Notes under the pieces: generated by a model
Database searches by the model: none
What the model saw: only the letters and a program-made list of their open reading frames with translations
What the model was told of the DNA's origin: nothing
Source of the DNA: an uncultured Desulfobulbus sp.
Lineage (GTDB): Bacteria > Desulfobacterota > Desulfobulbia > Desulfobulbales > Desulfobulbaceae
Assembly: GCF_963664075.1 (NCBI RefSeq)
Contig: NZ_OY760916.1
Span: forward strand, 186,001 to 250,000
Direction of reading: 5' to 3'
DNA length: 64,000 bases
Made by a program: the position numbers and the translations under genes
Part shown: positions 1 to 64,000 of the stretch, piece by piece
How positions within the stretch are numbered: position 1 is the first letter of the stretch
Layout: each line of letters starts with the position of its first letter

Positions 1-1377
1 GAAGGTGTCTTTCATGTAGTCGATATCGGCAACCGGCAGGCCTGCCTTCAGGGCCAGCTCCCGCATGCGATCAATTTTGAGCAGAGCCGCCTGCCCCTGC
101 ATGATGCAGGCCCTGCCATCGCTGACAAAGTGACGCATGAGCTTGCGCATGGAGTGGTTGATAAAGATGGTGTTCCAGTAGACCGAGAGCAGAGGAGGGA
201 TACGCACTCGCCGAAAATAAAATTGCTTCGCGGCGTATTCTGGAATGTAGAGTAGCTCTTTCACCACCTCTTCAGAGAGCTGGAGCAGCTCCCAGAGTTC
301 GTCCTGCTGTTCGATGCCCTGCTGGCTGCAGTAGCGTGCGACAGCCTCCCTGGAGCTGCAGCCGGTACTAAAGATCTGGGCACTGACAAAGGTATTGATC
401 TCAATCCACAGGGCCTCCGATTCCAGATAGGCCAGTCGGCGAAAAGGGACCCATCCTCCGGTCTGGCACCAGACCGAGATCCCAACCAGGTTGTCTGCCT
501 GCTGCAAAGCCCCTGCATAGGCCTCGTAATCCCCCCCAATAAACGAAGGATATTCTCCACACCCCTCATATTCGCGACGTGCCTGGAGTTCGACCATCTT
601 CTGTACCCCGGTGGTGAAGAAATGATCGTTGAGTGGCAGGTAGCGAAAGAAATCTGAATCCCCGTATTTCATCGAGAGGATAAAGGCTGAACTGTTGATT
701 CCCTCCAGGCTTTTGGCCAGAGTCTCGGGGTGCCAGATGCAGTCGCCCACCGGATAGGCGCCGACCGTCCAGGTGCGAAGGATGAGATGGCGATTTTCGC
801 GTTCAAAGAGGGGCAAAAGCGTCTCGAGAAGACGGTTGAGCTGTAAGGGGGTGCGGATATGCAGCTCACTGCGGAATTGATCTTTGACGTCGCGACCATC
901 ACTTTCCCCAATGCGCAGGATAACTCCAGCCACCTCAGGGAAATCCCTTAAAAATTGCAGCAGCAGTTCCACCAGAAAGGTGTTGATCCTTCGCTCTTCC
1001 CCTGCGAGTTTCCCCCGGAGCCTGGGAGTGAGGGTGAGCACATCCATGGTCAGATAAATGGACAGCCCCGCCTTGTGGAGTACTGCAAACAGACGGCGGA
1101 ACTCTTCCCGAAAGATCCCAATCCGCTCTCGAATCTCAGGTTCATACCAGGGGTGATCGGCCAGGTGAGCTACGTCATCCAGGCTGACGGCGTTGTAGCC
1201 TGCCCCCTGCACACGCTGAGCAAAGAGGTGCAGGTCGTCTGCGATCTGAGAAAATCGTTGCTGCCTGGCAATCGGCTCAAGCGGCAGCGCTGTAAAGGGA
1301 ATTTTTGACCAGTTTTTCCGGCCTTGAGGAAGGCCACGGAAAAAAGGACCAATAGCGTCAATGAGCAACAGGTTCAT
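1..1377 (-). CDS. Glycoside-hydrolase-like protein (alpha-glucuronidase-like TIM barrel), 3' end outside window
   Basis: An open frame of 459 codons runs from an ATG at 1377 leftwards off the window without a stop. I translated it by hand. The region around residues 150-280 has the style of a TIM-barrel glycoside hydrolase: an RIGESDG stretch, then RTWTVG, then KYGDSDFF with a following LELQ/REYEG-like stretch. The order resembles GH67-type alpha-glucuronidases, where an Arg-rich strand is followed by a pattern ending in DF and then by Q-Q-EY. That assignment is inference from pattern alone, and the protein could be a non-catalytic relative. No signal peptide is evident at the N-terminus (MNLLLIDAIGPFF). 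An AAGGAG lies about 16 bases upstream of the ATG, which is rather far, so the start is not certain. Two short opposite-frame ORFs inside it are shadows. Confidence 0.5.
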   Translation of the reverse strand, partial: MNLLLIDAIGPFFRGLPQGRKNWSKIPFTALPLEPIARQQRFSQIADDLHLFAQRVQGAGYNAVSLDDVAHLADHPWYEPEIRERIGIFREEFRRLFAVLHKAGLSIYLTMDVLTLTPRLRGKLAGEERRINTFLVELLLQFLRDFPEVAGVILRIGESDGRDVKDQFRSELHIRTPLQLNRLLETLLPLFERENRHLILRTWTVGAYPVGDCIWHPETLAKSLEGINSSAFILSMKYGDSDFFRYLPLNDHFFTTGVQKMVELQARREYEGCGEYPSFIGGDYEAYAGALQQADNLVGISVWCQTGGWVPFRRLAYLESEALWIEINTFVSAQIFSTGCSSREAVARYCSQQGIEQQDELWELLQLSEEVVKELLYIPEYAAKQFYFRRVRIPPLLSVYWNTIFINHSMRKLMRHFVSDGRACIMQGQAALLKIDRMRELALKAGLPVADIDYMKDTF

Positions 1378-1651
1378 AGCAATGAGGAGGCTCTCCTTGG
1401 TGATAGCAAAAAGAAAAGGGGCGAGAGTTTATTGCCTGGGGGCGGGGCGAAATTTATCCCCGGGAACAGGGGGATTGAAAACAGGGGCTGCGTACTGCCG
1501 CGTCCATGCAGGTGTAACAGAAGCTTGAAGTATATGATAAATATTATCATTTAATTTTAGTTTCCACTTGCATTAACGTCCTGTTCGCAGTAAAAGCGGC
1601 CTGTATCAGATACGTTGTCGCTACATTAATTTTTTCCACAGCAGTCCCGTT

Positions 1652-2509
1652 ATGAACAATCTTTTTGCACGCATTACCTATATTTTTGATCCACTCCAGA
1701 CAATTTACGAACACGAAAAGGTTCATCGTAAAATTTCGGTCCTGCTGGTTTTTCTTTTCGTCTCCAGCCTGGTTGTTATCGAGCTCAAGCGTCAGGGGCT
1801 GCTCCCTGAAACTTTGGGCCATCTTGTCCCGGGTAACCATTTTTATGCGGTCCACGCAGCCTTTACCGTAATTCTGGTGCTGGAGGTCATCTCGCTGATT
1901 TTTGTTCTGCCCTGTTCTTTTTCCAGGTCACTTGGTAAGCAGTTTGAGATACTATCGCTTATCTTGATTAGGAATGCGTTTAAAGAGCTCTCTTATTTTC
2001 CGGAACCGCTTGGTTATGAGGGTAATATCGACAAGATTTTCCATATTCTCTCCAGCGGGTTCGGGGCACTGCTCATCTTTGCCCTGCTCGGTGTCTATTA
2101 CAAGGTGCAGAAACGCTCGGCTGAAGATGATGGCCGCCATATGGACTTGTACAGCTTTGTGGCCTCCAAAAAGGCGATCTCGCTGCTCTTACTCGTTTCC
2201 TTTGTCAGCATGGGGAGCTACTCCGTGTATGAGAGTTTGATGGGGATTGACCATGCTGATTTTATCCATAATTTTTATACCCAGCTCATTCTGACCGATA
2301 TTCTGATCGTCCTGGTCTCCCAGTGTTTTCACCCTTCGGCCAAGATGATGTTTCGTAACTCAGGCTACGCCCTCTCTACCCTGATGATTCGAATCGCCCT
2401 GGTTGCCCCGGTCTATTACAATGTGCTCTTGGGAGCGGCCGCGATCGTTTTTGCAATTCTCCTTTCTTTGGTCAGTCAGCACCTTTTTCAGGACAAGCGC
2501 TTGAACTAA
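1652..2509 (+). CDS. Multi-pass membrane protein of unknown function
   Basis: This 285-residue protein has about six to seven hydrophobic segments (near residues 28-45, 65-90, 130-150, 172-195, 210-230 and 245-275), so it is an integral inner-membrane protein. The N-terminus is cytoplasmic-looking and basic (HEKVHRK before the first segment). I do not recognise a family or any catalytic motif. It lies 68 bases upstream of two YeeE/YedE transport genes on the same strand and may be cotranscribed with them, which would hint at a transport-related role, but nothing in the sequence proves this. The start is the first ATG of the frame, and no strong Shine-Dalgarno is visible before it. Confidence 0.6.
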   Translation: MNNLFARITYIFDPLQTIYEHEKVHRKISVLLVFLFVSSLVVIELKRQGLLPETLGHLVPGNHFYAVHAAFTVILVLEVISLIFVLPCSFSRSLGKQFEILSLILIRNAFKELSYFPEPLGYEGNIDKIFHILSSGFGALLIFALLGVYYKVQKRSAEDDGRHMDLYSFVASKKAISLLLLVSFVSMGSYSVYESLMGIDHADFIHNFYTQLILTDILIVLVSQCFHPSAKMMFRNSGYALSTLMIRIALVAPVYYNVLLGAAAIVFAILLSLVSQHLFQDKRLN

Positions 2510-2577
2510 ATGCATGTTGAATGAGAGAACAAGTATTCCACTGAATGACGAGATGTTCAAAATTGCGAGGAGCTAGT

Positions 2578-3117
2578 ATGTTTTCAACTTTATCTATGAA
2601 GCGATGGAGCCCCTATATTGCTGGTGCACTTGTCGGCATTCTTGCCACCTTGAGTGTAATTTTGAGCACGGCCATCCTGGACAAGCCCAAATACCTTGGG
2701 GCCTCGACCACTTTTGTCCGAGTGGCTGGCCTTTCTGAACAGGCCATAGCCCCTGAGCATGTCAAGGAAAACCAGTATTTCATTAAAACCAAGGTTAAGG
2801 TCGACTGGCAGATGATGGTGGTCATTGGCATCTTTTTGGGGGCTCTTGTCTCTGCGCAACTCGGGAAAAGTTATCGTGTCGAGACGGTTCCACCAATTTG
2901 GCGAGAGCGGTTTGGTGACAACGCCGCACTCCGGGCAGTTGCGGCATTTATTGGCGGTGCCATATTGCTCTTTGGAGCCAGGCTTGCGGGGGGATGCCCA
3001 AGTGGGCACGGTCTTTCAGGTAATATGCAGTTGGCAGTCAGTGGATTACTGTCTCTTGCCTTTTTCATTGGAGCAGGCGTCGTAACCGCAAAGCTGGTTT
3101 ATGGAACAAGGAGGTAA
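2578..3117 (+). CDS. YeeE/YedE family (DUF395) sulfur-compound transporter half, first of pair
   Basis: This 179-residue membrane protein has four likely transmembrane segments. Near residue 135 it carries GARLAGGCPSGHGLSG, the G-x-x-A-G-G-C-P-S-G-H motif typical of the YeeE/YedE (DUF395) family; in that family the Cys is implicated in thiosulfate or related sulfur uptake. The start is placed at 2578 rather than the longer frame start at 2545 because GAGGAG sits 5-10 bases before this ATG. The second half-size family member follows after only 3 bases, so the two are translationally linked and probably form one pseudo-dimeric channel equivalent to the full-length TsuA type. The hydrophilic stretch around residues 50-85 is longer than in the partner. 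The substrate is inferred from the family. Confidence 0.85.
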   Translation: MFSTLSMKRWSPYIAGALVGILATLSVILSTAILDKPKYLGASTTFVRVAGLSEQAIAPEHVKENQYFIKTKVKVDWQMMVVIGIFLGALVSAQLGKSYRVETVPPIWRERFGDNAALRAVAAFIGGAILLFGARLAGGCPSGHGLSGNMQLAVSGLLSLAFFIGAGVVTAKLVYGTRR

Positions 3118-3120
3118 GCG

Positions 3121-3645
3121 ATGGAACTGATAATGGGGTTAGTGACCGGGGTTATTTTCGGGTTTCTTTTGCAGAAAGGTGAAGTGCTTCGTTTTGAAAA
3201 ACAGCTTGGCTTTATGCTGCTGCGTGATATGACGATCATCAAATTCATGTTCAGTGCAGTCTTGGTTGGCATGCTCGGCATATACGTCAGTTACAACCTC
3301 GGCTTGATTGATTTTTCCATCAAGGCTACAAATGTCGGAGCCATTGCTCTTGGAGGGGCGCTGTTCGGTGTGGGGTGGGCTATCGCCGGATTTTGTCCCG
3401 GTACCTCGGTCGGCGCTCTTGCTGAGGGGCGCATTCATGCTTTCTGGGCAATCCTGGGAATGATGAGCGGGGCAGCACTGTACGCTGAGATGTTTCCCTA
3501 CTTAAAGAAAACAGTATTGACTTTGGGCAATTACGGAAAGATAACTCTTCCTCAGGTACTCAATATTTCCCCTTGGCCTGTCATCGCTGTTTTTATTCTG
3601 GTTGGCCTTGCCATGTTTGCCTGGTTTGAGAAGAAAGGGCTGTAG
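3121..3645 (+). CDS. YeeE/YedE family (DUF395) sulfur-compound transporter half, second of pair
   Basis: This 174-residue membrane protein contains GWAIAGFCPGTSVGALAEG near residues 85-103, the second YeeE/YedE signature (A-G-x-C-P-G-T). It begins 3 bases after the stop of the preceding family member, with an AGGAGG-type ribosome-binding site inside the upstream gene end. Four hydrophobic segments are visible. In the family the two conserved-Cys halves line one channel for thiosulfate or a related sulfur compound. Here the halves are encoded separately, a common arrangement in bacteria that use sulfur compounds. A strong intrinsic terminator follows directly, so this is the end of the transcription unit. 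Confidence 0.85.
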   Translation: MELIMGLVTGVIFGFLLQKGEVLRFEKQLGFMLLRDMTIIKFMFSAVLVGMLGIYVSYNLGLIDFSIKATNVGAIALGGALFGVGWAIAGFCPGTSVGALAEGRIHAFWAILGMMSGAALYAEMFPYLKKTVLTLGNYGKITLPQVLNISPWPVIAVFILVGLAMFAWFEKKGL

Positions 3646-3667
3646 CGCCGCATGTACTTATTCAACT

Positions 3668-3706
3668 AAAAAGGGTGTGTGAGATAATCTCACACACCCT
3701 TTTTTA
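3668..3706 (+). terminator. Bidirectional intrinsic terminator between convergent genes
   Basis: A near-perfect inverted repeat has AAGGGTGTGTGAGA paired with TCTCACACACCCTT around a TAA loop, followed by a T run on the plus strand and preceded by an A run. It separates the rightward yeeE/yedE pair from the leftward flavodiiron gene and can serve both strands. Confidence 0.9.
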
Positions 3707-3728
3707 GCTTTCAGCGAATGCCCAGAAT

Positions 3729-4955
3729 TTATTTGGTAAACTCTATCAGCGCATCACAGTACTCTTCAACCGCCTTTTGCATGGCAGCCTGATCTTCCTC
3801 GGTGGGAGCACCCTGCCACTCATAGGATCCCAGTTTATCCCATCCAGATTTTTCGGTTTTGTTATCAAAATCTTTCTGAGCACCACCGACCCAGCCGTAG
3901 GAGCCGAAGCGGAACACCTTTTTATTGGTGACCTTTTTCACCTGCAGTTCCTCAACTACATGGGCCATGGGCGGGAACATCTTGTACTCGTAGGTGGGCA
4001 TGCCGAAAATCAGACCAGCTGATTTCCAGGCGCTGGCCAGGATATAGCCAATCTCATCACCGGGCACCTGGAATACGTGTACCGGAATGTTGCGTTTGCG
4101 AATAGTTTCGATCACCATGTTAAGCACCTGCTTGGTGTTGCCATACATGGAGCTCCAGATAACGGTGACCTCACGCTCGGCCGGGCCTTTGGCATACTCG
4201 GCGTAGCGTTTGTAATGCTCAATGATCACTGAGGGATCGTTACGCCAAATAATACCATGTGAAGGGCAAATGACCTTGATATCCAGTCCGCCGAGTTTGG
4301 TCAGCCCCTTGAGAACAAAGGGAGAGAAGGTGGCCACGATGTTGGCGTAGTAGCGCAGGGCCTCTTCTTCGAAAAATTTGTGTTTTTCTGAGGAGAGCTG
4401 ATCGTCAAAAATGGCGTTTTCATCGATGCTGCCGTAGGAGCCAAAGGCATCGCAGGCAAAGAGGATATTACGCTTGCGCTCATAGGTCATCATGGTCTCG
4501 GGCCAATGAATATTGGGCGTCTCGAAGAACTGCAGCTCGTAATCACCAACTTCAAGAATCTGACCATCGGTGATGGCAATAGCGCGATCAGTCGCCACAT
4601 CGGCAAAGGCCTCGAGCAGGGGAATAGCTTTCTTGGTGCAGTAGATCACAGCCTTGCTGTTTTTCTTACAGAACTCGCGCAACCAGCCCGAGTGATCCGG
4701 CTCCATGTGGTTTACTACCAGAATATCAATGTCTTCAATATTCAGGGTGGCCCCACCCAACTGATTGGTGAACTCCTGGGGAAAGTTAAAAATATCCTGG
4801 GTCAGGTCGATCAGGACGTTTTTCTCGCCCTTGATCAGGTAGCCATTAATAGAGATACCGTGAGGAATGGGCCAAATACCCTCAAAAAGATAATCTTTGT
4901 CTTCTATATTGACGGAAAGGCGGTAGATGTCGTCCATCACCTGTTTGATATTCAT
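3729..4955 (-). CDS. Flavodiiron protein (A-type; rubredoxin:oxygen/NO oxidoreductase)
   Basis: This 408-residue cytoplasmic enzyme reduces O2 to water or NO to N2O, protecting anaerobes. The N-terminal half (about 1-250) is a metallo-beta-lactamase domain with the diiron ligands H83-x-E85-x-D87-H88 (NHMEPDHSG), a later Asp in ACDAFGSYG, and a His in CPSHGIIW. The C-terminal part (about 255-408) is a flavodoxin domain that starts VIWSSMYGNT, the FMN phosphate-binding loop. No rubredoxin or flavin-reductase extension is present, so it is class A and would take electrons from a separate rubredoxin. Length matches Desulfovibrio ROO and Moorella FprA. A GGAG about 9 bases before the ATG supports the start. 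It stands alone and converges with the YeeE/YedE unit. Confidence 0.95.
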   Translation of the reverse strand: MNIKQVMDDIYRLSVNIEDKDYLFEGIWPIPHGISINGYLIKGEKNVLIDLTQDIFNFPQEFTNQLGGATLNIEDIDILVVNHMEPDHSGWLREFCKKNSKAVIYCTKKAIPLLEAFADVATDRAIAITDGQILEVGDYELQFFETPNIHWPETMMTYERKRNILFACDAFGSYGSIDENAIFDDQLSSEKHKFFEEEALRYYANIVATFSPFVLKGLTKLGGLDIKVICPSHGIIWRNDPSVIIEHYKRYAEYAKGPAEREVTVIWSSMYGNTKQVLNMVIETIRKRNIPVHVFQVPGDEIGYILASAWKSAGLIFGMPTYEYKMFPPMAHVVEELQVKKVTNKKVFRFGSYGWVGGAQKDFDNKTEKSGWDKLGSYEWQGAPTEEDQAAMQKAVEEYCDALIEFTK

Positions 4956-5335
4956 AGGGGTCTACTCCAAAATCATAGATTAATCGGTGAAAAGTATTGC
5001 TGAACAGAAATGTCGAACAATTGCCATAGTAACGCCTAAGATAAGGTGGACATCAAAAAAATGCCAGGCACAAAATGTCCCATATGTAGGGACCTGCGGC
5101 AGACTTGCAATCCGAATTTTCGGATAATTGTTCCGTTTTTTTGTATTTACGTAAAATTTACAAAAATATCGGAAGGTGGTATTTTTTATAACTGCTTGAT
5201 TATAAAGAATATTTATATATTTCTTGGCCAGTGTTTTTGCCTCACTTTGTGGTATGTTATTTGCTCTTGTAAAGTTGTGTATGACTTCTTTGCAGAAGGC
5301 ATTGATTCTGACAACTCAATTTTGGAGAGAGCAAA
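4956..5335. other. Intergenic region between divergent genes
   Basis: These 380 bases hold the promoters of the divergent flavodiiron and PEP-CTERM genes and are clearly AT-rich. I see no convincing gene. An open frame at 5046-5339 has no ribosome-binding site and no recognisable product. A TGGCC...TTGC pair near 5226-5242 resembles a sigma-54 promoter, but the GG to GC spacing is one base too long. Confidence 0.6.
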
Positions 5336-6115
5336 ATGAAAAAAATATTACAAGTTGCCGCACTATTAACTGCAGGAGCCGTGTTGCCTTCAGTGAGCAA
5401 TGCAATGACAATTGGTTATTTTGATACCTCTCGAGAGCTCTATGGGTTTGATGGGGCCAGTTACTTGAGCCAGGCGAAGCAGTACCTTGTTGATCAGGGG
5501 CATACGCTGGTGAACACGAACTCCGTTGATGCCGCATTTCTCTCCGGTGTTGATGCCTTTTATACAGGGTTAATCGGTACCGTTTCCCAGGCAGAAATCG
5601 CAGCAATGAAATATTTTGTTGACGTGCAGGGGGGCTTTCTCTTTATTCAGACGGATTGGACCCCTGGGAGTTGGACAAATGCAGCCAATGATATCCTCAG
5701 TAATTGGGGAATCAGCCATTCTGGCAATTATGCGAATGATTCCAACCATAGTGTGGTAGGATCTACGGACTGGGTCGGTGGTGTTGGCACATTCATTGGA
5801 TCTGCTCACAGTGTGGTCACTCAGGCTCCCAATACCTTTGAAGTACTGGCGGTTGATGATCTGCAGCAGACCATCCTCGGTGTTTTTGATGCTGGTGGCG
5901 GCCGCTCAAGCGATGTGCTTATTTCCACCGATATCAATATGTGGGATAATTCAGTTGGCTGGAACAACGCCAATAACCAGCAGCTATGGGCCAATATCTG
6001 GCAAAATGTTGAGACGGAGACAGGGGGGAATAATCCTGTGCCCGAACCAACAACCCTCCTGCTTTTTGGAGTCGGTTTGGCTGGTTTGACCGCAATTGGC
6101 CGTAAAAGGAAGTAA
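5336..6115 (+). CDS. PEP-CTERM sorting-domain exported protein
   Basis: This 259-residue protein has an N-terminal signal peptide (MKKILQVAALLTAGAVLPSVSNA, predicted cleavage after SNA). Its last 26 residues are a classic PEP-CTERM tail: VPEPTTLLLFG, a hydrophobic span, then RKRK. Such proteins are recognised at the PEP motif by an exosortase and moved to the outer surface, usually alongside exopolysaccharide. The middle region (about 25-215) is rich in Asn, Asp, Gly and Trp. Its alternating motif (IGYFDTSRELYG...FLFIQTDW) looks like a glutamine-amidotransferase-like or DUF4350-type fold, but I cannot assign a function. The start is supported by GGAGAG 8 bases upstream. No exosortase is in the window. 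A 21-bp perfect hairpin terminates the gene, which appears monocistronic. Confidence 0.9.
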   Translation: MKKILQVAALLTAGAVLPSVSNAMTIGYFDTSRELYGFDGASYLSQAKQYLVDQGHTLVNTNSVDAAFLSGVDAFYTGLIGTVSQAEIAAMKYFVDVQGGFLFIQTDWTPGSWTNAANDILSNWGISHSGNYANDSNHSVVGSTDWVGGVGTFIGSAHSVVTQAPNTFEVLAVDDLQQTILGVFDAGGGRSSDVLISTDINMWDNSVGWNNANNQQLWANIWQNVETETGGNNPVPEPTTLLLFGVGLAGLTAIGRKRK

Positions 6116-6130
6116 CGAAAAGTAAGAGAA

Positions 6131-6175
6131 CAAAGTACAAGAGGCCACCTCAATGAGGTGGCCTCTTGTACTTTG
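6131..6175 (+). terminator. Long perfect hairpin after PEP-CTERM gene
   Basis: Perfect 21-bp arms (6131-6151 and 6155-6175) enclose a 3-base AAT loop, starting CAAAGTACAAGAGGCCACC. The stem is unusually long for a terminator and the T run after it is poor, so it may also act as an mRNA 3'-end stabiliser. Confidence 0.75.
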
Positions 6176-6361
6176 TCATCTGTTGCAAGTATTGCTTGAA
6201 TCCGTCCTGGGATAACCGCTGATTCGGCTACACCAATGAAATTGTCCCAGCCAGACTACTAAACTTACATTTTCCGTTATTCTGAACGAATGAGGAGTAT
6301 CGGGCCGATAACACTGTAGATTCGGTGCTCCGTGATCGCTCTCCATGTATCTACTCTCAAT

Positions 6362-6826
6362 TTATCCCAGCACCGGCAAGGTTCTCGGTTCCTCGCAGCT
6401 TATCCCTGCCGCATCACCTGGGCAGCCTTCAAGATCCACTCCTTCAAGTAGGTTCATTCGTGGGCTTGCCTTACAGCTCACCCCGATGCGCTCCAACTCA
6501 TCTACGTTAAACCCGACCAAACGAATGGACCCGATTTCCATGAGTGGGCGTCGTATCAACAGTGGATCGGACAACATGGCATCCAAGGCTTGCTCCTCGT
6601 CCATTGCATTGATATCCACATCACCATTTTTTACCTTTGGAGCCAAATGGTTAAACCATTGCGGGACCGGAAGTGCGCCAAAAAAGGATCGCAGCTCATC
6701 GCGCTCAAAAGGAAAATCCAGCAGGTTTTCAGTGATCAGGCGGTGACCGCTGGAAAGGAGAATAGCTTTCTGGCGAGCATTCCCGGTGCACTGGGGCTTT
6801 TCAAAAAAGCGGATCGTGGCTGTCAT
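6362..6826 (-). CDS. NifO-like nitrogenase-associated ArsC/Spx-family protein
   Basis: This 154-residue protein starts MTATIRFFEKPQCTGNARQKAIL, the thioredoxin-like ArsC/Spx fold with a single Cys (C13) at the position of the arsenate-reductase CxxC. It continues with the family's IRRPLMEIG (residues 92-100), where the Arg-Pro pair binds the active site. The form with ENLLDFPF, LRSFFG and WFN is the nitrogenase-associated subgroup (NifO; TIGR01616 as I recall it). NifO is linked to nif operons and reported to influence metal-cofactor supply, but its chemistry is unsettled. It is the last gene of the nif operon here and overlaps the preceding ABC ATPase by 4 bases, so the two are translationally coupled. 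Confidence 0.8.
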   Translation of the reverse strand: MTATIRFFEKPQCTGNARQKAILLSSGHRLITENLLDFPFERDELRSFFGALPVPQWFNHLAPKVKNGDVDINAMDEEQALDAMLSDPLLIRRPLMEIGSIRLVGFNVDELERIGVSCKASPRMNLLEGVDLEGCPGDAAGISCEEPRTLPVLG

Positions 6827-7848
6827 GGCGTCTTCCTCCGTACTGCTTCAAAAGGGATGGGTGCTAACCGTTCACCGTGACGCAATTGGTGACGGATGGC
6901 AGCATGGATATCATCAAGGACTTCAAGATCAGTGAGAATAGCCTCTTCTTCCGGCGTCCGCTCATGCAGGGAGTACATCGCACCATGGCGCATGCAGAGG
7001 CGACGGGGGGCCAGCAGGGCCAGGAGCGGATCATGCGTCGCTGACAGCACGATTTTTTCCTGGGAGATTAGCAGGTTAAAGGCTGCTCTCCGATCAATGC
7101 CGGCATTCTCGATTTCATCGATAAGGACAATGGGTGAGCGGCAGACCAAGGCTGTATCGGCGACCATCAGTGCCCGCGTCTGACCGCCACTGAGGCTGGT
7201 CAGCGGGGTGCTGCCGATGAAGGGTTCACCCGAGAGCTCGTTGGCTGCGGTGATGGTCGCCTGGACCAGCGACGGGTTCATGCCACGGCTTTCCACATGC
7301 AGGCTTAGAAGCTCTTCTACGGTGGCGTCCAGGACAAAGGACATGGTCTGAGAGAGTTGGGCGATCAACTGGTCGCCTCCAGTGGAAAACCGCTTGTCCG
7401 CTGCAGACTGCCCGTCCACTAAAATCTGGCGGCCACTGGGGGTGTCGCCGGTGGCCAGCCACTCGATATCTGCAAGCAGGCGACTTTTTCCCGCACCCGT
7501 AGGGCCGACAATGGCCAGCAGGTCACCTCGTTTGAGGAAAATGCGCTCAACCAGTTCCGGCGCACCTGACTTATCCTGGCCCGCAATGATTTCTACCTGG
7601 TGGAGCGAGTTAGTGGTGCCCAGGAGGGCCTGCAACTCGTTGATGCGCTCCATCAGGGTGGCCAGGAAGTTGTCTGCCGACTGCTCTCGCAGGCTGGCCC
7701 ACTGGGAAAGCTTGGAACCCAGAGTTGCCTCTTCGTCGGGATCAAATTCAATGCCGACTTCAAGAAGAGCCGATTCAAGTAGGGGATACTCGACCAGGAG
7801 GGTGGCTAGGCTGGTTTGTGCCAGTATTTCAGGAGTTAGTTGCTGCAC
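6823..7848 (-). CDS. ABC-type ATPase with N-terminal DUF1858-like domain, nif-linked, no permease
   Basis: A 341-residue ATPase. Residues about 1-55 form a small helical DUF1858/ScdA-N-like domain (TSLATLLVEYPLLESALLEVGIEF). Residues about 85-300 are an ABC nucleotide-binding domain: Walker A GPTGAGKS (115-122), a Q-loop glutamine at about 167, signature LSGGQ (219-223), Walker B IVLIDE (240-245), and a switch His in SATHDP. No membrane protein accompanies it, and the ATPase is far from a normal importer in its neighbours. It starts 9 bases after the GTPase gene and overlaps the NifO-like gene. Because the partner binding protein carries the same small domain and no signal peptide, I infer a soluble ATPase acting in metal or cofactor handling for nitrogenase rather than transport. 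That role is a hypothesis. Confidence 0.8.
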   Translation of the reverse strand: MQQLTPEILAQTSLATLLVEYPLLESALLEVGIEFDPDEEATLGSKLSQWASLREQSADNFLATLMERINELQALLGTTNSLHQVEIIAGQDKSGAPELVERIFLKRGDLLAIVGPTGAGKSRLLADIEWLATGDTPSGRQILVDGQSAADKRFSTGGDQLIAQLSQTMSFVLDATVEELLSLHVESRGMNPSLVQATITAANELSGEPFIGSTPLTSLSGGQTRALMVADTALVCRSPIVLIDEIENAGIDRRAAFNLLISQEKIVLSATHDPLLALLAPRRLCMRHGAMYSLHERTPEEEAILTDLEVLDDIHAAIRHQLRHGERLAPIPFEAVRRKTP

Positions 7849-7857
7849 GGTTTTTTC

Positions 7858-8547
7858 TTATTCGATGTTGAGCTTACGGTATTGGCCAATCTGATAATCG
7901 GTCCCGACCCGGGTCTCTCCCAGGCAATAGGAGCAAAGGGCGGCGGGCATGGGAAAACGAAGCCGTAGGTTTTCAAGCGATCCACTCATCGCCGGCGCCT
8001 GAAGGAACATCTGGGCCAGGGCATGGGATCCCTGGCCGGAACGACCATTCACCTGAATGATTCGTGCCCGGGGAGCTACACTTTGCACCCGGTAGGCAAA
8101 GACCTCGCGCTCCGCCTGAGAGACGATATCTCCCTTGGTGATCACCACCACATCGGCCAGCTTCAGCATGGGGCCGATTTTTTTGGGGGTATGCAATCCA
8201 CTGACATTATCCAAAATACAGACAGCCAGGGAGCCTTTGATATGGGGCGAGCAGCGGTTACAGAGACCTGCACTCTCGATCACGGTCATGCTTTGGTCCT
8301 GTTTTTCCGACCACTCCAGTACCCGGTCGATATTGCTCACAAAATAGTGGTCCGGGCAGAGCACACCCGAGAGTCCTTTTTTAACGGCAATACCTGCCTG
8401 CTGATAGATGGCATCGTCATCAGTGACCAGACAATCGAATTTGACCACACCGGCTTTGGTCCCCTGGGCGTTGATCGCCTCAAAGGTCTTGAGCAAGACC
8501 GAGGTCTTGCCGCTTGAGGGCGGTCCGGCAACGGTAATCAGCTGCAT
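7858..8547 (-). CDS. HypB/UreG/CobW-like GTPase, nif-linked
   Basis: A 229-residue P-loop protein of the SIMIBI metallochaperone type. It has Walker A GPPSSGKTS (residues 8-16), then ESAGLCNRCSPH (91-102), where a CxxC sits at the switch region used by G3E GTPases for metal, and TKGD (137-140) as the guanine-specificity motif. A second Cys pair, CSYC, lies near the C-terminus (about 209-212). These four Cys could bind Fe-S or a metal. HypB, UreG and CobW relatives use GTP hydrolysis to insert nickel, zinc or cobalt, so a metal-insertion or cofactor-loading role next to nifENB is a reasonable inference. It overlaps the upstream substrate-binding-like gene by 10 bases, marking a tight operon. 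Confidence 0.8.
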   Translation of the reverse strand: MQLITVAGPPSSGKTSVLLKTFEAINAQGTKAGVVKFDCLVTDDDAIYQQAGIAVKKGLSGVLCPDHYFVSNIDRVLEWSEKQDQSMTVIESAGLCNRCSPHIKGSLAVCILDNVSGLHTPKKIGPMLKLADVVVITKGDIVSQAEREVFAYRVQSVAPRARIIQVNGRSGQGSHALAQMFLQAPAMSGSLENLRLRFPMPAALCSYCLGETRVGTDYQIGQYRKLNIE

Positions 8548-9767
8548 CCACCGCCTCCGGTCCGCAGGTATTCATCGGTGAACTGCTGGCCAATTTCTCG
8601 TTTCACCAGCTCCAGATCATTGTTGTAGATAAAATCCCAGCCAATCCAGAAAAGCTTTTTCCCTGCTGGTAGGTTAGGGGTGACCTCTGTTTTGGGCGAA
8701 GGAAAAAAGTTATCGCTACAGTGCTGGTGGAGTGCGGTGGACATGAGAAAATCAATCACCGTGGACAGGGCTTCACGCTTCTTCTTTTTGACCAGCAACT
8801 GGACGGGACTGATAAAGGCGCCCTCTTCAGGGAAGAGCACTTCTATGCGTTCCTTGGCTTTGATTTTATGGGCAAAGAACCAGGGCATGATGAAAAAGGG
8901 TGGGCAGTTATCTGCATGGGTGTCGATCATCTTTACCATCTGCGAGGGATGCATGCCGTCGCAGACATTGGCGGCCAGTTTGCTGATGGCCTCGCTGCCA
9001 TAGAGGCGGAAAAATGGGACCAGCACACCAGAACAGAAAAAGTCTTCCTGGCCACGCATAATGATGGATTTTTTATATTTTGCATCAAGCAGTTCCTGCC
9101 AGGACGCAGGCGAGGCGAGCTCCGGACGGAGATCCTTGACCCGGACCAGGACCAGGGCGTTACCACAGAACATGGTGTAATTGCCACGCGGGTCTGCAAA
9201 GCCGATAGCATCCATGTGGGGGGCCATGGGGCTATTGACACTGACAAAGTGGCCCGGTTCTACAAAGTGCTCCATGAAGCGATGGTGATAGAAGGCATTG
9301 ATATCCGAGCTGAGAATAAGGTCGGGCAGTTCGTCAATAGAGTCAACCGAATCAATGTATGGGTAGTAGGAGAGCTCGTGGTTGACATTGCCCTCGGCCA
9401 GGTAGGCAAGCGGGGTATTGTTGGCTGCCAGATCCTCGGCAAAGGACTGGAGCGCATTGTTCAGCGAGACCTTCAGGCCACAGGGGAGTAGAGCCAGCAG
9501 GGTGGGCTGGGTTTTATGGATATCGGCTGCGCTGGTGGCTTTTGCCTCGTCGCTGGCTCTGAGAGCGGCATTAATGCGTTCAAGAAAGGAATCTGTGTCA
9601 ATGTTTTTAAATTTGAGCAGGGTACGGAGTTTTAAAAAAGGTCCGAGCTTTTCCTGCACCTGCGGCGAATCAAAATCATGAAAGCCAAAACTCTGGAACA
9701 CCGGCAGGCTCTGCGGGTAGCGGTCCAGGCATTCTTTCACCGAGAGGTCGAGGTTGATGGGTGCCAT
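8538..9767 (-). CDS. Cytosolic ABC substrate-binding-like protein with DUF1858-like N-terminus, nif-linked
   Basis: A 409-residue protein from the preferred ATG at 9767; a frame start at 9845 would add 26 residues that look like leader noise. Residues about 4-60 form a DUF1858-like domain (LSVKECLDRYPQSLPVFQSFGFHDF). Residues about 85-390 resemble a periplasmic type II substrate-binding fold of the iron or molybdate type (SYYPYIDSVDSIDELPDLILSSDINAFYH, later PRGNYTMFCGNALVLV). No signal peptide or lipobox is visible, so it is predicted to be cytosolic, which is odd for this fold. It ends in GGGGCS. It sits 153 bases after nifB, with hairpins in the gap, and overlaps the GTPase gene. Together with the ATPase it forms a transporter-like set lacking a membrane subunit. 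Confidence 0.75.
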   Translation of the reverse strand: MAPINLDLSVKECLDRYPQSLPVFQSFGFHDFDSPQVQEKLGPFLKLRTLLKFKNIDTDSFLERINAALRASDEAKATSAADIHKTQPTLLALLPCGLKVSLNNALQSFAEDLAANNTPLAYLAEGNVNHELSYYPYIDSVDSIDELPDLILSSDINAFYHHRFMEHFVEPGHFVSVNSPMAPHMDAIGFADPRGNYTMFCGNALVLVRVKDLRPELASPASWQELLDAKYKKSIIMRGQEDFFCSGVLVPFFRLYGSEAISKLAANVCDGMHPSQMVKMIDTHADNCPPFFIMPWFFAHKIKAKERIEVLFPEEGAFISPVQLLVKKKKREALSTVIDFLMSTALHQHCSDNFFPSPKTEVTPNLPAGKKLFWIGWDFIYNNDLELVKREIGQQFTDEYLRTGGGGCS

Positions 9768-9920
9768 ACGAAGTATCCACTGTAATCTAAGTAATATATG
9801 GAGGCGTTCTTCTCCAGTATGTATGAAAAATGGGGCACCAGTCAATTAGGCCGACACTATATGCCGGCCCAAACTCCGTGCCCCAGCGGTGGGGATGGTG
9901 CGGCTGATGAGGGGGATCAA

Positions 9921-11198
9921 TCAGCCGCAACCATTCCCACCACCTGCGCAGGCGCCTTTTGAAGAACATTTTCGCATGCGACCTTGCAACTGGCTTAAAC
10001 CCCGTCCGGTATAGACGGCTTCCAGTCCACGCTCGATGAATCCAGCCATGGTCACCGGCTGCACACCTTTTTTCTTCAGTATTTCTTTAGGGGAATCACC
10101 CAGATCGTTCACCAGGATGGCCCGGCAGTCAGCAAGCAGGCGGGAGATATTATGCCAGCGCTGAGCGCCTCCTCCCGCCGGAGGAGCCTGCCGCTCTTCC
10201 ACCAGTTTATACCCACCTTCGCCATCCTCGCTCCAGATCTGGAAGCGGGTTGCCTCACCCAGATGCTGATTGACCAGAACACCCTCCAGGGTCGCCACCG
10301 CCACATAGGGGCGAACCGCTTCTTCGGGTTTTGGCAACTGGGAGCAGGCGCTGAGACAGCCGCGAAACTCTTCGGTCTTATCGTTATCCAGCAGGCCGAC
10401 CGCATCAGCCCGGCAGCGGGTGCAGTGGCGCATCTGGGGCAGAAACTTCTCTGCCTCGTTGCGAATGCGATCCATCATTTCTTTGCTCGGCTCTTCCAGA
10501 TTCTCAAAGGCGGTATCCGCGTTGGGAATCATGGCCATGCAGTTGAGCAGGTCGACACCCATCTCCTTCATCTTGGCTGCGAGCTCAGGAATGTGGTGAT
10601 CATTGATGCCGGGCATAACGATGGTGTTTACTTTTACGGTGATGCCGTGTTTTTTCAGCTCTTCGATTGCTTTGAGCTGGCGGGCAAGGAGTAATTCTGC
10701 CCCCTGTTTACCGCGATAAAGTACCTTGCCGTCACGAACCCAGGCGTAGACATGCTGGGTGATCTCCGGATCGACCGCATTGATGGTGATGGTTACGTGG
10801 GACACGCCAATCTCGGCAATCTCAGGAACATGGGGCGCCAGGTTCATGCCGTTGGAAGACAGGCAGAGAATGGTGTCCGGGTGTGCCTGGCGGATACGGC
10901 GCATGGTACCCAGGGTCTCTTCCGGGTTGGCAAAAGGATCACCAGGACCTGCGATGCCCGCCACCGAGATACGCGGCTCTTTTTCGAGGACCTTATCCAT
11001 GTACACCTTGGCCTGGTCTGGGCTGAGCAGGGTGGAGGTGACCCCCGGACGTGATTCGTTGACGCAGTCGTATTTTCGGTTGCAATAGTTGCACTGGATG
11101 TTGCATTTCGGTGCAACCGGGAGATGCACCCGGCCGTACTGACCTTTTGCTTTGACGTTGAAGCAGGGATGGCGATTGAAATCTTTTTCGTTAATCAT
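9921..11198 (-). CDS. nifB: NifB, FeMo-cofactor precursor (NifB-co) synthase
   Basis: A 425-residue radical-SAM enzyme that fuses two [4Fe-4S] clusters and inserts a carbide to make the 8Fe core of nitrogenase cofactors. The SAM-cluster motif is C32-x3-C36-x2-C39 (KCNIQCNYC), followed by the NifB-typical N-x-K/R-Y-x-C, AGPGDP, and later Cys-rich HCTRCRADAVG. Residues about 305-400 are the NifX/NafY-like C-terminal domain (VAVATLEGVLVNQHLGEATRFQIW), so this is the two-domain form. A Cys-Gly-rich tail (KCSSKGACAGGGNGCG) ends the protein. An AAGGAG precedes the ATG. It follows nifN by 30 bases in one operon. An 8-bp inverted repeat overlaps its stop codon (9901-9927). Confidence 0.97.
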   Translation of the reverse strand: MINEKDFNRHPCFNVKAKGQYGRVHLPVAPKCNIQCNYCNRKYDCVNESRPGVTSTLLSPDQAKVYMDKVLEKEPRISVAGIAGPGDPFANPEETLGTMRRIRQAHPDTILCLSSNGMNLAPHVPEIAEIGVSHVTITINAVDPEITQHVYAWVRDGKVLYRGKQGAELLLARQLKAIEELKKHGITVKVNTIVMPGINDHHIPELAAKMKEMGVDLLNCMAMIPNADTAFENLEEPSKEMMDRIRNEAEKFLPQMRHCTRCRADAVGLLDNDKTEEFRGCLSACSQLPKPEEAVRPYVAVATLEGVLVNQHLGEATRFQIWSEDGEGGYKLVEERQAPPAGGGAQRWHNISRLLADCRAILVNDLGDSPKEILKKKGVQPVTMAGFIERGLEAVYTGRGLSQLQGRMRKCSSKGACAGGGNGCG

Positions 11199-11228
11199 AG
11201 TAGGGCTCCTTTGTCGGAAGTCAAAAAA

Positions 11229-12614
11229 TCACATATAGAAGTAGCCGACCGGGGAATCGGACTGTTTTTTCTCGATCATTGCATTGGCAACAGTATCAAA
11301 GAGCTGCTGTGCTCCGGCGTAGCCAAGGTGAAGGATACGCTGACCACCAATCCGATCATGGATGGGAAAGCCGACACGAATCAGGGGGATGTTCAGTTTT
11401 TTGGCCAAGGCGAATCCTTTGGAGTGACCAACCACCAGGTCGATATCCAGCTGCTCGGCCATCTCATCTATTTGGTAAAAATCGACATCTTCAAAGACCT
11501 GAGGCTGCTCTAGCAGGGTGTCGCTGGTAACCGCAGCAATAGCTTCTTTTAATTTGCCTGAGGTGCCGCCGGTGGCGCAGAGCACGGGTTGAATACCTAT
11601 CTCGGTCAGAAAAGAAGTCATGCCGACTACCAGATCTTCTTCACCGTAGACAACGGCTCGTTTACCTGAGACATACTTGTGGCCATCGACATAAGCATCA
11701 ATGAGACGGCCACGTTGTTTTGCATATTTTTCCGGAGTCGGGAGCCCGCTGATTTCCTCAAGGATCTTGAAGAAAACGTCGGTCTCGCGAATGCCAATGG
11801 GCATGCCTACGCGTGTATGGGGGACGCTGAACTTATCGCGAAGGACATCACCTGCGGTTTTCATGGATGCCAGCGTGGGACCAAATTCAATAGTCTTTTT
11901 GGCGCGCCCCATACCCTTGATGCGCTCAAGTGGGGTTCCACCGGACTGAATTTTTTCGTATTCCAGCATGGCCGGGCCATCCATGGTCTCGCTGAGATCC
12001 GGCAGCAGAGTGTAGTCCAGGCCAAAATCGGTGAGGATCTCGTGAAGCAGGCGATAGTCAGCTGAGCTGACAAAGCCAGGAATCAGGTTCACCGTCTCGT
12101 TGCAGGGGCCACCGTCGCTGAGCTGGGCGGCGACTTCTCGGATGGCTGCATGAAAACCTTCCATATGGGTGCCGGAGTAGCTCGGTGTGGACACATTGAT
12201 AAAGGTCGGCATGCCAACAGAGCCTTTGGTGTCTTCGGCAAACTGATGCAGGTACATGCCCACGTCATCGCCGATGGTCTCGGTAAGACAGGTTGTGGCG
12301 ATGCCGATGACCTCGGGGCGGTACTTCTCTGCCACGTTGGTCAGACCGAGTTTCAGGTTGGGGCCGCCGCCGTACACCGCGTGTTTTTCGGAAAGCGATG
12401 ATGAGGCGATGTCGATGGGCTCGTTAAAATGACTGATGATATAACGCCGCATATAGGTGGCGCAGCCCTGGGAACCATGCAGGTAGGGAACTGCCCCTTC
12501 GATGCCTTTAAAAGCCAGGCAGGCACCCAGCGGTTTGCACAGTTTGCAGGCGTTGGTTGTGGAGAGGTAATTGGGTTTCTTCGGTTTACTGAAGGTCGGT
12601 GGATTTTTACTCAT
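11229..12614 (-). CDS. nifN: NifN, FeMo-cofactor scaffold beta subunit
   Basis: A 461-residue member of the nitrogenase component 1 family. NifN pairs with NifE in a scaffold on which NifB-co matures with molybdenum and homocitrate. It is recognised by the N-terminal NACKLCKPLGACLAFKGIEG, with GSQGCATYMRRY next (the cluster-ligand Cys region), and SSLSEKHAVYGG, all typical of NifN and absent from NifK. It is 30 bases from nifE and 30 from nifB, with AAGGAG before its ATG. The length is normal. No NifX fusion is present at its C-terminus, unlike some clostridial forms. Confidence 0.96.
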   Translation of the reverse strand: MSKNPPTFSKPKKPNYLSTTNACKLCKPLGACLAFKGIEGAVPYLHGSQGCATYMRRYIISHFNEPIDIASSSLSEKHAVYGGGPNLKLGLTNVAEKYRPEVIGIATTCLTETIGDDVGMYLHQFAEDTKGSVGMPTFINVSTPSYSGTHMEGFHAAIREVAAQLSDGGPCNETVNLIPGFVSSADYRLLHEILTDFGLDYTLLPDLSETMDGPAMLEYEKIQSGGTPLERIKGMGRAKKTIEFGPTLASMKTAGDVLRDKFSVPHTRVGMPIGIRETDVFFKILEEISGLPTPEKYAKQRGRLIDAYVDGHKYVSGKRAVVYGEEDLVVGMTSFLTEIGIQPVLCATGGTSGKLKEAIAAVTSDTLLEQPQVFEDVDFYQIDEMAEQLDIDLVVGHSKGFALAKKLNIPLIRVGFPIHDRIGGQRILHLGYAGAQQLFDTVANAMIEKKQSDSPVGYFYM

Positions 12615-12644
12615 GATCGTCTCCTTGCGCGTTGAAAGCTCTTG

Positions 12645-14003
12645 TTAATCAGTCAATTCAGCGCTTTTGTTGCGCGGGACAAACTGCCAGACCGGACTGG
12701 TGACCGAGGCATACACCTCTTTTGCAAAGTTGAGCATGCCTTCAAAACCGGCCAGTGCCTCTTTGCGCTCATGATTATGGTCACAAAAACCAATCCCCAG
12801 CTTGTAGGCTATGGGGCGCTCTTTGACGCCGCCTACAAAGACATCCACTTCCTTTTCTTTCAAAAAGGAGGTGAGCTCCAGCGGGTTGGTGTCGTCGACG
12901 ATAACCGTTCCAGGGTCAACGATAGCTGCAAGTTCGATATAATCTTCCTTGGTGCCGGTTTGAGAGCCGACCATGACCACCTGCATATCGATCAGGCGGA
13001 AGGCTTTGACCAGAGAGAAGGCCTTGAACGAACCACCGACATAGATGGCGGCCTTTTTTCCGGCCAGGGCTTTACGGTAGGGTTCAAGGGCGACCGCGAG
13101 TTTTTTTACTTCTTCTTCAACGATTTTTTTGGTGCGCTCCATCATCTCAGGATCTTTGAAGAAACGGGCAATGTCATACAGCGCTTCGGCCATATCCTCG
13201 ATGCCGAAATAGGAGACACGAAGGGAGGGAATGCCGTATTTTTCTTCCATCATGTTGGCCAGTTCCATGGTGGATCCGGAACACTGAACCACGTTGAGGG
13301 CTGCGCCATGCGATCGTTGAATATCGGCAACCCGACCATCACCGGTGATGTTGGCGACCACCTCAATGCCCATGCGTTCGTAATATTCACGGATCATCCA
13401 GATCTCTCCTGCCAGGTTGAAGTCACCCAGAATGTTCAGCGAATGTTTGGAGATTTTGGAGGTGTCGCCGGTGCCGATCAGGTGAAAGAGGGCATCGCAG
13501 GCGGCCTTGTATCCAGCACGTTTGTTCCCTTTGAACCCTTCGGATTTAACTGGAATAACGGGAATGCCACATTCCTCAGAGGCTTTTTTGCAGACTGCAT
13601 CCAGGTCATCACCGATGATACCGACAATACAGGTGGAGTAGACAAAAGCTGCCTTGGGATTGTGACGTTCGATCAATTCGTTTAAGGCGGCTGCAAGCTT
13701 TTTCTCGCCACCAAAAATGACGTCTTTTTCCTGAAGATCAGTGGAAAAGGAAAGGCGGTGCAGCTCAGGCCCTGAAGAAAGGGCGCCACGAATATCCCAG
13801 GTGTACACAGCGCAGCCAATGGGGCCGTGTACCAGGTGAACTGCATCCGCAATGGGGTAAAGGACAACACGCGAGCCACAAAAAACGCAGGCTCTCTGAC
13901 TCACTGCTCCTGCTAAGCTGTCCTTATTACAGACAATATCAAAGGGCTTGTCGCCTTTGACGAAAATTTGATTTTCTCTATCTTTTAATGCTACTGCTTC
14001 CAT
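12645..14003 (-). CDS. nifE: NifE, FeMo-cofactor scaffold alpha subunit
   Basis: A 452-residue nitrogenase-like protein, partner of NifN in FeMo-cofactor assembly. The N-terminus has CNKDSLAGAVSQRACVFCG then LVHGPIGCAVYTWDIRG, the NifE form of the P-cluster-region Cys motifs. The start is placed at 14003 because GAGGGGG lies about 9 bases upstream and the MEAV start fits; the frame itself extends to 14063 but would run back across the -12 element. It is the first gene of the operon and is preceded by a sigma-54 promoter. nifH, nifD and nifK are not in the window, so they must be elsewhere or upstream. A 347-residue opposite-strand frame over this gene is a shadow. Confidence 0.97.
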   Translation of the reverse strand: MEAVALKDRENQIFVKGDKPFDIVCNKDSLAGAVSQRACVFCGSRVVLYPIADAVHLVHGPIGCAVYTWDIRGALSSGPELHRLSFSTDLQEKDVIFGGEKKLAAALNELIERHNPKAAFVYSTCIVGIIGDDLDAVCKKASEECGIPVIPVKSEGFKGNKRAGYKAACDALFHLIGTGDTSKISKHSLNILGDFNLAGEIWMIREYYERMGIEVVANITGDGRVADIQRSHGAALNVVQCSGSTMELANMMEEKYGIPSLRVSYFGIEDMAEALYDIARFFKDPEMMERTKKIVEEEVKKLAVALEPYRKALAGKKAAIYVGGSFKAFSLVKAFRLIDMQVVMVGSQTGTKEDYIELAAIVDPGTVIVDDTNPLELTSFLKEKEVDVFVGGVKERPIAYKLGIGFCDHNHERKEALAGFEGMLNFAKEVYASVTSPVWQFVPRNKSAELTD

Positions 14004-14047
14004 GAGTTCCCCCTCATTGTAAACATCTCTACGTTGGCATAGGTAAG

Positions 14048-14062
14048 GCAAACCATGTGCCA
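14048..14062 (-). promoter_or_regulatory. Sigma-54 (-24/-12) promoter of the nifEN operon
   Basis: Reading leftwards the sequence is TGGCACATGGTTTGC, a perfect match to TGGCAC-N5-TTGC with the invariant GG and GC exactly 10 bases apart. It lies 45 bases before the nifE start codon. Sigma-54 promoters with an activator of the NifA type are the rule for nif operons. Confidence 0.93.
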
Positions 14063-14188
14063 AATGAAAAGATTTGATTAAAATTTATTTATATCAGTGT
14101 TTTAGCTCTGTTTTTCTTTTTTGAGTATATTTACAACAATGGGATAAATGATGAATAAAAAGTTACATTTTTGAATAAGTAGTTCTTT

Positions 14189-14209
14189 TTTGTAGGGGTG
14201 ACCTACAAA
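14189..14209 (-). promoter_or_regulatory. Dyad upstream of nifE promoter, candidate activator site
   Basis: A perfect inverted repeat, TTTGTAGG-GGTGA-CCTACAAA, lies about 130-147 bases upstream of the -24 element. That is the usual distance for a NifA upstream activator sequence. It reads TGT-N11-ACA, one base longer than the canonical TGT-N10-ACA, so it could instead bind another regulator or belong to the divergent response-regulator gene. Confidence 0.5.
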
Positions 14210-14465
14210 TTTTTGAGGAGAGGTGTGTCGATAAAGGAAAAGGAGCAAAGAGCGTTGAAGTGAGGGAAAGGTGTGCAACGCAAGGGCTTGGGGGAAAGAA
14301 AGCAGCTTTTTTGTGTTTTTTTTTTGGTGTAACTGTCTGCAAATAATGAGAAAATGGAAGCGAAACTTCTTGCTTTAAAGACCAAACTCTGCCAAGAGTA
14401 ATACGAGGAGTTGGAGAAATTTTCGCCACACCAAACCCGTTTAAAAAGTAGGGAACCCTGATGAT

Positions 14466-14828
14466 ATGGCAAAAAAAATTCTGATCGTTGAGGATGAAAA
14501 GCTCATTGGCCTGATGCTGGCCGAAAACGTTAAAGAACTCGGTTGTCAGGTCACGGGGGTTGTTAACAATGGTGCGGCCGCATTGCATGCTGTTGAAATA
14601 GAGCCGCCGGATGCAATCCTCATGGATATCAGCCTTGATGGTGTTATGAGTGGCATTGAAACTGCTCGCCGTATCAAGTCTGTCCGTGATATCCCGGTAC
14701 TTTTTTTTACAGGATACCAGGATCCCAATCTTCTTTCCCAGGCCAAGGCTGTGCGGCCTGTGGGGATTGTTGATAAGCTGGATAGCACAGAAAATATTCA
14801 ACAGGCCATCTGTTCCCTCCTGTGTTAA
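14466..14828 (+). CDS. Single-domain response regulator (receiver only)
   Basis: A 120-residue receiver domain with no output domain. The acidic pair is D10/E11 (IVEDEK), the phosphoacceptor is D54 (ILMDIS), the switch Thr is T82 (FFTGY) and the conserved Lys is K104 (VDKL). Such stand-alone receivers act in phosphorelays or by protein-protein contact, as with CheY or Spo0F. It is transcribed divergently from the nifEN operon across a 460-base gap that contains the sigma-54 promoter and a dyad, so a link to nif control is possible but unproven. No kinase is adjacent. Confidence 0.9.
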   Translation: MAKKILIVEDEKLIGLMLAENVKELGCQVTGVVNNGAAALHAVEIEPPDAILMDISLDGVMSGIETARRIKSVRDIPVLFFTGYQDPNLLSQAKAVRPVGIVDKLDSTENIQQAICSLLC

Positions 14829-15017
14829 CATCCCCTTGCCCTTTGGGGCATTCGTCAGCTCTTCAACTTCATTGTCTGTAAGGCATCTTGAATAATTGCT
14901 TTTTCTGCTAATCTCCCAGAGTCTGACGCTTACCTCGTCACGCTCAAAAGTTTACCCCTCGCTGTTTTAGGCTGTCTCCCCGTTCGCTGTCCGTTTACAG
15001 AATGATTTTGTTCCCAG

Positions 15018-16769
15018 ATGAAAAGCTCGTCTCAGAAAAATTGTGTTGTTGTATTCGATGCCCAGGCCCGGCTCTGGCGTTTGTTGCGTGCGCCATGTCG
15101 CGTTATCAGCACCGCGCGTCCTGAAGAGGTCGTTGCCTGCGTGCAGGAAGTGGAGGCGGAGGTCTCAATTCGGGGGGTGATTGCCGCAGGGTTTGTTGCC
15201 TACGAGGCGGCCCTGGCATTCGATGCCGCACTCAGGGTGCAGGGGGATTCCTTGGGATTTCCTCTGGTATGGTTCGCTCTCTATGAACAGTGGTCGGAGT
15301 ATGCTTTTGAAAATTGTGAGTGCAACGGGATCGCCCCGGACTGGCAGGCTGATATCGACGAGGCGGAATATCAGCGCTGCATCTCTCAGGTACAGTGCTA
15401 CATCAGTGCCGGTGACACCTATCAGGTGAATTACAGTTATCGCCGCCGAGCTGAGTTTAGCGGCGAAGGCTGGGCCCTGTTTTGCCAGCTAGCCTCACAG
15501 CATCAGCCGGAATTTGGTGCGTATCTGCATATTGGAGACTGGGAGGTTCTTTCTTTATCCCCGGAGCTGTTTTTCACCAGGAAGGGAAAGTTGATCACCT
15601 CCATCCCCATGAAAGGAACCATGGCGCGTGGGCTGAGCAGCCTTGACGATGAGGCTCAAGGAAAGCGTCTCCAGGCCTGTTGTAAGAACAGAGCAGAAAA
15701 CGTGATGATTGTGGATATGGTGCGCAATGATCTTGGACGCATTGCCGTGCCCGGCTCGGTGCGGGTGGATGAGCTGTTTGCGCTACGTCGGTATCCCACC
15801 CTCTGGCAAATGGTTTCATCCGTCAGCGGAGAGGCGGATGCGTCCTTGGCAGAGATTTTTGCAGCTCTTTTCCCCGCCGCTTCCATTACGGGTGCGCCGA
15901 AAGCACGTACCATGGAACTCATTGCAGAGCTGGAATCTACGCCACGTCGTCTCTACACGGGAAGTATTGGTTTTCTTCTGCCCGATGGTCGCGCTCAGTT
16001 TAGCGTGGCTATTCGGACCATGCTCTATGATCGGCTCAGGCAGCGGCTTGAGTATGGTGTCGGCGGAGGCATTGTCGCAGATTCTTCCGCTATGGGCGAG
16101 TGGCATGAGACCCAGGTGAAAACTCTGGTCTGCCACAGGCATGATCCGGAGTTTTCTCTCCTGGAAACCATGCGCTGGACCCCGGAGGAGGGAATTTTTC
16201 TGTTTGAGTATCATCTGCAGCGGCTGGAGGCGTCGGCCAGATACTTCAATTATCCCTACCAGGCTACAACGGTGCGTAAACTTCTGATGCAGGCGGTGGC
16301 TGACTGGAACAAAGGGAGCTGTAAACTCCGTCTGCTTATCAGCCGACAGGGGCAGGTCCAGATAGAGGCAGCCCCTCTTGAACTGCAGCCCACGGCAAGG
16401 CCGGTGCGGCTTGTGCAGGCCCCGGAGGCGGTCGACCAGGACAATCGTTTCCTGTATCACAAAACGACCCAACGGGATCTGTATGCCCAGGCCCGTGTCT
16501 CCGCCCCTGTGCAGGCTGATGATGTCCTTTTCTACAACAAAAAAGGCGAGTTAACAGAGACAACTATTGCCAATATCGTGGTGACGCTTCAGGGGCGTCG
16601 GTACACCCCACCGGTCTGTTGCGGACTTTTACCTGGGACCTATCGCCAGTACCTCCTGGATCGGGGGGAGATCGAAGAGCGAGTGCTCCGGCTTGATTGT
16701 CTGCGCAAGGTAGAGGACATCACCCTGATTAACAGTGTACGTGGAGAACGTGCGGCTCTCTGTCTCTAG
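15018..16769 (+). CDS. pabB: Aminodeoxychorismate synthase component I fused to aminodeoxychorismate lyase (PabB-PabC)
   Basis: A 583-residue bifunctional protein for p-aminobenzoate, the folate precursor. Residues about 1-365 are the chorismate-binding PabB domain, with signatures AENVMIVDMVRNDLGRIA and ITGAPKARTMELI. Residues about 375-583 are a class IV PLP-fold lyase of the PabC type, with the likely PLP Lys in FLYHKTTQRDLYAQAR and then ELTETTIANI. The first converts chorismate with ammonia to aminodeoxychorismate, and the second releases pyruvate to give p-aminobenzoate. The fusion is common in bacteria. The glutaminase PabA is not adjacent. A small GC hairpin lies downstream at 16892-16907. 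Confidence 0.93.
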   Translation: MKSSSQKNCVVVFDAQARLWRLLRAPCRVISTARPEEVVACVQEVEAEVSIRGVIAAGFVAYEAALAFDAALRVQGDSLGFPLVWFALYEQWSEYAFENCECNGIAPDWQADIDEAEYQRCISQVQCYISAGDTYQVNYSYRRRAEFSGEGWALFCQLASQHQPEFGAYLHIGDWEVLSLSPELFFTRKGKLITSIPMKGTMARGLSSLDDEAQGKRLQACCKNRAENVMIVDMVRNDLGRIAVPGSVRVDELFALRRYPTLWQMVSSVSGEADASLAEIFAALFPAASITGAPKARTMELIAELESTPRRLYTGSIGFLLPDGRAQFSVAIRTMLYDRLRQRLEYGVGGGIVADSSAMGEWHETQVKTLVCHRHDPEFSLLETMRWTPEEGIFLFEYHLQRLEASARYFNYPYQATTVRKLLMQAVADWNKGSCKLRLLISRQGQVQIEAAPLELQPTARPVRLVQAPEAVDQDNRFLYHKTTQRDLYAQARVSAPVQADDVLFYNKKGELTETTIANIVVTLQGRRYTPPVCCGLLPGTYRQYLLDRGEIEERVLRLDCLRKVEDITLINSVRGERAALCL

Positions 16770-16891
16770 GGTATCCTGAACGATTGTTTTTCTCCTGAAT
16801 CGGTAATGGCAGCTGGGCACAGAAAAACGCAGCATTGTTGCTGGGGTGACATTTTTTTGAGACTGTCGATGTTGTCGTATAATCAGGTCCG

Positions 16892-16907
16892 GCCAGCAGG
16901 GGCTGGC
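16892..16907 (+). terminator. Possible weak terminator after pabBC
   Basis: The hairpin GCCAGC-AGGG-GCTGGC is followed by TGCTGTTTTG. It lies 120 bases past the pabBC stop and the T run is short. Confidence 0.35.
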
Positions 16908-17022
16908 TGCTGTTTTGAGACAAATGTTCTGAGCGTGATTATTCTATAAGTACTCTGGTGGTTTGTCTCAAACTGAGATGGTCACCCCGCGGACAACGAG
17001 AGCTTAAGCCTGGAGGTGTGTG

Positions 17023-18135
17023 ATGATTGTTGGAGTGCTCAAGGAAATCAAAATTGAGGAAAATCGTGTCAGTTTGACACCTTCTGGAGCAGAGCAGCTC
17101 GTTGCTCGGGGGCACCGGGTGCTGGTGGAGAGAGAGGCGGGAAACGGGAGTGAATTCACCAATGCCCAGTATGAGGACGCCGGTGCAGAGTTGGTTGCAC
17201 AAGCTGGTGAAATTTATGAGCGCGCTGAATTGGTCCTTCATGTCAAGGAGCCCTTGCCACAGGAGTATGGGCTGGTGCGCCCGGGGCAGGTCGTTTTTAC
17301 CTATTTTCATTTTGCTGCATCAGAAACGTTGACGCAGGCCATGATGAAAAGTCGAGCGGTCTGCATTGCTTATGAGACGATTACTGATGCACAGGGGCGT
17401 TTACCCCTGCTGACGCCCATGAGTGAGGTCGCCGGACGTATGGCTGCCCAGGAGGTTGCCAAATCTCTCGAGTACAGCCAGGGCGGTCGTGGAATTCTTA
17501 TGGGAGGCGTGCCCGGAGTAGCTCCGGCAACGGTCATGGTTTTGGGTGGCGGAACTGTCGGCACCGAAGCGGCCCGAATCGCCTGTGGGCTTGGTGCGAG
17601 CGTGTATCTGCTTGATACCAGCCTGAGTCGCCTGCGTACCTTAAGTGAGACAATGCCTAAAAACTGTATTGCGCTGATGTCCTCACCAGCTGCAATCCGT
17701 GAACTCCTGCCTCAGGTGGATGCCGTCATTGGTGCTGTGCTTGTGCCTGGAGCCAAAGCTCCGCGACTTATAACCAAAGAGATGTTATCGTTGATGAAGC
17801 CTGGGGCGGTACTGGTCGATGTTGCCATTGATCAAGGGGGGTGCTTTGAAACTTCCAGGCCCACAACCCATTCTGCACCCGTCTATAATGTCGATGGTAT
17901 TGTCCATTACTGTGTGGCCAATATGCCGGGCGCTGTCCCGTTGACTTCGACCCAGGCGTTGACCAATGCTACCTTACCCTATGTGCTGACACTGGCAAAC
18001 AAGGGGTGGCAACAGGCAGCTCGTGATGATCAGGGAATCCAGGCTGGGGTGAATATGGTGGATGGCAAGGTTACCTGTCCGGGGGTAGCTGAGGCCTTTG
18101 ATCTTTCCTGTACAGCGTTGAAAACAATTCTTTAA
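17023..18135 (+). CDS. ald: Alanine dehydrogenase
   Basis: A 370-residue NAD-dependent enzyme interconverting L-alanine with pyruvate and ammonia. It has the N-terminal signature VGVLKEIKIEENRVSLTP, substrate-binding HVKEPLP, the Rossmann motif VLGGGTVGTEAARIA (around residue 172), and the C-terminal NMPGAVPLTSTQALTNATLPY. The ATG at 17023 is chosen over the GTG one codon earlier because GGAGG then sits 6 bases upstream. It stands alone with its own terminator. In sulfate reducers this enzyme serves nitrogen assimilation or alanine use. Confidence 0.97.
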   Translation: MIVGVLKEIKIEENRVSLTPSGAEQLVARGHRVLVEREAGNGSEFTNAQYEDAGAELVAQAGEIYERAELVLHVKEPLPQEYGLVRPGQVVFTYFHFAASETLTQAMMKSRAVCIAYETITDAQGRLPLLTPMSEVAGRMAAQEVAKSLEYSQGGRGILMGGVPGVAPATVMVLGGGTVGTEAARIACGLGASVYLLDTSLSRLRTLSETMPKNCIALMSSPAAIRELLPQVDAVIGAVLVPGAKAPRLITKEMLSLMKPGAVLVDVAIDQGGCFETSRPTTHSAPVYNVDGIVHYCVANMPGAVPLTSTQALTNATLPYVLTLANKGWQQAARDDQGIQAGVNMVDGKVTCPGVAEAFDLSCTALKTIL

Positions 18136-18174
18136 ACCGATTGTGTACAGCGGCGTTTGTGCCGATATAACTAA

Positions 18175-18215
18175 ACAAAGGGCTTTGCGACAGATGCTGC
18201 TGCAAAGCCCTTTGT
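18175..18215 (+). terminator. Intrinsic terminator of ald
   Basis: Perfect 14-bp arms, ACAAAGGGCTTTGC and GCAAAGCCCTTTGT, surround a 13-base loop. The hairpin lies between convergent ald and the rhodanese gene. Confidence 0.85.
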
Positions 18216-18281
18216 GCGTTTACTTTCCTACACCTCATGCAAGCATAGGTGCGGACGTTTGTTTTGCCAGAATCTGTGCGC

Positions 18282-18857
18282 TTAGAGTTGGCGAACTCCC
18301 GCGTCGCTGAGATAGCGTTTTGCCCGTCGTTTGAGCTTGGCGTTTGACTTGACCTCCTGGAGCAGATGTGGGTAACCAGCGCGGAACCAGGTGACCTTAT
18401 CAGGGCTGTAGCCCCATTCCGTCACTGCCATGTAGGTGGCATTGTAACTGCGGTGACAGGCGGGGCCCTGACAGAAAAAGGCGATGGTGGCCGTGTCTTT
18501 ACTCAGTCCCTTGTCAGCCAGTGCCTTGGCCAGAGACTCCGGGGTAAGGGTATTGGTGGTGTTGCCTTTTTTGCCATAGACCAGAAGCACAGCATTGCTC
18601 ACTGTTCCCTGATTGAAAAAACTTTCAGGCCTGGTGTCGACCCAAAGGATGCTAGTGTCTTTTTTTAGATGTTCTATCGCCTCAGGTACATCCCAGATAG
18701 CCACGCCCCAGGGGAGCTGTTTGAACGAGCTGGCAAGATGTTCCTGGGGAATCTGGCCCTTGCTGACCTCTCCGGCTCCCGCAGGTTGGGTCCAGAAAAC
18801 AGCACAGCACAGGATCAGGGCGAATAGAAAGAACAAACGACGAATCTCCAGCCTCAT
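18282..18857 (-). CDS. Exported rhodanese-domain protein
   Basis: A 191-residue protein with an N-terminal signal peptide (RRLFFLFALILCCAVFWTQPAGA), so it is periplasmic. Residues about 55-165 form a rhodanese domain: ILWVDTRPESFFNQGTVSNAVLL at the start and the active-site loop FFCQGPACHRSYNA near residue 130. Two Cys (CQGPAC) lie in the loop instead of one, so it may handle persulfide or thiol chemistry. AGGAGG precedes the ATG by 6 bases. The chemoreceptor gene ends the unit upstream, only 27 bases away on the same strand, so cotranscription is likely. The substrate cannot be read from sequence. Confidence 0.85.
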   Translation of the reverse strand: MRLEIRRLFFLFALILCCAVFWTQPAGAGEVSKGQIPQEHLASSFKQLPWGVAIWDVPEAIEHLKKDTSILWVDTRPESFFNQGTVSNAVLLVYGKKGNTTNTLTPESLAKALADKGLSKDTATIAFFCQGPACHRSYNATYMAVTEWGYSPDKVTWFRAGYPHLLQEVKSNAKLKRRAKRYLSDAGVRQL

Positions 18858-18883
18858 GTAAACCTCCTAGTTGTTGGTGGTGT

Positions 18884-20893
18884 TTAGGATGCACTGCGCA
18901 ATTTAAAAATATCTATACTTTTCTTCAGGGTTTCTGCCAGTTGGACCAGTTGATCGGCCGAGGTGTTGAGGGATTGAATGGTGCTGCCGGTGACCGAAGC
19001 CACCTCTTGTAGTTCATCGATATTGGAAGAAAAACCGCTGGTGATGTTATGGGCGTTAGCAATATTTTGTGAGATATCCGTGGCAACGGCAGCCTGTTCT
19101 TCTACCGCGCTGGCTATACCGTAGGAGGCGTCCTTTGAACGGGAGACAATTTCGCCAATGGTCTTGGTGGAGTTGACCGCCTGGGTAGTGCATTGCTCGA
19201 TGTTCATGACATCTCCATGGATGGACTGGGCCGTGCCCATACTTTTTTGGGCGAGATCTTTGACCTCGGCAGCGACCACGGCAAAGCCGCGACCGGCCTC
19301 ACCGGCCCGAGCTGCCTCAATGGTGGCGTTCAAGGCCAGTAGGTTAGTCTGGTCGGCAAAATCGGAAATAGCCTGGTTCGCTTCGCTGATGCTGGCCACC
19401 ACAGTACTGAGCTGATCCATGACCTTGCTGGTTTCCTCAGAGAATTTTTCTGCTTTGCGGGTAGTCTCGCTGGATTCGTTACTGGTACGGCTTATTTCCT
19501 GAATGGAGACCGACATTTCCTCGGTGGCGCTGGAAACCATCTGCAGATTAGTGGAGATCTGGTCAAAGGCCTCGGCCAGATTGCGGGTTTGTGACTCGAT
19601 TACATCCAGTGAAACCTGAAGTTCGCTCGAAAGGCCGGTGACACTGCCAGCCATGGCCAGCAATCCTTCTGCGTTCTGGGAAATTTGCTCGATCATTTTT
19701 CCCAGGTTGCCTGTGATCGCTACCAGCGCCTTGCCTAGTACATCGCGATCCGAGGCAGGAATAACTTCACCTGTCAGGTCACCCTCGGCAATTTTTTGGG
19801 CAAGATTAGCCTGGTTGCGAATATGGATGGCCATGGCATTGAGGGAATTTTCCAGGGTTTTGATTTCTCCTGAGGCTTGCATCTGCAAAGAGGATGAAGC
19901 ATCGCCGGTGGCCAAGGTGGTGGCAAAACCGATAATGGTGCTGATAGGGTTGGTGATGCCCCTGCTGACCATCAAGTAGGCAAGGATCTGTGAACAAATA
20001 AGGATACTCAGGCAGATAATCAGTCCATAGATTTGGCGTTTTTGCTCTGCCTGTACCAGGTGAGTGGCGTTTTGGGCCACCAGAAGAGAGTTGCAGGCCT
20101 TGTTGTACGGATCCTTGATCGGAAGGATGTTGACTAGACAGTGCTGGCCTTCAAAACTGGTCTGAATAAAATGCAGGTTATGCAGGTTCTTCGGGAGTTG
20201 GCTTAAGAGTCGTTGCGCCAGCTCGGGAGATTCGCTCACCGGAAGGGCATGATGTGCTGGGTCATAGAGAAAGACGCGGGCTTGGGTCAACTCAGCAATA
20301 CGTTGAACCCAACGTCCGGGAGCTGCGGCAAGTTCCACATAACCGATGGTGGCATCATCGTCATCAATGATACTTGAGAGGATGCAGTATTCGGCACCAA
20401 TCTCGCGCATGCCGCTTTCGCTGCCTCGAAAGTACAAATGAAAAGCTGCGTCTTTGGCAGCTGCTGTAAAGGTGTCAATATACGTGCCAGGGAGAGCCTT
20501 CTTGCGTTTTGACACTCCTTTAACCTGCTGAAAAATAATATTTTTTTCCTTGTCGTAGACGCTGAAGCGGATGATGCCTTCTTCCACAAGAGAGAGAAAC
20601 TGCCCTTCAAGCACCATGCGGGCAGTCTTGTTTTCGGGATCGATGGTGTAATCCACCAGCTCCATGATCATCAGAACATTGGTGAGCATTTTTTCCAGGT
20701 GCTTGGCCTGGCCAGCGATCACCGAGTCAAAAGCAATAGTATTGGCCGTATTGATTGCTCGATTGCGCTCACCCTTCAGTTGCCCGGTCCCCTGAAGATA
20801 GAGCGTGAGCATGGCCGGGACGAGGAGCAGTATGGGAACAAGAACTGCTCCCATAATTTTGATTTTAAGAGAAACCTTACCTGCAATGTTCAT
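18884..20893 (-). CDS. Methyl-accepting chemotaxis protein
   Basis: A 669-residue transmembrane chemoreceptor. A first membrane span lies at about residues 13-30, a periplasmic sensor region of about 270 residues follows (a double-sensor or cache-like fold, with [15 protein letters not shown]), and a second span lies at about 290-312 ([19 protein letters not shown]). Next comes a HAMP domain ([19 protein letters not shown]) and then a long coiled-coil signalling domain with the conserved hairpin tip [33 protein letters not shown], here cut to its recognisable core. It controls flagellar or type IV pilus movement through CheA/CheW, neither of which is in the window. The ligand is unknown. Confidence 0.95.
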
Positions 20894-21218
20894 AAGAAAT
20901 CCATCGGGTTAGAGGTTAACCGGGATTTAGATCACTTCAGGTGGACGTGGGGGCTAAATGAAGGGCAGGAAAAAAAGTTGAGCGGTGCTTTACTGCCCCG
21001 GGGCCATCAAAGATGGTGTAGCCTGAAGTGGTTGAGCGTGAACGGGTTTTATTGTGTGGAAATAAAATGTTCCGAAGGAATTCAGGGTAACTCTACAGGC
21101 AAGCGTATCACATGAAAGGAAAAAGTGAAGGGTAAGATTCTGTTTTTGGGAAATTGTTGCTGCAAAGAAAAAATGAGTTGAAACACTGGATTGGTCTTAG
21201 CTGTCTCGCCAGGAAAGA
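20894..21218. other. Intergenic region without recognised gene
   Basis: About 325 bases separate the chemoreceptor start from the nfo 3' hairpin. The only open frames are short and lack ribosome-binding sites. It presumably holds the chemoreceptor promoter. Confidence 0.5.
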
Positions 21219-21236
21219 GGGGGGCTTGTGGAGCCC
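21219..21236 (-). terminator. Hairpin after nfo stop codon
   Basis: Reading leftwards, GGGGCTCCACAAGCCCC follows the stop codon directly and is then followed by CCTCTTTCC. The T run is modest. Confidence 0.5.
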
Positions 21237-22094
21237 CTACTGTTTACACAAGGCTTGCAAGCGTTCCAGATTTTCCCGGTCTTCTGCCAAGTCAGCCCCT
21301 TTGTCGGTTTCCAGGGTCATGGGGAGGTGCTGGAATCGGGTATCGTTGACCAGGAACTCAAAACCGTCAAGACCGATACAGCCCTGGCCGATATGGGCAT
21401 GCCGGTCAACTCGACTGCCGCAGTCTTTTTGTGAGTCGTTGAGGTGAAAGAAGTGGATGTTGTCCAGTCCCACCTGGTTGCTGAGGGCATCCATGGTCGC
21501 CTGATAGGTCTCCAGGGTGCGTAGATCGTAGCCTGCTGCAAAGATATGGCAGGTATCAACGCAGACACCGAGATGTTGCGGGTAGCGCGAATTGGTTAAG
21601 AGATGGCTCAGTTCCTCAAAACGACTCCCTAAAGAGGTGCCTTGGCCAGCGGTGGTCTCCAACAAAATTTTCAAGGGAGTGTCGAGTACGCCCGATCGTT
21701 CCAGTACCTGATCCAGGTTGTGCTGAATGCTGTCCAACCCGGCCTCAACGCCGCGGCCGCCATGACTGCCCGGGTGGATCACCACCAATGAGATCCCCAG
21801 TTGCTGACAACGAATCAGCTCCTGGGAAAAGGCGTTGATAGATTTATCTGCCTTTTCGGGATCGTCGTTGGCCAGGTTGATCAGATAGGAGGCATGGGAG
21901 GCGACCGGCATATTGCCCAGTTCCTGCCAACGACGCTGGAAAAGACCGATGTCCTGAGGGCTCAGCTCTTTGGCTTTCCACTGGCGCTGATTAGCGGTGA
22001 AAATTTGCAGGGATGCACCGCCAACCTGTTCAATATGGTCAAAAGCTTTGTGCAGCCCGCCTGCAATGGATTCATGGGCACCGAAAAGAGGCAT
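21237..22094 (-). CDS. nfo: Endonuclease IV (AP endonuclease)
   Basis: A 285-residue metal-dependent endonuclease of base-excision repair that nicks 5' to abasic sites. Family motifs are present: GAHESIAGG at the N-terminus, IHPGSHGG, ILLETTAGQGTSLG, VCVDTCHIFAAGYDLR, FHLNDSQKDCGSRVDRHAHIGQG and LETDKG, giving the His/Glu/Asp ligands of the trinuclear zinc site. The start is at 22094, after the surE stop, with GGAGA 9 bases upstream; a longer frame to 22166 would run inside surE and adds no family sequence. It is cotranscribed with surE (31-base gap). Confidence 0.96.
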   Translation of the reverse strand: MPLFGAHESIAGGLHKAFDHIEQVGGASLQIFTANQRQWKAKELSPQDIGLFQRRWQELGNMPVASHASYLINLANDDPEKADKSINAFSQELIRCQQLGISLVVIHPGSHGGRGVEAGLDSIQHNLDQVLERSGVLDTPLKILLETTAGQGTSLGSRFEELSHLLTNSRYPQHLGVCVDTCHIFAAGYDLRTLETYQATMDALSNQVGLDNIHFFHLNDSQKDCGSRVDRHAHIGQGCIGLDGFEFLVNDTRFQHLPMTLETDKGADLAEDRENLERLQALCKQ

Positions 22095-22125
22095 CAGAAT
22101 GATTCTCCAGTCATGGATGTGGGGG

Positions 22126-22878
22126 TTACATTTTCCATTGCTGTTCGAGATACTCCAAACCAGCATGGTTGGTGAGATCCAGCTGAATCGGGGTCACGGA
22201 AATATAGCCCTGGCGAATGGCCTGCTCATCCGTGTTGTCGCCGCCGGACCAGTGGACTGTGCCGCCACCGATCCAGTAATGTTTGCGGCCCCAGGGATCA
22301 GGAGTCTCCTGAATGGCATCCTGGTAACGTCTGCGTCCCTGGCGGGTGAAACGGATCCCTTTGATCTCCCCGGAGGGCAGGGAAGGGATATTGATGTTCA
22401 ACAGCGATTTTGGCGGTAGGTGCATATCCAGGGCCATGGAAGCCAACTTCCAGGCTACGGCTGCGGCGACCCCGAAATTAAAAGGGTGTGTGCCCCCCAG
22501 GGAAAAAGCCAGAGAAGGTATACCGTACATGGTCCCCTCAATGGCTGCGGAAACTGTCCCTGAGTAGCTGATGTCATCCCCCAGGTTGGGGCCGGGGTTG
22601 ATCCCGGAAACCAGCAGGTCGGGTTTGCGTGGCAGGATTTTGTTGGTGGCAATGGTGACGCAGTCGGTCGGTGTCCCGTCGACGGTGTAAATGTCTTTTT
22701 CAAGCTCAGTCACCTTCAGGGGGCGGTTCATGGTCAGCGAGTGACTGACCGCCGAATTGTCCCTGTCTGGGGCCACAATGATAGCCTTTCCAAGGGGACT
22801 GACAGCTTCATGCAGTGCTCGAACACCGGGGGCGTAGACGCCATCGTCATTGGTGACCAGAATAAGCGGTTGTTCCAT
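22126..22878 (-). CDS. surE: 5'/3'-nucleotidase SurE
   Basis: A 250-residue nucleoside monophosphatase. It shows the SurE N-terminus ILVTNDDGVYAPG (metal ligands D10-D11), APDRDNSAVSHSLT, TDCVTIATN and VSGINPGPNLGDDISYSGTVSAAIEG. The length is normal. It lies upstream of nfo on the same strand and downstream of the DUF1499 gene, separated from it by 58 bases, so the three may form one transcript. Confidence 0.96.
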   Translation of the reverse strand: MEQPLILVTNDDGVYAPGVRALHEAVSPLGKAIIVAPDRDNSAVSHSLTMNRPLKVTELEKDIYTVDGTPTDCVTIATNKILPRKPDLLVSGINPGPNLGDDISYSGTVSAAIEGTMYGIPSLAFSLGGTHPFNFGVAAAVAWKLASMALDMHLPPKSLLNINIPSLPSGEIKGIRFTRQGRRRYQDAIQETPDPWGRKHYWIGGGTVHWSGGDNTDEQAIRQGYISVTPIQLDLTNHAGLEYLEQQWKM

Positions 22879-22936
22879 GGAAAACCTCTTCTAAAAGTTC
22901 GTCTGCCTAGTAATCTTGTTCAGTGCCCACCCTCCG

Positions 22937-23701
22937 TCACGGATTCAGGGTATTGAATTGGGCGATATACGCGCGAATTCTTTTAGCATTCACCCCCAAA
23001 TCACTCACCCCCGCCCGGGAGGCTGAGCGAAGATCAATACGGCTCCCCCCTTCTTTGGCAGTGATACGGATGGCGATGTCATCGACAAAGCCAAAAATTC
23101 GGGAGCGATCCGTTGCCTGGATGATTCCCTCTGCAGGTGCCTCTTGCTCGATCCGCCATTCAAGGGCACGAGCTGTGTTTAGTGCTTGTGCGTAGGCTTT
23201 GGCTGGAGGCATTGTTGTTTCCAGGGGCTTGATGTCGGCGTAGGCCTGTTGTTGCTGCTGGGCGACTGTTGGTCCCGCATACAGGACGCTATTCTCATTG
23301 CTCCCACGTTGTTGGCCTCCAAAAGAGAGCTTCGGCGGATGGACTGTATCTGTGGTAATGTCATGAATCGGCGGGTATTTTGCTGCGTTTGTGCCCATGG
23401 CCAAAATAGAGAAAAGGACCGGAAGGGAGATCAGCAGTGCCATGAGGCAATGTCGGCTCGCTCCCCGGTGCTTTTCTGCGCGAAGTTTGGCAAAAAGAAT
23501 CAGCATGCTCAAAAATCCAATGAAAACCACCACTGCCAGCGAGCCCGCCATGAGCAGGAGGGCGGGGCGCCAGCTGAGCCATTGCAGGCGAAAGGCGAGT
23601 ATGGCAACGACGCTGAGGAAAAGGCCTAAAAGCTCAAATTTCCACAACCAGGATGTACGTGTAGTTTGCAAGGGATGTTCTCCTTTGAAAAGATGAGTCA
23701 T
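22937..23701 (-). CDS. DUF1499 family membrane protein
   Basis: About 254 residues from the ATG at 23701; the frame extends to 23791. Three to four hydrophobic segments fill residues 18-120. The C-terminal 140 residues are a DUF1499 domain: YPPIHDITTDTVHPP at its start, then a region ending IFGFVDDIAIRITAKEGGSRIDLRSASRAGVSDLGVNAKRI, shown here by its core. DUF1499 proteins are widespread and uncharacterised, and the domain is predicted to lie outside the cytoplasm. A Gln run (AQQQQQAY) is present mid-protein. The start is uncertain because no clear Shine-Dalgarno is near either ATG. Confidence 0.8.
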   Translation of the reverse strand: MTHLFKGEHPLQTTRTSWLWKFELLGLFLSVVAILAFRLQWLSWRPALLLMAGSLAVVVFIGFLSMLILFAKLRAEKHRGASRHCLMALLISLPVLFSILAMGTNAAKYPPIHDITTDTVHPPKLSFGGQQRGSNENSVLYAGPTVAQQQQQAYADIKPLETTMPPAKAYAQALNTARALEWRIEQEAPAEGIIQATDRSRIFGFVDDIAIRITAKEGGSRIDLRSASRAGVSDLGVNAKRIRAYIAQFNTLNP

Positions 23702-23889
23702 ATCTCGATGGTGCCTTGAATCAAGGGGGGCTCTTACCGTATACTTCTTCAGAAGTATTTTTTTTAGCCTTGCTGAATCCGTGCGGTGCAACCTGCTGCT
23801 GCGCCCTGTTCAGGTGAAAAGGAGTGAAATCCAGGATCCGGGGGGGCTTCCCAAAGCATGCCCCCCCCTTGAAGCAATAGACAGTAACC

Positions 23890-25146
23890 ATGCATACTAC
23901 CAAAGGCTCACTTATCCTTAAAGCTCTTTCCCCGGATGCCGACGAGGCCCAGGTTATTGCCTATCTGGAGAAACGGGCCAAGAGTATTCCTCCGGAAAAG
24001 ATTCCTCCGCTTCTGCAAAGTCTGCCCGTGGTTCTGAGCCGGAACGTGGCCGAAGAAACAGGGCGGCTGGTGATTGAGCGCCTGGAGGAATTAGGTGCCA
24101 TCGCGATGTTTTTGCCCTCTGAAGAAGCAGAGGCTCAGTCAAAAGCTCGGGCGGTCGAGGTAACGGAGAAAAAAGATACTGCTCCAGTGACTCCAGCTCG
24201 ATTGCGTGGAAAAGATACAGCTACATTTATAAAATTCAAACAGGCTAACAAAGAGTTATGGATCATTCTTTTCATGCTCAGTGTTGCCTGGATGCTCAAC
24301 TATTCAGTCGCGTCCCAGTACCTGCTGTTAGGGTTTTATACCCTACCTGCGGTGGTTTCTGCTTATCTGTTCGGGCGCCGTCAGTCTGTCCTGACCGCCT
24401 TTGCTGCTATTCTCATGGTGGGGGTGGTCAACTATTTCAATCCGGGTCGTTTCGCAAGTGTTCAATTTGCGGGAATCGGCGGGGAAAATCAGTGGTATCA
24501 TATAGTTTCCTGGGGCTGTATTCTTCTCGTCACCGCCTATACCATGGGGACGCTTTACGAACGGAACAAAAACAAAGTCGAAGAGCTGCGTCAGACCTAT
24601 CAGGGCCTGCTGCTTATCCTCCGGCACTTCATTGCCCAGGACGAAGAAAAAGAAAATCATTGCTTTCGGGTCTCTATTTATGCCACCCGTATCGCCGCAA
24701 CCATGGGATTGAATAAAGATGAGATTGAAGATATACGCTCTGCAGCCTTACTCCATGATATCGGTCATTTAAAGGTGAGTCGTTCGCTATTGCTCAAGGC
24801 CTCTCGTCTTAAGCTGAAAGATCTCGCACAGGTTGAGGGAGAAAACCACCCACTCAGTGGCCCGATGGAGCGTATCTTGCCCCTGCTCATCGGTCAGGAT
24901 GAGGGAGGCAATCAGGCCCAGAAGGATTCCCAGGGAAGACAATCCGTCGGCGCCAGCATCCTGGCGGTTGCCGATGCCTATGACATGCTGACCACAGGTA
25001 CTGGCGATATCTTGCCGCTTTCCGCAGGTGAAGCTAAAAAACAGATCCTGGAAGATAAGGACAAGGGCGTTGCCCCCGAGGTCCTGCAGTTTTTTTCAAA
25101 GGCTGTTGATGGCTCAGAACTTGAGTTGCCCAGTATGCTTCTTTAA
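23890..25146 (+). CDS. Membrane HD-domain phosphohydrolase lacking GYP motif
   Basis: A 418-residue protein. The N-terminal 80 residues form a small alpha/beta domain (IAYLEKRAKSIPPEKIPPLLQSLPVVLSRN...RLEELGAIAMF), reminiscent of a ribosomal-L7/L12-C-like or regulatory module. Four hydrophobic segments follow (about 123-220). An HD domain comes last, with LRHFIAQDEEKENHCFRVSIYATRIA and the metal motif LLHDIGH (HD at 289-290). HD-GYP relatives cleave cyclic-di-GMP, but the second half here has no HHExxDGxGYP, only ENHPLSGP and ADAYDMLT. Catalytic identity is therefore uncertain. An insertion sequence begins 8 bases after its stop codon, leaving the gene intact. Confidence 0.8.
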   Translation: MHTTKGSLILKALSPDADEAQVIAYLEKRAKSIPPEKIPPLLQSLPVVLSRNVAEETGRLVIERLEELGAIAMFLPSEEAEAQSKARAVEVTEKKDTAPVTPARLRGKDTATFIKFKQANKELWIILFMLSVAWMLNYSVASQYLLLGFYTLPAVVSAYLFGRRQSVLTAFAAILMVGVVNYFNPGRFASVQFAGIGGENQWYHIVSWGCILLVTAYTMGTLYERNKNKVEELRQTYQGLLLILRHFIAQDEEKENHCFRVSIYATRIAATMGLNKDEIEDIRSAALLHDIGHLKVSRSLLLKASRLKLKDLAQVEGENHPLSGPMERILPLLIGQDEGGNQAQKDSQGRQSVGASILAVADAYDMLTTGTGDILPLSAGEAKKQILEDKDKGVAPEVLQFFSKAVDGSELELPSMLL

Positions 25147-25153
25147 GTATTTT

Positions 25154-26518
25154 CCTGATTATTTCGGATTTAGGGGAGCCCCTCGAAATCCTCCAAGAGA
25201 GGAGGAAATCAAAAGGTTCTGTAGCCAGCAATCGTGATATCGACGGCCATTCAACTGTTCGGATGGACTTTTCAATCCAGCATGTTGTTTCACCGTTTTC
25301 GGGTTTTGCGGAGCAAAATTTTTGATGTGCGCCCAGCCCCGAATATTTTGCTCTGCTGCTTCCAGGGAACCGTGGAAATATCTCGTATTGTACATGTGGC
25401 GGTCCATTCCCTGCATTAACCGGTCAAGCATGTTGCTTGTTCTGTGACTTCCCTTGTGCTTGTATGTCATTGAATAATCAACGATATTGCTCTTGATCTT
25501 TTTCAAAGGGGCTAGAATCACATCAGGATACGATTCGTATTGTGCTGCTTCCACAAGTCTTCTGATTTTTTGGGAAAATGAACGCCTTGTGGGGGCTTGA
25601 AAACATTCCCAAAGCGCTGTTGCCACCTCGATGAATAGCTCCCTGTGTTTTTTCTTGGATCTGTCGCGTATCTTAATGTAAATATGCAGAAAACAGGACA
25701 AGATGCATATCGATGGAAAAAGGTTGCCAAATGCATTTTTGGTTGCTGCCCAGCCGTCTGTATTCACAGTCTTTGGGGAGTACTTCGGTTTTAGATCCAG
25801 AGCCTCTTGCTTGAAGGTGCTGTAGCCTCGCTCAAGGTCGGCATTGTCTGCCTTTTCGGTAACGGCGACACCGAGTATACAGCCTTCAGCCACAGTTGTT
25901 GGGATATAGCACTTTTTGCCCCGTATTTTCGTGTGCTTTTCGTCGGCAACGAGATGCGCCGGCAGTTTGGCCGGTTCCTTAATGGTAGTCCCGACGATAC
26001 TGAATCGTCCCAAGTGGCTTTCAAGCCGATACCAAAACGATGCATTTCTGCCGAAAACATGTGCAAGTGCCCAAAACGGTATATCAAATTTTCGTAGAAA
26101 CAGGGCGTTGTCAATATCTTTGGTGAATGCTGTTTGATAGGGCATCACAAATGATGGACGTATGGTAAAATTCGTATTTTCCACTTCTATCCGTCGTATC
26201 CGGATGTTGAGCCTTATTGAGACGTAACTGTCTTTCATCCGATAGCCATGCTGGATCTCAAGCGGAAAAATTTCCGGACATCTGGCTATCATATCATCTA
26301 ATTGAGCACGAAATTTCTGAGGGCACTCTACAGTATCGACATAGGTTTTATTGCAAAAGGGTGTACATATTGTACGGTTGTTTCTTGGGGATGTTTTGGC
26401 CATCTATACGTACCATAGGTTATCAGGGTGGTTTTGACGTGGAAATCAAATTTTCCCATAATAATCAAATGGTTGTTTATGTCAAAGCATCCCCTCCCCT
26501 AAATTCGAAATAATCAGG
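25154..26518 (-). mobile_element. Complete insertion sequence, 1365 bp, 25-bp terminal inverted repeats, 6-bp target duplication
   Basis: The left end 25154-25178 begins CCTGATTATTTCGGATTTAG, and the inverse of the right end 26494-26518 begins CCTGATTATTTCGAATTTAG. The ends match at 24 of 25 positions. The 6 bases TATTTT flank both ends (25148-25153 and 26519-26524), a target duplication. One transposase gene fills the element and its stop codon lies in the left repeat. It landed exactly between two convergent genes and broke neither. From architecture it might belong to the ISNCY/ISDol1 type, but the family call is a guess. Confidence 0.92.
25159..26403 (-). CDS. DDE-type transposase of the insertion sequence
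   Basis: A 414-residue transposase. A DDE/RNase H-like catalytic core is indicated by VADEKHTKIRGKK (first Asp, about residue 153), a strand GCILGVAVTEKADNADL, then VNTDGWAATKNAF (second Asp) and a following FLHIYIKIRDRSKKKH stretch. The third acidic residue is not clear to me but probably lies beyond the helical insert, near NMLDRLMQGMDRHMYNTR. The N-terminal 150 residues likely bind the ends. The gene is intact and fills the element, so the IS could still be active. Confidence 0.85.
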   Translation of the reverse strand: MAKTSPRNNRTICTPFCNKTYVDTVECPQKFRAQLDDMIARCPEIFPLEIQHGYRMKDSYVSIRLNIRIRRIEVENTNFTIRPSFVMPYQTAFTKDIDNALFLRKFDIPFWALAHVFGRNASFWYRLESHLGRFSIVGTTIKEPAKLPAHLVADEKHTKIRGKKCYIPTTVAEGCILGVAVTEKADNADLERGYSTFKQEALDLKPKYSPKTVNTDGWAATKNAFGNLFPSICILSCFLHIYIKIRDRSKKKHRELFIEVATALWECFQAPTRRSFSQKIRRLVEAAQYESYPDVILAPLKKIKSNIVDYSMTYKHKGSHRTSNMLDRLMQGMDRHMYNTRYFHGSLEAAEQNIRGWAHIKNFAPQNPKTVKQHAGLKSPSEQLNGRRYHDCWLQNLLISSSLGGFRGAPLNPK

Positions 26519-26524
26519 TATTTT

Positions 26525-28363
26525 CTAATTGGGTGAGCCGGACGTATCCTCAGCGCTTGCTTCCTTTCCCCATTGTTCGCGCATGAACCTGCCGACCTGT
26601 TCCAGGTAATACGGCTGATTTTTTGCATCTAATCGAAATGCCCGTTGTTCAGTCTCCACGGCATCTTTGATCATGCCGTTTGCCCAATAGGCCGTGGCCA
26701 GAGTGTCTAAGATGTGTCCTCGCTCCTTGAGCATGGCTGCCGTCAGAGCCAGCGTCAGGGCGCGATCTGCATTGCGGATTGTGGTGTCTTTAGCGGTTAA
26801 CAAAAGCCAGGCCAGGTTGTTGTTCAACTCAGCATTCATTGGCGAAAGTGTCAGCGCCTGCTCGTAGGCTTCGACAGCTCGTTTTTCCATCTGCCGACTC
26901 TGGAGAAAGTCGCCAAGGTAAATAAGCCAGATGCTGTTTTTGGGCTCCTGCCGTACCTTCTGCATCAACACTGCTTCCGCGTATTTGGTTTCGTATTCTT
27001 TGGAGAGTTTACCCGTGGGAACCTGGTGAAGCCCAAAAATAACAAGACCAATTAAGGCAAAGTAGGCGATGAGGCTTTGGTGAAGCTTTCGTTTGTGGCG
27101 GGTGATGTGGCGACGGTCATCCTCACAGAGACGGAGGAAATCAATGCGTTCGCCAATGCCGTAATGATGCCAGTTTTTTTCATCCCGGTTACCGCCACTG
27201 ACATGAGCGATTTTTTCAAATGAACTGATCAAGGGCCAGCTGGTGCCCATGGCATGAAAGACATAGGCATCAGCTTGGCGTTCAAAATTTCGAATGAAGT
27301 AGCCAAAAATAAAACGAAAATAGACAAGCATCAGGATTAAAAGCGGTGCCGTGGCCAGGACGCCAAGCACGTTTTCCGGGCTGATGGGGAGGTGGGGCAG
27401 AAGCTCGTAAAATAGATCATTGGATAAAATCAGATGAGGCAGAGGGGTGGCAACAGCTCCGGCAAGTACGCTGAAGCCCAGAAAGAGAACCATGTAGAGG
27501 ACCAGGTGCATGTGTTTTACATGGCCGATCTCATGGGCGAGGACGCTGTCGAGTTCATCTTGATTTAAGGTGGCCAGAAGCGCAGGTGTAATTAGGAGAT
27601 AGCGGAGTTTGGGGACGATTCCCATTATCCCTGCAGTGAGAACCTGGCCTTCGAACAGGGGCCAGGTGTATATTTCTGTGTGAAATCCCTGGGACCTGCA
27701 AAAGGAGAGTAGTCTTTCCCTGAGTGGACTCGGCGGGAGCGGTGTGCAGCCCCAGAGAAAACGCACCAGGGGCGGAAAAACCAAGATGAGGAAAACGAGA
27801 AAAAAGAAAAACAGCACCAAGTCACCCCAGGGGGAGCGGAGCAATGCTTTGAGCTGGGGGAAGGGGAGGAGCTGTAAGCCGTCAAAGACCAATGAGAGGC
27901 AGAGCCAGGGGAGAACGATCGGCAGGTTGGCTTTGAAATTGGAGCGGATAAAAGCAAAGGAGCTGTACGAGCGCTGAAAAATCTGTTCATAGGGATGGCG
28001 AGCGGCTCGCCACATCAAGGCTAACAGCAGAAAAAAACTTCCCAGTCCGGCCAGGTCTGTCAGAACCGGTAACTTTCCGTCCAGGGAAAGCGGAGTGAGA
28101 AAATGTTTGATGTCTAAAAGATAGACCAAGCTCATAAAGACGACCACCGCCAAGATGGAAAGCTTTTTCTCCGCAGAAAAATATCCACTGGGGCCATAGC
28201 CTGCCCGGGAAAACCATTTTCTGGCTACTTGGGCAAACAGCCAGTAGCTGGCGATAACCGCCATCAGGGTCCAGGCAGTTGAAAGAGCTGGTTTGGCTGG
28301 GGGGGTATTGGTGGAAAAAACGAAAATGACCACCAAAAAATAGAGCAGATTATTATAGAGCAT
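26525..28363 (-). CDS. M48-family membrane zinc metallopeptidase with TPR tail
   Basis: A 612-residue protein with several transmembrane segments in its first 230 residues and two more flanking the catalytic domain. The zinc motif HEIGH (in LDSVLAHEIGHVKHMH) lies at about residue 277, and the third ligand region is NFERQADAYVFHAMG. From about 455 to the end there are helical repeats (SIWLIYLGDFLQSRQMEKRAVEAYEQALTLSP, AELNNNLAWLLLT, cited in part) typical of TPRs. Relatives such as HtpX and BepA work in membrane or envelope protein quality control. The HD-domain gene converges on it, now separated by the insertion sequence. Confidence 0.9.
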   Translation of the reverse strand: MLYNNLLYFLVVIFVFSTNTPPAKPALSTAWTLMAVIASYWLFAQVARKWFSRAGYGPSGYFSAEKKLSILAVVVFMSLVYLLDIKHFLTPLSLDGKLPVLTDLAGLGSFFLLLALMWRAARHPYEQIFQRSYSSFAFIRSNFKANLPIVLPWLCLSLVFDGLQLLPFPQLKALLRSPWGDLVLFFFFLVFLILVFPPLVRFLWGCTPLPPSPLRERLLSFCRSQGFHTEIYTWPLFEGQVLTAGIMGIVPKLRYLLITPALLATLNQDELDSVLAHEIGHVKHMHLVLYMVLFLGFSVLAGAVATPLPHLILSNDLFYELLPHLPISPENVLGVLATAPLLILMLVYFRFIFGYFIRNFERQADAYVFHAMGTSWPLISSFEKIAHVSGGNRDEKNWHHYGIGERIDFLRLCEDDRRHITRHKRKLHQSLIAYFALIGLVIFGLHQVPTGKLSKEYETKYAEAVLMQKVRQEPKNSIWLIYLGDFLQSRQMEKRAVEAYEQALTLSPMNAELNNNLAWLLLTAKDTTIRNADRALTLALTAAMLKERGHILDTLATAYWANGMIKDAVETEQRAFRLDAKNQPYYLEQVGRFMREQWGKEASAEDTSGSPN

Positions 28364-28569
28364 GGGCGCTTAAAGTATAAAGGTTGTGTAAGCCGCGAGC
28401 AATCAGCTTGTGGTTGCCAGCAGGAATGTGTGCCAAAGGAGCCGCCTGCGATGCAGGAAACATTTTCAAGAAACGTATGCACACTTGCTCTACTATGCCA
28501 GAATCCTTTGGGGTTTTATATGGCTTTTCTCGGCAGGATTCTGAAATTTTGGAAAAATATGAAAAAGTG

Positions 28570-28597
28570 TTGACCTTTGGTGACAAACTGTTATTAT
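28570..28597 (+). promoter_or_regulatory. Promoter of tRNA(CAT) gene
   Basis: A -35 TTGACC (28570-28575) and a -10 TATTAT (28592-28597) are separated by 16 bases. The tRNA begins 21 bases later. Confidence 0.75.
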
Positions 28598-28618
28598 GTC
28601 GAGTTTACTGTGGCTTTT

Positions 28619-28695
28619 GGGCCTATAGCTCAGTTGGCTAGAGCCACCGGCTCATAACCGGTCGGTCCCTGGTTCGAGTCCAGGTAGGCCCACCA
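28619..28695 (+). tRNA. tRNA with CAT anticodon (probably tRNA-Ile2, otherwise elongator tRNA-Met)
   Basis: A 77-base cloverleaf. Acceptor GGGCCTA pairs with TAGGCCC, the D-loop is AGCTCAGTTGGCTAGAGC, the anticodon stem-loop is CCGGCTCATAACCGG with CAT, the T-arm is CTGGTTCGAGTCCAG, and CCA is encoded. CTCATAA with a strong anticodon stem fits the isoleucine tRNA whose C34 is changed to lysidine, but Met cannot be excluded by eye. Confidence 0.93.
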
Positions 28696-28832
28696 CATTT
28701 CTGGAAGTTATTTACAAATGTCCTGGGGCAGAACACCAAACGCTACCTGATGTTGAATACGTTGTTCAATACGCTGATACGTGCATGGCAGCCATGCCGA
28801 ATAAAACCGCAGGGCATTGATAAAAATGTCTG

Positions 28833-28867
28833 AAAAGAGGTACATCTACAAGGATGTACCTCTTTTT
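28833..28867 (+). terminator. Strong intrinsic terminator after tRNA
   Basis: Perfect 14-bp arms AAAAGAGGTACATC and GATGTACCTCTTTT surround a 6-base loop, followed by T residues. The ATG at 28854 lies in the 3' arm, so it is not the start of the next gene. Confidence 0.85.
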
Positions 28868-28886
28868 ATTTCCTGAGTACGAAAAA

Positions 28887-29693
28887 GTGGGTACCGTACA
28901 AGACATACTTACAATTCTCCATCGTATCACTCCAGAGCACTTGGCTGAGGACTGGGATAATGTCGGTCTTCTGGTTGGGGATCCCCGACAACCGGTTCAC
29001 CGAATACTTTTGGCCCTGGACCCCACCTGTCAGCTTGCCGAAGAAGCGGTCCAAGGGCAATACGATCTCATCCTCACGCACCACCCCATCATTTTTCGAC
29101 CTCTCAAAGCACTTCGTACCGATACCCCGACCGGTACCTTTCTCGCTCTTACCACCAAGCATCAGATTAGCGTTATTGCCTGCCACACCAATTTCGACAG
29201 CGTCCCCAATGGGGTCAGTGGTCATTTGGCGACATCGCTCGGGCTTGAGCATATACACCCACTTCTTCCAGCCAAGCACAACTGTTCTCAGCCCTGTGGT
29301 CTGGGGCAGATCGGCACCTATTCTTCCCCTCTTTCAGCACAGTCATTTCTTGACCGTATACGTCAGGTGCTGCAGCCTCCCTGGCTCCTTGAAGCAGGTG
29401 TTCGCCCTGAACAGGTTGCAACTGTGGCTGTCTGTGGAGGGTCCTGTTCAGATTTTGCTGAGCTTGCGCATAAAAGCGGGGTGGATGTTTTTTTGACCTC
29501 CGAGGTCAAACATTCTGTGGCCCGTTGGGCCGAGGATGCCGGTTTGTGGCTTATTGACGGAGGTCATTTTGCCACGGAAAATTCAGCCATGACTGTACTG
29601 GAGCATCTTTTGCTGCAGGAAAGTGCAGCCAGTGGTTGGAATCTTATTGTTGACGTCGCTCACCAGGAACCACCACTGAGGTTGGTGGCCTGA
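28887..29693 (+). CDS. Nif3-like dinuclear metal-centre protein (DUF34)
   Basis: A 268-residue protein of the NIF3/YbgI/DUF34 family. It has LAEDWDNVGLLVGDP and LALDPT, then ILTHHPIIF with the metal-ligand His pair, IACHTNFDSV, and near the C-terminus LTSEVKHSVARWAEDAGLWLIDGGHFATE, cited in part, with further His/Glu ligands. The family forms hexamers with a two-metal site and its activity is unsettled despite the old name of GTP cyclohydrolase type 2. I place the start at the GTG at 28887 because the upstream ATG lies in a terminator stem. It is unrelated to nitrogen fixation despite its name. It precedes the zinc-ribbon gene, as is common in deltaproteobacteria. Confidence 0.88.
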   Translation: MGTVQDILTILHRITPEHLAEDWDNVGLLVGDPRQPVHRILLALDPTCQLAEEAVQGQYDLILTHHPIIFRPLKALRTDTPTGTFLALTTKHQISVIACHTNFDSVPNGVSGHLATSLGLEHIHPLLPAKHNCSQPCGLGQIGTYSSPLSAQSFLDRIRQVLQPPWLLEAGVRPEQVATVAVCGGSCSDFAELAHKSGVDVFLTSEVKHSVARWAEDAGLWLIDGGHFATENSAMTVLEHLLLQESAASGWNLIVDVAHQEPPLRLVA

Positions 29694-29785
29694 GTGTTGA
29701 ACAGGGAAACACCAACGTATCACCGTGTGGCTCCCTGAAAAATGCACATATGTAACCCTAGACTGACTGATTGAGGAGTTCATCA

Positions 29786-30493
29786 TTGAAAGAAGAAATA
29801 TTCAAGCTGATCAAGCTGCAGGCTATTGATAGTGAAATTGCCGGGTTCGATAAGGCCATTTCCAAACATCGGGCGATAGTTGCCGATCGTGAGCAGGCTC
29901 TCGAAGAGAAAATAGAAGCCATCGCAACCCATCGCAGCAAGATCGAATTGCTCAATCAGAAGCAGCGTGAGACAAAAGTTGAGCACGAGGATGCTGGGGC
30001 CCGTGTAAAAGACAGGCAAAATAAGATGATGCAGGTGCAGACCAGTCGCGAGCACCAGGCGCTGTTAAAAGAAATTGAGGAAAACAAGAAGATCCTCAAA
30101 GACAGTGAAGATCGTATACTCCAGTTCATCGAGCAGATCGAGCAGTTGGAGCAGGATGTGAAGAATCTCGAAAACCTTTGCGAAGGCGAGAAAAAATTAC
30201 TGGCCGAGGAAGAGGCCAACGTTGAAAAAGAGATTCAACGCATCGAGCAGACCAAAAAAACTGTAGTCAATCAGCGAGAGACCGAAGCGCAAGAACTCGA
30301 TGGGCCCTATCTCAAACGCTACAAAATGTTGATTGCCAAGCGTGATGGTCTGGCAGTGGTCCCGATCAATGGTCCTGTCTGTCAGGGATGTTTTATGTCT
30401 TTACCCCCACAGCAGGTCAACGAGGTGATGAAGGCCGAGAAGCTGAACCTCTGCCCCACCTGTCAGCGTATTTTGTACTACCCCCCAGCCTGA
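29786..30493 (+). CDS. Coiled-coil protein with C-terminal C4 zinc ribbon (CT398/DUF164 type)
   Basis: A 235-residue protein. Residues about 5-175 are one long heptad-rich coiled coil (KLQAIDSEIAGFDKAIS, then many E/K/Q/L repeats). The C-terminus has PVCQGCFMSLPPQQVNEV and LCPTCQRILYY, a four-Cys zinc ribbon of the zf-RING_7 type. Such proteins may act as nucleic-acid or protein adaptors; Helicobacter HP0958 is a relative involved in sigma-54 and flagellin mRNA control. TTG at 29786 is taken as start because GAGGAG lies 8 bases upstream and nothing better exists. It runs 12 bases ahead of the RNase H gene. Confidence 0.88.
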   Translation: MKEEIFKLIKLQAIDSEIAGFDKAISKHRAIVADREQALEEKIEAIATHRSKIELLNQKQRETKVEHEDAGARVKDRQNKMMQVQTSREHQALLKEIEENKKILKDSEDRILQFIEQIEQLEQDVKNLENLCEGEKKLLAEEEANVEKEIQRIEQTKKTVVNQRETEAQELDGPYLKRYKMLIAKRDGLAVVPINGPVCQGCFMSLPPQQVNEVMKAEKLNLCPTCQRILYYPPA

Positions 30494-30504
30494 GGAAGAG
30501 GTCG

Positions 30505-31095
30505 TTGACGAGGCCTAAGACACTTTCCCGGGAGGAGATTCTCGAGTCTCTTGCCAATGGGCTTGACGATACCACCCTGTTGAAGCTGTTTCCGGATGAA
30601 GATCCCAAGCGATTGCGGCATATTATCGCCGGGACTTTTGTGCAGGTACCCAAGAAGCCTGTTCAGAAACAAACGCCAACAGCAGTGGCAGCAGCCGGTT
30701 GCTTCCAGCTGTTTACCGATGGGGCCTCTCGGGGCAATCCTGGCGAGGCCGGTGCGGGGGCAGTTCTGTATTCTCCCGAAGGGGATGAGTTGCTTGCCAG
30801 TTCAAGCTACCTTGGAAGTTGCACCAATAACGTCGCCGAGTATCAGGCGCTGATCCTTGGTTTGGATGAAGCGATGCAGCTTGGGTGCCGGGAGCTGTCC
30901 ATCGCCCTTGATTCGCAGTTGATTGTGCGCCAGATTCAGGGGCAGTACAAGGTTAAAAACGAAACCCTGCTCCCCTTGTTTCAAGAGGTGCAAAAACGAC
31001 TGCGCCGGTTGGAAAAATGGAGCATACGTCACGTCCCCCGGGCGGAGAACAGCCGGGCGGATCAGCTGGCGAATCGCGGCATAGACGAGAAATGA
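30505..31095 (+). CDS. Ribonuclease HI with N-terminal extension
   Basis: A 196-residue protein that degrades the RNA of RNA-DNA hybrids. The RNase H domain begins at about residue 65: CFQLFTDGASRGNPGEAG (first Asp), NNVAEYQALILGL (Glu), LSIALDSQLIVRQIQG (Asp) and HVPRAENSRADQLANR (final Asp), so all catalytic residues are present. The first 60 residues are an extra helical region (SREEILESLANGLDDTTLLKLFPDEDPKRL, in part), different from the hybrid-binding domain of eukaryotic-type RNase H1. TTG at 30505 is the likely start, with GAAGAGG ahead of it. A longer frame from 30388 lies inside the zinc-ribbon gene. rnpB follows 155 bases later. Confidence 0.9.
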   Translation: MTRPKTLSREEILESLANGLDDTTLLKLFPDEDPKRLRHIIAGTFVQVPKKPVQKQTPTAVAAAGCFQLFTDGASRGNPGEAGAGAVLYSPEGDELLASSSYLGSCTNNVAEYQALILGLDEAMQLGCRELSIALDSQLIVRQIQGQYKVKNETLLPLFQEVQKRLRRLEKWSIRHVPRAENSRADQLANRGIDEK

Positions 31096-31250
31096 AAAGT
31101 TTCGTGTCTGTCCAGAAATGAGGATTTTTGTTCAAGTCTAAGGCATGCGAAAAATTTTACCACAGGCATATAGATAATATTCCGAGGATAAAATTTTGAG
31201 CATAACGCCAGAATTGGGCAAAAAGCCCGTTTCTGGACGGACAGGAGTTT

Positions 31251-31620
31251 AAGGGGTGAACGCATGATCGCTTCGGCTCTAGAGGCCGGAGAGGAAAGTC
31301 CGAACACCAGAGGGCACGGTGGTTCGTAACGCGAACTTCGGGTAACCGAGGGAAAGTGCCACAGAAAATACACCGCCGATGGGGCGCTTGCGCTCACAGG
31401 TAAGGTTGAAATGGCGAGGTAAGAGCTCACCGCTCCCCTGGTGACAGGGGAGGCAGGGTAAACCCCACCGGGTGCAAGACCAAATAGGGAGACGTTTAAG
31501 GGCTGCCCGCCTGATGTTTCCGGGTAGGTTGCAGGAGGCACCGGGTGACCGGTGTCCAAGTTAAATGATCATGGTCCATCTTTGGATGGAGACAGAATTC
31601 GGCTTACAGTTCACCCCTTA
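31251..31620 (+). ncRNA. rnpB: RNase P RNA (class A)
   Basis: The terminal helix AAGGGGTGAAC pairs with GTTCACCCCTT at 31609-31619. Conserved blocks follow in order: GAGGAAAGTCCGAACACCA, ACAGAAAATACACCGCC, GAGGTAAGAGCTCACC, AAACCCCACCGGGTGCAAG, then AGACAGAATTCGGCTTACAG near the 3' end. This is the catalytic RNA that trims tRNA 5' leaders. The length of about 370 bases is usual. Confidence 0.96.
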
Positions 31621-31631
31621 TTTTTTTACTC

Positions 31632-32837
31632 GTGCATAATCAGACTTCAACATATCCTCCGGTCGGTGTCGTCCTGCCCGCCGGTGGTATCGGTTCCCGT
31701 TTTGGCCAGAGCCAGCCCAAGCAGTTCTGCCTGCTGGCTGGTATTCCCATTCTGGCGCGGACCTGTCAGGCTTTTTTGGATGTGCCAGAGGTCTCGGCCC
31801 TGGCCCTCGCCTTGCCAGGGGCCTATTATCAGGGGAGTATCGATCTTTTGCAGGAACACCTTTCCCCCTCAGCTTTTGCGCGTCTGCTCTGTACCGTCGG
31901 TGGCGCTACTCGTCAGGATTCAGTTCGGGCGGGGATAGAACTGCTACCTCCGGAAATTGAGCTGGTCCTGGTTCATGATGCGGCCCGGCCACTGATTGAT
32001 CGGCAGACCATCATGCGCTGTATTCAGGGCGCTTGGGAGCAGGGGGCTGTGATTGCCGCGGTGCCGGTGAAGGATACACTCAAAGAGGTGGAATCCTCCG
32101 GAATAATTGCAGGCACCATCGACCGCACCCGTCTCTGGCAGGCGCAAACACCGCAGGCTGCCCGGCGAGAGCTATTAAAGCAGGCTTTTGATCGGGCAAG
32201 AGCGCAGGGCTTTGTCGGGACCGACGAGGCCTCATTGCTTGAGGCCGCCCAGATACGTGTGGGCGTGGTCGAGGGCAGTGAGCGTAATTTGAAGGTGACA
32301 CGGCCAGAAGATCTGCAGGTGGCAGAGGCCCTTTTGGAGGCGCAACAGACTATGAGAATAGGGCATGGCTATGATGCGCACCGGCTCGTGTCGGGGCGTA
32401 AACTGATCCTTGGCGGAGTCGAGGTCCCCTATGAGTTGGGGCTGGACGGGCACTCAGATGCCGATGTAGTGGCGCATGCCTTGACCGATGCCATCCTTGG
32501 CGCGCTTGGGCTTGGCGACATCGGGCGCCATTTTCCCGATACCGATCCGCAATTTAAAGGGGCGGATTCTTTGTTGCTGCTGGCGCATGTGCAAGGGCTT
32601 GCCCAGGAAAAAGGGTATCAGTTGGGCAATGGAGATATCACCATTGTCTGCCAGCGGCCCAAGTTGGCGCCGCATTTGGCTGCGATGCAGGAGAACCTGG
32701 CAAGCGTCTGCAAGGTGCCAGCAGAAGTTATCAATATCAAGGCAACAACCACCGAAAAAATGGGGTACACCGGACGGGGTGAGGGGATTGCCACCCATGC
32801 CGTCGTCCTGATGAGGACAGCGCATGGACGTCAATAG
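31632..32837 (+). CDS. ispDF: Bifunctional IspD-IspF (MEP isoprenoid pathway)
   Basis: A 401-residue fusion. Residues about 8-235 are IspD, a cytidylyltransferase ([20 protein letters not shown], then LVHDAARPL and TDEASLLE) that makes CDP-methylerythritol. Residues about 240-401 are IspF, the cyclodiphosphate synthase ([51 protein letters not shown], ending [22 protein letters not shown], in part) with its zinc ligands D and H. The fused form is frequent in delta- and epsilonproteobacteria. IspE, which acts between them, is not adjacent. The gene overlaps the next peptidase gene by 14 bases. Confidence 0.96.
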
Positions 32838-33969
32838 AGAGAGACTGGCAGCGAATTTTACCGAACTTTGCGAGATCGATAGCCCTTCGCGTAAAGAACG
32901 TCGAATGCTGACCCGGTTGCAGGAAATTTTTACAGAACTCGGTGCCAGAGAAATTCTCGAGGATGACTCCGCAAGCAAGACTGGTTCTGACTGCGGTAAC
33001 CTCATCGTCCGTTTTGATGGTGAGCTGAATCTGGAGCCTATCTTTTTTTCCTGCCACATGGATACGGTGCAGCCGGCAGAAGGGGTCAAGGTTAAACGTG
33101 TTGGCGACCTCTTTACCAGCGCTGGTGAAACTATTCTTGGCAGTGATGATAAATCCGGACTTGCTGGCTGCATCGAAGCGCTTCGCATGGTGCGGGAGCA
33201 GAATATTGCCGTCCGTCCCTTGGAGTTGGTCATCACCACCTGCGAGGAGATTGGCCTGATCGGTGCCAAGGCGCTGGATCCCAGTCTGGTACTGGCAAAA
33301 GAAGGATACGCTCTCGATTCTACTGGATTTGCCAAGGTGGTCACCCACGCCCCGGCCCTAAATCGGATCACCATCACTCTGCAGGGTGTGGCTGCCCATG
33401 CAGGGCTTCACCCTGAGTGGGGTGTCAACGCCCTGGTACTGGCCGGGCAGGCATTGGCCAAAGTCCCTACAGGTCGAATAGATGGTGAAACCACTGCAAA
33501 CTTTGGGACAATTCAGGGCGGTGCGGCATCCAACATTGTTCCTGAGAAGGTGGTGATTGAAGCAGAGGTCCGCAGCCATTCCATGGAGAAGCTGGCTTCC
33601 GTCACCCAGGAAATTGAGCAGGTCTTTCGAGAAACCGTTAGCGCCTGGTCCGATCCCACAGGATCAGCCAAAGGGGCGCCAACCGTTGATGTTGAGGTCC
33701 GCCAAGATTTTACGGCCATGAAGTTGGGCCAGGATGATGCTGTGCTTAAAAGAATTGCCGCCGCTGCCAAGGCCGTGGGGATCGAGCTCAGTTATGAAAA
33801 AGCGGGTGGTGGGAGCGATGCCAATATTTTTAACGGACATGGCTTGGCGACCGCGATTGTGGCCACGGGGATGACCAATGTCCATTCAACCAATGAACAG
33901 GTTGAACTGCAGGATATGGTGGACCTGAGCCGGTTGCTGGTCGCCCTGCTCACCGAAACTTCCTGCTGA
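32824..33969 (+). CDS. M20-family peptidase (PepT-like)
   Basis: A 381-residue zinc exopeptidase of the tripeptidase type. The metal ligands and active-site residues are in [45 protein letters not shown] and the C-terminal NVHSTNEQV. The lid domain begins [17 protein letters not shown]. No signal peptide is present, so it acts in the cytosol on small peptides. Translation is coupled to ispDF by a 14-base overlap. The selD gene converges 19 bases after its stop. Confidence 0.92.
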
Positions 33970-33988
33970 TACGGGGAGAAAGCGGCTT

Positions 33989-35053
33989 TCAGCTCAGAAA
34001 GATTACCCCGGGATTTCCTGCTTCTACCCGGCCGATGACACGGCATTCTGGAACGTAGCCTGCCTGGTGGAGTGATTCAAGAAGCTGATCTGCTACTTCA
34101 GGAGTAAGGGCGAGGAGCAGGCCACCTGAGGTCTGAGGATCGTAGCCGATCAACTCGAGCGAGTCCATCTCCGGGAGCGAAGAACGAACCCACTGGCGGT
34201 AAAAGTCGCGGTTGCGATAGGCCCCTTCAGGGATGATGCCCATATCGGCAAAGTCTCGGGCTCCGGCAAAGAGCGGGAGGTTTTTGGCCTCAATATGCAT
34301 GCTACACTGGGCCGCCTCCGCCATTTCACGAAGGTGGCCGAAGAGACCAAACCCGGTAATGTCGGTGCAGCCATGCACACCTGAGCGTAGGTTCGGATCG
34401 TTATTGAGCAGTTCCATGGGAAGGCGGTTGAGCGTTGCCAACAGCTCTACAAGCTGCGTCTCGGTTGCCCTGTCGGTGAGTTCACCCTTGATGGCGGTTG
34501 AGAGAATGCCGGTTCCCAGTGGTTTGGTCAAGAGAAGCAGGTCACCCGGCTGGGCGCCCCCGTTTTCCAGCACCTGATCAGGATGGACCAGGCCGGTGAC
34601 GGAAAGTCCGTATTTGAGCTCTGTGTCTTCGATGGAGTGGCCGCCGACCAGCAGGGCACCGGCTTCACGGATTTTTTCCAGGCCACCCTCTATGACTCGG
34701 CGAAAGAGCTCGGGAGCCATGCTTTTCGTGGGGCAGGCCAGGATGTTCATGCACAACAGCGGTTTGCCCCCCATGGCGTAGACATCCGAGAGGCTGTTGG
34801 TCGCGGCAATACGGCCAAAGTCAAAGGGATCATCGACAATGGGAGTGAAAAAATCCACAGTCTGAATGAGCGCGGTCTCATCGTTGAGACGGTACACCCC
34901 CGCATCGTCGCTGGTTTTGGTGCCAACCAGCAGATTGGGATCCTGCGGTAGTTCGAGTCCGCATAATATTTGCCCCAGGTCCCCTGGGCCAAGTTTGGCA
35001 GCTCAACCAGCAGCTTTGACGGTACTGGTCAGTTTGATCGGCGTTTTGCTCAT
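33989..35053 (-). CDS. selD: Selenide, water dikinase SelD, itself a selenoprotein (in-frame TGA = Sec17)
   Basis: A 354-residue enzyme that makes selenophosphate from selenide and ATP. An ordinary ORF call begins only at 34897, missing 52 residues. Reading from the ATG at 35053 gives MSKTPIKLTSTVKAAG, then TGA (35005-35003), then AAKLGPGDL, a normal SelD N-terminus with Sec at codon 17, the position of the catalytic Cys17/Sec of the family. Beyond it come GTKTSDDAGVYRL, TVDFFTPIVDDPFDFGRIAA, GGKPLLCMNI and GGHSIED, all expected. A stem-loop starts 10 bases after the TGA. If TGA were read as stop, the protein would lack its catalytic residue. selA, selB and selC are not in the window. Confidence 0.93.
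34970..34992 (-). promoter_or_regulatory. SECIS-like hairpin after the selD TGA codon
   Basis: Reading leftwards, TTGGCCCAGG-GGA-CCTGGGGCAA forms a stem with one mismatch and a 3-base apical loop. It begins 10 bases after the TGA and lies in coding sequence, where bacterial SECIS elements that bind SelB are found. Confidence 0.65.
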
Positions 35054-35489
35054 GGTTTGTGGAAAGCGCTGGATAACGTTAAATGGAATTGGATGTAGAT
35101 GATTATTTCATGAGAATACCCGATATTTTCTTGAAAAAAAACGTGTAATCTGGTTGTAAATAATCTTCTTTGCGAGAAATGATTCGAATATTGTAAGGGC
35201 ACAAGGATATGTTCTTTGTGCCTTTCCATTTTTGTCATTGAAGCAAAGGGGCGTGAAGGCGACCTTGTGCGCCAGTGCACATGTTTTTTACCTGACCCTT
35301 TGGACGTTCAGCGGCTTCGTTATTCGGTGGCCCTGCCCTTGTCCTGGATTCAGGATTGAGTAAATGAAGACGAAACCCTGCCTGCTTGTGCAAAGCAGAC
35401 TGGTTTCGTGATAAACACCCCTTATACCATTAGGTTTCTTGCGGGCTTGTACCTTACAAAGCACCCTTACCATATCGCAGGCAGTAACT
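35054..35489. other. Intergenic region between divergent selD and purF, with hairpins
   Basis: These 436 bases hold no supported gene. Three structures are visible: a stem at 35195-35225 (AAGGGCACAAGGA with TCTTTGTGCCTTT, two mismatches), a short GTGCGC/GCAC hairpin before a T run near 35270-35287, and a two-part stem at 35371-35408 (CGAAACC with GGTTTCG outside, CTGCTT with AAGCAG inside). The last could be a purF leader structure or a small RNA. No purine-riboswitch core was recognised. Confidence 0.5.
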
Positions 35490-36920
35490 ATGAACACGCA
35501 CGTACCAGAAGTTGACAATTTGGCCAAACCCAAGCATGAATGCGGCATCTGTGGTGTTTTTGGCCACCAGGATGCAGCAAAACTGGTGTACTTTGGCCTG
35601 TACGCTTTGCAACATCGTGGCCAGGAAAGCGCAGGCATCGTCGCTGGAGACGGTGAAAAGGTCAACCTCCATAAAGCCATGGGCCTTGTGGCTGATGTGT
35701 TCAGTGAGTCGACCCTGCAACGTTTGACCGGTCATCTGGCCTCTGGCCATGTTCGCTACTCCACCACCGGTGAGTCCAATATCATCAATACCCAGCCGTT
35801 TATGGCAACCCACAAGGGCTTGCAAATCTCTGTGGCCCATAACGGTAACCTGGTGAATTCCATCGCTTTAAGGCGTCATCTTGAGCAGCAGGGGTCAATT
35901 TTTCAGACCACCATGGATTCTGAAATTGTGATTCATCTCATGGCACGCCATATGGATCGTGGCCTGCAGGAGGCGATCAAAACCACCTTCTCTTGTATTC
36001 AGGGGGCATATTCTCTGCTCCTGATGACACCCGATACCATGATCGCCATTCGTGATCCCAATGGATTTCGCCCGCTCTGTCTGGGAGTGCTGGATAACGG
36101 AGCCCATGTGGTTGCTTCGGAGACCTGTGCTCTTGACCTGATTGAGGCCGAGTATATTCGTGATATCGAGCCTGGAGAAGCATTGATTATCAACAAAGAT
36201 GGCCTGACCTCTCTCTTTCCCTGGGCTCGCGCTCAGAAGAGTTATTGTATTTTCGAACACGTCTACTTTGCTCGCCCGGACAGTGATGTTTTTGGATTCA
36301 ACGTCTATGCAGCTCGTAAACGCATGGGAGAGATCCTCGCCCGTGAGGCACAGATCGAGGCGGATTTTGTCATGCCTTTTCCCGACTCGGGCAACTATGC
36401 GGCCATTGGCTATTCCAACGCCTCGGGCATTCCTTTGGAAATGGGCATGATCCGTAACCACTATGTTGGGCGGACCTTCATTCAACCGACCCAGTCCATG
36501 CGGGATTTTTCCGTGCGGGTGAAGCTCAATCCGGTTCGCAAACTGCTCACCGGTAAACGGGTGATTATTGTTGAGGACTCCATTGTTCGAGGAACAACGG
36601 GCAGGAGTCGGGTGCAGTCGCTACGGCGGGCGGGTGCCGCTGAGGTTCACATGGTGGTCAGCTGTCCTCCAACCCGCTATGCATGCTACTATGGCATTGA
36701 CTTTCCCTCAAGTTCCCAGCTGATTGCCGCAGGCAATACGGTTGAGGGGATCTGTGAATACCTCGGTCTGGATTCTCTGCACTACCTCAGTGTCGAAGGA
36801 TTGGTTGAGGCAACCGGTCTGCCCAAAGAAGATTTTTGCCTTGCCTGCTTTACTGCAAAGTACCCCATCGAGCCTGATAAGGAATTTACCAAGGAAGCAT
36901 TTTCTGGCTGCGGCTGTTAA
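35490..36920 (+). CDS. purF: Amidophosphoribosyltransferase (first step of purine synthesis)
   Basis: A 476-residue enzyme forming 5-phosphoribosylamine from PRPP and glutamine. The glutaminase nucleophile is C18 (ECGICGVFGH), exposed after removal of a short propeptide, as in the Bacillus type. LQHRGQESAGI follows. The PRPP loop is VIIVEDSIVRGTTGRS. Four Cys consistent with the [4Fe-4S] cluster of this class are seen in KSYCIFEHV, ACYYGID and DFCLACF. The start is 35490; the frame extends to 35439 but without family sequence. A perfect hairpin follows the gene. Confidence 0.96.
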   Translation: MNTHVPEVDNLAKPKHECGICGVFGHQDAAKLVYFGLYALQHRGQESAGIVAGDGEKVNLHKAMGLVADVFSESTLQRLTGHLASGHVRYSTTGESNIINTQPFMATHKGLQISVAHNGNLVNSIALRRHLEQQGSIFQTTMDSEIVIHLMARHMDRGLQEAIKTTFSCIQGAYSLLLMTPDTMIAIRDPNGFRPLCLGVLDNGAHVVASETCALDLIEAEYIRDIEPGEALIINKDGLTSLFPWARAQKSYCIFEHVYFARPDSDVFGFNVYAARKRMGEILAREAQIEADFVMPFPDSGNYAAIGYSNASGIPLEMGMIRNHYVGRTFIQPTQSMRDFSVRVKLNPVRKLLTGKRVIIVEDSIVRGTTGRSRVQSLRRAGAAEVHMVVSCPPTRYACYYGIDFPSSSQLIAAGNTVEGICEYLGLDSLHYLSVEGLVEATGLPKEDFCLACFTAKYPIEPDKEFTKEAFSGCGC

Positions 36921-36973
36921 CAGCTTCCTCTGTCACGATATCTCGGCACCATGTGTAGTCCCTGCATTGCCAT

Positions 36974-36997
36974 GATCCCCCTTGTTCAAGGGGGATC
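36974..36997 (+). terminator. Hairpin after purF
   Basis: Perfect 11-bp arms GATCCCCCTTG and CAAGGGGGATC lie around TT. No T run follows immediately, so termination strength is uncertain. Confidence 0.55.
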
Positions 36998-37153
36998 TCT
37001 AAATATCTGTTATTTTTCTGTTCTTTCTTGCTCATCCCTAAGGAATAGAGTATTTTTTATACCACATTTTCCTCTTTTGTTCACTGAATTCCGGCCAGCA
37101 TCGGAGTAAGAGTAGCGCCGGAATCGGTGATTGAACCCTCGCCGGAGGATTGC

Positions 37154-38227
37154 ATGGATCCCGTCGCGCTGTTACCCCCCTCGGATACCATCCCTGTAAA
37201 CTGGGGCTGGTTTCAAGTGTTGTTGCTGTTGACCTTTCTGGTCCACATCCTGCTGATGAACGCCATGTTTGGTTCAGCCTTCATCGCCCTGAGCAGTTAT
37301 TTCCAAAAGGACGGAGCTGGCAATCCCTGCAGTGAGTCCGTCTCCCATACGCTTCCCTTTGTTATCGCCTTCACCGTGAACTTTGGTGTGGCACCGCTCC
37401 TTTTTCTCCAGGTCTTGTACGGTCACCTCTTTTATACCAGCTCCATTCTTATGGCGACCTACTGGCTCTCGCTGGTGGGGCTCCTGATTGCGGGTTACGC
37501 TCTTTCGTATCTGCTGAAATACCGGTATTCCCAACTTGGCTGGCTGCGCCTGCCCATTCTTCTGGTTATTGTTGCTTTGTTTGCATCGATCGCTTTTGCC
37601 TTTGTGAATAACATCGGCATGATGCAAAACCCATCGATTTGGCCTCGATATTTTTCCGAGCCGCGGGGGCTCCTCTTAAATCTTCAGGATCCCATGCAGG
37701 TACCGCGTTATCTCCATTTTGTCTTTGCTTCGGTGGCTATTGGGGGACTGGCAATAGCCCTTTATTTTCACTGGCGGCAGAAACAGGGGGATTGGACCGG
37801 TATGGACTGGGTACGGACTGGGTGCCGCTGGTTCAGCTTTGCCACCATGGCAAACATTTTCGTCGGGCTTTGGTTTCTGCTAAAACTACCTTTGGGAACG
37901 CTGAATGTGGAAAGTTTGCCTGGTCAGGGCCTGATCGCAGCCCTTTCCTTAGGGGCTTTAGCCTCCATTCCGGCCATACGCGCGGGGTTGGCTGGTCGTG
38001 TTATTCCCACCCTTTGGTGGTCGCTGGCGACAGTGGTCTGCATGGTCCTGGCTCGGGATCTGTTGCGTCAGATGCTTCTGGCTCCATGGTTTTCACCCGT
38101 AGAGCTTACGGTGCAACCGGAGTTCACGCCGCTGTATCTTTTTATTGCAGTCTTCCTCGTTGGTCTGGGCGTGATCGCCTGGATGGTGCCCTTCACGTTG
38201 AGAAGCTGTAAAGGAGGGCAGGTATGA
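37154..38227 (+). CDS. Cytochrome bd-like membrane subunit (small CydA-like partner)
   Basis: A 357-residue protein with about nine transmembrane segments. The first, WFQVLLLLTFLVHILLMNAMFGSAFIALS, carries a His and small-residue pattern resembling the first helix of CydA-type quinol oxidase subunits. The start is the ATG at 37154, with GGAGG 8 bases upstream; the frame extends to 37127. It overlaps the next gene by 4 bases (ATGA), so the two products are made in equal amounts and surely form one complex. It has no c-type haem motif. Its role in quinol-linked electron transfer is inferred from the partner. Confidence 0.75.
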   Translation: MDPVALLPPSDTIPVNWGWFQVLLLLTFLVHILLMNAMFGSAFIALSSYFQKDGAGNPCSESVSHTLPFVIAFTVNFGVAPLLFLQVLYGHLFYTSSILMATYWLSLVGLLIAGYALSYLLKYRYSQLGWLRLPILLVIVALFASIAFAFVNNIGMMQNPSIWPRYFSEPRGLLLNLQDPMQVPRYLHFVFASVAIGGLAIALYFHWRQKQGDWTGMDWVRTGCRWFSFATMANIFVGLWFLLKLPLGTLNVESLPGQGLIAALSLGALASIPAIRAGLAGRVIPTLWWSLATVVCMVLARDLLRQMLLAPWFSPVELTVQPEFTPLYLFIAVFLVGLGVIAWMVPFTLRSCKGGQV

Positions 38228-40770
38228 ATTATCCTGTCTGGCAGCTTGCAAGCACGGCTGGCGGTTTGTGGATTATCCTCATCGCTGTCTTCCATGTCTA
38301 CATTTCCCACTTTGCCGTTGGTGGTGGCCTGTTTCTAGTCTTTGCCGAGCGTAAGGCTGCACGCGAAAAAAGTCAGGCCATGCTTGAGTATGTTCGGGGG
38401 CATGCCAAGTTCTTTCTCCTGCTGACCATGGTGGCCGGTTCCATTACCGGCGTGGGCATCTGGTTCATTATCGCCTTATTGAACCCGGACGCCACTTCAA
38501 TCCTGATTCACACCTTTGTCTTTGCCTGGGCCATGGAGTGGGTCTTTTTCCTTTTGGAGATAGTCTCCCTCTTCCTTTATGCCTATACCTTTGGTCGCAT
38601 GGTGGGGTGGAAGCATCGGCTTCTGGGCTGGATTTATTTTTTCTCAGCCTGGATGTCGCTGTTTCTCATCAACGGCATCATTGATTTCATGTTGACTCCG
38701 GGGAGTTGGCCTCAGGATGGCAATGTTTTCTCCGGATTTTTTAATCCCAGTTTTTGGCCTTCTCTTGCCTTTCGCACCTTCTTAAGTCTAATTATTGCCG
38801 GACTTTTTGGTCTGGTTACCGCGACCTGGCTCAAAGAACGTGACCTGCGTAACTCCATGGTCCGTTTTTCTGCTCGTTGGCTTCTGGTCCCCTTCGCCCT
38901 GTTTGTGGCTTCAGCCTGGTGGTACCGTTTGGCGCTGCCGCTTGAGGTGCAGGAGTTGATTTTCACCCGCATGCCATCCATGCAGCCCTTTATCGGTGGC
39001 ATGCTGTACGCGACGCCTGTTCTTTTTTTTGCGGGACTATTGTGTGTGTTTCATCTCCCCCCTTTGTTCAGTCGTCTGTTGGCCCTTGGACTGCTTGTGG
39101 TGGGGCAGCTCTATATTGGTTGTTTTGAATTTATCCGTGAAGGGGGGCGACGTCCCTTTATCATCTACGATGTGATGTATTCGACCTCGATTCTGACAAA
39201 GGATATGGATCGGATTCACGAGTTAGGGCTTCTTTCGCAGGCTAAATGGGTTGCGCATCGACAGATTGCTCCAGAGAATATTCACGAGGCAGGCCACGAG
39301 GTATACAATCTCCTCTGCCTTTCCTGCCATGCCATTGATGGTCCGGTGCGGGATATTAAAAAGTTGGCGGCTCCCTACACTCCCAGTGGCTTGGATGCCA
39401 TGATCAGTGGGATGCATGTATTGCATCCGTCCATGCCACCCTTTGCCGGAACGGCCCAGGAGCGGAGTGCACTGGCGAGCTTCATTGCTGAAAAGCTGGT
39501 TGGCCGTCATGATTTGCCTCCCGTCCAGCTGCCGGAAAAGCATGTTGCCTTGCCTGATTTTAATGCGGACAACAATGCGTATCTGCTTTCAGTCTGGAGT
39601 CCTGTGGGGATGAATCATGTAGCTGAAATTGAGGGAGTGCTCTCGCTACTCCCACCCAAGATCGAGTTGCGTGCGCAGCTTCTAGAGCGTGGAGAATTAC
39701 CGGAAATTATCAGCGAAGATGTATTGGTGAGTTACAAGCTTGAAGGGGCTGATGCCGGAACCCTCAACGGTGAGATGGAGTCCCGTGATGATTATTTTAT
39801 TGCGGAGAATATTAACTATAATCCCACAGGGGCGGGTGGTTTTGCCCCCTATCCGGTGTTGGTTGTTACCGCCCGCGATACGGAAGGGACAATCCTGGCC
39901 ACAACCAAGGTTGTCTTGCCTGTCTCCACCGAGATCGGTTGTTCCACCTGCCACGGCAGTTCTCCGGAACTAGGGCAACAGGCTGGGCTTGGGCGTGCGA
40001 CCGCATGGAATATTCTTGCCATGCATGACCAGCTCAGTGGGACAGATCTTGCCGGGCGGGCGCACAAGGGAGAGATGATCCGCTGTCGGGATTGCCATGC
40101 AGACAGTCGCTTTGAGGCTCAAGGGGACGGGCGGTCGTTGAATCTCTCTGCGGCCATGCATGGATTTCATGCAAACTATTTACGGGGCAGAGGAGAGGAG
40201 GCCTGTGGTTTTTGTCATCCCTCAGGACTAACCGGTGCAACCCGAATGTTTCGTGATATTCATACTGCCTTTGGCCTTGATTGCACCAGTTGCCATGATG
40301 TGCTTGAAGATCAGGCGCTGGGATTGTTGAAAAAAGAATTCCAGGCAGGCAAAGAGCAGGCTCGTACCTTGATACAGCGGCTGCCTGCCCAGGCGGTCAG
40401 TTCTGTGGAGGCCATACGCCCCCGTGCCCCTTGGGGACAGCAACCTGATTGTTTGCATTGCCATGTTGGATTTGAGCAACCAGAGACGGACGCTCTTGTT
40501 CAGGCTTTTACAGAGAAGAGTGAGAGCTTGTATCATAATCGCACCGATGAAAGCGGACGCATTTTTTGCGCAACCTGTCATTCCAGCCCCCATGCGGTGT
40601 ATCCGGCGGATAATCCGTATGGAGACATGCTCGACGTGCTTCAACCCCTGCAGTACCAGAAAAATCGATTTCCCCTGGCAGCCAATGAAAATTGCCAGCT
40701 CTGCCACACCATAGAGATGGAGGACGAGATGCACCATCCCAACTCATTGCGAGCATTTCGCAATGAATAA
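38224..40770 (+). CDS. CydA-like membrane cytochrome fused to octahaem c-type domain
   Basis: An 848-residue protein. Residues about 1-320 have eight to nine transmembrane segments with conserved His (LIAVFHVYISHFAVGGG, VRGHAKFF) like haem-b ligands of the bd oxidase family. EFIREGGRRPFIIYDVMYS (about 300-318) resembles the CydA quinol-site motif ExGRQPW. The rest is periplasmic and has eight CXXCH haem-c sites: CLSCH, CSTCH, CRDCH, CGFCH, CTSCH, CLHCH, CATCH and CQLCH. The first sits in a cytochrome-c-like module (VYNLLCLSCHAIDG with a distal Met region), and the remaining seven lie in the last 300 residues. It probably passes electrons from menaquinol to periplasmic acceptors, or reduces O2. 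Which of these it does cannot be told from sequence. Confidence 0.85.
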   Translation: MNYPVWQLASTAGGLWIILIAVFHVYISHFAVGGGLFLVFAERKAAREKSQAMLEYVRGHAKFFLLLTMVAGSITGVGIWFIIALLNPDATSILIHTFVFAWAMEWVFFLLEIVSLFLYAYTFGRMVGWKHRLLGWIYFFSAWMSLFLINGIIDFMLTPGSWPQDGNVFSGFFNPSFWPSLAFRTFLSLIIAGLFGLVTATWLKERDLRNSMVRFSARWLLVPFALFVASAWWYRLALPLEVQELIFTRMPSMQPFIGGMLYATPVLFFAGLLCVFHLPPLFSRLLALGLLVVGQLYIGCFEFIREGGRRPFIIYDVMYSTSILTKDMDRIHELGLLSQAKWVAHRQIAPENIHEAGHEVYNLLCLSCHAIDGPVRDIKKLAAPYTPSGLDAMISGMHVLHPSMPPFAGTAQERSALASFIAEKLVGRHDLPPVQLPEKHVALPDFNADNNAYLLSVWSPVGMNHVAEIEGVLSLLPPKIELRAQLLERGELPEIISEDVLVSYKLEGADAGTLNGEMESRDDYFIAENINYNPTGAGGFAPYPVLVVTARDTEGTILATTKVVLPVSTEIGCSTCHGSSPELGQQAGLGRATAWNILAMHDQLSGTDLAGRAHKGEMIRCRDCHADSRFEAQGDGRSLNLSAAMHGFHANYLRGRGEEACGFCHPSGLTGATRMFRDIHTAFGLDCTSCHDVLEDQALGLLKKEFQAGKEQARTLIQRLPAQAVSSVEAIRPRAPWGQQPDCLHCHVGFEQPETDALVQAFTEKSESLYHNRTDESGRIFCATCHSSPHAVYPADNPYGDMLDVLQPLQYQKNRFPLAANENCQLCHTIEMEDEMHHPNSLRAFRNE

Positions 40771-40815
40771 CCAGGGAAAAAGAAAGCATACCGGAGCTCG
40801 GAGAGTTCTCTGGAT

Positions 40816-41403
40816 ATGGTGATACTTATCCTCCTCTGGTGCGGCTGGTGTTTGCTCCACAGTCTGCTTATCACAACCAGCGTACAGCAATGGGTCGCGC
40901 ACAAGGGAGGTGTCTGGCAGGGGGGCTATCGACTTTTCTACGTTGGCGTATCCTGCGGGACGCTAGTGCCAGTCCTGTGGTACATGGCAACATGGCCCCA
41001 GGAACCGTTGGGCCCTTTTCCCTGGTGGGTACAGCTGTTGCAGTTGGTTTTGTTGCTCTACGCTGTTGTGCTGTTTATCGCTGGAGCCCGCTCATACAAC
41101 ATGAAGGATTTTCTTGGATTGCGCCAGTGGCAGGAATACAGGCAGGGAAGAGTGGTCGCGCCGCTGTCTCTATATACCGGAGGCATTCTCCGTTATCTGC
41201 GTCATCCCTGGTATAGCGGTGGAATTGCACTGTTGTGTGGGCTTCCGGGGGTAACCGATGTTACCCTCGTGACCCGACTGGTGCTGATTGGCTACTTCAT
41301 TCTGGGGGCGCTGCTCGAGGAGCGAAAAATGAGGTTGCAGTTCGGTGATGCCTACAGGGATTACTGCCGTCGAACTCCGATGCTGATTCCCTGGAAACTC
41401 TAG
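40816..41403 (+). CDS. Isoprenylcysteine carboxyl methyltransferase/PEMT-like membrane protein
   Basis: A 195-residue protein with about five transmembrane segments. The C-terminal part has GGILRYLRHPWYSGGIALLCG, then LEERKMRLQFGDAYRDYCRRTPMLIP, shown by their cores; this is the RHP...E-E pattern of the ICMT/phospholipid methyltransferase fold (SAM-binding). It begins 45 bases after the multihaem gene on the same strand. NnrU-like relatives accompany denitrification and haem genes, so it may modify or support the preceding complex, but this is inference. The start is the ATG at 40816. Confidence 0.75.
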   Translation: MVILILLWCGWCLLHSLLITTSVQQWVAHKGGVWQGGYRLFYVGVSCGTLVPVLWYMATWPQEPLGPFPWWVQLLQLVLLLYAVVLFIAGARSYNMKDFLGLRQWQEYRQGRVVAPLSLYTGGILRYLRHPWYSGGIALLCGLPGVTDVTLVTRLVLIGYFILGALLEERKMRLQFGDAYRDYCRRTPMLIPWKL

Positions 41404-42048
41404 TTATTTTTGCGACCGTACAAAAGCCCGCCAGCGGGCAAAGTTCTCTTCGTTGAACAGTTGTTCTTCTTTTTCGTTGAGGGTACGATTGGTGGGTTTG
41501 AGGTCTTTGGGATCTTTGATCATGCCAAAGGCCATGCTCGCTCCGGTGTGCATCCAGACATCGCCAAAGGGAAAAATGCGAAAGGCGGCCAGTAGTCCTG
41601 TTACGTCCTGTTGCGGCAAGGCCTGATCAAGAATGAACAGCTCCTCTCCTGTGATTACATCCAAGACGACCATGCCACTGTTTTCGATGAGTTCTTTGAT
41701 CCAGAATAAAGAAAATCTGGCCTGTTGCATGTTCTCCAACAGTTTCTGCTCATCGCTGCCTTCTGGGTAGGGCTTGCGGTTGCGCATCTTACGGGCAAAA
41801 CTGAATCCCCGTGGCCGGTACGTATAGATCAGGTAATCCTGAAAAAGATCGGTTTCGTATTCGCTTTCAAAGCTCAGGCCGAGTTTTTTGCCATTTTTGG
41901 TGGCCACTCCAAGGCGTTTGGCACAGGCTTTTATCGCAGTTTTGTCGGCCATGCGGGCAATATTGCGATGGAGTTTGGGCATCAGTTGCCACAGTCGATT
42001 GTATTCGCTGACGATTTCTTCAAGATTCTCTGGAATATGAGCAGGCAC
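41404..42048 (-). CDS. Conserved hypothetical cytoplasmic protein
   Basis: A 214-residue soluble protein with no signal or membrane segment. It is rich in charged and aromatic residues (LWQLMPKLHRNIARMADKTAIKACAKRLGV at the N-terminus, in part; ELFILDQALPQQDVTG and FGDVWMHTGASMAFGM in the second half). I do not recognise a domain or catalytic motif. Gene-like composition, an intact frame and absence of a competing frame support it. Its stop abuts the stop of the convergent methyltransferase-like gene with no gap, an extreme tail-to-tail packing. Confidence 0.7.
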   Translation of the reverse strand: MPAHIPENLEEIVSEYNRLWQLMPKLHRNIARMADKTAIKACAKRLGVATKNGKKLGLSFESEYETDLFQDYLIYTYRPRGFSFARKMRNRKPYPEGSDEQKLLENMQQARFSLFWIKELIENSGMVVLDVITGEELFILDQALPQQDVTGLLAAFRIFPFGDVWMHTGASMAFGMIKDPKDLKPTNRTLNEKEEQLFNEENFARWRAFVRSQK

Positions 42049-42411
42049 GGGATTCTCCTCAGGGCTCTTGGCAAGAAGGATTGGGAAGAGCTTTTTTACG
42101 TGTTGGTGGCTCTAGGCACGAGCAAGCGATTATCGCCTAGGCTAACAAGGCTGTCGTTCTAGCATAATCATCGGGGATTGCATAGGATATCCAACAGTTT
42201 CCCCTGCAGGCAGGGGATAATTTATGCTAAAAATTTGACTACTGCTTGTGCCGACGTGGGCAATAGATTATTCTCCCCGGAATTATTTGAGCGTGTGTAG
42301 CGGTGTTGTTGTGAGTTGTAAGCAGCGCGCATTTTCATTCTTGCTGCTAACCCGCATTTAATCTAACAACGGAAACCGGGCATTCCGCCCCGGTGGTATC
42401 AGGATGGAACG
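42049..42411. other. Intergenic region upstream of ilvE
   Basis: These 363 bases hold the promoters of two divergent genes. A small GC hairpin (CCGGG...CCCGG, about 42377-42393) lies just before the ilvE ribosome-binding site. I see no leader peptide rich in branched-chain codons and no gene. Confidence 0.45.
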
Positions 42412-43497
42412 ATGTTCAACAAAGAACTCGAAGTAACGCTTCATAAGGCATCGGCTGACCAGATGAAACAAAAGCCGGATCAGTCAAATTTGGGTTTTGG
42501 TCAGATCTTCACCGACCACATGTTCACCATGCGCTGGAATCGGCAAGACGGCTGGCATAAAGCGGCAATCGAGCCCTACGATAATTTCATCGTGGATCCG
42601 GCAGCCATGGTTTTTCATTACGGCCAGGCTATCTTTGAGGGCATGAAGGCCTACCGGGGTAAAGACGATCAAATCTTTCTCTTTCGTCCTGCAGATAATC
42701 TCAATCGTATGAATCAGTCTGCTGTCCGGATGTGTATGCCGCGTTTTCCCCAGGATCGAGTTCTCCAGGCCCTGCGTGCCATGGTTTACCTGGATCAGGA
42801 GTGGGTTCCCGGAACAGAAGGGGCAAGCCTCTACATTCGTCCCACCATGATTGCCTCTGAGCCTGCACTTGGATTGCGCCCAGCTGAGGAATACATCTTT
42901 TATATTATTTGTTGTCCGGTTGGTGCCTATTATGCAGAAGGATTCAGCCCAACAAAGATTTATGTAGAGGATGAATTTGTTCGCGCAGTTCCCGGGGGCG
43001 TGGGCAATGCTAAAACCGCTGGTAACTATGCTGCAAGCCTCAAGGCGCAGACCAAGGCCCATGATAAGGGGTACACCCAGGTACTGTGGCTTGATGCGAT
43101 TGAGCATCGGTATGTGGAAGAGGTGGGGACTTCCAATATCTTTTTCTTAATCGATGATGAATTGATCACGCCTCCGCTTGAGGGCTCTATTCTTCCTGGT
43201 ATCACCCGCGACTCCGTACTGCAACTGGCCCGCGATTGGGGCTACCAGGTCAGTGAGCGTCGCATCACCATTGACGAGGTGCTGGCTGCTGGAAAAGCTG
43301 GAACCCTTAAAGAAAGTTTTGGTACCGGAACCGCAGCTGTGATCTCCCCCGTGGGCGAATTTTGTTATAAGGAACAGTGCGTGCAAATTAACGATGGTGC
43401 TGCCGGTGTTTTGGCCAAACGGCTCTATGATGAGCTGCAGGCGATTCAGTTCGGTTACCAGGAAGACCCGCACAAATGGCGGGTCCGTGTTGGTTGA
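42412..43497 (+). CDS. ilvE: Branched-chain amino acid aminotransferase
   Basis: A 361-residue class IV PLP enzyme catalysing the last step in leucine, isoleucine and valine synthesis. The PLP-forming Lys is K201 (GGVGNAKTAGNYAAS). Other marks are FHYGQAIFEGMKAYRG, YIRPTMIA, VEEVGTSNIFF, LPGITRDSVLQLA and the C-terminal GTGTAAVISPVG. The length fits the longer, roughly 360-residue bacterial/eukaryotic form rather than the 309-residue E. coli form. It stands alone, with a hairpin downstream. Confidence 0.96.
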   Translation: MFNKELEVTLHKASADQMKQKPDQSNLGFGQIFTDHMFTMRWNRQDGWHKAAIEPYDNFIVDPAAMVFHYGQAIFEGMKAYRGKDDQIFLFRPADNLNRMNQSAVRMCMPRFPQDRVLQALRAMVYLDQEWVPGTEGASLYIRPTMIASEPALGLRPAEEYIFYIICCPVGAYYAEGFSPTKIYVEDEFVRAVPGGVGNAKTAGNYAASLKAQTKAHDKGYTQVLWLDAIEHRYVEEVGTSNIFFLIDDELITPPLEGSILPGITRDSVLQLARDWGYQVSERRITIDEVLAAGKAGTLKESFGTGTAAVISPVGEFCYKEQCVQINDGAAGVLAKRLYDELQAIQFGYQEDPHKWRVRVG

Positions 43498-43546
43498 TTT
43501 CCTGTCCTGAAAAAATCCCCTCTTTTGAAATTCCCTTTCATTTTAA

Positions 43547-43579
43547 CGGGTTGCGGAGAAAAATTTTTCACGCAACCCG
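43547..43579 (+). terminator. Hairpin after ilvE
   Basis: Outer arms CGGGTTGCG and CGCAACCCG enclose an inner self-complementary GAAAAATTTTTC. CCCTTGATTTTT follows. Probably the ilvE terminator. Confidence 0.65.
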
Positions 43580-43747
43580 CCCTTGATTTTTCCTAAACCG
43601 AACCTATTGTTTTGCGCAGTCGAAAGGCTGCAAGCATCTATTCAATAGAGAAACAAGGTCAGAGTCGATACTGCTTCATGAGGAGGATATCGGCTTTACC
43701 ATTTTATTATCATTTCACATCCAGAAACACACACAGGAGGAATGTAC

Positions 43748-44038
43748 ATGAAAATTCGTCCGTTGAATGACCGTATCCTGGTCAAACGATTGGAAGGAGA
43801 GGAGAAAACTGCTGGCGGTATTATCATCCCGGACTCTGCCAAGGAAAAACCGGCAGAGGGCGAGATTGTAGCCGTTGGCCCCGGTAAACAAAAAGAGACC
43901 GGTGAACGTGTAGCCATGGATGTGGCTGTCGGAGATCGTGTGCTCTTCTCCAAATACGGTGGAACCGAAGTTAAACTGGACGGCGAAGATTTTCTCATCA
44001 TGCGCGAGGATGACATCCTTGGCGTTGTTCAGGCTTAA
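43748..44038 (+). CDS. groES: Co-chaperonin GroES
   Basis: A 96-residue chaperonin lid subunit. It starts [25 protein letters not shown] and contains the mobile loop, with [12 protein letters not shown] and [14 protein letters not shown] following. The ATG at 43748 is preferred to that at 43742 because AGGAGG then sits 7 bases upstream rather than 1. No CIRCE operator (TTAGCACTC-N9-GAGTGCTAA) was seen upstream, so the operon is probably not under HrcA control at this site. groEL follows 36 bases later. Confidence 0.98.
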
Positions 44039-44074
44039 TTCACGGTATTCAAACGTATATAAGGAGATAGAATA

Positions 44075-45730
44075 ATGGCTGGTAAAGAACTCAAATACGG
44101 TGGCAAAGGCCGCGAGAAGATGCTGGCGGGCGTAAACGCCCTGGCAAACGCTGTAAAAGTTACCCTCGGTCCTAAAGGTCGTAACGTCCTGATCGAGAAA
44201 TCTTTCGGTGCACCTGTAATCACCAAAGACGGTGTAACCGTGGCTAAAGAGATCGAGCTGGAAGACAAGTTCGAGAACATGGGCGCACAGATGGTTAAGG
44301 AAGTTGCTTCCAAGACCTCTGATGTTGCCGGTGACGGTACCACCACCGCCACTGTTCTGGCGCAGGCTATCTACACCGAGGGAGCAAAACTGGTAGCTGC
44401 CGGTTCCAACCCCATGGAGATCAAACGCGGTATCGATTGCGCCGTAGCTGCTGTTGTTGCAGAGCTTGGTAAAATCGCCAACCCCACCAAAGAGCAGAAA
44501 GAGATCGCTCAGGTCGGTACCATCTCCGCCAACAACGACGAGACCATCGGTAACATCATTGCCGAGGCCATGGACAAAGTTGGTAAAGAGGGTGTTATCA
44601 CCGTAGAGGAAGCCAAATCCATGGAGACCTCTCTGGACGTGGTTGAGGGTATGCAGTTTGATCGCGGCTACCTCTCTCCCTACTTTGTGACCGATCCGGA
44701 GCGCATGGAAGTGAGCATGGATGAGCCCCTCATCCTCATCAACGAGAAAAAGATCTCCAACATGAAAGATCTGCTTCCCGTGCTCGAGGCTGTTGCCAAG
44801 ATGGGCAAACCCCTGTTCATCATCGCTGAGGATGTAGACGGCGAAGCACTGGCTACCCTGGTTGTCAACAAACTGCGTGGCACCCTGAACGTTGCTGCTG
44901 TTAAAGCTCCGGGCTTTGGCGATCGTCGTAAAGCAATGCTCGAGGATATTGCCACTCTCACCGGTGGTCAGGTTATCACCGAGGATCTGGGCATCAAGCT
45001 GGAGAACGTTACTGTAAACGATCTGGGTACCGCTAAACGCATCGTTGTCGACAAAGACAACACCACCATTATCGATGGTGCTGGCGACAAAGAGGCATTG
45101 GCTGCCCGCGTTAAGCAGATTCGCGCTCAGATCGAGGACACCACCTCTGATTACGATCGTGAGAAACTCCAAGAGCGTCTGGCCAAGTTGATCGGCGGTG
45201 TTGCAGTCATCAATGTCGGTGCTGCCACCGAAGTTGAGATGAAAGAGAAAAAAGCCCGTGTTGAGGATGCACTCAACGCTACCCGCGCTGCCGTCGAAGA
45301 GGGCATCGTTCCTGGTGGTGGTGTTGCTTACCTCCGCTGCTTGAAAGTGCTCGACACCCTCGAGCTCGAAGGTGAGCAGGCTCTGGGGATCAATATTATT
45401 CGTCGCGCTCTTGAGGAGCCTGTTCGTCAGATCGCTGCTAACGCCGGTCGCGAGGGTTCTGTTATCGTTGAGCACGTGAAAAACCTGGAAGGCCCCATGG
45501 GCTTCAACGCAGGTGTTGAGAAATACGAAGACCTGATCGAGGCTGGTGTTATCGATCCTGCCAAGGTTACCCGTTCTGCATTGCAGAATGCGGCTTCTGT
45601 TTCCGGTCTGCTTCTGACCACTGAGTGCATGATCGCAGACCTGCCGCAGGATGACGCAGCAGGTGGCGGTATGCCTCCTGGCGGAATGGGCGGCATGGGC
45701 GGCATGGGGGGAATGGGCGGCATGATGTAA
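44075..45730 (+). CDS. groEL: Chaperonin GroEL
   Basis: A 551-residue Hsp60 that refolds proteins in a double ring with GroES. It has the ATP-binding [28 protein letters not shown] and [14 protein letters not shown], the signature [14 protein letters not shown], and a C-terminal GGM tail ([15 protein letters not shown]). Codons are strongly biased, as for a highly expressed gene, which explains the long opposite-strand frame (586 codons) that mirrors it. AGGAG lies before the ATG. A strong terminator follows. Confidence 0.99.
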
Positions 45731-45771
45731 TGTCCCCAGACTAACCTGCGCTCAGGCCCAGCTTATCTGAT

Positions 45772-45812
45772 AAGCCCCCTGTTGAACTTTCGTTTGACAG
45801 GGGGCTTTTTTT
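45772..45812 (+). terminator. Intrinsic terminator of groESL
   Basis: Perfect 11-bp arms AAGCCCCCTGT and ACAGGGGGCTT with a 14-base loop are followed by seven T residues. Confidence 0.93.
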
Positions 45813-45860
45813 GTTGAGTTGAGCAAGGGGAAGGAAGGTGAAAGAGACAAGATTTTTTTC

Positions 45861-45889
45861 TTGACCATTATTTGAAAATAGTGCATAAT
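45861..45889 (+). promoter_or_regulatory. Promoter of tRNA-Met gene
   Basis: A -35 TTGACC (45861-45866), a 17-base spacer and a -10 CATAAT (45884-45889). The tRNA starts 36 bases downstream. Confidence 0.75.
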
Positions 45890-45924
45890 TGCTCGTCTCA
45901 AGCCCAGTAGCTTTTTCAAATACT

Positions 45925-46001
45925 GGCGATGTAGCTCAGATGGTTAGAGCATACGGCTCATATCCGTAGTGTCCGGGGTTCAATTCCCTGCATCGCCACC
46001 A
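45925..46001 (+). tRNA. tRNA-Met (CAT), target gene of the integrative element
   Basis: A 77-base cloverleaf. Acceptor GGCGATG pairs with CATCGCC, the D-arm is AGCTCAGATGGTTAGAGC, the anticodon arm is TACGGCTCATATCCGTA with CAT, the T-arm is CGGGGTTCAATTCCCTG, and CCA is encoded. The form fits elongator Met. Its 3' part from 45981 is a copy supplied by the inserted element, since the same 25 bases recur at 56598-56622. The tRNA stays intact. Confidence 0.95.
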
Positions 46002-46005
46002 TTTA
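45981..46005 (+). repeat. attL core: left direct repeat of the integrative element
   Basis: 25 bases starting CAATTCCCTGCATCGCCACC and ending ATTTA are identical to 56598-56622. The repeat covers half of the T-loop, the acceptor strand and CCA of the tRNA, the usual crossover region for tyrosine integrases. Confidence 0.95.
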
Positions 46006-46035
46006 ATAGGTTGAAACTGTTCAACCTCCATATAG

Positions 46036-46075
46036 AGACCTGGATTCAATCATTTGAGTCCAGGTCTTTTCTTTT
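46036..46075 (+). terminator. Element-borne terminator after the restored tRNA
   Basis: Arms AGACCTGGATTC and GAGTCCAGGTCT have one mismatch and an 8-base loop, then TTTTCTTTTT. It replaces the chromosomal terminator that was displaced to the far side of the element. Confidence 0.8.
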
Positions 46076-46096
46076 TGTGCCTCTCCTCGTTTAAAA

Positions 46097-46129
46097 GTGA
46101 CACTATTTTTGACACTAAAAGTGACACTA
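46097..46129 (+). repeat. Left arm-type integrase sites: three 9-bp repeats at 12-bp period
   Basis: GTGACACTA at 46097-46105, TTGACACTA at 46109-46117 and GTGACACTA at 46121-46129. The same word occurs twice with the same period just inside attR. They lie between attL and the integrase start, so they may also control the integrase promoter. Confidence 0.8.
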
Positions 46130-46158
46130 CTCGACGGTACAGCCTCTTGGAGTTCTCC

Positions 46159-47571
46159 ATGGAAGCGTACCTTATCAAGAACGCAATCGGTATTTATCAA
46201 TTTCGCCGCTTTGTTCCTCAAGATTTAGTTGTTATAGTTGGAAAGCGTGAGTTGCGGCGTAGTCTTAAGACGCGTTGTTCTCGGCAAGCTGCGCATTTGT
46301 GCCGCATGTATGCGGTCGAATGCGAGAACTATTTTCGATTCTTGCGAGAGCAGATGAGTAAAAAAAGCGAATTTGACAGCTGGGCGGCTCTTTCTCATCC
46401 AAAACCACTGCCGCCGTATGCCGTTATCAAAAACAATCAGATAACCGTTGACCCACGGTTCCAGGAGCTCGAAGATCGTATAAAAGCTTCCCTCGCACAA
46501 AACGCCGACGCGGGCGCAATCGTTCAACCTCCGAGCGGTTCCGTTGAAACGGTTTTCATGAGTAAAATCTTTACTGAATACTTAAAGGATCGTACTGCGC
46601 ATAAGTGGACGGATGCAGCGACGAGTGAGCCGTACGTGGATTCATGTAATTTGTGGTTGAAGATTGTCGGTGATCGAACATTGGCGTCGTACACGTATCG
46701 AGATGCGGAGGCGTTTCGAGATGGTTTGTTGAGGGTGCCGCCGCGTTGGTTGCGAGATGCCAAGCTGCGTTCGAAGTCCTTTAAGCAAGTGAGTTCGATG
46801 GCTGGTGAATGCATGCATCCGTCGACGGCTCGTGAGCATATGCGGCGTATCGCGAATTTTTTTGCATTTGCGATGGCTAGAGGTTTGACGGACAAGCAGA
46901 TTTTCACGGATGTGTTCGTCCGAGTCGAGCATTCGTCGTATGAGTCGTTTACGCTCGAGGAGCTTCAAAAGCTTTTTTCATGGGAGAATTTTGGGCGCTT
47001 CCAGCGGCGAAACAAGCCGTCGCATTATTGGGTTCCGTTGATTGCGTTGCATAGTGGCATGCGCATGGGGGAGATTTTTTTTCTCACGGTTGAGAGTGTG
47101 AAAAAGAGTACTGACGGATTTTGGTACTTTGATATTGCTCAGAATGTGAAGAATGCGCATTCGATACGACCGGTGCCGATACACTCGAAACTGCTTGAAC
47201 TTGGATTTTTGGAGTTTGTTGAGTCGAAGACGGAGCGTTTGTTTTCTGAGTACAAAGACCACAAAGGACAGGCTGGAGTGAAATTTACGGATGCGTTTGC
47301 GAGGTATCGTGCGAGCTGTTTTGATGCTGAGCCTCGTACGAAAGTATTTCACAGCTTTCGTCATACCGTCGCAGAGACTCTACAGATTGCGACGGCGAAG
47401 GCATTGAATCCGTTTATGTATTGTCGGTTGCTTGGTCACAAAACTGGTCAAATCACCGTCGACACGTACGGCGGTGATTATGACGTTCAGCAGTTGCATG
47501 AAATAATTGAGTTGCTCGAATTTAGCGACGTGCTGTCATCGATACCGAGATATTGTGATGTTAGTTGCTGA
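46159..47571 (+). CDS. Tyrosine integrase of the element
   Basis: A 470-residue tyrosine recombinase that should drive integration at tRNA-Met. The N-terminus (KNAIGIYQFRRFVPQDLVVIVGKRELRRSLKTR, in part) is the arm-binding or DUF6538-like domain seen in tRNA-targeting integrases of Proteobacteria. The core has the first Arg in LHSGMRMGEIFFL, HxxR in FHSFRHTVAETL, His in RLLGHKTGQITVDTYGG and the nucleophile Tyr in that last stretch. The ATG at 46159 is chosen because TTGGAG lies 6 bases upstream; the frame is open back to 46054, across the arm repeats. It overlaps the next gene by 14 bases. Confidence 0.92.
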   Translation: MEAYLIKNAIGIYQFRRFVPQDLVVIVGKRELRRSLKTRCSRQAAHLCRMYAVECENYFRFLREQMSKKSEFDSWAALSHPKPLPPYAVIKNNQITVDPRFQELEDRIKASLAQNADAGAIVQPPSGSVETVFMSKIFTEYLKDRTAHKWTDAATSEPYVDSCNLWLKIVGDRTLASYTYRDAEAFRDGLLRVPPRWLRDAKLRSKSFKQVSSMAGECMHPSTAREHMRRIANFFAFAMARGLTDKQIFTDVFVRVEHSSYESFTLEELQKLFSWENFGRFQRRNKPSHYWVPLIALHSGMRMGEIFFLTVESVKKSTDGFWYFDIAQNVKNAHSIRPVPIHSKLLELGFLEFVESKTERLFSEYKDHKGQAGVKFTDAFARYRASCFDAEPRTKVFHSFRHTVAETLQIATAKALNPFMYCRLLGHKTGQITVDTYGGDYDVQQLHEIIELLEFSDVLSSIPRYCDVSC

Positions 47572-48394
47572 AAACGTTGATGGCGTTCGTCGACCAGCTT
47601 TTGAGGCGGAAAAGAGTGAGCGTCCTTTTACGTGTCCGATTTGCAGGAAGACTGTTGTCTTGAAAAAAGGGAGTATTCGAGAGCATCATTATGCGCATGA
47701 ACCTGACTCCAATTGTGAATATGGCAAAGGCGAATCGCAGCTTCATTACAAAGTGAAGCGAGCGCTTTATCTTGCGCTGACGGAGCATCCGAATTGTCAA
47801 AAATGTGAGCTAGAGCGTGTTTTGAAAGGTGTGCGTCCAGATGTTAGCCTTGTGATTAACAATGCGTATGTCGCGATTGAGGTTCAGAAAAGTAATATTT
47901 CAATTGAGGATGTTGATCGGAGGATACGTGCGTATTCAAAATTGGGTATTCATTCGATATGGATTCTGCCAATCTCGTCTCCTAAAATGATGATGCATGC
48001 AGATGATGACGTTTATCGTTCGAAGAATTGGGAACGTCATTTACATCAGCTGCATAAAAATCGGTTGTATTATTGGCATTCGGATGCGTTGGTGATGCCG
48101 TATCATTACGGCGCATTTTACACGTACAAAGCACCAAAAGAGTGGTATGACGAGTATGGAAATGTGCAGTACGGTGGTGATACTTGGGAAGAAAAAAAGG
48201 CGCTGAAAAAGCCGATTCGTTTTCCTGGAAAGCCACTGCATTTGGCTGAAGATTTTGTACCGGTCGTGCTTGCATCAAATGCAAAGCTTTTTCTTGATCG
48301 AAATCAAGCATGGTGGTCGTCGTACTACGACACTTGGGATGCAATTATGCATGACCGATTATTTGATGCGGAAGCTCTAAAAGCTCCTAAATAG
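47558..48394 (+). CDS. CoiA-like nuclease-domain protein
   Basis: A 278-residue cytoplasmic protein. Residues about 28-55 contain CPICRKTVVLKKGSIREHHYAHEP, a zinc-finger-like motif with CxxC and HHxxH. Residues about 65-150 match the CoiA-like/PD-(D/E)XK nuclease pattern: ESQLHYKVKRALY, RPDVSLVINNAYVAIEVQKSNIS with D...ExQ catalytic spacing, then RIRAYSKLGIHSIWIL. CoiA proteins act in competence, but many members are found in mobile elements and may restrict DNA. It overlaps the integrase gene by 14 bases, so the two are cotranscribed, and an 11-bp hairpin follows. Nuclease activity is inferred from the pattern only. A defence or replication role is open. Confidence 0.8.
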   Translation: MLVAENVDGVRRPAFEAEKSERPFTCPICRKTVVLKKGSIREHHYAHEPDSNCEYGKGESQLHYKVKRALYLALTEHPNCQKCELERVLKGVRPDVSLVINNAYVAIEVQKSNISIEDVDRRIRAYSKLGIHSIWILPISSPKMMMHADDDVYRSKNWERHLHQLHKNRLYYWHSDALVMPYHYGAFYTYKAPKEWYDEYGNVQYGGDTWEEKKALKKPIRFPGKPLHLAEDFVPVVLASNAKLFLDRNQAWWSSYYDTWDAIMHDRLFDAEALKAPK

Positions 48395-48409
48395 CAGATA
48401 CAGACTACG

Positions 48410-48433
48410 CCCCAGTTCAGGACTGAACTGGGG
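48410..48433. terminator. Hairpin between convergent genes of the element
   Basis: CCCCAGTTCAG and CTGAACTGGGG are perfect 11-bp complementary arms with only GA between them. It has no T run, but it sits between two gene ends, so it is likely a bidirectional terminator. Confidence 0.55.
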
Positions 48434-48467
48434 TAACTGCTCTACCAATATCGACTGTTTCTCGGAT

Positions 48468-48995
48468 TTAGCTTTGTTGTTCTTCAAGGCTGTCAATGAG
48501 TTCCATTAATTCTTGGAGCGATTTGCTTGAGAAATAGAGTCGTTTCTTTTTGTCTCCGCCGTTTTCTTTTACTGAAAGTTCGCTGAGAAATTTTGAAAGA
48601 TCACGATAGATTTTGTCGAGATCTTCGCCGGCGGCTTTCTGTTCTTCTCGAATTTCACGAAATTGAAGATAGTACTTTCGTTTGAACGCGATAGCTTTCG
48701 AAGATTGCAGCTGTTGTTCAATTTTGAATTGTTTGAAAGCTGCCACGTACGGATACTCGAGGCTAAGCTTTCGTTTTGACTTTTTCGTGTGTTGTACGAC
48801 GTGATTGAGAAAATCAACATACGAAAAATGTGCCCCGAAGAATTCAGTAAAAATGCGCTTCTGGTCGTTCTCGCTGAGTACTGAAAATCGCTGAAGAATT
48901 CGTGCGATTCGTTGTTGTCGATTTGCATCTTCAATGTTCACTGATTTGTCTTTTGCTGGTGAGCGTGGGCGGAGTGCTGGTGCTGAAGATTCCAT
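48468..48995 (-). CDS. Unknown helical protein of the element
   Basis: A 175-residue, highly charged protein without membrane segments. It is predicted to be almost wholly helical: RQQRIARILQRFSVLSENDQKRIFTEFF, then a Lys-rich region with FKQFKIEQQLQSSKAIAFKRKYYLQFREIREEQKA (both in part), and a C-terminal coiled-coil-like ending ELMELIDSLEEQQ. I recognise no family. It is transcribed away from the 324-residue recombinase across a gap with a 10-bp inverted repeat, an arrangement typical of a regulator next to a divergent promoter, but no helix-turn-helix is evident. Confidence 0.6.
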   Translation of the reverse strand: MESSAPALRPRSPAKDKSVNIEDANRQQRIARILQRFSVLSENDQKRIFTEFFGAHFSYVDFLNHVVQHTKKSKRKLSLEYPYVAAFKQFKIEQQLQSSKAIAFKRKYYLQFREIREEQKAAGEDLDKIYRDLSKFLSELSVKENGGDKKKRLYFSSKSLQELMELIDSLEEQQS

Positions 48996-49134
48996 GATGT
49001 GTTCCCGATAATGTTTTGTAAGACCGCGCTTTATGTACGTTCAAAGCGTAAATTACGGCGAGTATTCTCGCATTTTGTTGAAAGTATAGCTTGAAGAAAA
49101 TTAGTAGTTTAAATGTCGATTTCTCCAGAGTAGG

Positions 49135-49165
49135 GGGACTAAAAAGCAAACTGCATTTTAGTCCC
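49135..49165. promoter_or_regulatory. Inverted repeat beside a divergent promoter
   Basis: Perfect 10-bp arms GGGACTAAAA and TTTTAGTCCC lie 11 bases apart. A -10-like TATAAT follows at 49177-49182, so the right arm covers its -35 region. A candidate operator for the rightward recombinase gene. Confidence 0.5.
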
Positions 49166-49206
49166 GGCGGTCATCGTATAATTTAATCAAACACTTATAT
49201 TGCATC

Positions 49207-50181
49207 ATGGCTTTACCGCAAAAAGTTGAGATTTCGCAGAAATTGTTGTTCGTTTTGATGTCATTTAAGAGAGGCTCGGTGCATCATCAGGTGCATCATG
49301 CGTTAGAGACGTTGACGCAACTTGGACAGAGCCGTCATCAAGCTAAGAGAGAAGCTCGTGCGTTGAATGCGAAGACTCCGCAGCAGATTGCGAAGCATAC
49401 TGGGATCTATTCGATACGAACTCGGAGGGCGTACCAGAATAGTTGTGCGGCGTTTTTGAAGTACTGTCGTGATGCGAAGAATTTCGCTTCGGAAGCGGAA
49501 CTTCGACCGACAAAGAATGCGCTCGAGATCACGCCGGAGCATGTCAAAAAGTACCTCTCGGAGCTTGCTGAAAGAGTGCCGAAATCGACGGTCATGGGAA
49601 CGTGCGCAGCGCTGTCGAAGTTCGCGACTGGCCTCAGCAATCTGGATCAGATTGATCGCAATTGGGACGGCGTTTTTAAAGCGTCGAAGCAAGGTTTGAA
49701 GACGCACAAGCCGGAACCAAGAGCGTACATAAATCCGCTTGGATTGATTGACGAGCTGCATGGAGTGTCGAAAATTTTGGCTGAATTGCAGCTCTACAAT
49801 GGTCTAAGAATTCATGAGATGTCGAAGCTGACAGCTGAAAATCTCGGATACAATTTTCTTCATTTGACGAATACAAAGGGCGGTCGATTTCGGACCACGA
49901 TACCGGTACCGAAGGAAACCTTCGCAAGCATCAAGTCAATTATTGAGCTCACTGGTTCTTTTGAGCCGGATCTTCGACGCTATGCGCATGAGCTTCGGAT
50001 TGCCGCCGAGAAATCTGGCCAGCCTGCAACCGGGTCGCATGGACTTCGTCACAACTATGCGCAATCGCGAATGTATGCGCTTGTTGATGGCGGCTTCACG
50101 TATGAAGAGGCCCGAAAAACGGTTGCGCAAGAGCTCGGTCACTCAAGACCCGGAATCGTCGAAACGTATTTGCGTCGATAA
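49207..50181 (+). CDS. Second tyrosine recombinase (Integrase_1-like, 324 aa)
   Basis: A 324-residue recombinase. The N-terminal 115 residues are a SAM-like DNA-binding domain (KHTGIYSIRTRRAYQNSCAAFLKYCRDAKNF, in part). The catalytic part has Arg in LQLYNGLRIHEMSKL, HGLRHNYAQSRM (HxxR), ELGHSRPGIVETYLRR (His and Tyr). This layout is like integrase-domain proteins carried by integrative conjugative elements and is distinct from the element's own integrase. A TATAAT lies 25 bases ahead of the ATG and no Shine-Dalgarno is seen, so it may be nearly leaderless. It ends one base from the convergent third recombinase. Its target site is unknown. Confidence 0.88.
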   Translation: MALPQKVEISQKLLFVLMSFKRGSVHHQVHHALETLTQLGQSRHQAKREARALNAKTPQQIAKHTGIYSIRTRRAYQNSCAAFLKYCRDAKNFASEAELRPTKNALEITPEHVKKYLSELAERVPKSTVMGTCAALSKFATGLSNLDQIDRNWDGVFKASKQGLKTHKPEPRAYINPLGLIDELHGVSKILAELQLYNGLRIHEMSKLTAENLGYNFLHLTNTKGGRFRTTIPVPKETFASIKSIIELTGSFEPDLRRYAHELRIAAEKSGQPATGSHGLRHNYAQSRMYALVDGGFTYEEARKTVAQELGHSRPGIVETYLRR

Positions 50182-50182
50182 C

Positions 50183-50743
50183 TCAGAGTTCGTATTTCAT
50201 GGGGAGTTCGAGTACTTCGGTGTCGTCGATACAGGCGTATCGGAGTGTTTCGCGCATATTGCGGTGGTTGAGTGCTTTTTGGAGAATTTCGAGTGGTGCG
50301 CCGCCGTGTTTTCGTTGGCCGTAGACGAATGTCTTGCGCAATGTGTGTGTGCCGAAGTTTCCTTGTAGTCCGAGCCATTCAGCCCATTGTTTGATGAGCG
50401 CGTAACCGCTTTGGTATGTGAGTGCTTTACCGCGGTTGGTTCCTTGAAAAATTGGTTCGTCGGCGTGATAGGTCGGGTTGGCTGCAAGCAGTTTTTCAAT
50501 TGCGTCGTGCATCGTTGTGTTGATGACGACAGCTCGTCGTTTTCCTGTTTTTTGTTCTTGAATTGTGAAGTGGTCGCCGACGGCGCGATTTTTGACATCG
50601 CTTACTTTTAAGCGAATGAGGTCGCTGAAGCGAAGGCCGCAGTTGATGCCGATGACAAAGAGCGCATAATTTCTCGGATGGTCCGAAAGGTGTTTTCGAA
50701 GTCGTGCGATGTCGTCTAGATCTTTGAACGGCTGAACATTCAT
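50183..50743 (-). CDS. Third tyrosine recombinase, catalytic domain only (186 aa)
   Basis: A 186-residue recombinase of the small FimB/FimE size class, lacking the N-terminal core-binding domain. Catalytic residues are all present: Arg in GINCGLRFSDLIRL, Lys region in EQKTGKRRAVVI, HxxR in HTLRKTFVYG, His in LNHRNMRETLRYA with the Tyr in that same stretch. The ATG at 50743 is preferred to 50758, since GAGG sits 7 bases upstream. A 40-bp perfect palindrome overlaps the region just upstream and may be its operator or recombination site. It is tail to tail with the 324-residue recombinase. Confidence 0.87.
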   Translation of the reverse strand: MNVQPFKDLDDIARLRKHLSDHPRNYALFVIGINCGLRFSDLIRLKVSDVKNRAVGDHFTIQEQKTGKRRAVVINTTMHDAIEKLLAANPTYHADEPIFQGTNRGKALTYQSGYALIKQWAEWLGLQGNFGTHTLRKTFVYGQRKHGGAPLEILQKALNHRNMRETLRYACIDDTEVLELPMKYEL

Positions 50744-50757
50744 GGGCGTACCTCTCA

Positions 50758-50797
50758 ACTAGTATGTTTGTGTTTGTAGCTGTACAAACATACTAGT
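50758..50797. repeat. Perfect palindromic site upstream of the third recombinase
   Basis: 14-bp arms ACTAGTATGTTTGT and its exact complement lie around a 12-base spacer. The size and symmetry resemble a recombinase core site or operator. A related palindrome lies at 50852-50882. Confidence 0.75.
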
Positions 50798-50851
50798 GAG
50801 AAGTTGGGCTGTCCGAATTTAGCAGTTTAGCGGGTTTTGCTGGGTGTTCGA

Positions 50852-50882
50852 ACTAGTATTTTTTGGGTCAAAAAGTACTAGC
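50852..50882. repeat. Second ACTAGTA palindrome at the primase gene end
   Basis: ACTAGTATTTTT on the left matches the inverse of AAAAAGTACTAGC on the right with one or two mismatches. It shares the outer ACTAGTA with the palindrome at 50758-50797. It could be a second binding site or the primase terminator. Confidence 0.55.
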
Positions 50883-53518
50883 TACTCCTGGACGAGGTCT
50901 GTGATTGGTTGTTCGAAGATCTCTTTTTTGATGACGACGCAAGAGACTTTTTGGCCGTTGATGATGGCGAGTCCAAGTGATGTGCGTTTCGTCATGGATG
51001 GTGGTTGAATGAGCCAGCCTCGGCTTTTCCATTGTGACACAATGTTTTGTGTATCATAGCCGTCGCCGAGTATTTTGGTGAGGCTTCGAAAGAGGATTGC
51101 GAGGTTTCCAGATTTTTGGAATTCGCCGTGATGTTCATGTGAGATGCCGTTGGTTACAAATTGTTCGCGATGTGCGGTAACATAGTCTCGGAGTTCTTGA
51201 AGCGCACGTTCTGGAAGGAGCGCGGCGCTTTTCATGATAAGCGCTTTTTGCCAGTGGTCGAAGATGGCGTTTCCAATGGCGTCAACGAAGTCTTTCGGCA
51301 AGAGTTGATGTTTGTAGAAAATTGAGCAGGCCGTGAGCGCCGCTGCGTAGTATGGCCATTGGCGGTCGATGAGCATGCGTTCTCCGCCGTTTGCTCGTTG
51401 AAGGAGTGCTTGTCGGCCTTTTTCAAAAGATTCTCGGAGTTCGGCAAGTTGGCCGTTGTTGAGAATGTCGGCGATTTTTTGGACGTACATGCGGCCCAAA
51501 TGTCCGAAGTTCGATTCAAGTACCAATGGCACATTTTTGAGCACGTCTTTCAGTTGCTCGGTATCGGTGAAGCCTTCGAATGGGGGGTCGGCAATGGTGA
51601 CAATTCGTGCGTTGCCGCCGTCGTAGCTGAACTTTGTTGCGAGGTCGACTTCGGACGTGATGAACACGACGGAGCGGACTTTGGTTGTTTCGCGAAGTGT
51701 GCCGTCTGGGTTGCATTTGGTTGCGGAGGCGGCATTGCCGACGGTATAGACGAGTTTGGTCACTTTTTCGTCAGATTCGCTTTGGGCGTCGTCGAAGCAG
51801 AGTGGCAAGTCTTGGTTGAAGTTGAGAAGTTGCATAATACCGGGAAGGCTTGCCGAGTTCATTTGACAGACAAGTGGTGCCGTACCTTCTGGAATGGACT
51901 GATAGAACGAGGACAAAATCATATGCGATGATCGCGTTTTGCCGGTTCCAGATTGTGAGGCAATGTTGACGACAAATGGAGGGACACCGACAAGATGCGG
52001 AAGAAGCGGCGAGACATATGCGAACGCGAAAGCCGTTAGAAAGCTCGGACAAACACGCATTGGTTCGAGGATTGCTTTGTACCAAGTGTCGAAGTCGCCT
52101 TTTTGCGTGTACGCTTGAGAGATTGCCGTGAGTGGACCACCCGGTTCGATCAGCTTGATAGTGTCGTCATACGGCACGAATGCGTATTTGTCGTTGTGTT
52201 GAATCCAGCATGTTGTTGAGGCCGTTTGTTGGAAGGCTTCACGAATTCGGTAAGCGCAATCTTGGAGGTAGTTGCAAAATTCTTGAAAGTCTTTTTGGCG
52301 GACTTCAATTGAGGTCTTACAGATGACTTCTTCGACAAGCTTGCCGGTCGTCATGATTGCGCCTCGTGCGACCGTAAGTTCGCTGTAGGTTCCAGACTCA
52401 CGAAGAAGCCATTTGATGGTAACTCTTTCGAACTTCGTATGAACATCGCGTTCGCATCGCAAGACGTACACCGGCAACCGACAAATTTGGTGCTCGTACT
52501 CTTCGGTTTCGTCTTTCTTTGATTTCCTTACTTTCCTATAAACGCCGTCCTCTCGTAAGATGTATGGCTCTGGTATGAAGGCTCCGTCGCGTTCCCAAGG
52601 GGTGAGCGCGAAGATGCCATCATTGGCATACGCATCGGCAATCTCATCGAGTACGTCATTGAAGTCAACGGCTCGGCCTTGAGGTCTTGGCAAGTGCAAG
52701 AAGACGGTGCGTCCGTCTCCGAGAAGCCGTACGGCAAGTCTCCTTGCGCAGCGTTCGCCGATGCCGTCAAGATCTCGATCCGCCCAGAGGTGGACGATTT
52801 TGAAGTGTTCTGGGACTTGGAGTTCCGCGAAGTTTGAAACTCGGATGGCGGACCAGACGGTGTCATTCGCGCAACTTGCTGGAAGTTTTTGATGAACCGA
52901 GTGGGCGTTAATCGGTCCTTCAGCGATATGGAGTGTCTCAGATGAGCCGTTGTGGATGCAAATATGACATCCTTTTGAGTCGCCGAGGATTCTTTTCGGA
53001 TTCTCTATTTCCGCATAGCCGTCGTACTCGTCATTGAGAAAGAATCGATGAATTCCGCGCTGTGTGTTGGTGGCATCGTCGATGCTCCAAAGTAGGCCGT
53101 CGAATTCTTGGTCAAGATCATGAATTTTGAGATTGCTGGATTCGCGGAGGGAGGGAACCTCACGAAAGTCAAGCCCTCTGGATTCGAAATAAATGTTAGC
53201 GAACAGCTTCGGTGAGCGTGCGCCATTCCACAGCTGCTGCCACATTGGCGTATACTTTGGCGGCAAATATCTTTTGGCGACAAGTGCTTGATATGCTCGA
53301 TGCTCGCCGGTTGCGTCGCAGCGATAGCAGTGGACGACGACGCCGGTTTCCGTAACCGTCAGTTTACATGACGGATTCTGGTCTTCGTGATCATCACATG
53401 GACATTGAATGAGGTAGCCGTCTCCGGCTGGTTTGCCGTTGAAATCAGCGATGATTTTGTCGGCTTGTTCTTGAAAAGTTGATGTAACATTTGGTGGCTT
53501 TATGGTATCTATTGACAT
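50882..53518 (-). CDS. Primase/Toprim protein with DUF927-type ATPase
   Basis: An 878-residue replication protein. Residues about 37-70 form a CHC2-like zinc finger (C39-P-C41-DDH44 and HC64-YR-C67). Residues about 195-300 are a Toprim primase core: E200 in LHIAEG, D247-x-D249 in WADRDLDG. Residues about 490-760 are a DUF927-like helicase/ATPase: Walker A SQSGTGKT (521-528) and Walker B LPLCFDDAQ (571-579). Such primase-helicase fusions prime and unwind DNA in phages, plasmids and satellites, often recognising iterons at their own origin. An iteron array lies upstream of the gene, beyond a nested IS. No separate Rep was found, so this is probably the element's initiator. Confidence 0.88.
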   Translation of the reverse strand: MSIDTIKPPNVTSTFQEQADKIIADFNGKPAGDGYLIQCPCDDHEDQNPSCKLTVTETGVVVHCYRCDATGEHRAYQALVAKRYLPPKYTPMWQQLWNGARSPKLFANIYFESRGLDFREVPSLRESSNLKIHDLDQEFDGLLWSIDDATNTQRGIHRFFLNDEYDGYAEIENPKRILGDSKGCHICIHNGSSETLHIAEGPINAHSVHQKLPASCANDTVWSAIRVSNFAELQVPEHFKIVHLWADRDLDGIGERCARRLAVRLLGDGRTVFLHLPRPQGRAVDFNDVLDEIADAYANDGIFALTPWERDGAFIPEPYILREDGVYRKVRKSKKDETEEYEHQICRLPVYVLRCERDVHTKFERVTIKWLLRESGTYSELTVARGAIMTTGKLVEEVICKTSIEVRQKDFQEFCNYLQDCAYRIREAFQQTASTTCWIQHNDKYAFVPYDDTIKLIEPGGPLTAISQAYTQKGDFDTWYKAILEPMRVCPSFLTAFAFAYVSPLLPHLVGVPPFVVNIASQSGTGKTRSSHMILSSFYQSIPEGTAPLVCQMNSASLPGIMQLLNFNQDLPLCFDDAQSESDEKVTKLVYTVGNAASATKCNPDGTLRETTKVRSVVFITSEVDLATKFSYDGGNARIVTIADPPFEGFTDTEQLKDVLKNVPLVLESNFGHLGRMYVQKIADILNNGQLAELRESFEKGRQALLQRANGGERMLIDRQWPYYAAALTACSIFYKHQLLPKDFVDAIGNAIFDHWQKALIMKSAALLPERALQELRDYVTAHREQFVTNGISHEHHGEFQKSGNLAILFRSLTKILGDGYDTQNIVSQWKSRGWLIQPPSMTKRTSLGLAIINGQKVSCVVIKKEIFEQPITDLVQE

Positions 53519-53593
53519 GCATATACCTCAATCGGTTCGAGGTTGATCTTACGGGCAAAGGATTTTTGCGGAATCCTTTGCCCGCTGTTTTTT

Positions 53594-53869
53594 TCATGAT
53601 CGGACTTTTCGTCCGAGTGTCTTGCAAAGGTCGTCGAAGCGACCGTCTCGCCAAGTTTCCAAAAGACAATATTCAAGAAGTCTTGTCGGTTTGATACCGT
53701 TCGCGATTTTATCCTCTAGCCAAGTGATGAATTTCGGATCAGTGACAGAGAGCATAAATACGGCTGGATCGACGATTTTATTTTTCGTCTTGCGGCGTCG
53801 TATACCGTTGTGCGCATACGTGTGATTGAACTGAACTTTTTCACGGTTTTCGGCGTCAGAAGCGCTCAT
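53594..53869 (-). CDS. Small unknown protein next to primase
   Basis: A 91-residue basic protein (KVQFNHTYAHNGIRRRKTKNKIVDPAVFMLSV, in part, then DPKFITWLEDKIANGIKPTRLLEYCLLETW). It has a likely helix pair in the second half. I recognise no family. It lies 75 bases ahead of the primase on the same strand and could be a DNA-binding accessory or an excisionase-type protein, but no clear helix-turn-helix is visible. The nested insertion sequence sits 55 bases upstream of its start and probably separates it from its original promoter or origin. Confidence 0.6.
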   Translation of the reverse strand: MSASDAENREKVQFNHTYAHNGIRRRKTKNKIVDPAVFMLSVTDPKFITWLEDKIANGIKPTRLLEYCLLETWRDGRFDDLCKTLGRKVRS

Positions 53870-53924
53870 ATCGGTCCTCCAGATTCGGTTGAAAGTTAAT
53901 TAGATATTGGAATGAAGAAAAATT

Positions 53925-55616
53925 GTAACTACTCACACCCTCTAAAAAAAGCTCAAAGCCAAATAAATAACTTGACAGGTTTTTACCGGAATTTTTTCCA
54001 ATAGCCAGGGATGTCAACAAAAATGCCCATCAACGCGCTTGGTCGTCTCTAAATCGTTCCATTATTGCGTTCCGATAGCAAACAGATGCGATAGCGCTCA
54101 ATCGTTCAACTCAGGGGCACACAGGAGGCCGAAAAAAGCCATGGTATAGTAAACCCATGGGAACAGTAAACAAAATAAGGGTACGCGAAGAAGTCGATCT
54201 CCTCAAACAGGAATTTGAACAGCTTTGTTCCACCGGCAAAGTTTCCTCTGAGATACGGGTCCTGGTCAACAGCCTGCTGGTTGTTGTCGAGTTGATACTC
54301 TCTATCTTTCTTGAGAAGACAACGCGCAAGGGAAACAAAAACTCGAGCATTCCTTCTTCGCAAACCGAGAAAGACGAAACCGCTACCAAGCACTGCACCG
54401 CTACCGGCAGGGGGAAACAAGTCAATGGGCGGGTTGGTAATACACGCGTCAAAGAATCGGTCACCACTGCTCAGGTCGAGGTGTGTGATATCTGCGGAAT
54501 GGTGCTGGATAGCGTTGCATGCCAGGGGCATGAACGTCGGACAAAAATCGACATCGTTTTTGAAAAAGTTGTCGAGCACATTGACGCAGAAATAAAGCAA
54601 TGCCCCAATTGTGAAGCAACAGTCAAGGGGCGTTTTCCTGACGATATGCCGGGTAAGCTGCAGTACGGCAATGGGCTTAAAGCGTTTGCCATTCATTTGG
54701 TTATCAGCCAGATGGTCGCTTTAAACCGGGTTCAAAAACAGATAGCAGCCATGATCGGTAGCGTAATCTCCGAGGCCAGCCTGCTCAAATTTGTTTTGCG
54801 CTTGCACCAATCACTCGAAGCATGGGAATCCAGAGCTATTGATAGGCTACTGCAGGCTCCATCCCTGCATGTGGATGAAACCTCGTTTCGGGTTGAAGGG
54901 AAGAATCACTGGATTCACGTCTATTCTTCCGGCGAAACAACCCTGAAAGTACTGCATCGAAAGCGGGGCAAGGAGGCAATCGAAGGATTGAATATCATCC
55001 CTCGGTATGGCGGGGTGATCATCCATGATTGCTGGGCATCATATTTATCCTACGACCATTGCGGTCACGGACTTTGCGGCTCGCACCTTTTGCGAGAGTT
55101 GACGTTTGTCGTTGACTCTAACCAATACCGGTGGGCCCGCAATCTAAAAGCTGTGCTCCAGCAAACGTGTCGTACGGTGGCTCAACGTCCGGAAAAATGT
55201 CTTACCGAACGGGAGTATGCCAACCTGCAGAAGCGCTACCGTAATATCCTTACGCGTGGCAGCAAGGAGTTGCCCAAGATCCCTCCAAAAACCCAAGGGA
55301 AGCGCGGCAGGATAGCCAAATCCGATGCGCACAATCTTTGGGAGCGATTACAAAAGCATGAGGCGGCAGTTTTGCTTTTTGCCAAAGAACCACATGTACC
55401 GTTCACCAACAACAGAGCGGAAAGGGATCTTCGCATGGCTAAGGTAAAACAGAAAATATCCGGTTGTTTTCGACGTAAACAATATGCCCAGGCTTACTGC
55501 AGGATTTCAAGTTACCTGCAGACCATGGCAAGCCAGGGGATCAATCCTCTTGTCGCTATCCAGTTGGCACTGGCAGGAACTCTGCCTGATGCCGAAGAAT
55601 AGGGGTGAGTAGTTAC
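53925..55616 (+). mobile_element. IS66-type insertion sequence, 1692 bp, with exact 8-bp target duplication
   Basis: The left end GTAACTACTCACACCC (53925-53940) and the inverse of the right end, GTAACTACTCACCCCT (55601-55616), match at 14 of 16 positions. GAAAAATT occurs immediately outside both ends (53917-53924 and 55617-55624), the 8-bp duplication expected for IS66. Only the large transposase is present; the tnpA and tnpB accessory genes of many IS66 elements are absent, as in the short IS66 subgroup. A TTGACA box lies at 53972-53977. Confidence 0.95.
54157..55602 (+). CDS. IS66-family transposase
   Basis: A 481-residue transposase. A coiled-coil N-terminus is followed by a zinc-binding region (C110-x2-C113 and C149-x2-C152, in EVCDICG and QCPNCEA). 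The DDE core has D240 (LHVDETSFRV), D291 (IHDCWASY) and Glu in TNNRAERDLRMAKVKQKISG (about 424). The ending YLQTMASQGINPLVA is typical for the family. The frame is intact and ends at the edge of the right terminal repeat, so the element may be active. Confidence 0.96.
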   Translation: MGTVNKIRVREEVDLLKQEFEQLCSTGKVSSEIRVLVNSLLVVVELILSIFLEKTTRKGNKNSSIPSSQTEKDETATKHCTATGRGKQVNGRVGNTRVKESVTTAQVEVCDICGMVLDSVACQGHERRTKIDIVFEKVVEHIDAEIKQCPNCEATVKGRFPDDMPGKLQYGNGLKAFAIHLVISQMVALNRVQKQIAAMIGSVISEASLLKFVLRLHQSLEAWESRAIDRLLQAPSLHVDETSFRVEGKNHWIHVYSSGETTLKVLHRKRGKEAIEGLNIIPRYGGVIIHDCWASYLSYDHCGHGLCGSHLLRELTFVVDSNQYRWARNLKAVLQQTCRTVAQRPEKCLTEREYANLQKRYRNILTRGSKELPKIPPKTQGKRGRIAKSDAHNLWERLQKHEAAVLLFAKEPHVPFTNNRAERDLRMAKVKQKISGCFRRKQYAQAYCRISSYLQTMASQGINPLVAIQLALAGTLPDAEE

Positions 55617-55661
55617 GAAAAATTTTTGAAAAAAAAATTATTTTTCAAATACAGAGAAGCC

Positions 55662-56120
55662 GGTGTATGACCGCATATACCGCAACGGTAAACGGGTGTA
55701 TGGCCTCATATACCGGCTGAAGAACGATTATAAGAAAACCGCAGAAGAGCTCAAAGAGACACAAAAGAGACGCAAACGGGTGTATGGCTAGTGTATGGCC
55801 GGTGTATGACCAGGGAGAGCCATACACCGAACTAAGTTGCTGAAATGATTTTAAAAAAGCTCAAAAAGTCGTCCCAGGTGTATGGCTTCAAAAAAACATA
55901 AAAACTAGGGGGAGAAAAAAACCATGGAAAAAAGAGAGAAGCTTGCGCGCGACGGAATGTCTTTCTAAAGCCATACACCCCATATACCTAACTAACTTTA
56001 ATAGTATATATATTATTATTATTGTTATATATTTTTAAGAACCGGACAGGTGTATGGCTAAAAAAAAGTCATACACCTGTCCATATACTGCATACACCTC
56101 TGGAACCTCTTTTCATACAC
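55662..56120. repeat. Iteron array (GTGTATG, both orientations), putative replication origin
   Basis: Twelve exact GTGTATG/CATACAC words occur in 460 bases. Forward copies start at 55663, 55696, 55780, 55791, 55802, 55878 and 56050; reverse copies at 55821, 55972, 56070, 56091 and 56114. Four variants CATATAC start at 55674, 55707, 55981 and 56082 and often pair with an exact copy as inverted pairs. Context extends to GGTGTATGGC. Eight copies lie left and four right of an AT-rich segment (about 55985-56040). 56044-56058 and 56068-56082 form a 15-bp near-perfect inverted repeat. Iterons flanking an AT-rich core are the layout of plasmid and satellite-island origins. Confidence 0.8.
55985..56040. 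other. AT-rich segment within the iteron array (candidate unwinding element)
   Basis: Almost pure A/T, including a TATATATATTATTATTATTG run near 56006, placed between two iteron clusters. Easy melting fits a DNA-unwinding element. Confidence 0.6.
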
Positions 56121-56134
56121 CTTGTAAGCTTTTC

Positions 56135-56294
56135 CGACGACGCGGGCGCCCGCGACGACGCGGGCGCCCGCGACGACGTCGTCGTCGACGCGCCTCGGCG
56201 TTTTTAGGTGCGCACGCATGCACGGGCGCCTAAAAACGCCGCCGGGTCGTCGTCGTCGCGCGCGTACGTTTTTAGGCGCGTATGAGCGTACGCG
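56135..56294. repeat. GC-rich tandem repeat and palindrome block
   Basis: An 18-bp unit CGACGACGCGGGCGCCCG occurs twice in tandem (56135-56152, 56153-56170), with a partial third. Then a stem pairs CGGCGTTTTTAGG (56196-56208) with CCTAAAAACGCCG (56229-56241), and a further stem pairs CGCGTACG (56261-56268) with CGTACGCG (56287-56294). GTTTTTAGG recurs in the last loop. The block is far richer in GC than its surroundings and has no supported gene. Confidence 0.8.
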
Positions 56295-56507
56295 TACACA
56301 CGGAGAAGAGCCGCATTCGCTCTCTTTTCATGGTTTTTTTGGAAACGTGTTGGAAGGTTACAGCGATCTATGAAAAGGACTTTGTCTTTTCGAAACGAAA
56401 GCCAAAATCAACTGCGAGGAATTACCGAGTCGCCGTCTAATCCAATACATCTGGAATTTTTCACGGTCATTTCAGGCTTAAAGTGGCTATACTGGGAGCC
56501 ATAAAAA

Positions 56508-56528
56508 GTGACACTATTTGTGACACTA
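56508..56528 (+). repeat. Right arm-type integrase sites: two 9-bp repeats at 12-bp period
   Basis: GTGACACTA at 56508-56516 and 56520-56528, same orientation and period as the three copies near attL. A degenerate CTGACAT follows at 56530-56536. Confidence 0.8.
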
Positions 56529-56597
56529 ACTGACATCCGTCGAGTGAGCAAAAGCTCACAAAAACAATGGATTGAGAGAGGTCTGGTGGCATGGTTC

Positions 56598-56622
56598 CAA
56601 TTCCCTGCATCGCCACCATTTA
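56598..56622 (+). repeat. attR core: right direct repeat, displaced 3' end of tRNA-Met
   Basis: 25 bases identical to 45981-46005. It is the original chromosomal end of the tRNA gene, now separated from the rest by the element. Confidence 0.95.
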
Positions 56623-56652
56623 TAAGTCCTGAATTTTTCAGGCAATATATAT

Positions 56653-56690
56653 AAAACCCTGCTTTCGTAAGAGAGCAGGGTTTTTCTGTT
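56653..56690 (+). terminator. Intrinsic terminator, probably the original tRNA-Met terminator
   Basis: Perfect 11-bp arms AAAACCCTGCT and AGCAGGGTTTT have a 10-base loop, then TCTGTTTTT. It lies about 30 bases past the displaced tRNA end, the position expected for the tRNA terminator before insertion. Confidence 0.85.
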
Positions 56691-56935
56691 TTTAGAGCTC
56701 GTGTAAGCACTATGTAAGCAAATTTGGGCAATTGAAATCAATGAATTTCATGTGGTTTTAGACACATGGCTCTGGTTTAGGTGTCGCTTACTAGCCTCCA
56801 GGTAACGAATATAAAGATCAGTGTTCTTATGACTTCTAGCTCTTTCTTGCGGTATTACCAGTTTTGTGCTCTCATGATCTTGGCAGAAGGATTGGAATAG
56901 GCTGGCTCCCTCGAATGCGGGCATAGGAGTATCTC

Positions 56936-57295
56936 ATGTGGAAACTGACTATTTGCTGCAACGTCCTGTTACTCTTTGTCTGCTGGATTCTTTCTCTGGT
57001 CGCCATCACGCCAGTGCACAATCTTTTGGTTGTCTATTCCGAAAATGTCATCGAGCTCCCAATGCTGACTGATCTCGCCATACGCTACAGGGCTCTCTCG
57101 GTATGCGTTCCGCTTGTCTGGGCGATTTTGGCCCTATTCCTTGTCCGTCGGCTCACGATCTGCCCGGAAGCAAAGAGGAATGGCTGGATCACTTTGCATC
57201 TCTCCTGTTCGCTCGTCCTCGGGCTGGGCATGTTGACGCTATTTATCCTTGCGGGCATACTGCCGGTGTTGAAAATTGGTGCATCTTTGGGGTGA
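56936..57295 (+). CDS. Small membrane protein of unknown function
   Basis: A 119-residue protein with three clear hydrophobic segments (about 8-28, 55-72 and 88-112). Basic residues (RRLTICPEAKRNG) between the second and third suggest a cytoplasmic loop there. No family is recognised. AGGAG lies 8 bases ahead of the ATG, which supports a real gene. It converges with an exported protein gene 23 bases later. It is the first gene outside the integrative element on the right. Confidence 0.65.
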   Translation: MWKLTICCNVLLLFVCWILSLVAITPVHNLLVVYSENVIELPMLTDLAIRYRALSVCVPLVWAILALFLVRRLTICPEAKRNGWITLHLSCSLVLGLGMLTLFILAGILPVLKIGASLG

Positions 57296-57318
57296 GTGCG
57301 TAGCTTCTGGCTCCACGA

Positions 57319-57933
57319 TTATTGCTCTCCTTCCAGACGTCGGAACTTGTAGACCACCGGCTGTTCGAAACAGTTTCCACCGTCGCTAACCTGGACCCTA
57401 ACATAGAACTCATACCACCCCTGATTGACTATCGTACTGATCAATGCGCTTAAGCCGGTGATCGCGCCACCTCCCGCAAGGTACTTCATGTAGGGGGTAA
57501 AGACTTGATAATCTGGGCCATAGTTAGAGATCCTTGCACCGGGGGTGACCATGCCTTGAATCGCTGTCCGGACACGCAGAGTTGTGCCGCGTCGCATGTC
57601 TTGTGCAGCCAGATACATCACCAGTCGATCGATACGCATATCGTGAATCGGTTTGGTCCATTCAATGAGGGACATGACCTTGTTTTTCGAGGTCATGGGT
57701 TCCGAATTCTCAATGAGGACTCGACCATCGACCTCGCCTTCTTGTTCGATGTCGGGTGCCGCATTGCCTTTGAGAATAGGTCGGGTCCAATTGATCTGGG
57801 TGTTGCAGGTTGGGGAAAAACTCAGGACGGGCTTCCTGGCTGTTTCATATAAGACATATTGGGGCAATTTGGATTGGGCCACCACGGGAACCGCAAGCAA
57901 AACCGCGAACGTCAAAGAAAGAAGTCGGATCAT
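57319..57933 (-). CDS. Exported protein of unknown function
   Basis: A 204-residue protein with a signal peptide (MIRLLSLTFAVLLAVPVVAQS, cleavage after about VVA or AQS). The mature part has one Cys pair (one near CNTQINW, one near GGNCFEQP) that could form a disulfide, and beta-rich stretches (VLIENSEPM, YEFYVRVQVSDGG). No family is recognised. The start is the ATG at 57933, where GGAGGG lies 8 bases upstream; the frame extends to 57981. It is the last of four same-strand genes, three of which encode similar-sized exported products. Confidence 0.65.
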   Translation of the reverse strand: MIRLLSLTFAVLLAVPVVAQSKLPQYVLYETARKPVLSFSPTCNTQINWTRPILKGNAAPDIEQEGEVDGRVLIENSEPMTSKNKVMSLIEWTKPIHDMRIDRLVMYLAAQDMRRGTTLRVRTAIQGMVTPGARISNYGPDYQVFTPYMKYLAGGGAITGLSALISTIVNQGWYEFYVRVQVSDGGNCFEQPVVYKFRRLEGEQ

Positions 57934-58073
57934 TTTTTTACCCTCCATGAAAGTATTTTTACGGCAGATTATCACCATCAAGAACCTTCAACCTAGGGAC
58001 TCAATATATAGAGGCTAGGTGGGCAGATCTTGCAGCACAGCAAGGGGGTATGCGATGCGTGGCTGCTATGGGG

Positions 58074-58457
58074 TCAAAAATCAAATTCACCAAAATCGAA
58101 CTCATCCGGCATATTTTTCTTTTTTTTCCTTCCACAGACTGCATACGAGTCAGGGGCAGCCAAACTCGATAAATTGGTCCAGTAACTCACTGCTCTTCTT
58201 TGTATCGAGGCATGGCTGCTTTGTGGAGCAGTGCGAATTTGTTCTTGGACTTGTTTTTTGAGGTGTTCACATGCCTGCTTGTAATAGGTTACCCTGCAGT
58301 CATCAGGTGGAATTGGATCAAAGCTTTTTGAAGCAAGAAAAATGATGGTTTCTGCTTTTTGCTGGCAATCAGTTGCTGCGTTGAATTCAAGGGCAGAGCA
58401 GGGGGAAGCCAGTCCAGCCAAAAAGATAAAAATATTGAATAACAGTCTGGGCGCCAT
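58074..58457 (-). CDS. Small exported Cys-containing protein
   Basis: A 127-residue protein with a signal peptide (RLLFNIFIFLAGLASPCSALE). The mature part has four Cys (TDCQQKAE, DDCRVTYYKQACEHL, YAVCGRK), probably two disulfides, and a helical centre. The C-terminus is charged and unusual (GRKKKKNMPDEFDFGEFDF), with an acidic-aromatic repeat. No family is recognised. AAGGA lies upstream of the ATG. It lies 40 bases from the next gene upstream on the same strand, so the two are probably cotranscribed. Confidence 0.6.
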   Translation of the reverse strand: MAPRLLFNIFIFLAGLASPCSALEFNAATDCQQKAETIIFLASKSFDPIPPDDCRVTYYKQACEHLKKQVQEQIRTAPQSSHASIQRRAVSYWTNLSSLAAPDSYAVCGRKKKKNMPDEFDFGEFDF

Positions 58458-58497
58458 GGATTTTTCCTTATAGTAGTCAGAGGAGTTTGCTGATGGC

Positions 58498-59232
58498 TTA
58501 ACGGTTTCCCGGGTAAGGGGCTTGACAGTAGGATGACTTCAGTGGTTTGTAATTCCAGTTACTGTCACAGACGCCACAGGAGAAGGATTTAGCTGTTCCC
58601 AGCGGACCTGGGATTACTCCCCAGTACGGCTTATTGATATTGGCGTTTTCCCTATACGGGATCGGACACCCATAGTTGCTTCCTCCGCCTGGTATCAAGC
58701 CACCAATGGTTGAGGGCAGTCCGCTGTTGTTTGGGACATTTTGGGGTTGTTTGGGTTTCTTAGTTTCTTGTTCTTCCCGCTCAAGAACAACGTCTTTTAA
58801 GGGGCGGTGCCTTTGGCAGACTGCGTTAAGGCTTTTGTTATAGTAGCAGTGGGTTAGTGAGGGGTTTTGCAGGAGTCGGTTTACAGCGTACTGTTTCCAG
58901 TCAGGATCATCGCACATTGAGCCATAGCATGTGATTGTCTTCTTCATTAATGTTTTTATTGCATTTAAGGCCCCCTGGTACTCAGCACTGTTTTTTATGG
59001 CTCGTGCGCTCTGGCGAATGGATTCTTTACCTGCCTGGCTTTGAGCCCTATTGTAATCCTCTTTCAGCTCCCTGATATCAGCCTGTAATTTTTTTAGGAT
59101 CTGCGCTTCATCGGTGTGACGGAGATCGTCTTTCCCTATTGAGTGCTGCGACATTAAGGATGATGCGTGTACACTTGTGAAGGCGAGTGTGCTGAGCAGT
59201 GCCGCAATGAGTGAAACCTGACAAGATGACAT
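58498..59232 (-). CDS. Exported Cys-rich protein with Pro-rich linker
   Basis: A 244-residue protein with a signal peptide (VSLIAALLSTLAFTSVHAS). Residues about 40-110 are a helical, coiled-coil-like region (ILKKLQADIRELKEDYNRAQ). Then come Cys residues (TCYGSMCDDPDWKQY, HCYYNKSLNAVCQRH), a Pro/Lys linker (KKPKQPQNVPNNSGLP), and a Gly/Cys C-terminal part (SNYGCPIPY, SFSCGVCDSNWNYK, SSYCQAPYPGNR). This pattern fits a surface or periplasmic disulfide protein. No family is recognised. GGAGGG precedes the ATG. Confidence 0.65.
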   Translation of the reverse strand: MSSCQVSLIAALLSTLAFTSVHASSLMSQHSIGKDDLRHTDEAQILKKLQADIRELKEDYNRAQSQAGKESIRQSARAIKNSAEYQGALNAIKTLMKKTITCYGSMCDDPDWKQYAVNRLLQNPSLTHCYYNKSLNAVCQRHRPLKDVVLEREEQETKKPKQPQNVPNNSGLPSTIGGLIPGGGSNYGCPIPYRENANINKPYWGVIPGPLGTAKSFSCGVCDSNWNYKPLKSSYCQAPYPGNR

Positions 59233-59288
59233 CGTTCTAACCCTCCGATTGAGTATAATGATGGATCTTTGCGGTTGGGCGCCTGAGG

Positions 59289-59945
59289 TTAAAAAATTTC
59301 CCAGCTGTCTTCATCTAAAAAATAATCGTCGGATCTTTCAGGAGAGGAGAGTTGTTCAATGTGCTGGGATTTCGTTTTTTCAGGTATCTGCAAATCAGGT
59401 GACTGAGGTGAGGAGAGCTGGGGGGCTTCCTGATCAATGAATGCAATTGTTTCTGTGGTCAGTTGCTTTTCTATCCATTGTGCAGTCGCGGTTTGATCAG
59501 TCAATTCTTCCCAGTACTCACTGGCGAATACCTTCCTGTTTGGAGTGCCTATACGTATAACGCCAAGTTTACCGTTGCGATTTTTGAAGTAGACCCCCAT
59601 GGTATGATACGTCCAGATTTGAACATCAGTTATGGTTGCTTGGTCACCTTTATGGGCAAGATACTCCCCTCTTTTGACAAGACCGTGTTGTACCTGTCCG
59701 GTTTTGTAGTAGAACATGTCATACCAGTGAGCAGATCGCCCTTGATAGATCACACTGTAGGCATGCCAGTCCGTGAGGAACTGAATCTGACGACCTACAA
59801 AGATAGGTTTCAGATCATGAAGATGACCATTGGTCACCCTGCTTTTGGGAAGACCTGCGCAGCTTGGCAGGGATAGTATTGCTAAAAGAAATAACGTGAG
59901 CAAAGCTGAGAGAGACGGTCTTTGGGGAAAAGATACATTGGGCAT
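59289..59945 (-). CDS. Putative lipoprotein of unknown function
   Basis: A 218-residue protein whose signal peptide ends in a lipobox-like LSLPSCAG, so it is probably a lipoprotein with C at about residue 29. The mature middle is a beta-rich domain (IFVGRQIQFLTDWHAYSVIYQGRSAHW, in part; GVIRIGTPNRKVFASEYWEEL). The C-terminal 60 residues are Ser/Pro/Glu-rich and look disordered (QLSSPQSPDLQIPEKTK, then QLSSPERSDDYFLDEDSWEIF in part). The ATG at 59945 is chosen because GGAGA lies 9 bases ahead; the frame extends to 59978. It is the first of four leftward genes that may form one transcript. Confidence 0.65.
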   Translation of the reverse strand: MPNVSFPQRPSLSALLTLFLLAILSLPSCAGLPKSRVTNGHLHDLKPIFVGRQIQFLTDWHAYSVIYQGRSAHWYDMFYYKTGQVQHGLVKRGEYLAHKGDQATITDVQIWTYHTMGVYFKNRNGKLGVIRIGTPNRKVFASEYWEELTDQTATAQWIEKQLTTETIAFIDQEAPQLSSPQSPDLQIPEKTKSQHIEQLSSPERSDDYFLDEDSWEIF

Positions 59946-60590
59946 GGCAACGGTCTCCAATTTGAAGAGATGTGTCAAACGCGAGGTAATCTTGTTTTTT
60001 CTGAGGTTGGGGCTTCATGGGCTTAAGCATCTGTCGCAGCCCCCTCCTCAAATCAACCGCTTTCCCAGAGTTCCAGAAGATGTCTTTTGTCCTTTTGGGG
60101 ACAAGTGCTGAACTGTACCCCGGAAGAAATAATATCTGTATAAAAATCGTGGCTCTCTATTACGTAGTGGCGGTAATTTTTCAGGTCACATCTTGTCCAG
60201 CCCGGATCGGTAATTTCCCGTTTTTTTGCAAGTGACCGCAGGAAGCTGGATTCCTGAATTTGGAGGTAATAGGAGACTTCATCGGTCGGTGCAATATTGG
60301 GGTAGCTTTTGAGACCTGAAAATCTGGTGTTGCTGAGATGCAGACCTTTTGAAAGTGGAGACAGCCAAGATAGTCTGACTCAACTGGTGGCTGCTCAAAA
60401 CATTTGAAATAGATCCAGGCTTCATCTCGCTCACATGGCGAGAATTATTAGCTCGCAAAATTTCACTATATACTATAAACTGAACGTTCCATTAAAAAAA
60501 TAGCATCCTCCTTTTTTGATATCTTCCTATATAATTGCATATCCTTAGATACCCAAAAAGTTTTTTGCTTATCACCTTAGGAGAAAGAGC
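59946..60590. other. Intergenic region without recognised gene
   Basis: About 645 bases lie between two divergent genes. Open frames at 59830-60111 and 60017-60235 have no ribosome-binding site and read as noise. The last 110 bases are AT-rich and should hold the promoter of the RRM gene. No RNA gene was recognised. Confidence 0.5.
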
Positions 60591-60857
60591 ATGAAACTTT
60601 TTATTGGTAGCCTTCCTTATAATATTGTTGAATCTGAACTTTCCGAGTTGTTTGGCCAGTTTGGCAGTGTCGTCAGTGCCAAGCTTATTACAGATCCCTT
60701 CTCTGGTGAATCCAAAGGGTTCGGTTTTGTAGAGATGTCTTCTCGCTCTGAAGGGCACAAAGCTATGGATGGGTTGAATGGCAAGGAATACAAGTACCGC
60801 AAGCTTGTCTGCAATGAGGCAAAGCCGCCCGTCAAGAGAGGTCGACGTCGTAGATAA
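60591..60857 (+). CDS. RRM-type RNA-binding protein
   Basis: An 88-residue protein formed of one RNA-recognition motif. RNP2 is KLFIGSLPY (residues 2-10) and RNP1 is KGFGFVEM (about 42-49). The basic tail PVKRGRRRR suits RNA binding. Bacterial single-RRM proteins of this type are common in cyanobacteria and Desulfobacterota and are often cold-induced. It lies upstream of a cold-shock protein gene on the same strand, which supports a cold-response role as inference. AGGAGA lies 8 bases before the ATG. Confidence 0.93.
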   Translation: MKLFIGSLPYNIVESELSELFGQFGSVVSAKLITDPFSGESKGFGFVEMSSRSEGHKAMDGLNGKEYKYRKLVCNEAKPPVKRGRRRR

Positions 60858-61111
60858 TTATTTTGTCTCTTTTTATTTTTTTCACTATGTCACTCTGCTT
60901 ACGTGAGTGCCAGTTAGTGTCCTGATGAACACGTTCACGCTGACCTGCCAACGTTTTTGGTTTCTCTGGGCAGCCAGGTAAAGAGATGGACTTGAAAGAG
61001 ACTGATATTGCCGCATAACTTTTGTTCATGCGGTGCATCACCACTGGTCCTCAAAACGGGCCAGCCATAGAACTGTGTGCTCTATGCGCACAATGACAAG
61101 GAGTAGTTATA
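60858..61111 (+). other. Long leader of the cold-shock gene
   Basis: 254 bases lie between two small RNA-binding protein genes. Long 5' leaders that refold in the cold are usual for cspA-type genes, but I could not identify a cold box. No gene is seen. Confidence 0.4.
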
Positions 61112-61312
61112 ATGGCAGAAGGAACTGTAAAATGGTTTAACGATTCAAAAGGATTTGGTTTTATAGAGCAAGACGGTGGTAAAGATGTGTTTGTGCATCA
61201 TACTGCCATTCAGGGATCTGGCTTCAAATCCCTTGAAGAAGGTGCGCGCGTGAGCTTTGATGTGACAGACGGCCCAAAGGGCCCGTCGGCTCAAAATGTC
61301 GTGAAGCTCTGA
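61112..61312 (+). CDS. Cold-shock protein (CspA family)
   Basis: A 66-residue single OB-fold protein: [20 protein letters not shown] with RNP1 KGFGFI, and DVFVHHTAI as RNP2. It binds single-stranded RNA and DNA and melts RNA structure in the cold. The length is normal and the basic and aromatic RNA-contact residues are intact. AAGGAG lies 9 bases upstream of the ATG. It follows the RRM gene by 254 bases. Confidence 0.97.
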
Positions 61313-61476
61313 TTGTTACGACTTCGCCGAAGACAGCAAGCCCTGCGCCACGTGGGGTTTGTTGTTTACGTGTGCCAAAATTGCAGAACGTGGAAGAAAT
61401 AAAATTTCTCAAAAGTTGATCAATTATTTGGATGGCAACGACTGTTCTGCCCCGTTTTGGTCGAGTTTTTTTTCCC

Positions 61477-63852
61477 TCAGTGACCCGACCTTGATAGTTT
61501 CAGCTGTAAACTGTGATCATCCAAGGTTCCAGTTTTCATCAAGGTCTTTTTGATGACTGCGGCAAGTGTTGCATATTTGTACGGCTTGCTGATTGCTGCT
61601 TGAAAGCCATAACTGGCTGGATCAGCCATAATCGGATCATTTGAATAGCCACTGCAGACGATTGCTTTTGCATCCCGATCATAGTTAAGCAGTTTCTGTA
61701 CGGCATCTTTACCCCCCATGCCTCCCGGTATGGTGAGATCCATGATCACCAGGTTTATTGGTGTATTCTGTTCCTTGTGTTTTTTATACAGTTCCAGGGC
61801 TTCAACGCCGTCAGCTGCCGCCAGCGAAGCGTAGCCCATTTCCTCGAGCATCATTTTCCCTAAATCCCGAATCGCTTCTTCGTCATCCATGATCAGGATC
61901 GTTGCATTCATGGTACCGGGAACGATGTCCTTCGCCTGTGCTTCTGCCGTGGGTAACGCGTCGCTTGCCGGCAGATAGATGGTGAAGACTGTGCCTGTTT
62001 CAGCATGCGATTTAACAGTTATCTGCCCCTCATGTTTGGCAATGATGGAGTGACATATTGCCAGCCCAAGTCCATTGCCCTCTGTCTTGGTAGAAAAATA
62101 AGGGTCAAAAATTCTATCGATATTTTCCTGCGAGATTCCCTTGCCGCTATCAGCTATGGACAGCGCGACGTATTTTTGTCCGGGGGAAAGCTGGGCGTTT
62201 GCTTCTTCGCCTCCCGTAACATTTCGAGCTGCGATCACGATTGTGCCGCCATCGGCCATGGCTTCGCAGCCGTTGATCACAATATTTTGTATGACCTGGC
62301 TGATCTGCCCCTTGTCAACAGCTGCTGCCCAGAGTTCTTGCGAAATGTCGAACCGACTGGCCACGTTACGTCCGTGGAGAACAAAGTTCGCAGAATCCTT
62401 GATGAGGTTTTCCAAGGAGGAAACCGCTCTGATAGGGGCCCCTCCTTTGGAAAAAGTGAGGAGTTGTTGGGTGAGCCCCTGTGCTTGCAGCGATGCCTTC
62501 TGCATATTGCTTAATCGTGTCCTGGCGTTTTCCGGAAGGGTATTATCCAGCAAGATGAGGTCGATATTGCCCAGGATGATTGCCAGGATGTTGTTGAAAT
62601 CATGGGCTATACCCCCGGCCAGCACCCCTATGGATTCAAGTTTTCTCGATTTAAGTAACTCTTGTTCTGTTTTGATCTGTTGGCTGATGTCTCTGAAAAC
62701 AAGGATTGCCCCGATAGTTTTCTGGTGGGCATCCTTGATTGGCGCGCCGTTGCTTGCAATGATCAGCTCCTGGCCCGTTTTGGTCTTCAGCTGTTCCTTC
62801 CTTTCTCCGGTCGTTGCCGAGATGGTTGTGGTAATGCGTGTGGCAATGTCATGGTCCGGCTTGCCGGTTTGTGGGTCATATACCTCGAAGACTTCTATCA
62901 GGTCCCGCCCCACGGCCATGGAGTGGTCCCAGCCAGTCAATTGTTCTGCAATCTTGTTGATAAGAACAATCCGTCCCTGCAGGTCCGTGGTAATTACACC
63001 TTCGCCGATGCTGATCAGCGTCACCGCCAATTGTTCTTTTTCGTTTGCCAGAGCATCTTCAGCGTTTTTTCTTTCTCTGTTCTCCCGTTCCAGTTCACTG
63101 ATGGTCTGTTTGATAGCAACGCGCATGTCCTGAAAGCTGTGGGCAAGTATACCAACCTCATCGTTACTGTAGATCTGAATTTCCTGATCAAGGTCTCCTG
63201 CGGCCATGGCCTGAGCGGCTTTGGTGAGTCGAGTAATGGGTTTGGTGAATCTGGCGATTACCGGAATCAGAAGGAAAAGGATGAACAGAGTAACGCCCGT
63301 CATGATCGCGATGAGCAGGCTTCTGAATTTTTTGGCTTCAGCGTATTTTATGTCAAGTGGGACTGCATAGCCTATAACCCATTGCCATTCTGGAAAATGA
63401 CGAAAAGTGTAATGTTTGATCTTGCCATGGAACGCGAGGTTGAAATCGCCCTGTTTTTCAGCCAGTAACCTGTTGGTAATTTCCTCCGCACCGGGGCCTG
63501 TAACTATTCCCGTCAGCGTCGGGTGAAGAACAATGTTGCCCTCGTAGTCAATAATAAAAGGGTAAATTCCCTCTTGTTTCCGGCTGTAATAGGCTCGCTG
63601 CAGTTCTTTGACTGTGGACCGCTTGAAATCGTCAATATATGCATCGATCAGCCCGGTTTTTTTGAGTCGTTCATGATGCTGCTGAAGTAGGGTGTGTATG
63701 GAATCGACTTTTTCGACGTAGAGTGCATTTTTACTGCTGTCGATGATGTCAGTCAGCGACGTGTCTGCAATCAGCAGGATGCTGACCGTTGAGCAGAGAA
63801 AAGCGCCGACAATGATGGAGAAGAGCTTGACACTGATGGAATTGATTTTCAT
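61477..63852 (-). CDS. Hybrid sensor histidine kinase (Cache-HAMP-PAS-HisKA-HATPase-REC)
   Basis: A 791-residue membrane kinase. Span 1 lies at about residues 8-30, then a periplasmic single-cache-type sensor (GIYPFIIDYEGNIVLHPTLTG, in part; EWQWVIGYAVPLD) to about 170, and span 2 at about 178-200. Next are HAMP (about 200-255), PAS (about 270-385, SIGEGVITTDLQGRIVLIN), and HisKA with the phosphoacceptor His in AGGIAHDFNNILA (about 417). The HATPase has SGKGISQENIDRIFDPYFST and GNGLGLAICHSI. The C-terminal receiver is ILIMDDEE...IVIMDLTIPGGMGG...SKPYK. A possible substrate-binding protein gene lies 15 bases upstream on the same strand, so the ligand may be shared. Confidence 0.95.
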   Translation of the reverse strand: MKINSISVKLFSIIVGAFLCSTVSILLIADTSLTDIIDSSKNALYVEKVDSIHTLLQQHHERLKKTGLIDAYIDDFKRSTVKELQRAYYSRKQEGIYPFIIDYEGNIVLHPTLTGIVTGPGAEEITNRLLAEKQGDFNLAFHGKIKHYTFRHFPEWQWVIGYAVPLDIKYAEAKKFRSLLIAIMTGVTLFILFLLIPVIARFTKPITRLTKAAQAMAAGDLDQEIQIYSNDEVGILAHSFQDMRVAIKQTISELERENRERKNAEDALANEKEQLAVTLISIGEGVITTDLQGRIVLINKIAEQLTGWDHSMAVGRDLIEVFEVYDPQTGKPDHDIATRITTTISATTGERKEQLKTKTGQELIIASNGAPIKDAHQKTIGAILVFRDISQQIKTEQELLKSRKLESIGVLAGGIAHDFNNILAIILGNIDLILLDNTLPENARTRLSNMQKASLQAQGLTQQLLTFSKGGAPIRAVSSLENLIKDSANFVLHGRNVASRFDISQELWAAAVDKGQISQVIQNIVINGCEAMADGGTIVIAARNVTGGEEANAQLSPGQKYVALSIADSGKGISQENIDRIFDPYFSTKTEGNGLGLAICHSIIAKHEGQITVKSHAETGTVFTIYLPASDALPTAEAQAKDIVPGTMNATILIMDDEEAIRDLGKMMLEEMGYASLAAADGVEALELYKKHKEQNTPINLVIMDLTIPGGMGGKDAVQKLLNYDRDAKAIVCSGYSNDPIMADPASYGFQAAISKPYKYATLAAVIKKTLMKTGTLDDHSLQLKLSRSGH

Positions 63853-63867
63853 AAAGTTCCATCCTTC

Positions 63868-64000
63868 CTAATCGTGCAACAATGTCGCCTTTTCAAGCAG
63901 TTCCAGGGGAAAGAGTATCCCCATATTTTTAGCTAACCGCATGTTCAGGAAAAGTCTGGAGTTCTTGTTTGTGGTCACCGGGATGTTTTTGACCGGAGTT
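63868..64000 (-). CDS. ABC transporter substrate-binding protein, C-terminal fragment (gene continues beyond window)
   Basis: The last 43 codons of a leftward gene, read by hand; its 5' part is outside the window. The ending SRLFLNMRLAKNMGILFPLE matches the C-terminus typical of the ABC_sub_bind family (INLKTAKALGLTIPxxLL). Members bind various small molecules and are often encoded next to hybrid kinases, as here. The assignment rests on a short match, so it is moderate. Confidence 0.6.
   Translation of the reverse strand, partial: TPVKNIPVTTNKNSRLFLNMRLAKNMGILFPLELLEKATLLHD

Follow-up and report, generated by a model that had tools for sequence, protein, structure and literature searches.

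The window (the 64,000-nucleotide stretch of DNA analyzed here) carries a 10.6-kb element that is very probably both integrative and replicating. Our preferred account, held with about even confidence, is that the element excises, replicates, and most likely depends on a conjugative helper for its movement, with the tyrosine recombinase rec324 as candidate initiator of transfer. An earlier note made from the letters alone had listed an integrase, a CoiA-like protein, two extra tyrosine recombinases, a primase-ATPase, an origin-like region, and an IS. Profile searches, read to E 0.1 with a match defined as one above the family cut-off or the top match, bear out this gene list:

45925..46001, + strand: tRNA-Met (CAT), the integration target, whose 3' end the element restores (ARAGORN, Rfam RF00005)
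45981..46005, + strand: attL core, 25 bp (exact repeat)
46093..46129, + strand: putative arm-type integrase sites, left, with TGACACTA at 46098, 46110, and 46122
46159..47571, + strand: tyrosine integrase of the DUF6538 type, 470 aa from ATG (PF20172, E 1e-14; PHROG 1, E 2e-25)
47558..48394, + strand: CoiA-family nuclease-like protein, its start overlapping the integrase stop (PF06054, PF25164)
48468..48995, - strand: orf175, divergent from rec324, no family in Pfam, PHROGs, or NCBIfam
49135..49165, no strand: inverted repeat preceding rec324, which may be an oriT or a recombination site
49207..50181, + strand: rec324, Xer-like tyrosine recombinase, candidate transfer initiator (sequence family, model)
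50183..50758, - strand: rec191, short tyrosine recombinase of the plasmid type, putative multimer resolvase (PHROG 216, E 1e-43; plasmid homologs)
50757..50798, no strand: inverted repeat with 13-bp arms and a 12-bp spacer at the rec191 5' end, candidate rec191 site
50882..53518, - strand: replication protein with a weak DnaG-type zinc ribbon, DUF7146, Toprim_3, DUF927, and Cch HTH_56
53594..53869, - strand: orf91, small protein encoded ahead of the replication gene, with no Pfam, PHROGs, or NCBIfam family
53925..55616, + strand: nested IS66 (transposase 54157-55602) flanked by the 8-bp duplication GAAAAATT (profile matches, repeats)
55657..56120, no strand: origin-like region (GTGTATG/CATACAC occurs 12 times within 55617-56134)
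56135..56280, no strand: GC-rich palindromes with repeated CGTTTTTAGG(C/T)GC (repeat analysis)
56504..56529, + strand: putative arm-type integrase sites, right, with TGACACTA at 56509 and 56521
56598..56622, + strand: attR core, 25 bp (exact repeat), with the tRNA terminator next, at ~56623-56690

The direct repeat reported in the earlier note (45981-46005 and 56598-56622) is exact over its 25 bp and bounds the element. It is the sole match of at least 14 bases between 45901-46060 and the downstream window, and an exact 25-base match in 13 kb lies far beyond chance. The left copy contains the last 21 bases of the complete tRNA-Met gene; the element sits at the 3' end of this tRNA, which groEL precedes. 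Just inside both ends are 26-bp repeats (46093-46118 and 56504-56529; 25/26 identical), which are probably integrase arm sites. To the right of 56622, the terminator aligns with genus sites lacking this element at 8 of the 12 loci examined; L157 and L167 have an integrase homolog after the tRNA, and L160 and L162, with differing sequence after the tRNA, were left out of the alignment. This comparison supports the claim of an integrative element at tRNA-Met. An integrase by a tRNA, a bordering repeat of the tRNA 3' end, and an element-free comparison site, which define tRNA-targeted integrative elements, are all found here. The DUF6538 integrase would cut the element out and reinsert it at the 25-bp tRNA-Met end via the arm sites. 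Homologs of this integrase lie behind the same groEL-tRNA-Met in G014 (28% identity) and G017 (27%). Those elements share the tRNA target but differ in content: the stretches covered, L055 and L187 in G014 and L057 in G017, gave no match to rec324, the primase, or CoiA. The nested IS66 contributes 1.7 kb; because an 8-bp duplication flanks it, the element without it measures ~8.9 kb, the size given earlier.

The replication protein is a Toprim primase fused to a DUF927 helicase bearing a Cch domain (PF06048, E 1e-24; PF18662, E 5e-9; also PF13362), and it matches the solved helicases 8tch and 5dgk. NCBIfam SCCmet_Cch1 scores 53.5 bits against it, under the 700-bit equivalog cut-off. The 12 iteron cores occupy 518 bp, compared with a mean of 0.07 and a maximum of 2 in 2000 shuffles. 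They sit 5' of the replication gene, past orf91 and IS66; SaPI iterons are placed directly downstream of the helicase gene in a section of PMC7581432. A DUF927 AAA+ helicase with a Cch HTH and iterons near its gene, the marks of a Cch/SaPIbov1-Rep replicon, are both present, and by sequence we assign the protein to the SCCmec Cch/SaPIbov1 Rep lineage. By homology, the excised circle would be copied from the iteron region by this self-loading primase-helicase. The likeness to SaPI and SCCmec replication modules, as outlined in the same section of PMC7581432, thus extends to the DUF927 helicase with its Cch C-terminal domain and to the iterons. Unlike those systems, the window protein is fused to an N-terminal Toprim primase, the integrase is a tyrosine integrase at tRNA-Met, and the element proteins include no ccr, mec, or packaging genes.

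Such a replication helicase, with SaPIbov1 Rep/Cch relatives (PMC7581432, in part), would also suit a phage satellite of the PICI/SaPI kind, in which an integrase and SaPI-type replication are combined with packaging by a helper phage. Against this, searches of Pfam, PHROGs, and NCBIfam with the seven non-IS element proteins found no capsid, terminase, classical relaxase, or coupling protein, as the earlier note had said of capsid, terminase, and coupling genes. No packaging or capsid-remodelling genes were recognized among the element proteins, orf175 and orf91 being familyless. Further, the genome has no match to Phage_portal PF04860, the one family sought, and viral contigs contained no primase or integrase relative in single-protein queries, which reach close relatives. 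The rec324 family appears in 1 viral contig versus 205 relatives in genome contigs, a contrast that is weak because collection sizes and peptide patterns differed. A DUF927 relative does occur in Staphylococcus phage PT1028, a satellite, and the element is close in size to small phage satellites. Overall, we consider a phage satellite improbable; of the two origins first guessed, satellite or integrating plasmid, the better half is an integrating plasmid or a satellite of a conjugative element.

No T4SS families were found among the element proteins in Pfam, PHROGs, or NCBIfam, which sets the element apart from an ICE with a T4SS of its own. A weak match to NCBIfam TraI (E 0.004) covers the Toprim part of the primase only and is far under the cut-off. 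The reported lack of a relaxase holds for classical relaxases, but the family of rec324, one of the two "extra" recombinases, may serve in this role. The protein has 324 residues in core-binding and catalytic domains, and its predicted structure comprises two domains that align with XerH, lambda Int, and Cre. Residues R201, K224, H278, R281, H312, and Y321 are the tyrosine recombinase catalytic residues, the role of each being our own assignment, and are invariant across 44 aligned sequences. The core-binding domain matches SAM_4 (residues 68-139, E 1.3e-4) under the Pfam cut-off.

The tyrosine-recombinase-like relaxases MobK, TcpM, and MpsA have been named MOBM (PMC11389934, in excerpt), and published relaxases of this type are reported without a core-binding domain in passages of PMC8152469 and PMC9299015. 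rec324 resembles MobK, TcpM, and MpsA in having tyrosine recombinase catalytic residues, an upstream inverted repeat, and carriage on a small element; unlike them, it has a core-binding domain, so it falls outside MOBM as defined by the lack of one. SGI1-type elements likewise have an integrase, an iteron replicon, MpsA as proposed relaxase, and a conjugative helper (parts of PMC8409611 and PMC6414798). The window element shares with them the integrase, the iteron replicon, and a tyrosine-recombinase-like relaxase candidate. It differs in its tRNA target, its Cch-type primase-helicase, and the absence of tra genes and of a recognized mpsB-like gene, and the core-binding domain of rec324 sets this protein apart from SGI1 MpsA as described. 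In the proposed pathway, rec324 is a candidate for strand opening, as by MobK, TcpM, and MpsA, at a site within 48996-49206, although we doubt, on balance, that it is the relaxase. rec191, together with the inverted repeat at the 5' end of its gene, would most likely resolve multimers.

Spread to new cells would most likely occur via a conjugative helper; whether the element is helper-mobilized, by any route, we judge evenly balanced. The same chromosome contains an ICE-like region (G000:C1:2185000-2224800) with relaxase, NikA-like, VirD4, VirB4, VirB8, VirB9, TrbL, and VirB11-type genes, which by its gene content is a candidate helper. With its relaxase, NikA-like protein, and coupling protein, this region could also move the element passively through a copy of its oriT, rec324 being otherwise employed. 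However, the longest word common to the element and ~40 kb of the region is 13 bases, no longer than in 20 shuffled controls (maxima 13-17), and we rejected this oriT mimicry as very improbable.

The rec324 family is widespread on plasmids and chromosomes. A conserved helical partner gene lies within 2 kb of the rec324 homolog in 70 of 88 rec324-bearing sources, and some rec324 plasmids additionally encode a membrane coiled-coil protein. The partner is confidently modelled as all-helical, and the model has no PDB match below E 0.001; a helix-turn-helix assignment, whose sole basis would be a motif reading, was dropped. The product of orf175 was ruled out as the partner (-2.4 bits on the partner profile, compared with 11.2 for the best of 200 scrambles). 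Neither the partner family nor the membrane coiled-coil gene is present in the window. The missing partner and the core-binding domain retained by rec324 both stand against the helper and rec324 reading.

A rival reading is an integrating plasmid without its own transfer function, which integrates by the integrase and has Cch-like replication, and in which rec324 and rec191 act in multimer resolution or copy control and spread is by transformation or is rare. The model of rec324 is that of a complete two-domain recombinase, its homologs occur on plasmids, several of which, among those viewed, also carry ParA or toxin-antitoxin genes, and CoiA is a competence-family protein. Similarly, 175 of 186 rec324 plasmid records are typed "non-mobilizable." Rop control plasmids are so typed almost as often (1096 of 1281; rec191 plasmids, 661 of 1670), and on these grounds we rejected mobility typing, as weak, for proof of rec324 relaxase function. 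Also against rec324 as the relaxase, pGLOV01 carries a rec324 homolog and has the PLSDB type MOBP. Against the integrating plasmid, a second resolvase on 8.9 kb would be redundant, the helical partner and membrane coiled-coil protein are, to our knowledge, unusual companions for a resolvase, and one family member adjoins a conjugation operon. We regard the integrating plasmid as possible but unlikely.

The family member by the conjugation operon, in draft genome G474, is ~1 kb from TraG, TraH, TraC, and TrbI-type genes of an F-type operon. This T4SS extends as far as the end of its contig, and a different contig has a coupling-protein match. Relaxase families PF03432 and PF08751 have no match in this possibly incomplete draft, and PF07514 scores 23.0 bits, just under its 23.9 cut-off. 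Homologs of 12 T4SS and mobilization proteins were found near rec324 in 1 of 93 sources, in addition to a weak VirB11 match in L113. A pooled Pfam scan of 105 neighbors from 14 rec324 loci gives the best 25 of 85 families, so relaxases cannot be excluded from it.

The exact block has no second occurrence in the collections searched. The primase has a match in 2 genomes among 55 relatives and in 16 among 395 of the phylum, the window's own genome being counted in both; the best match outside it has 26% identity over residues 343-871, and no record among 838 from plasmids and 7 from phages reaches 80% coverage. Individual modules recur in two elements. L075, an environmental relative, is an 18.9-kb tRNA-Met element bounded by a 24-bp repeat, with a DUF6538 integrase and a rec324 homolog at 37%; it has the full set of partner, recombinase, and membrane protein genes. 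A Desulfocapsa tRNA-Leu element (L070/L030) has an integrase homolog (24%), DUF927-HTH_56, and a rec324 homolog (38%). It shows no att repeat of at least 13 bases in 20 kb, and a 12-base minimum over ~60 kb gives one inverted internal match only and no tRNA repeat. The co-occurrence sought in related genomes was not found for the exact block in these collections, modules being shared with the two elements, and the description of an element of no known family applies to the exact block where searched, with L075 and L070 as its module relatives.

No transfer route is known for many small plasmids and integrative elements. A broader and rather speculative proposal is that rec324 founds an unrecognized family of conjugation initiators from complete Xer-like recombinases, assisted by a conserved partner of all-helical fold and frequently by a membrane coiled-coil protein, and that this trio is an independently evolved relaxosome. 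If so, many small "non-mobilizable" plasmids of Klebsiella, Vibrio, Aeromonas, and deltaproteobacteria would become mobilizable, as would many relaxase-less integrative elements through the trio, and the family would act as relaxase in one F-type conjugation system or more, that of Candidatus Desulfaltia included. Should rec324 not start transfer, the element would still be a clear example, at a defined site and from the Desulfocapsa order, of an integrative element with SaPI/SCC-type replication; should its family do so, a large "non-mobilizable" set would gain a testable mechanism.

Integration at a tRNA gene was proposed in the earlier note from a 25-bp direct repeat at 45981-46005 and 56598-56622, and indeed both copies are exactly identical. 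In the window sequence, groEL precedes the target tRNA-Met. The features of the borders and interior are as follows.

45925-46001: complete tRNA-Met(CAT), its 3' end falling within the left copy of the 25-bp repeat
46093-46118 and 56504-56529: 26-bp repeat just inside each border, 25/26 identical
50757-50798: inverted repeat with 13-bp arms and a 12-bp spacer, at the 5' end of the gene for rec191, a short plasmid-type tyrosine recombinase
53925-55616: IS66, with terminal repeats 15/20 identical and a flanking 8-bp duplication, GAAAAATT

The 26-bp border repeats are built of TGACACTA units at 12-bp spacing. This octamer occurs five times in the 64-kb window, always on the plus strand and only at the border repeats, with no copy on the other strand; judged by sequence, the repeats are probably arm-type sites of the element's integrase. 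Without the IS, the element has a G+C content of 47.2%, compared with 50.5% for the window. A second tRNA-Met (CAT), with an Rfam score equal to that of the target, lies at 28619-28695.

We compared 12 loci of the genus with the target tRNA. At eight of them (L158, L159, L161, L165, L166, L168, L169, and L170), the sequence 3' of the tRNA, including the terminator stem, aligns with 56623-56690; the likeness of the terminators is clear as a pattern, not as identity, and is weaker in L165 and L168. Different sequence follows the tRNA in L160 and L162 (2/12). Other elements occupy the groEL-tRNA-Met site in genomes G014 (L055, L187), G017 (L057), and G003 (L168). A homolog of the window integrase lies 3' of the tRNA in G014 and G017 (28% and 27%, respectively; 2/12 loci), and in L168 frames resembling a different integrase, identified by eye, come after the terminator. 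These integrase homologs and integrase-like frames mark the tRNA-Met site as a hotspot. G014 also has a 22-base repeat of the tRNA end, ~19.8 kb downstream of the tRNA, and beyond it is a 676-aa open frame, two stretches of which match the window integrase.

Searches of the element proteins against Pfam, PHROGs, and NCBIfam assign the integrase to the DUF6538 type; its stop overlaps the start of the CoiA gene. The Xer-like tyrosine recombinase rec324 has SAM_4 and Phage_integrase matches, each below the Pfam cut-off, and matches PHROG 1 (E 6e-13), and rec191 matches Phage_integrase (E 1e-19) and PHROG 216 (E 1e-43). Two proteins, orf175 and orf91, have no family in any of the three collections; IS66 occupies the gap between orf91 and the iteron region. 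The 878-aa replication protein combines a weak CHC2 zinc match with DUF7146, Toprim_3, DUF927, and Cch HTH_56, and its sequence matches the solved structures 8tch (Pathogenicity island protein; E 3e-17) and 5dgk (Active helicase; E 1.5e-6). Excerpts of PMC7581432 describe SCCmec Cch, which includes DUF927, as a relative of the SaPIbov1 Rep helicase, and place iteron recognition by SaPI Rep in its C-terminal domain. Iteron cores (GTGTATG/CATACAC) occur 12 times in 55617-56134 (shuffles: mean 0.07, maximum 2, n=2000). GC-rich palindromes at 56135-56280 adjoin the iterons, and a CGTTTTTAGG(C/T)GC-like motif recurs three times in them.

Primase matches were found in 2/55 relatives and 16/395 genomes of the phylum, the window's own genome counted in each. 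Outside that genome all are partial, the longest covering residues 343-871 at 26% identity; none of the 838 plasmid and 7 phage records matched covers 80% of the primase, and viral contigs scanned with primase and integrase yielded no relative. The exact block is therefore a singleton within the collections searched. A partial echo occurs in G433 (L033), where a DUF927 relative lies ~3.4 kb from a rec191 relative (41%). With rec324 aligned to four homologs as the query, a scan of genome contigs confirmed 205 rec324 relatives, of which 80 loci were retained; a profile built on the integrase of the window detects an integrase-like gene besides rec324 in 22/81 loci. A Deltaproteobacteria MAG (L075, JAJXWO010000013.1) has a tRNA-Met, a 24-bp repeat (1783/20664), a DUF6538 integrase, a gene recognized by eye as encoding a membrane coiled-coil protein, a gene of the partner family described below, a rec324 homolog (37%), and a DUF5906 protein. 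A Desulfocapsa MAG of the same order as the window (G054; L070, the same contig as L030) has a tRNA-Leu, an integrase homolog (24%), a DUF927-HTH_56 helicase, a membrane protein, a partner, and a rec324 homolog (38%); a search for an att repeat in this element found none.

Residues R201, K224, H278, R281, H312, and Y321 are invariant across 44 aligned rec324-family sequences. The AlphaFold2 model of rec324 is confident (mean pLDDT 92.9), and Foldseek places it closest to XerA, XerH, lambda Int, and Cre (~280-360 columns, TM-scores 0.35-0.58 to query). A profile grown from one plasmid protein defines the partner family (72 reading frames), a member of which lies within 2 kb of a rec324 homolog in 70 of 88 rec324-bearing sources, the window left out. 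It unites mostly divergent deltaproteobacterial genes of ~150 aa with 73-aa gammaproteobacterial genes upstream of the recombinase; its model is confident and all-helical, with no match in the PDB. In the three small plasmids viewed (L028, L029, L067), overlapping genes run from partner to recombinase to membrane coiled-coil protein. Small plasmids of Klebsiella, Aeromonas, Vibrio, and Pectobacterium (L067, L028, L029, and L069), typed non-mobilizable, carry all three genes; in L069, two toxin-antitoxin genes separate partner from recombinase. The window element has neither partner nor membrane coiled-coil companion, and a partner is also lacking in L066, the relative from Acinetobacter. We considered orf175 as the rec324 companion and rejected it, as it does not match the partner and has no hydrophobic segment like that of four such membrane proteins. 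The portions of open-licence PMC papers searched contain no description of the partner-rec324 module.

Could rec324 initiate transfer? Relaxases of tyrosine-recombinase-like type, as presented in excerpts of PMC8152469, PMC6414798, PMC9299015, and PMC8409611, are MobK (pIGRK), TcpM (pCW3), and the proposed MpsA (SGI1), with oriT upstream of the gene; SGI1, an integrative mobilizable element, carries an iteron replicon of its own. In outline, the window element shares this set of parts, and an inverted repeat (49135-49165) lies upstream of rec324. Further, in a Candidatus Desulfaltia MAG (L085, G474:C17) a partner-rec324 pair lies ~1 kb from TraG, TraH, TraC, and TrbI-type genes of an F-type T4SS operon. 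In this draft genome, PF03432 and PF08751 gave no match and PF07514 a single short one (23.0 bits, just under the 23.9 cut-off), and ten larger proteins away from the T4SS on the contig include no relaxase; the T4SS extends to the contig end, so a relaxase may sit off the contig. Another contig has a coupling-protein match, and contig C33 a second rec324 copy (68%).

MobK, TcpM, and MpsA reportedly lack a core-binding domain (excerpts of PMC8152469 and PMC9299015), whereas rec324 has one. Homologs of 12 T4SS/mobilisation proteins adjoin the rec324 family in 1/93 sources, plus a weak VirB11 match (L113), and pGLOV01, which carries a rec324 homolog, is typed MOBP. Although 175/186 rec324 plasmids are typed non-mobilizable, unlike rec191 control plasmids (661/1670), Rop control plasmids reach a similar level (1096/1281). 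Mimicry by the element of a resident ICE's oriT was considered and found no supporting match. The core-binding domain, the rarity of T4SS neighbors, pGLOV01, the Rop control, and the lack of oriT mimicry leave rec324 a candidate relaxase of the element, though less likely than not. Strand-biased elements of Vibrio, known here from excerpts of PMC9345347, also have two tyrosine recombinases, one suggested by its authors as a possible relaxase; their order, intA-CDS2-intB-CDS4, compared by description only, is unlike the partner-rec324 module.

The 1670 plasmid records with a relative of rec191 span all mobility types, and the role of rec191 is likely multimer resolution. Relatives of rec191 and rec324 share one Planctomycetes contig (L100).

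A search of the window's own genome with Phage_portal, the one protein family used, gave no match; prophages may still be present. The chromosomal region G000:C1:2185000-2224800 (L154, L155) encodes a NikA-like protein, a PF03432 relaxase that we read as MOBP, and VirD4, VirB9, VirB8, TrbL, VirB4, and VirB11-type proteins, together with an integrase and a CoiA_N protein of its own. This Trb/VirB-type ICE-like region is a candidate helper for the element.
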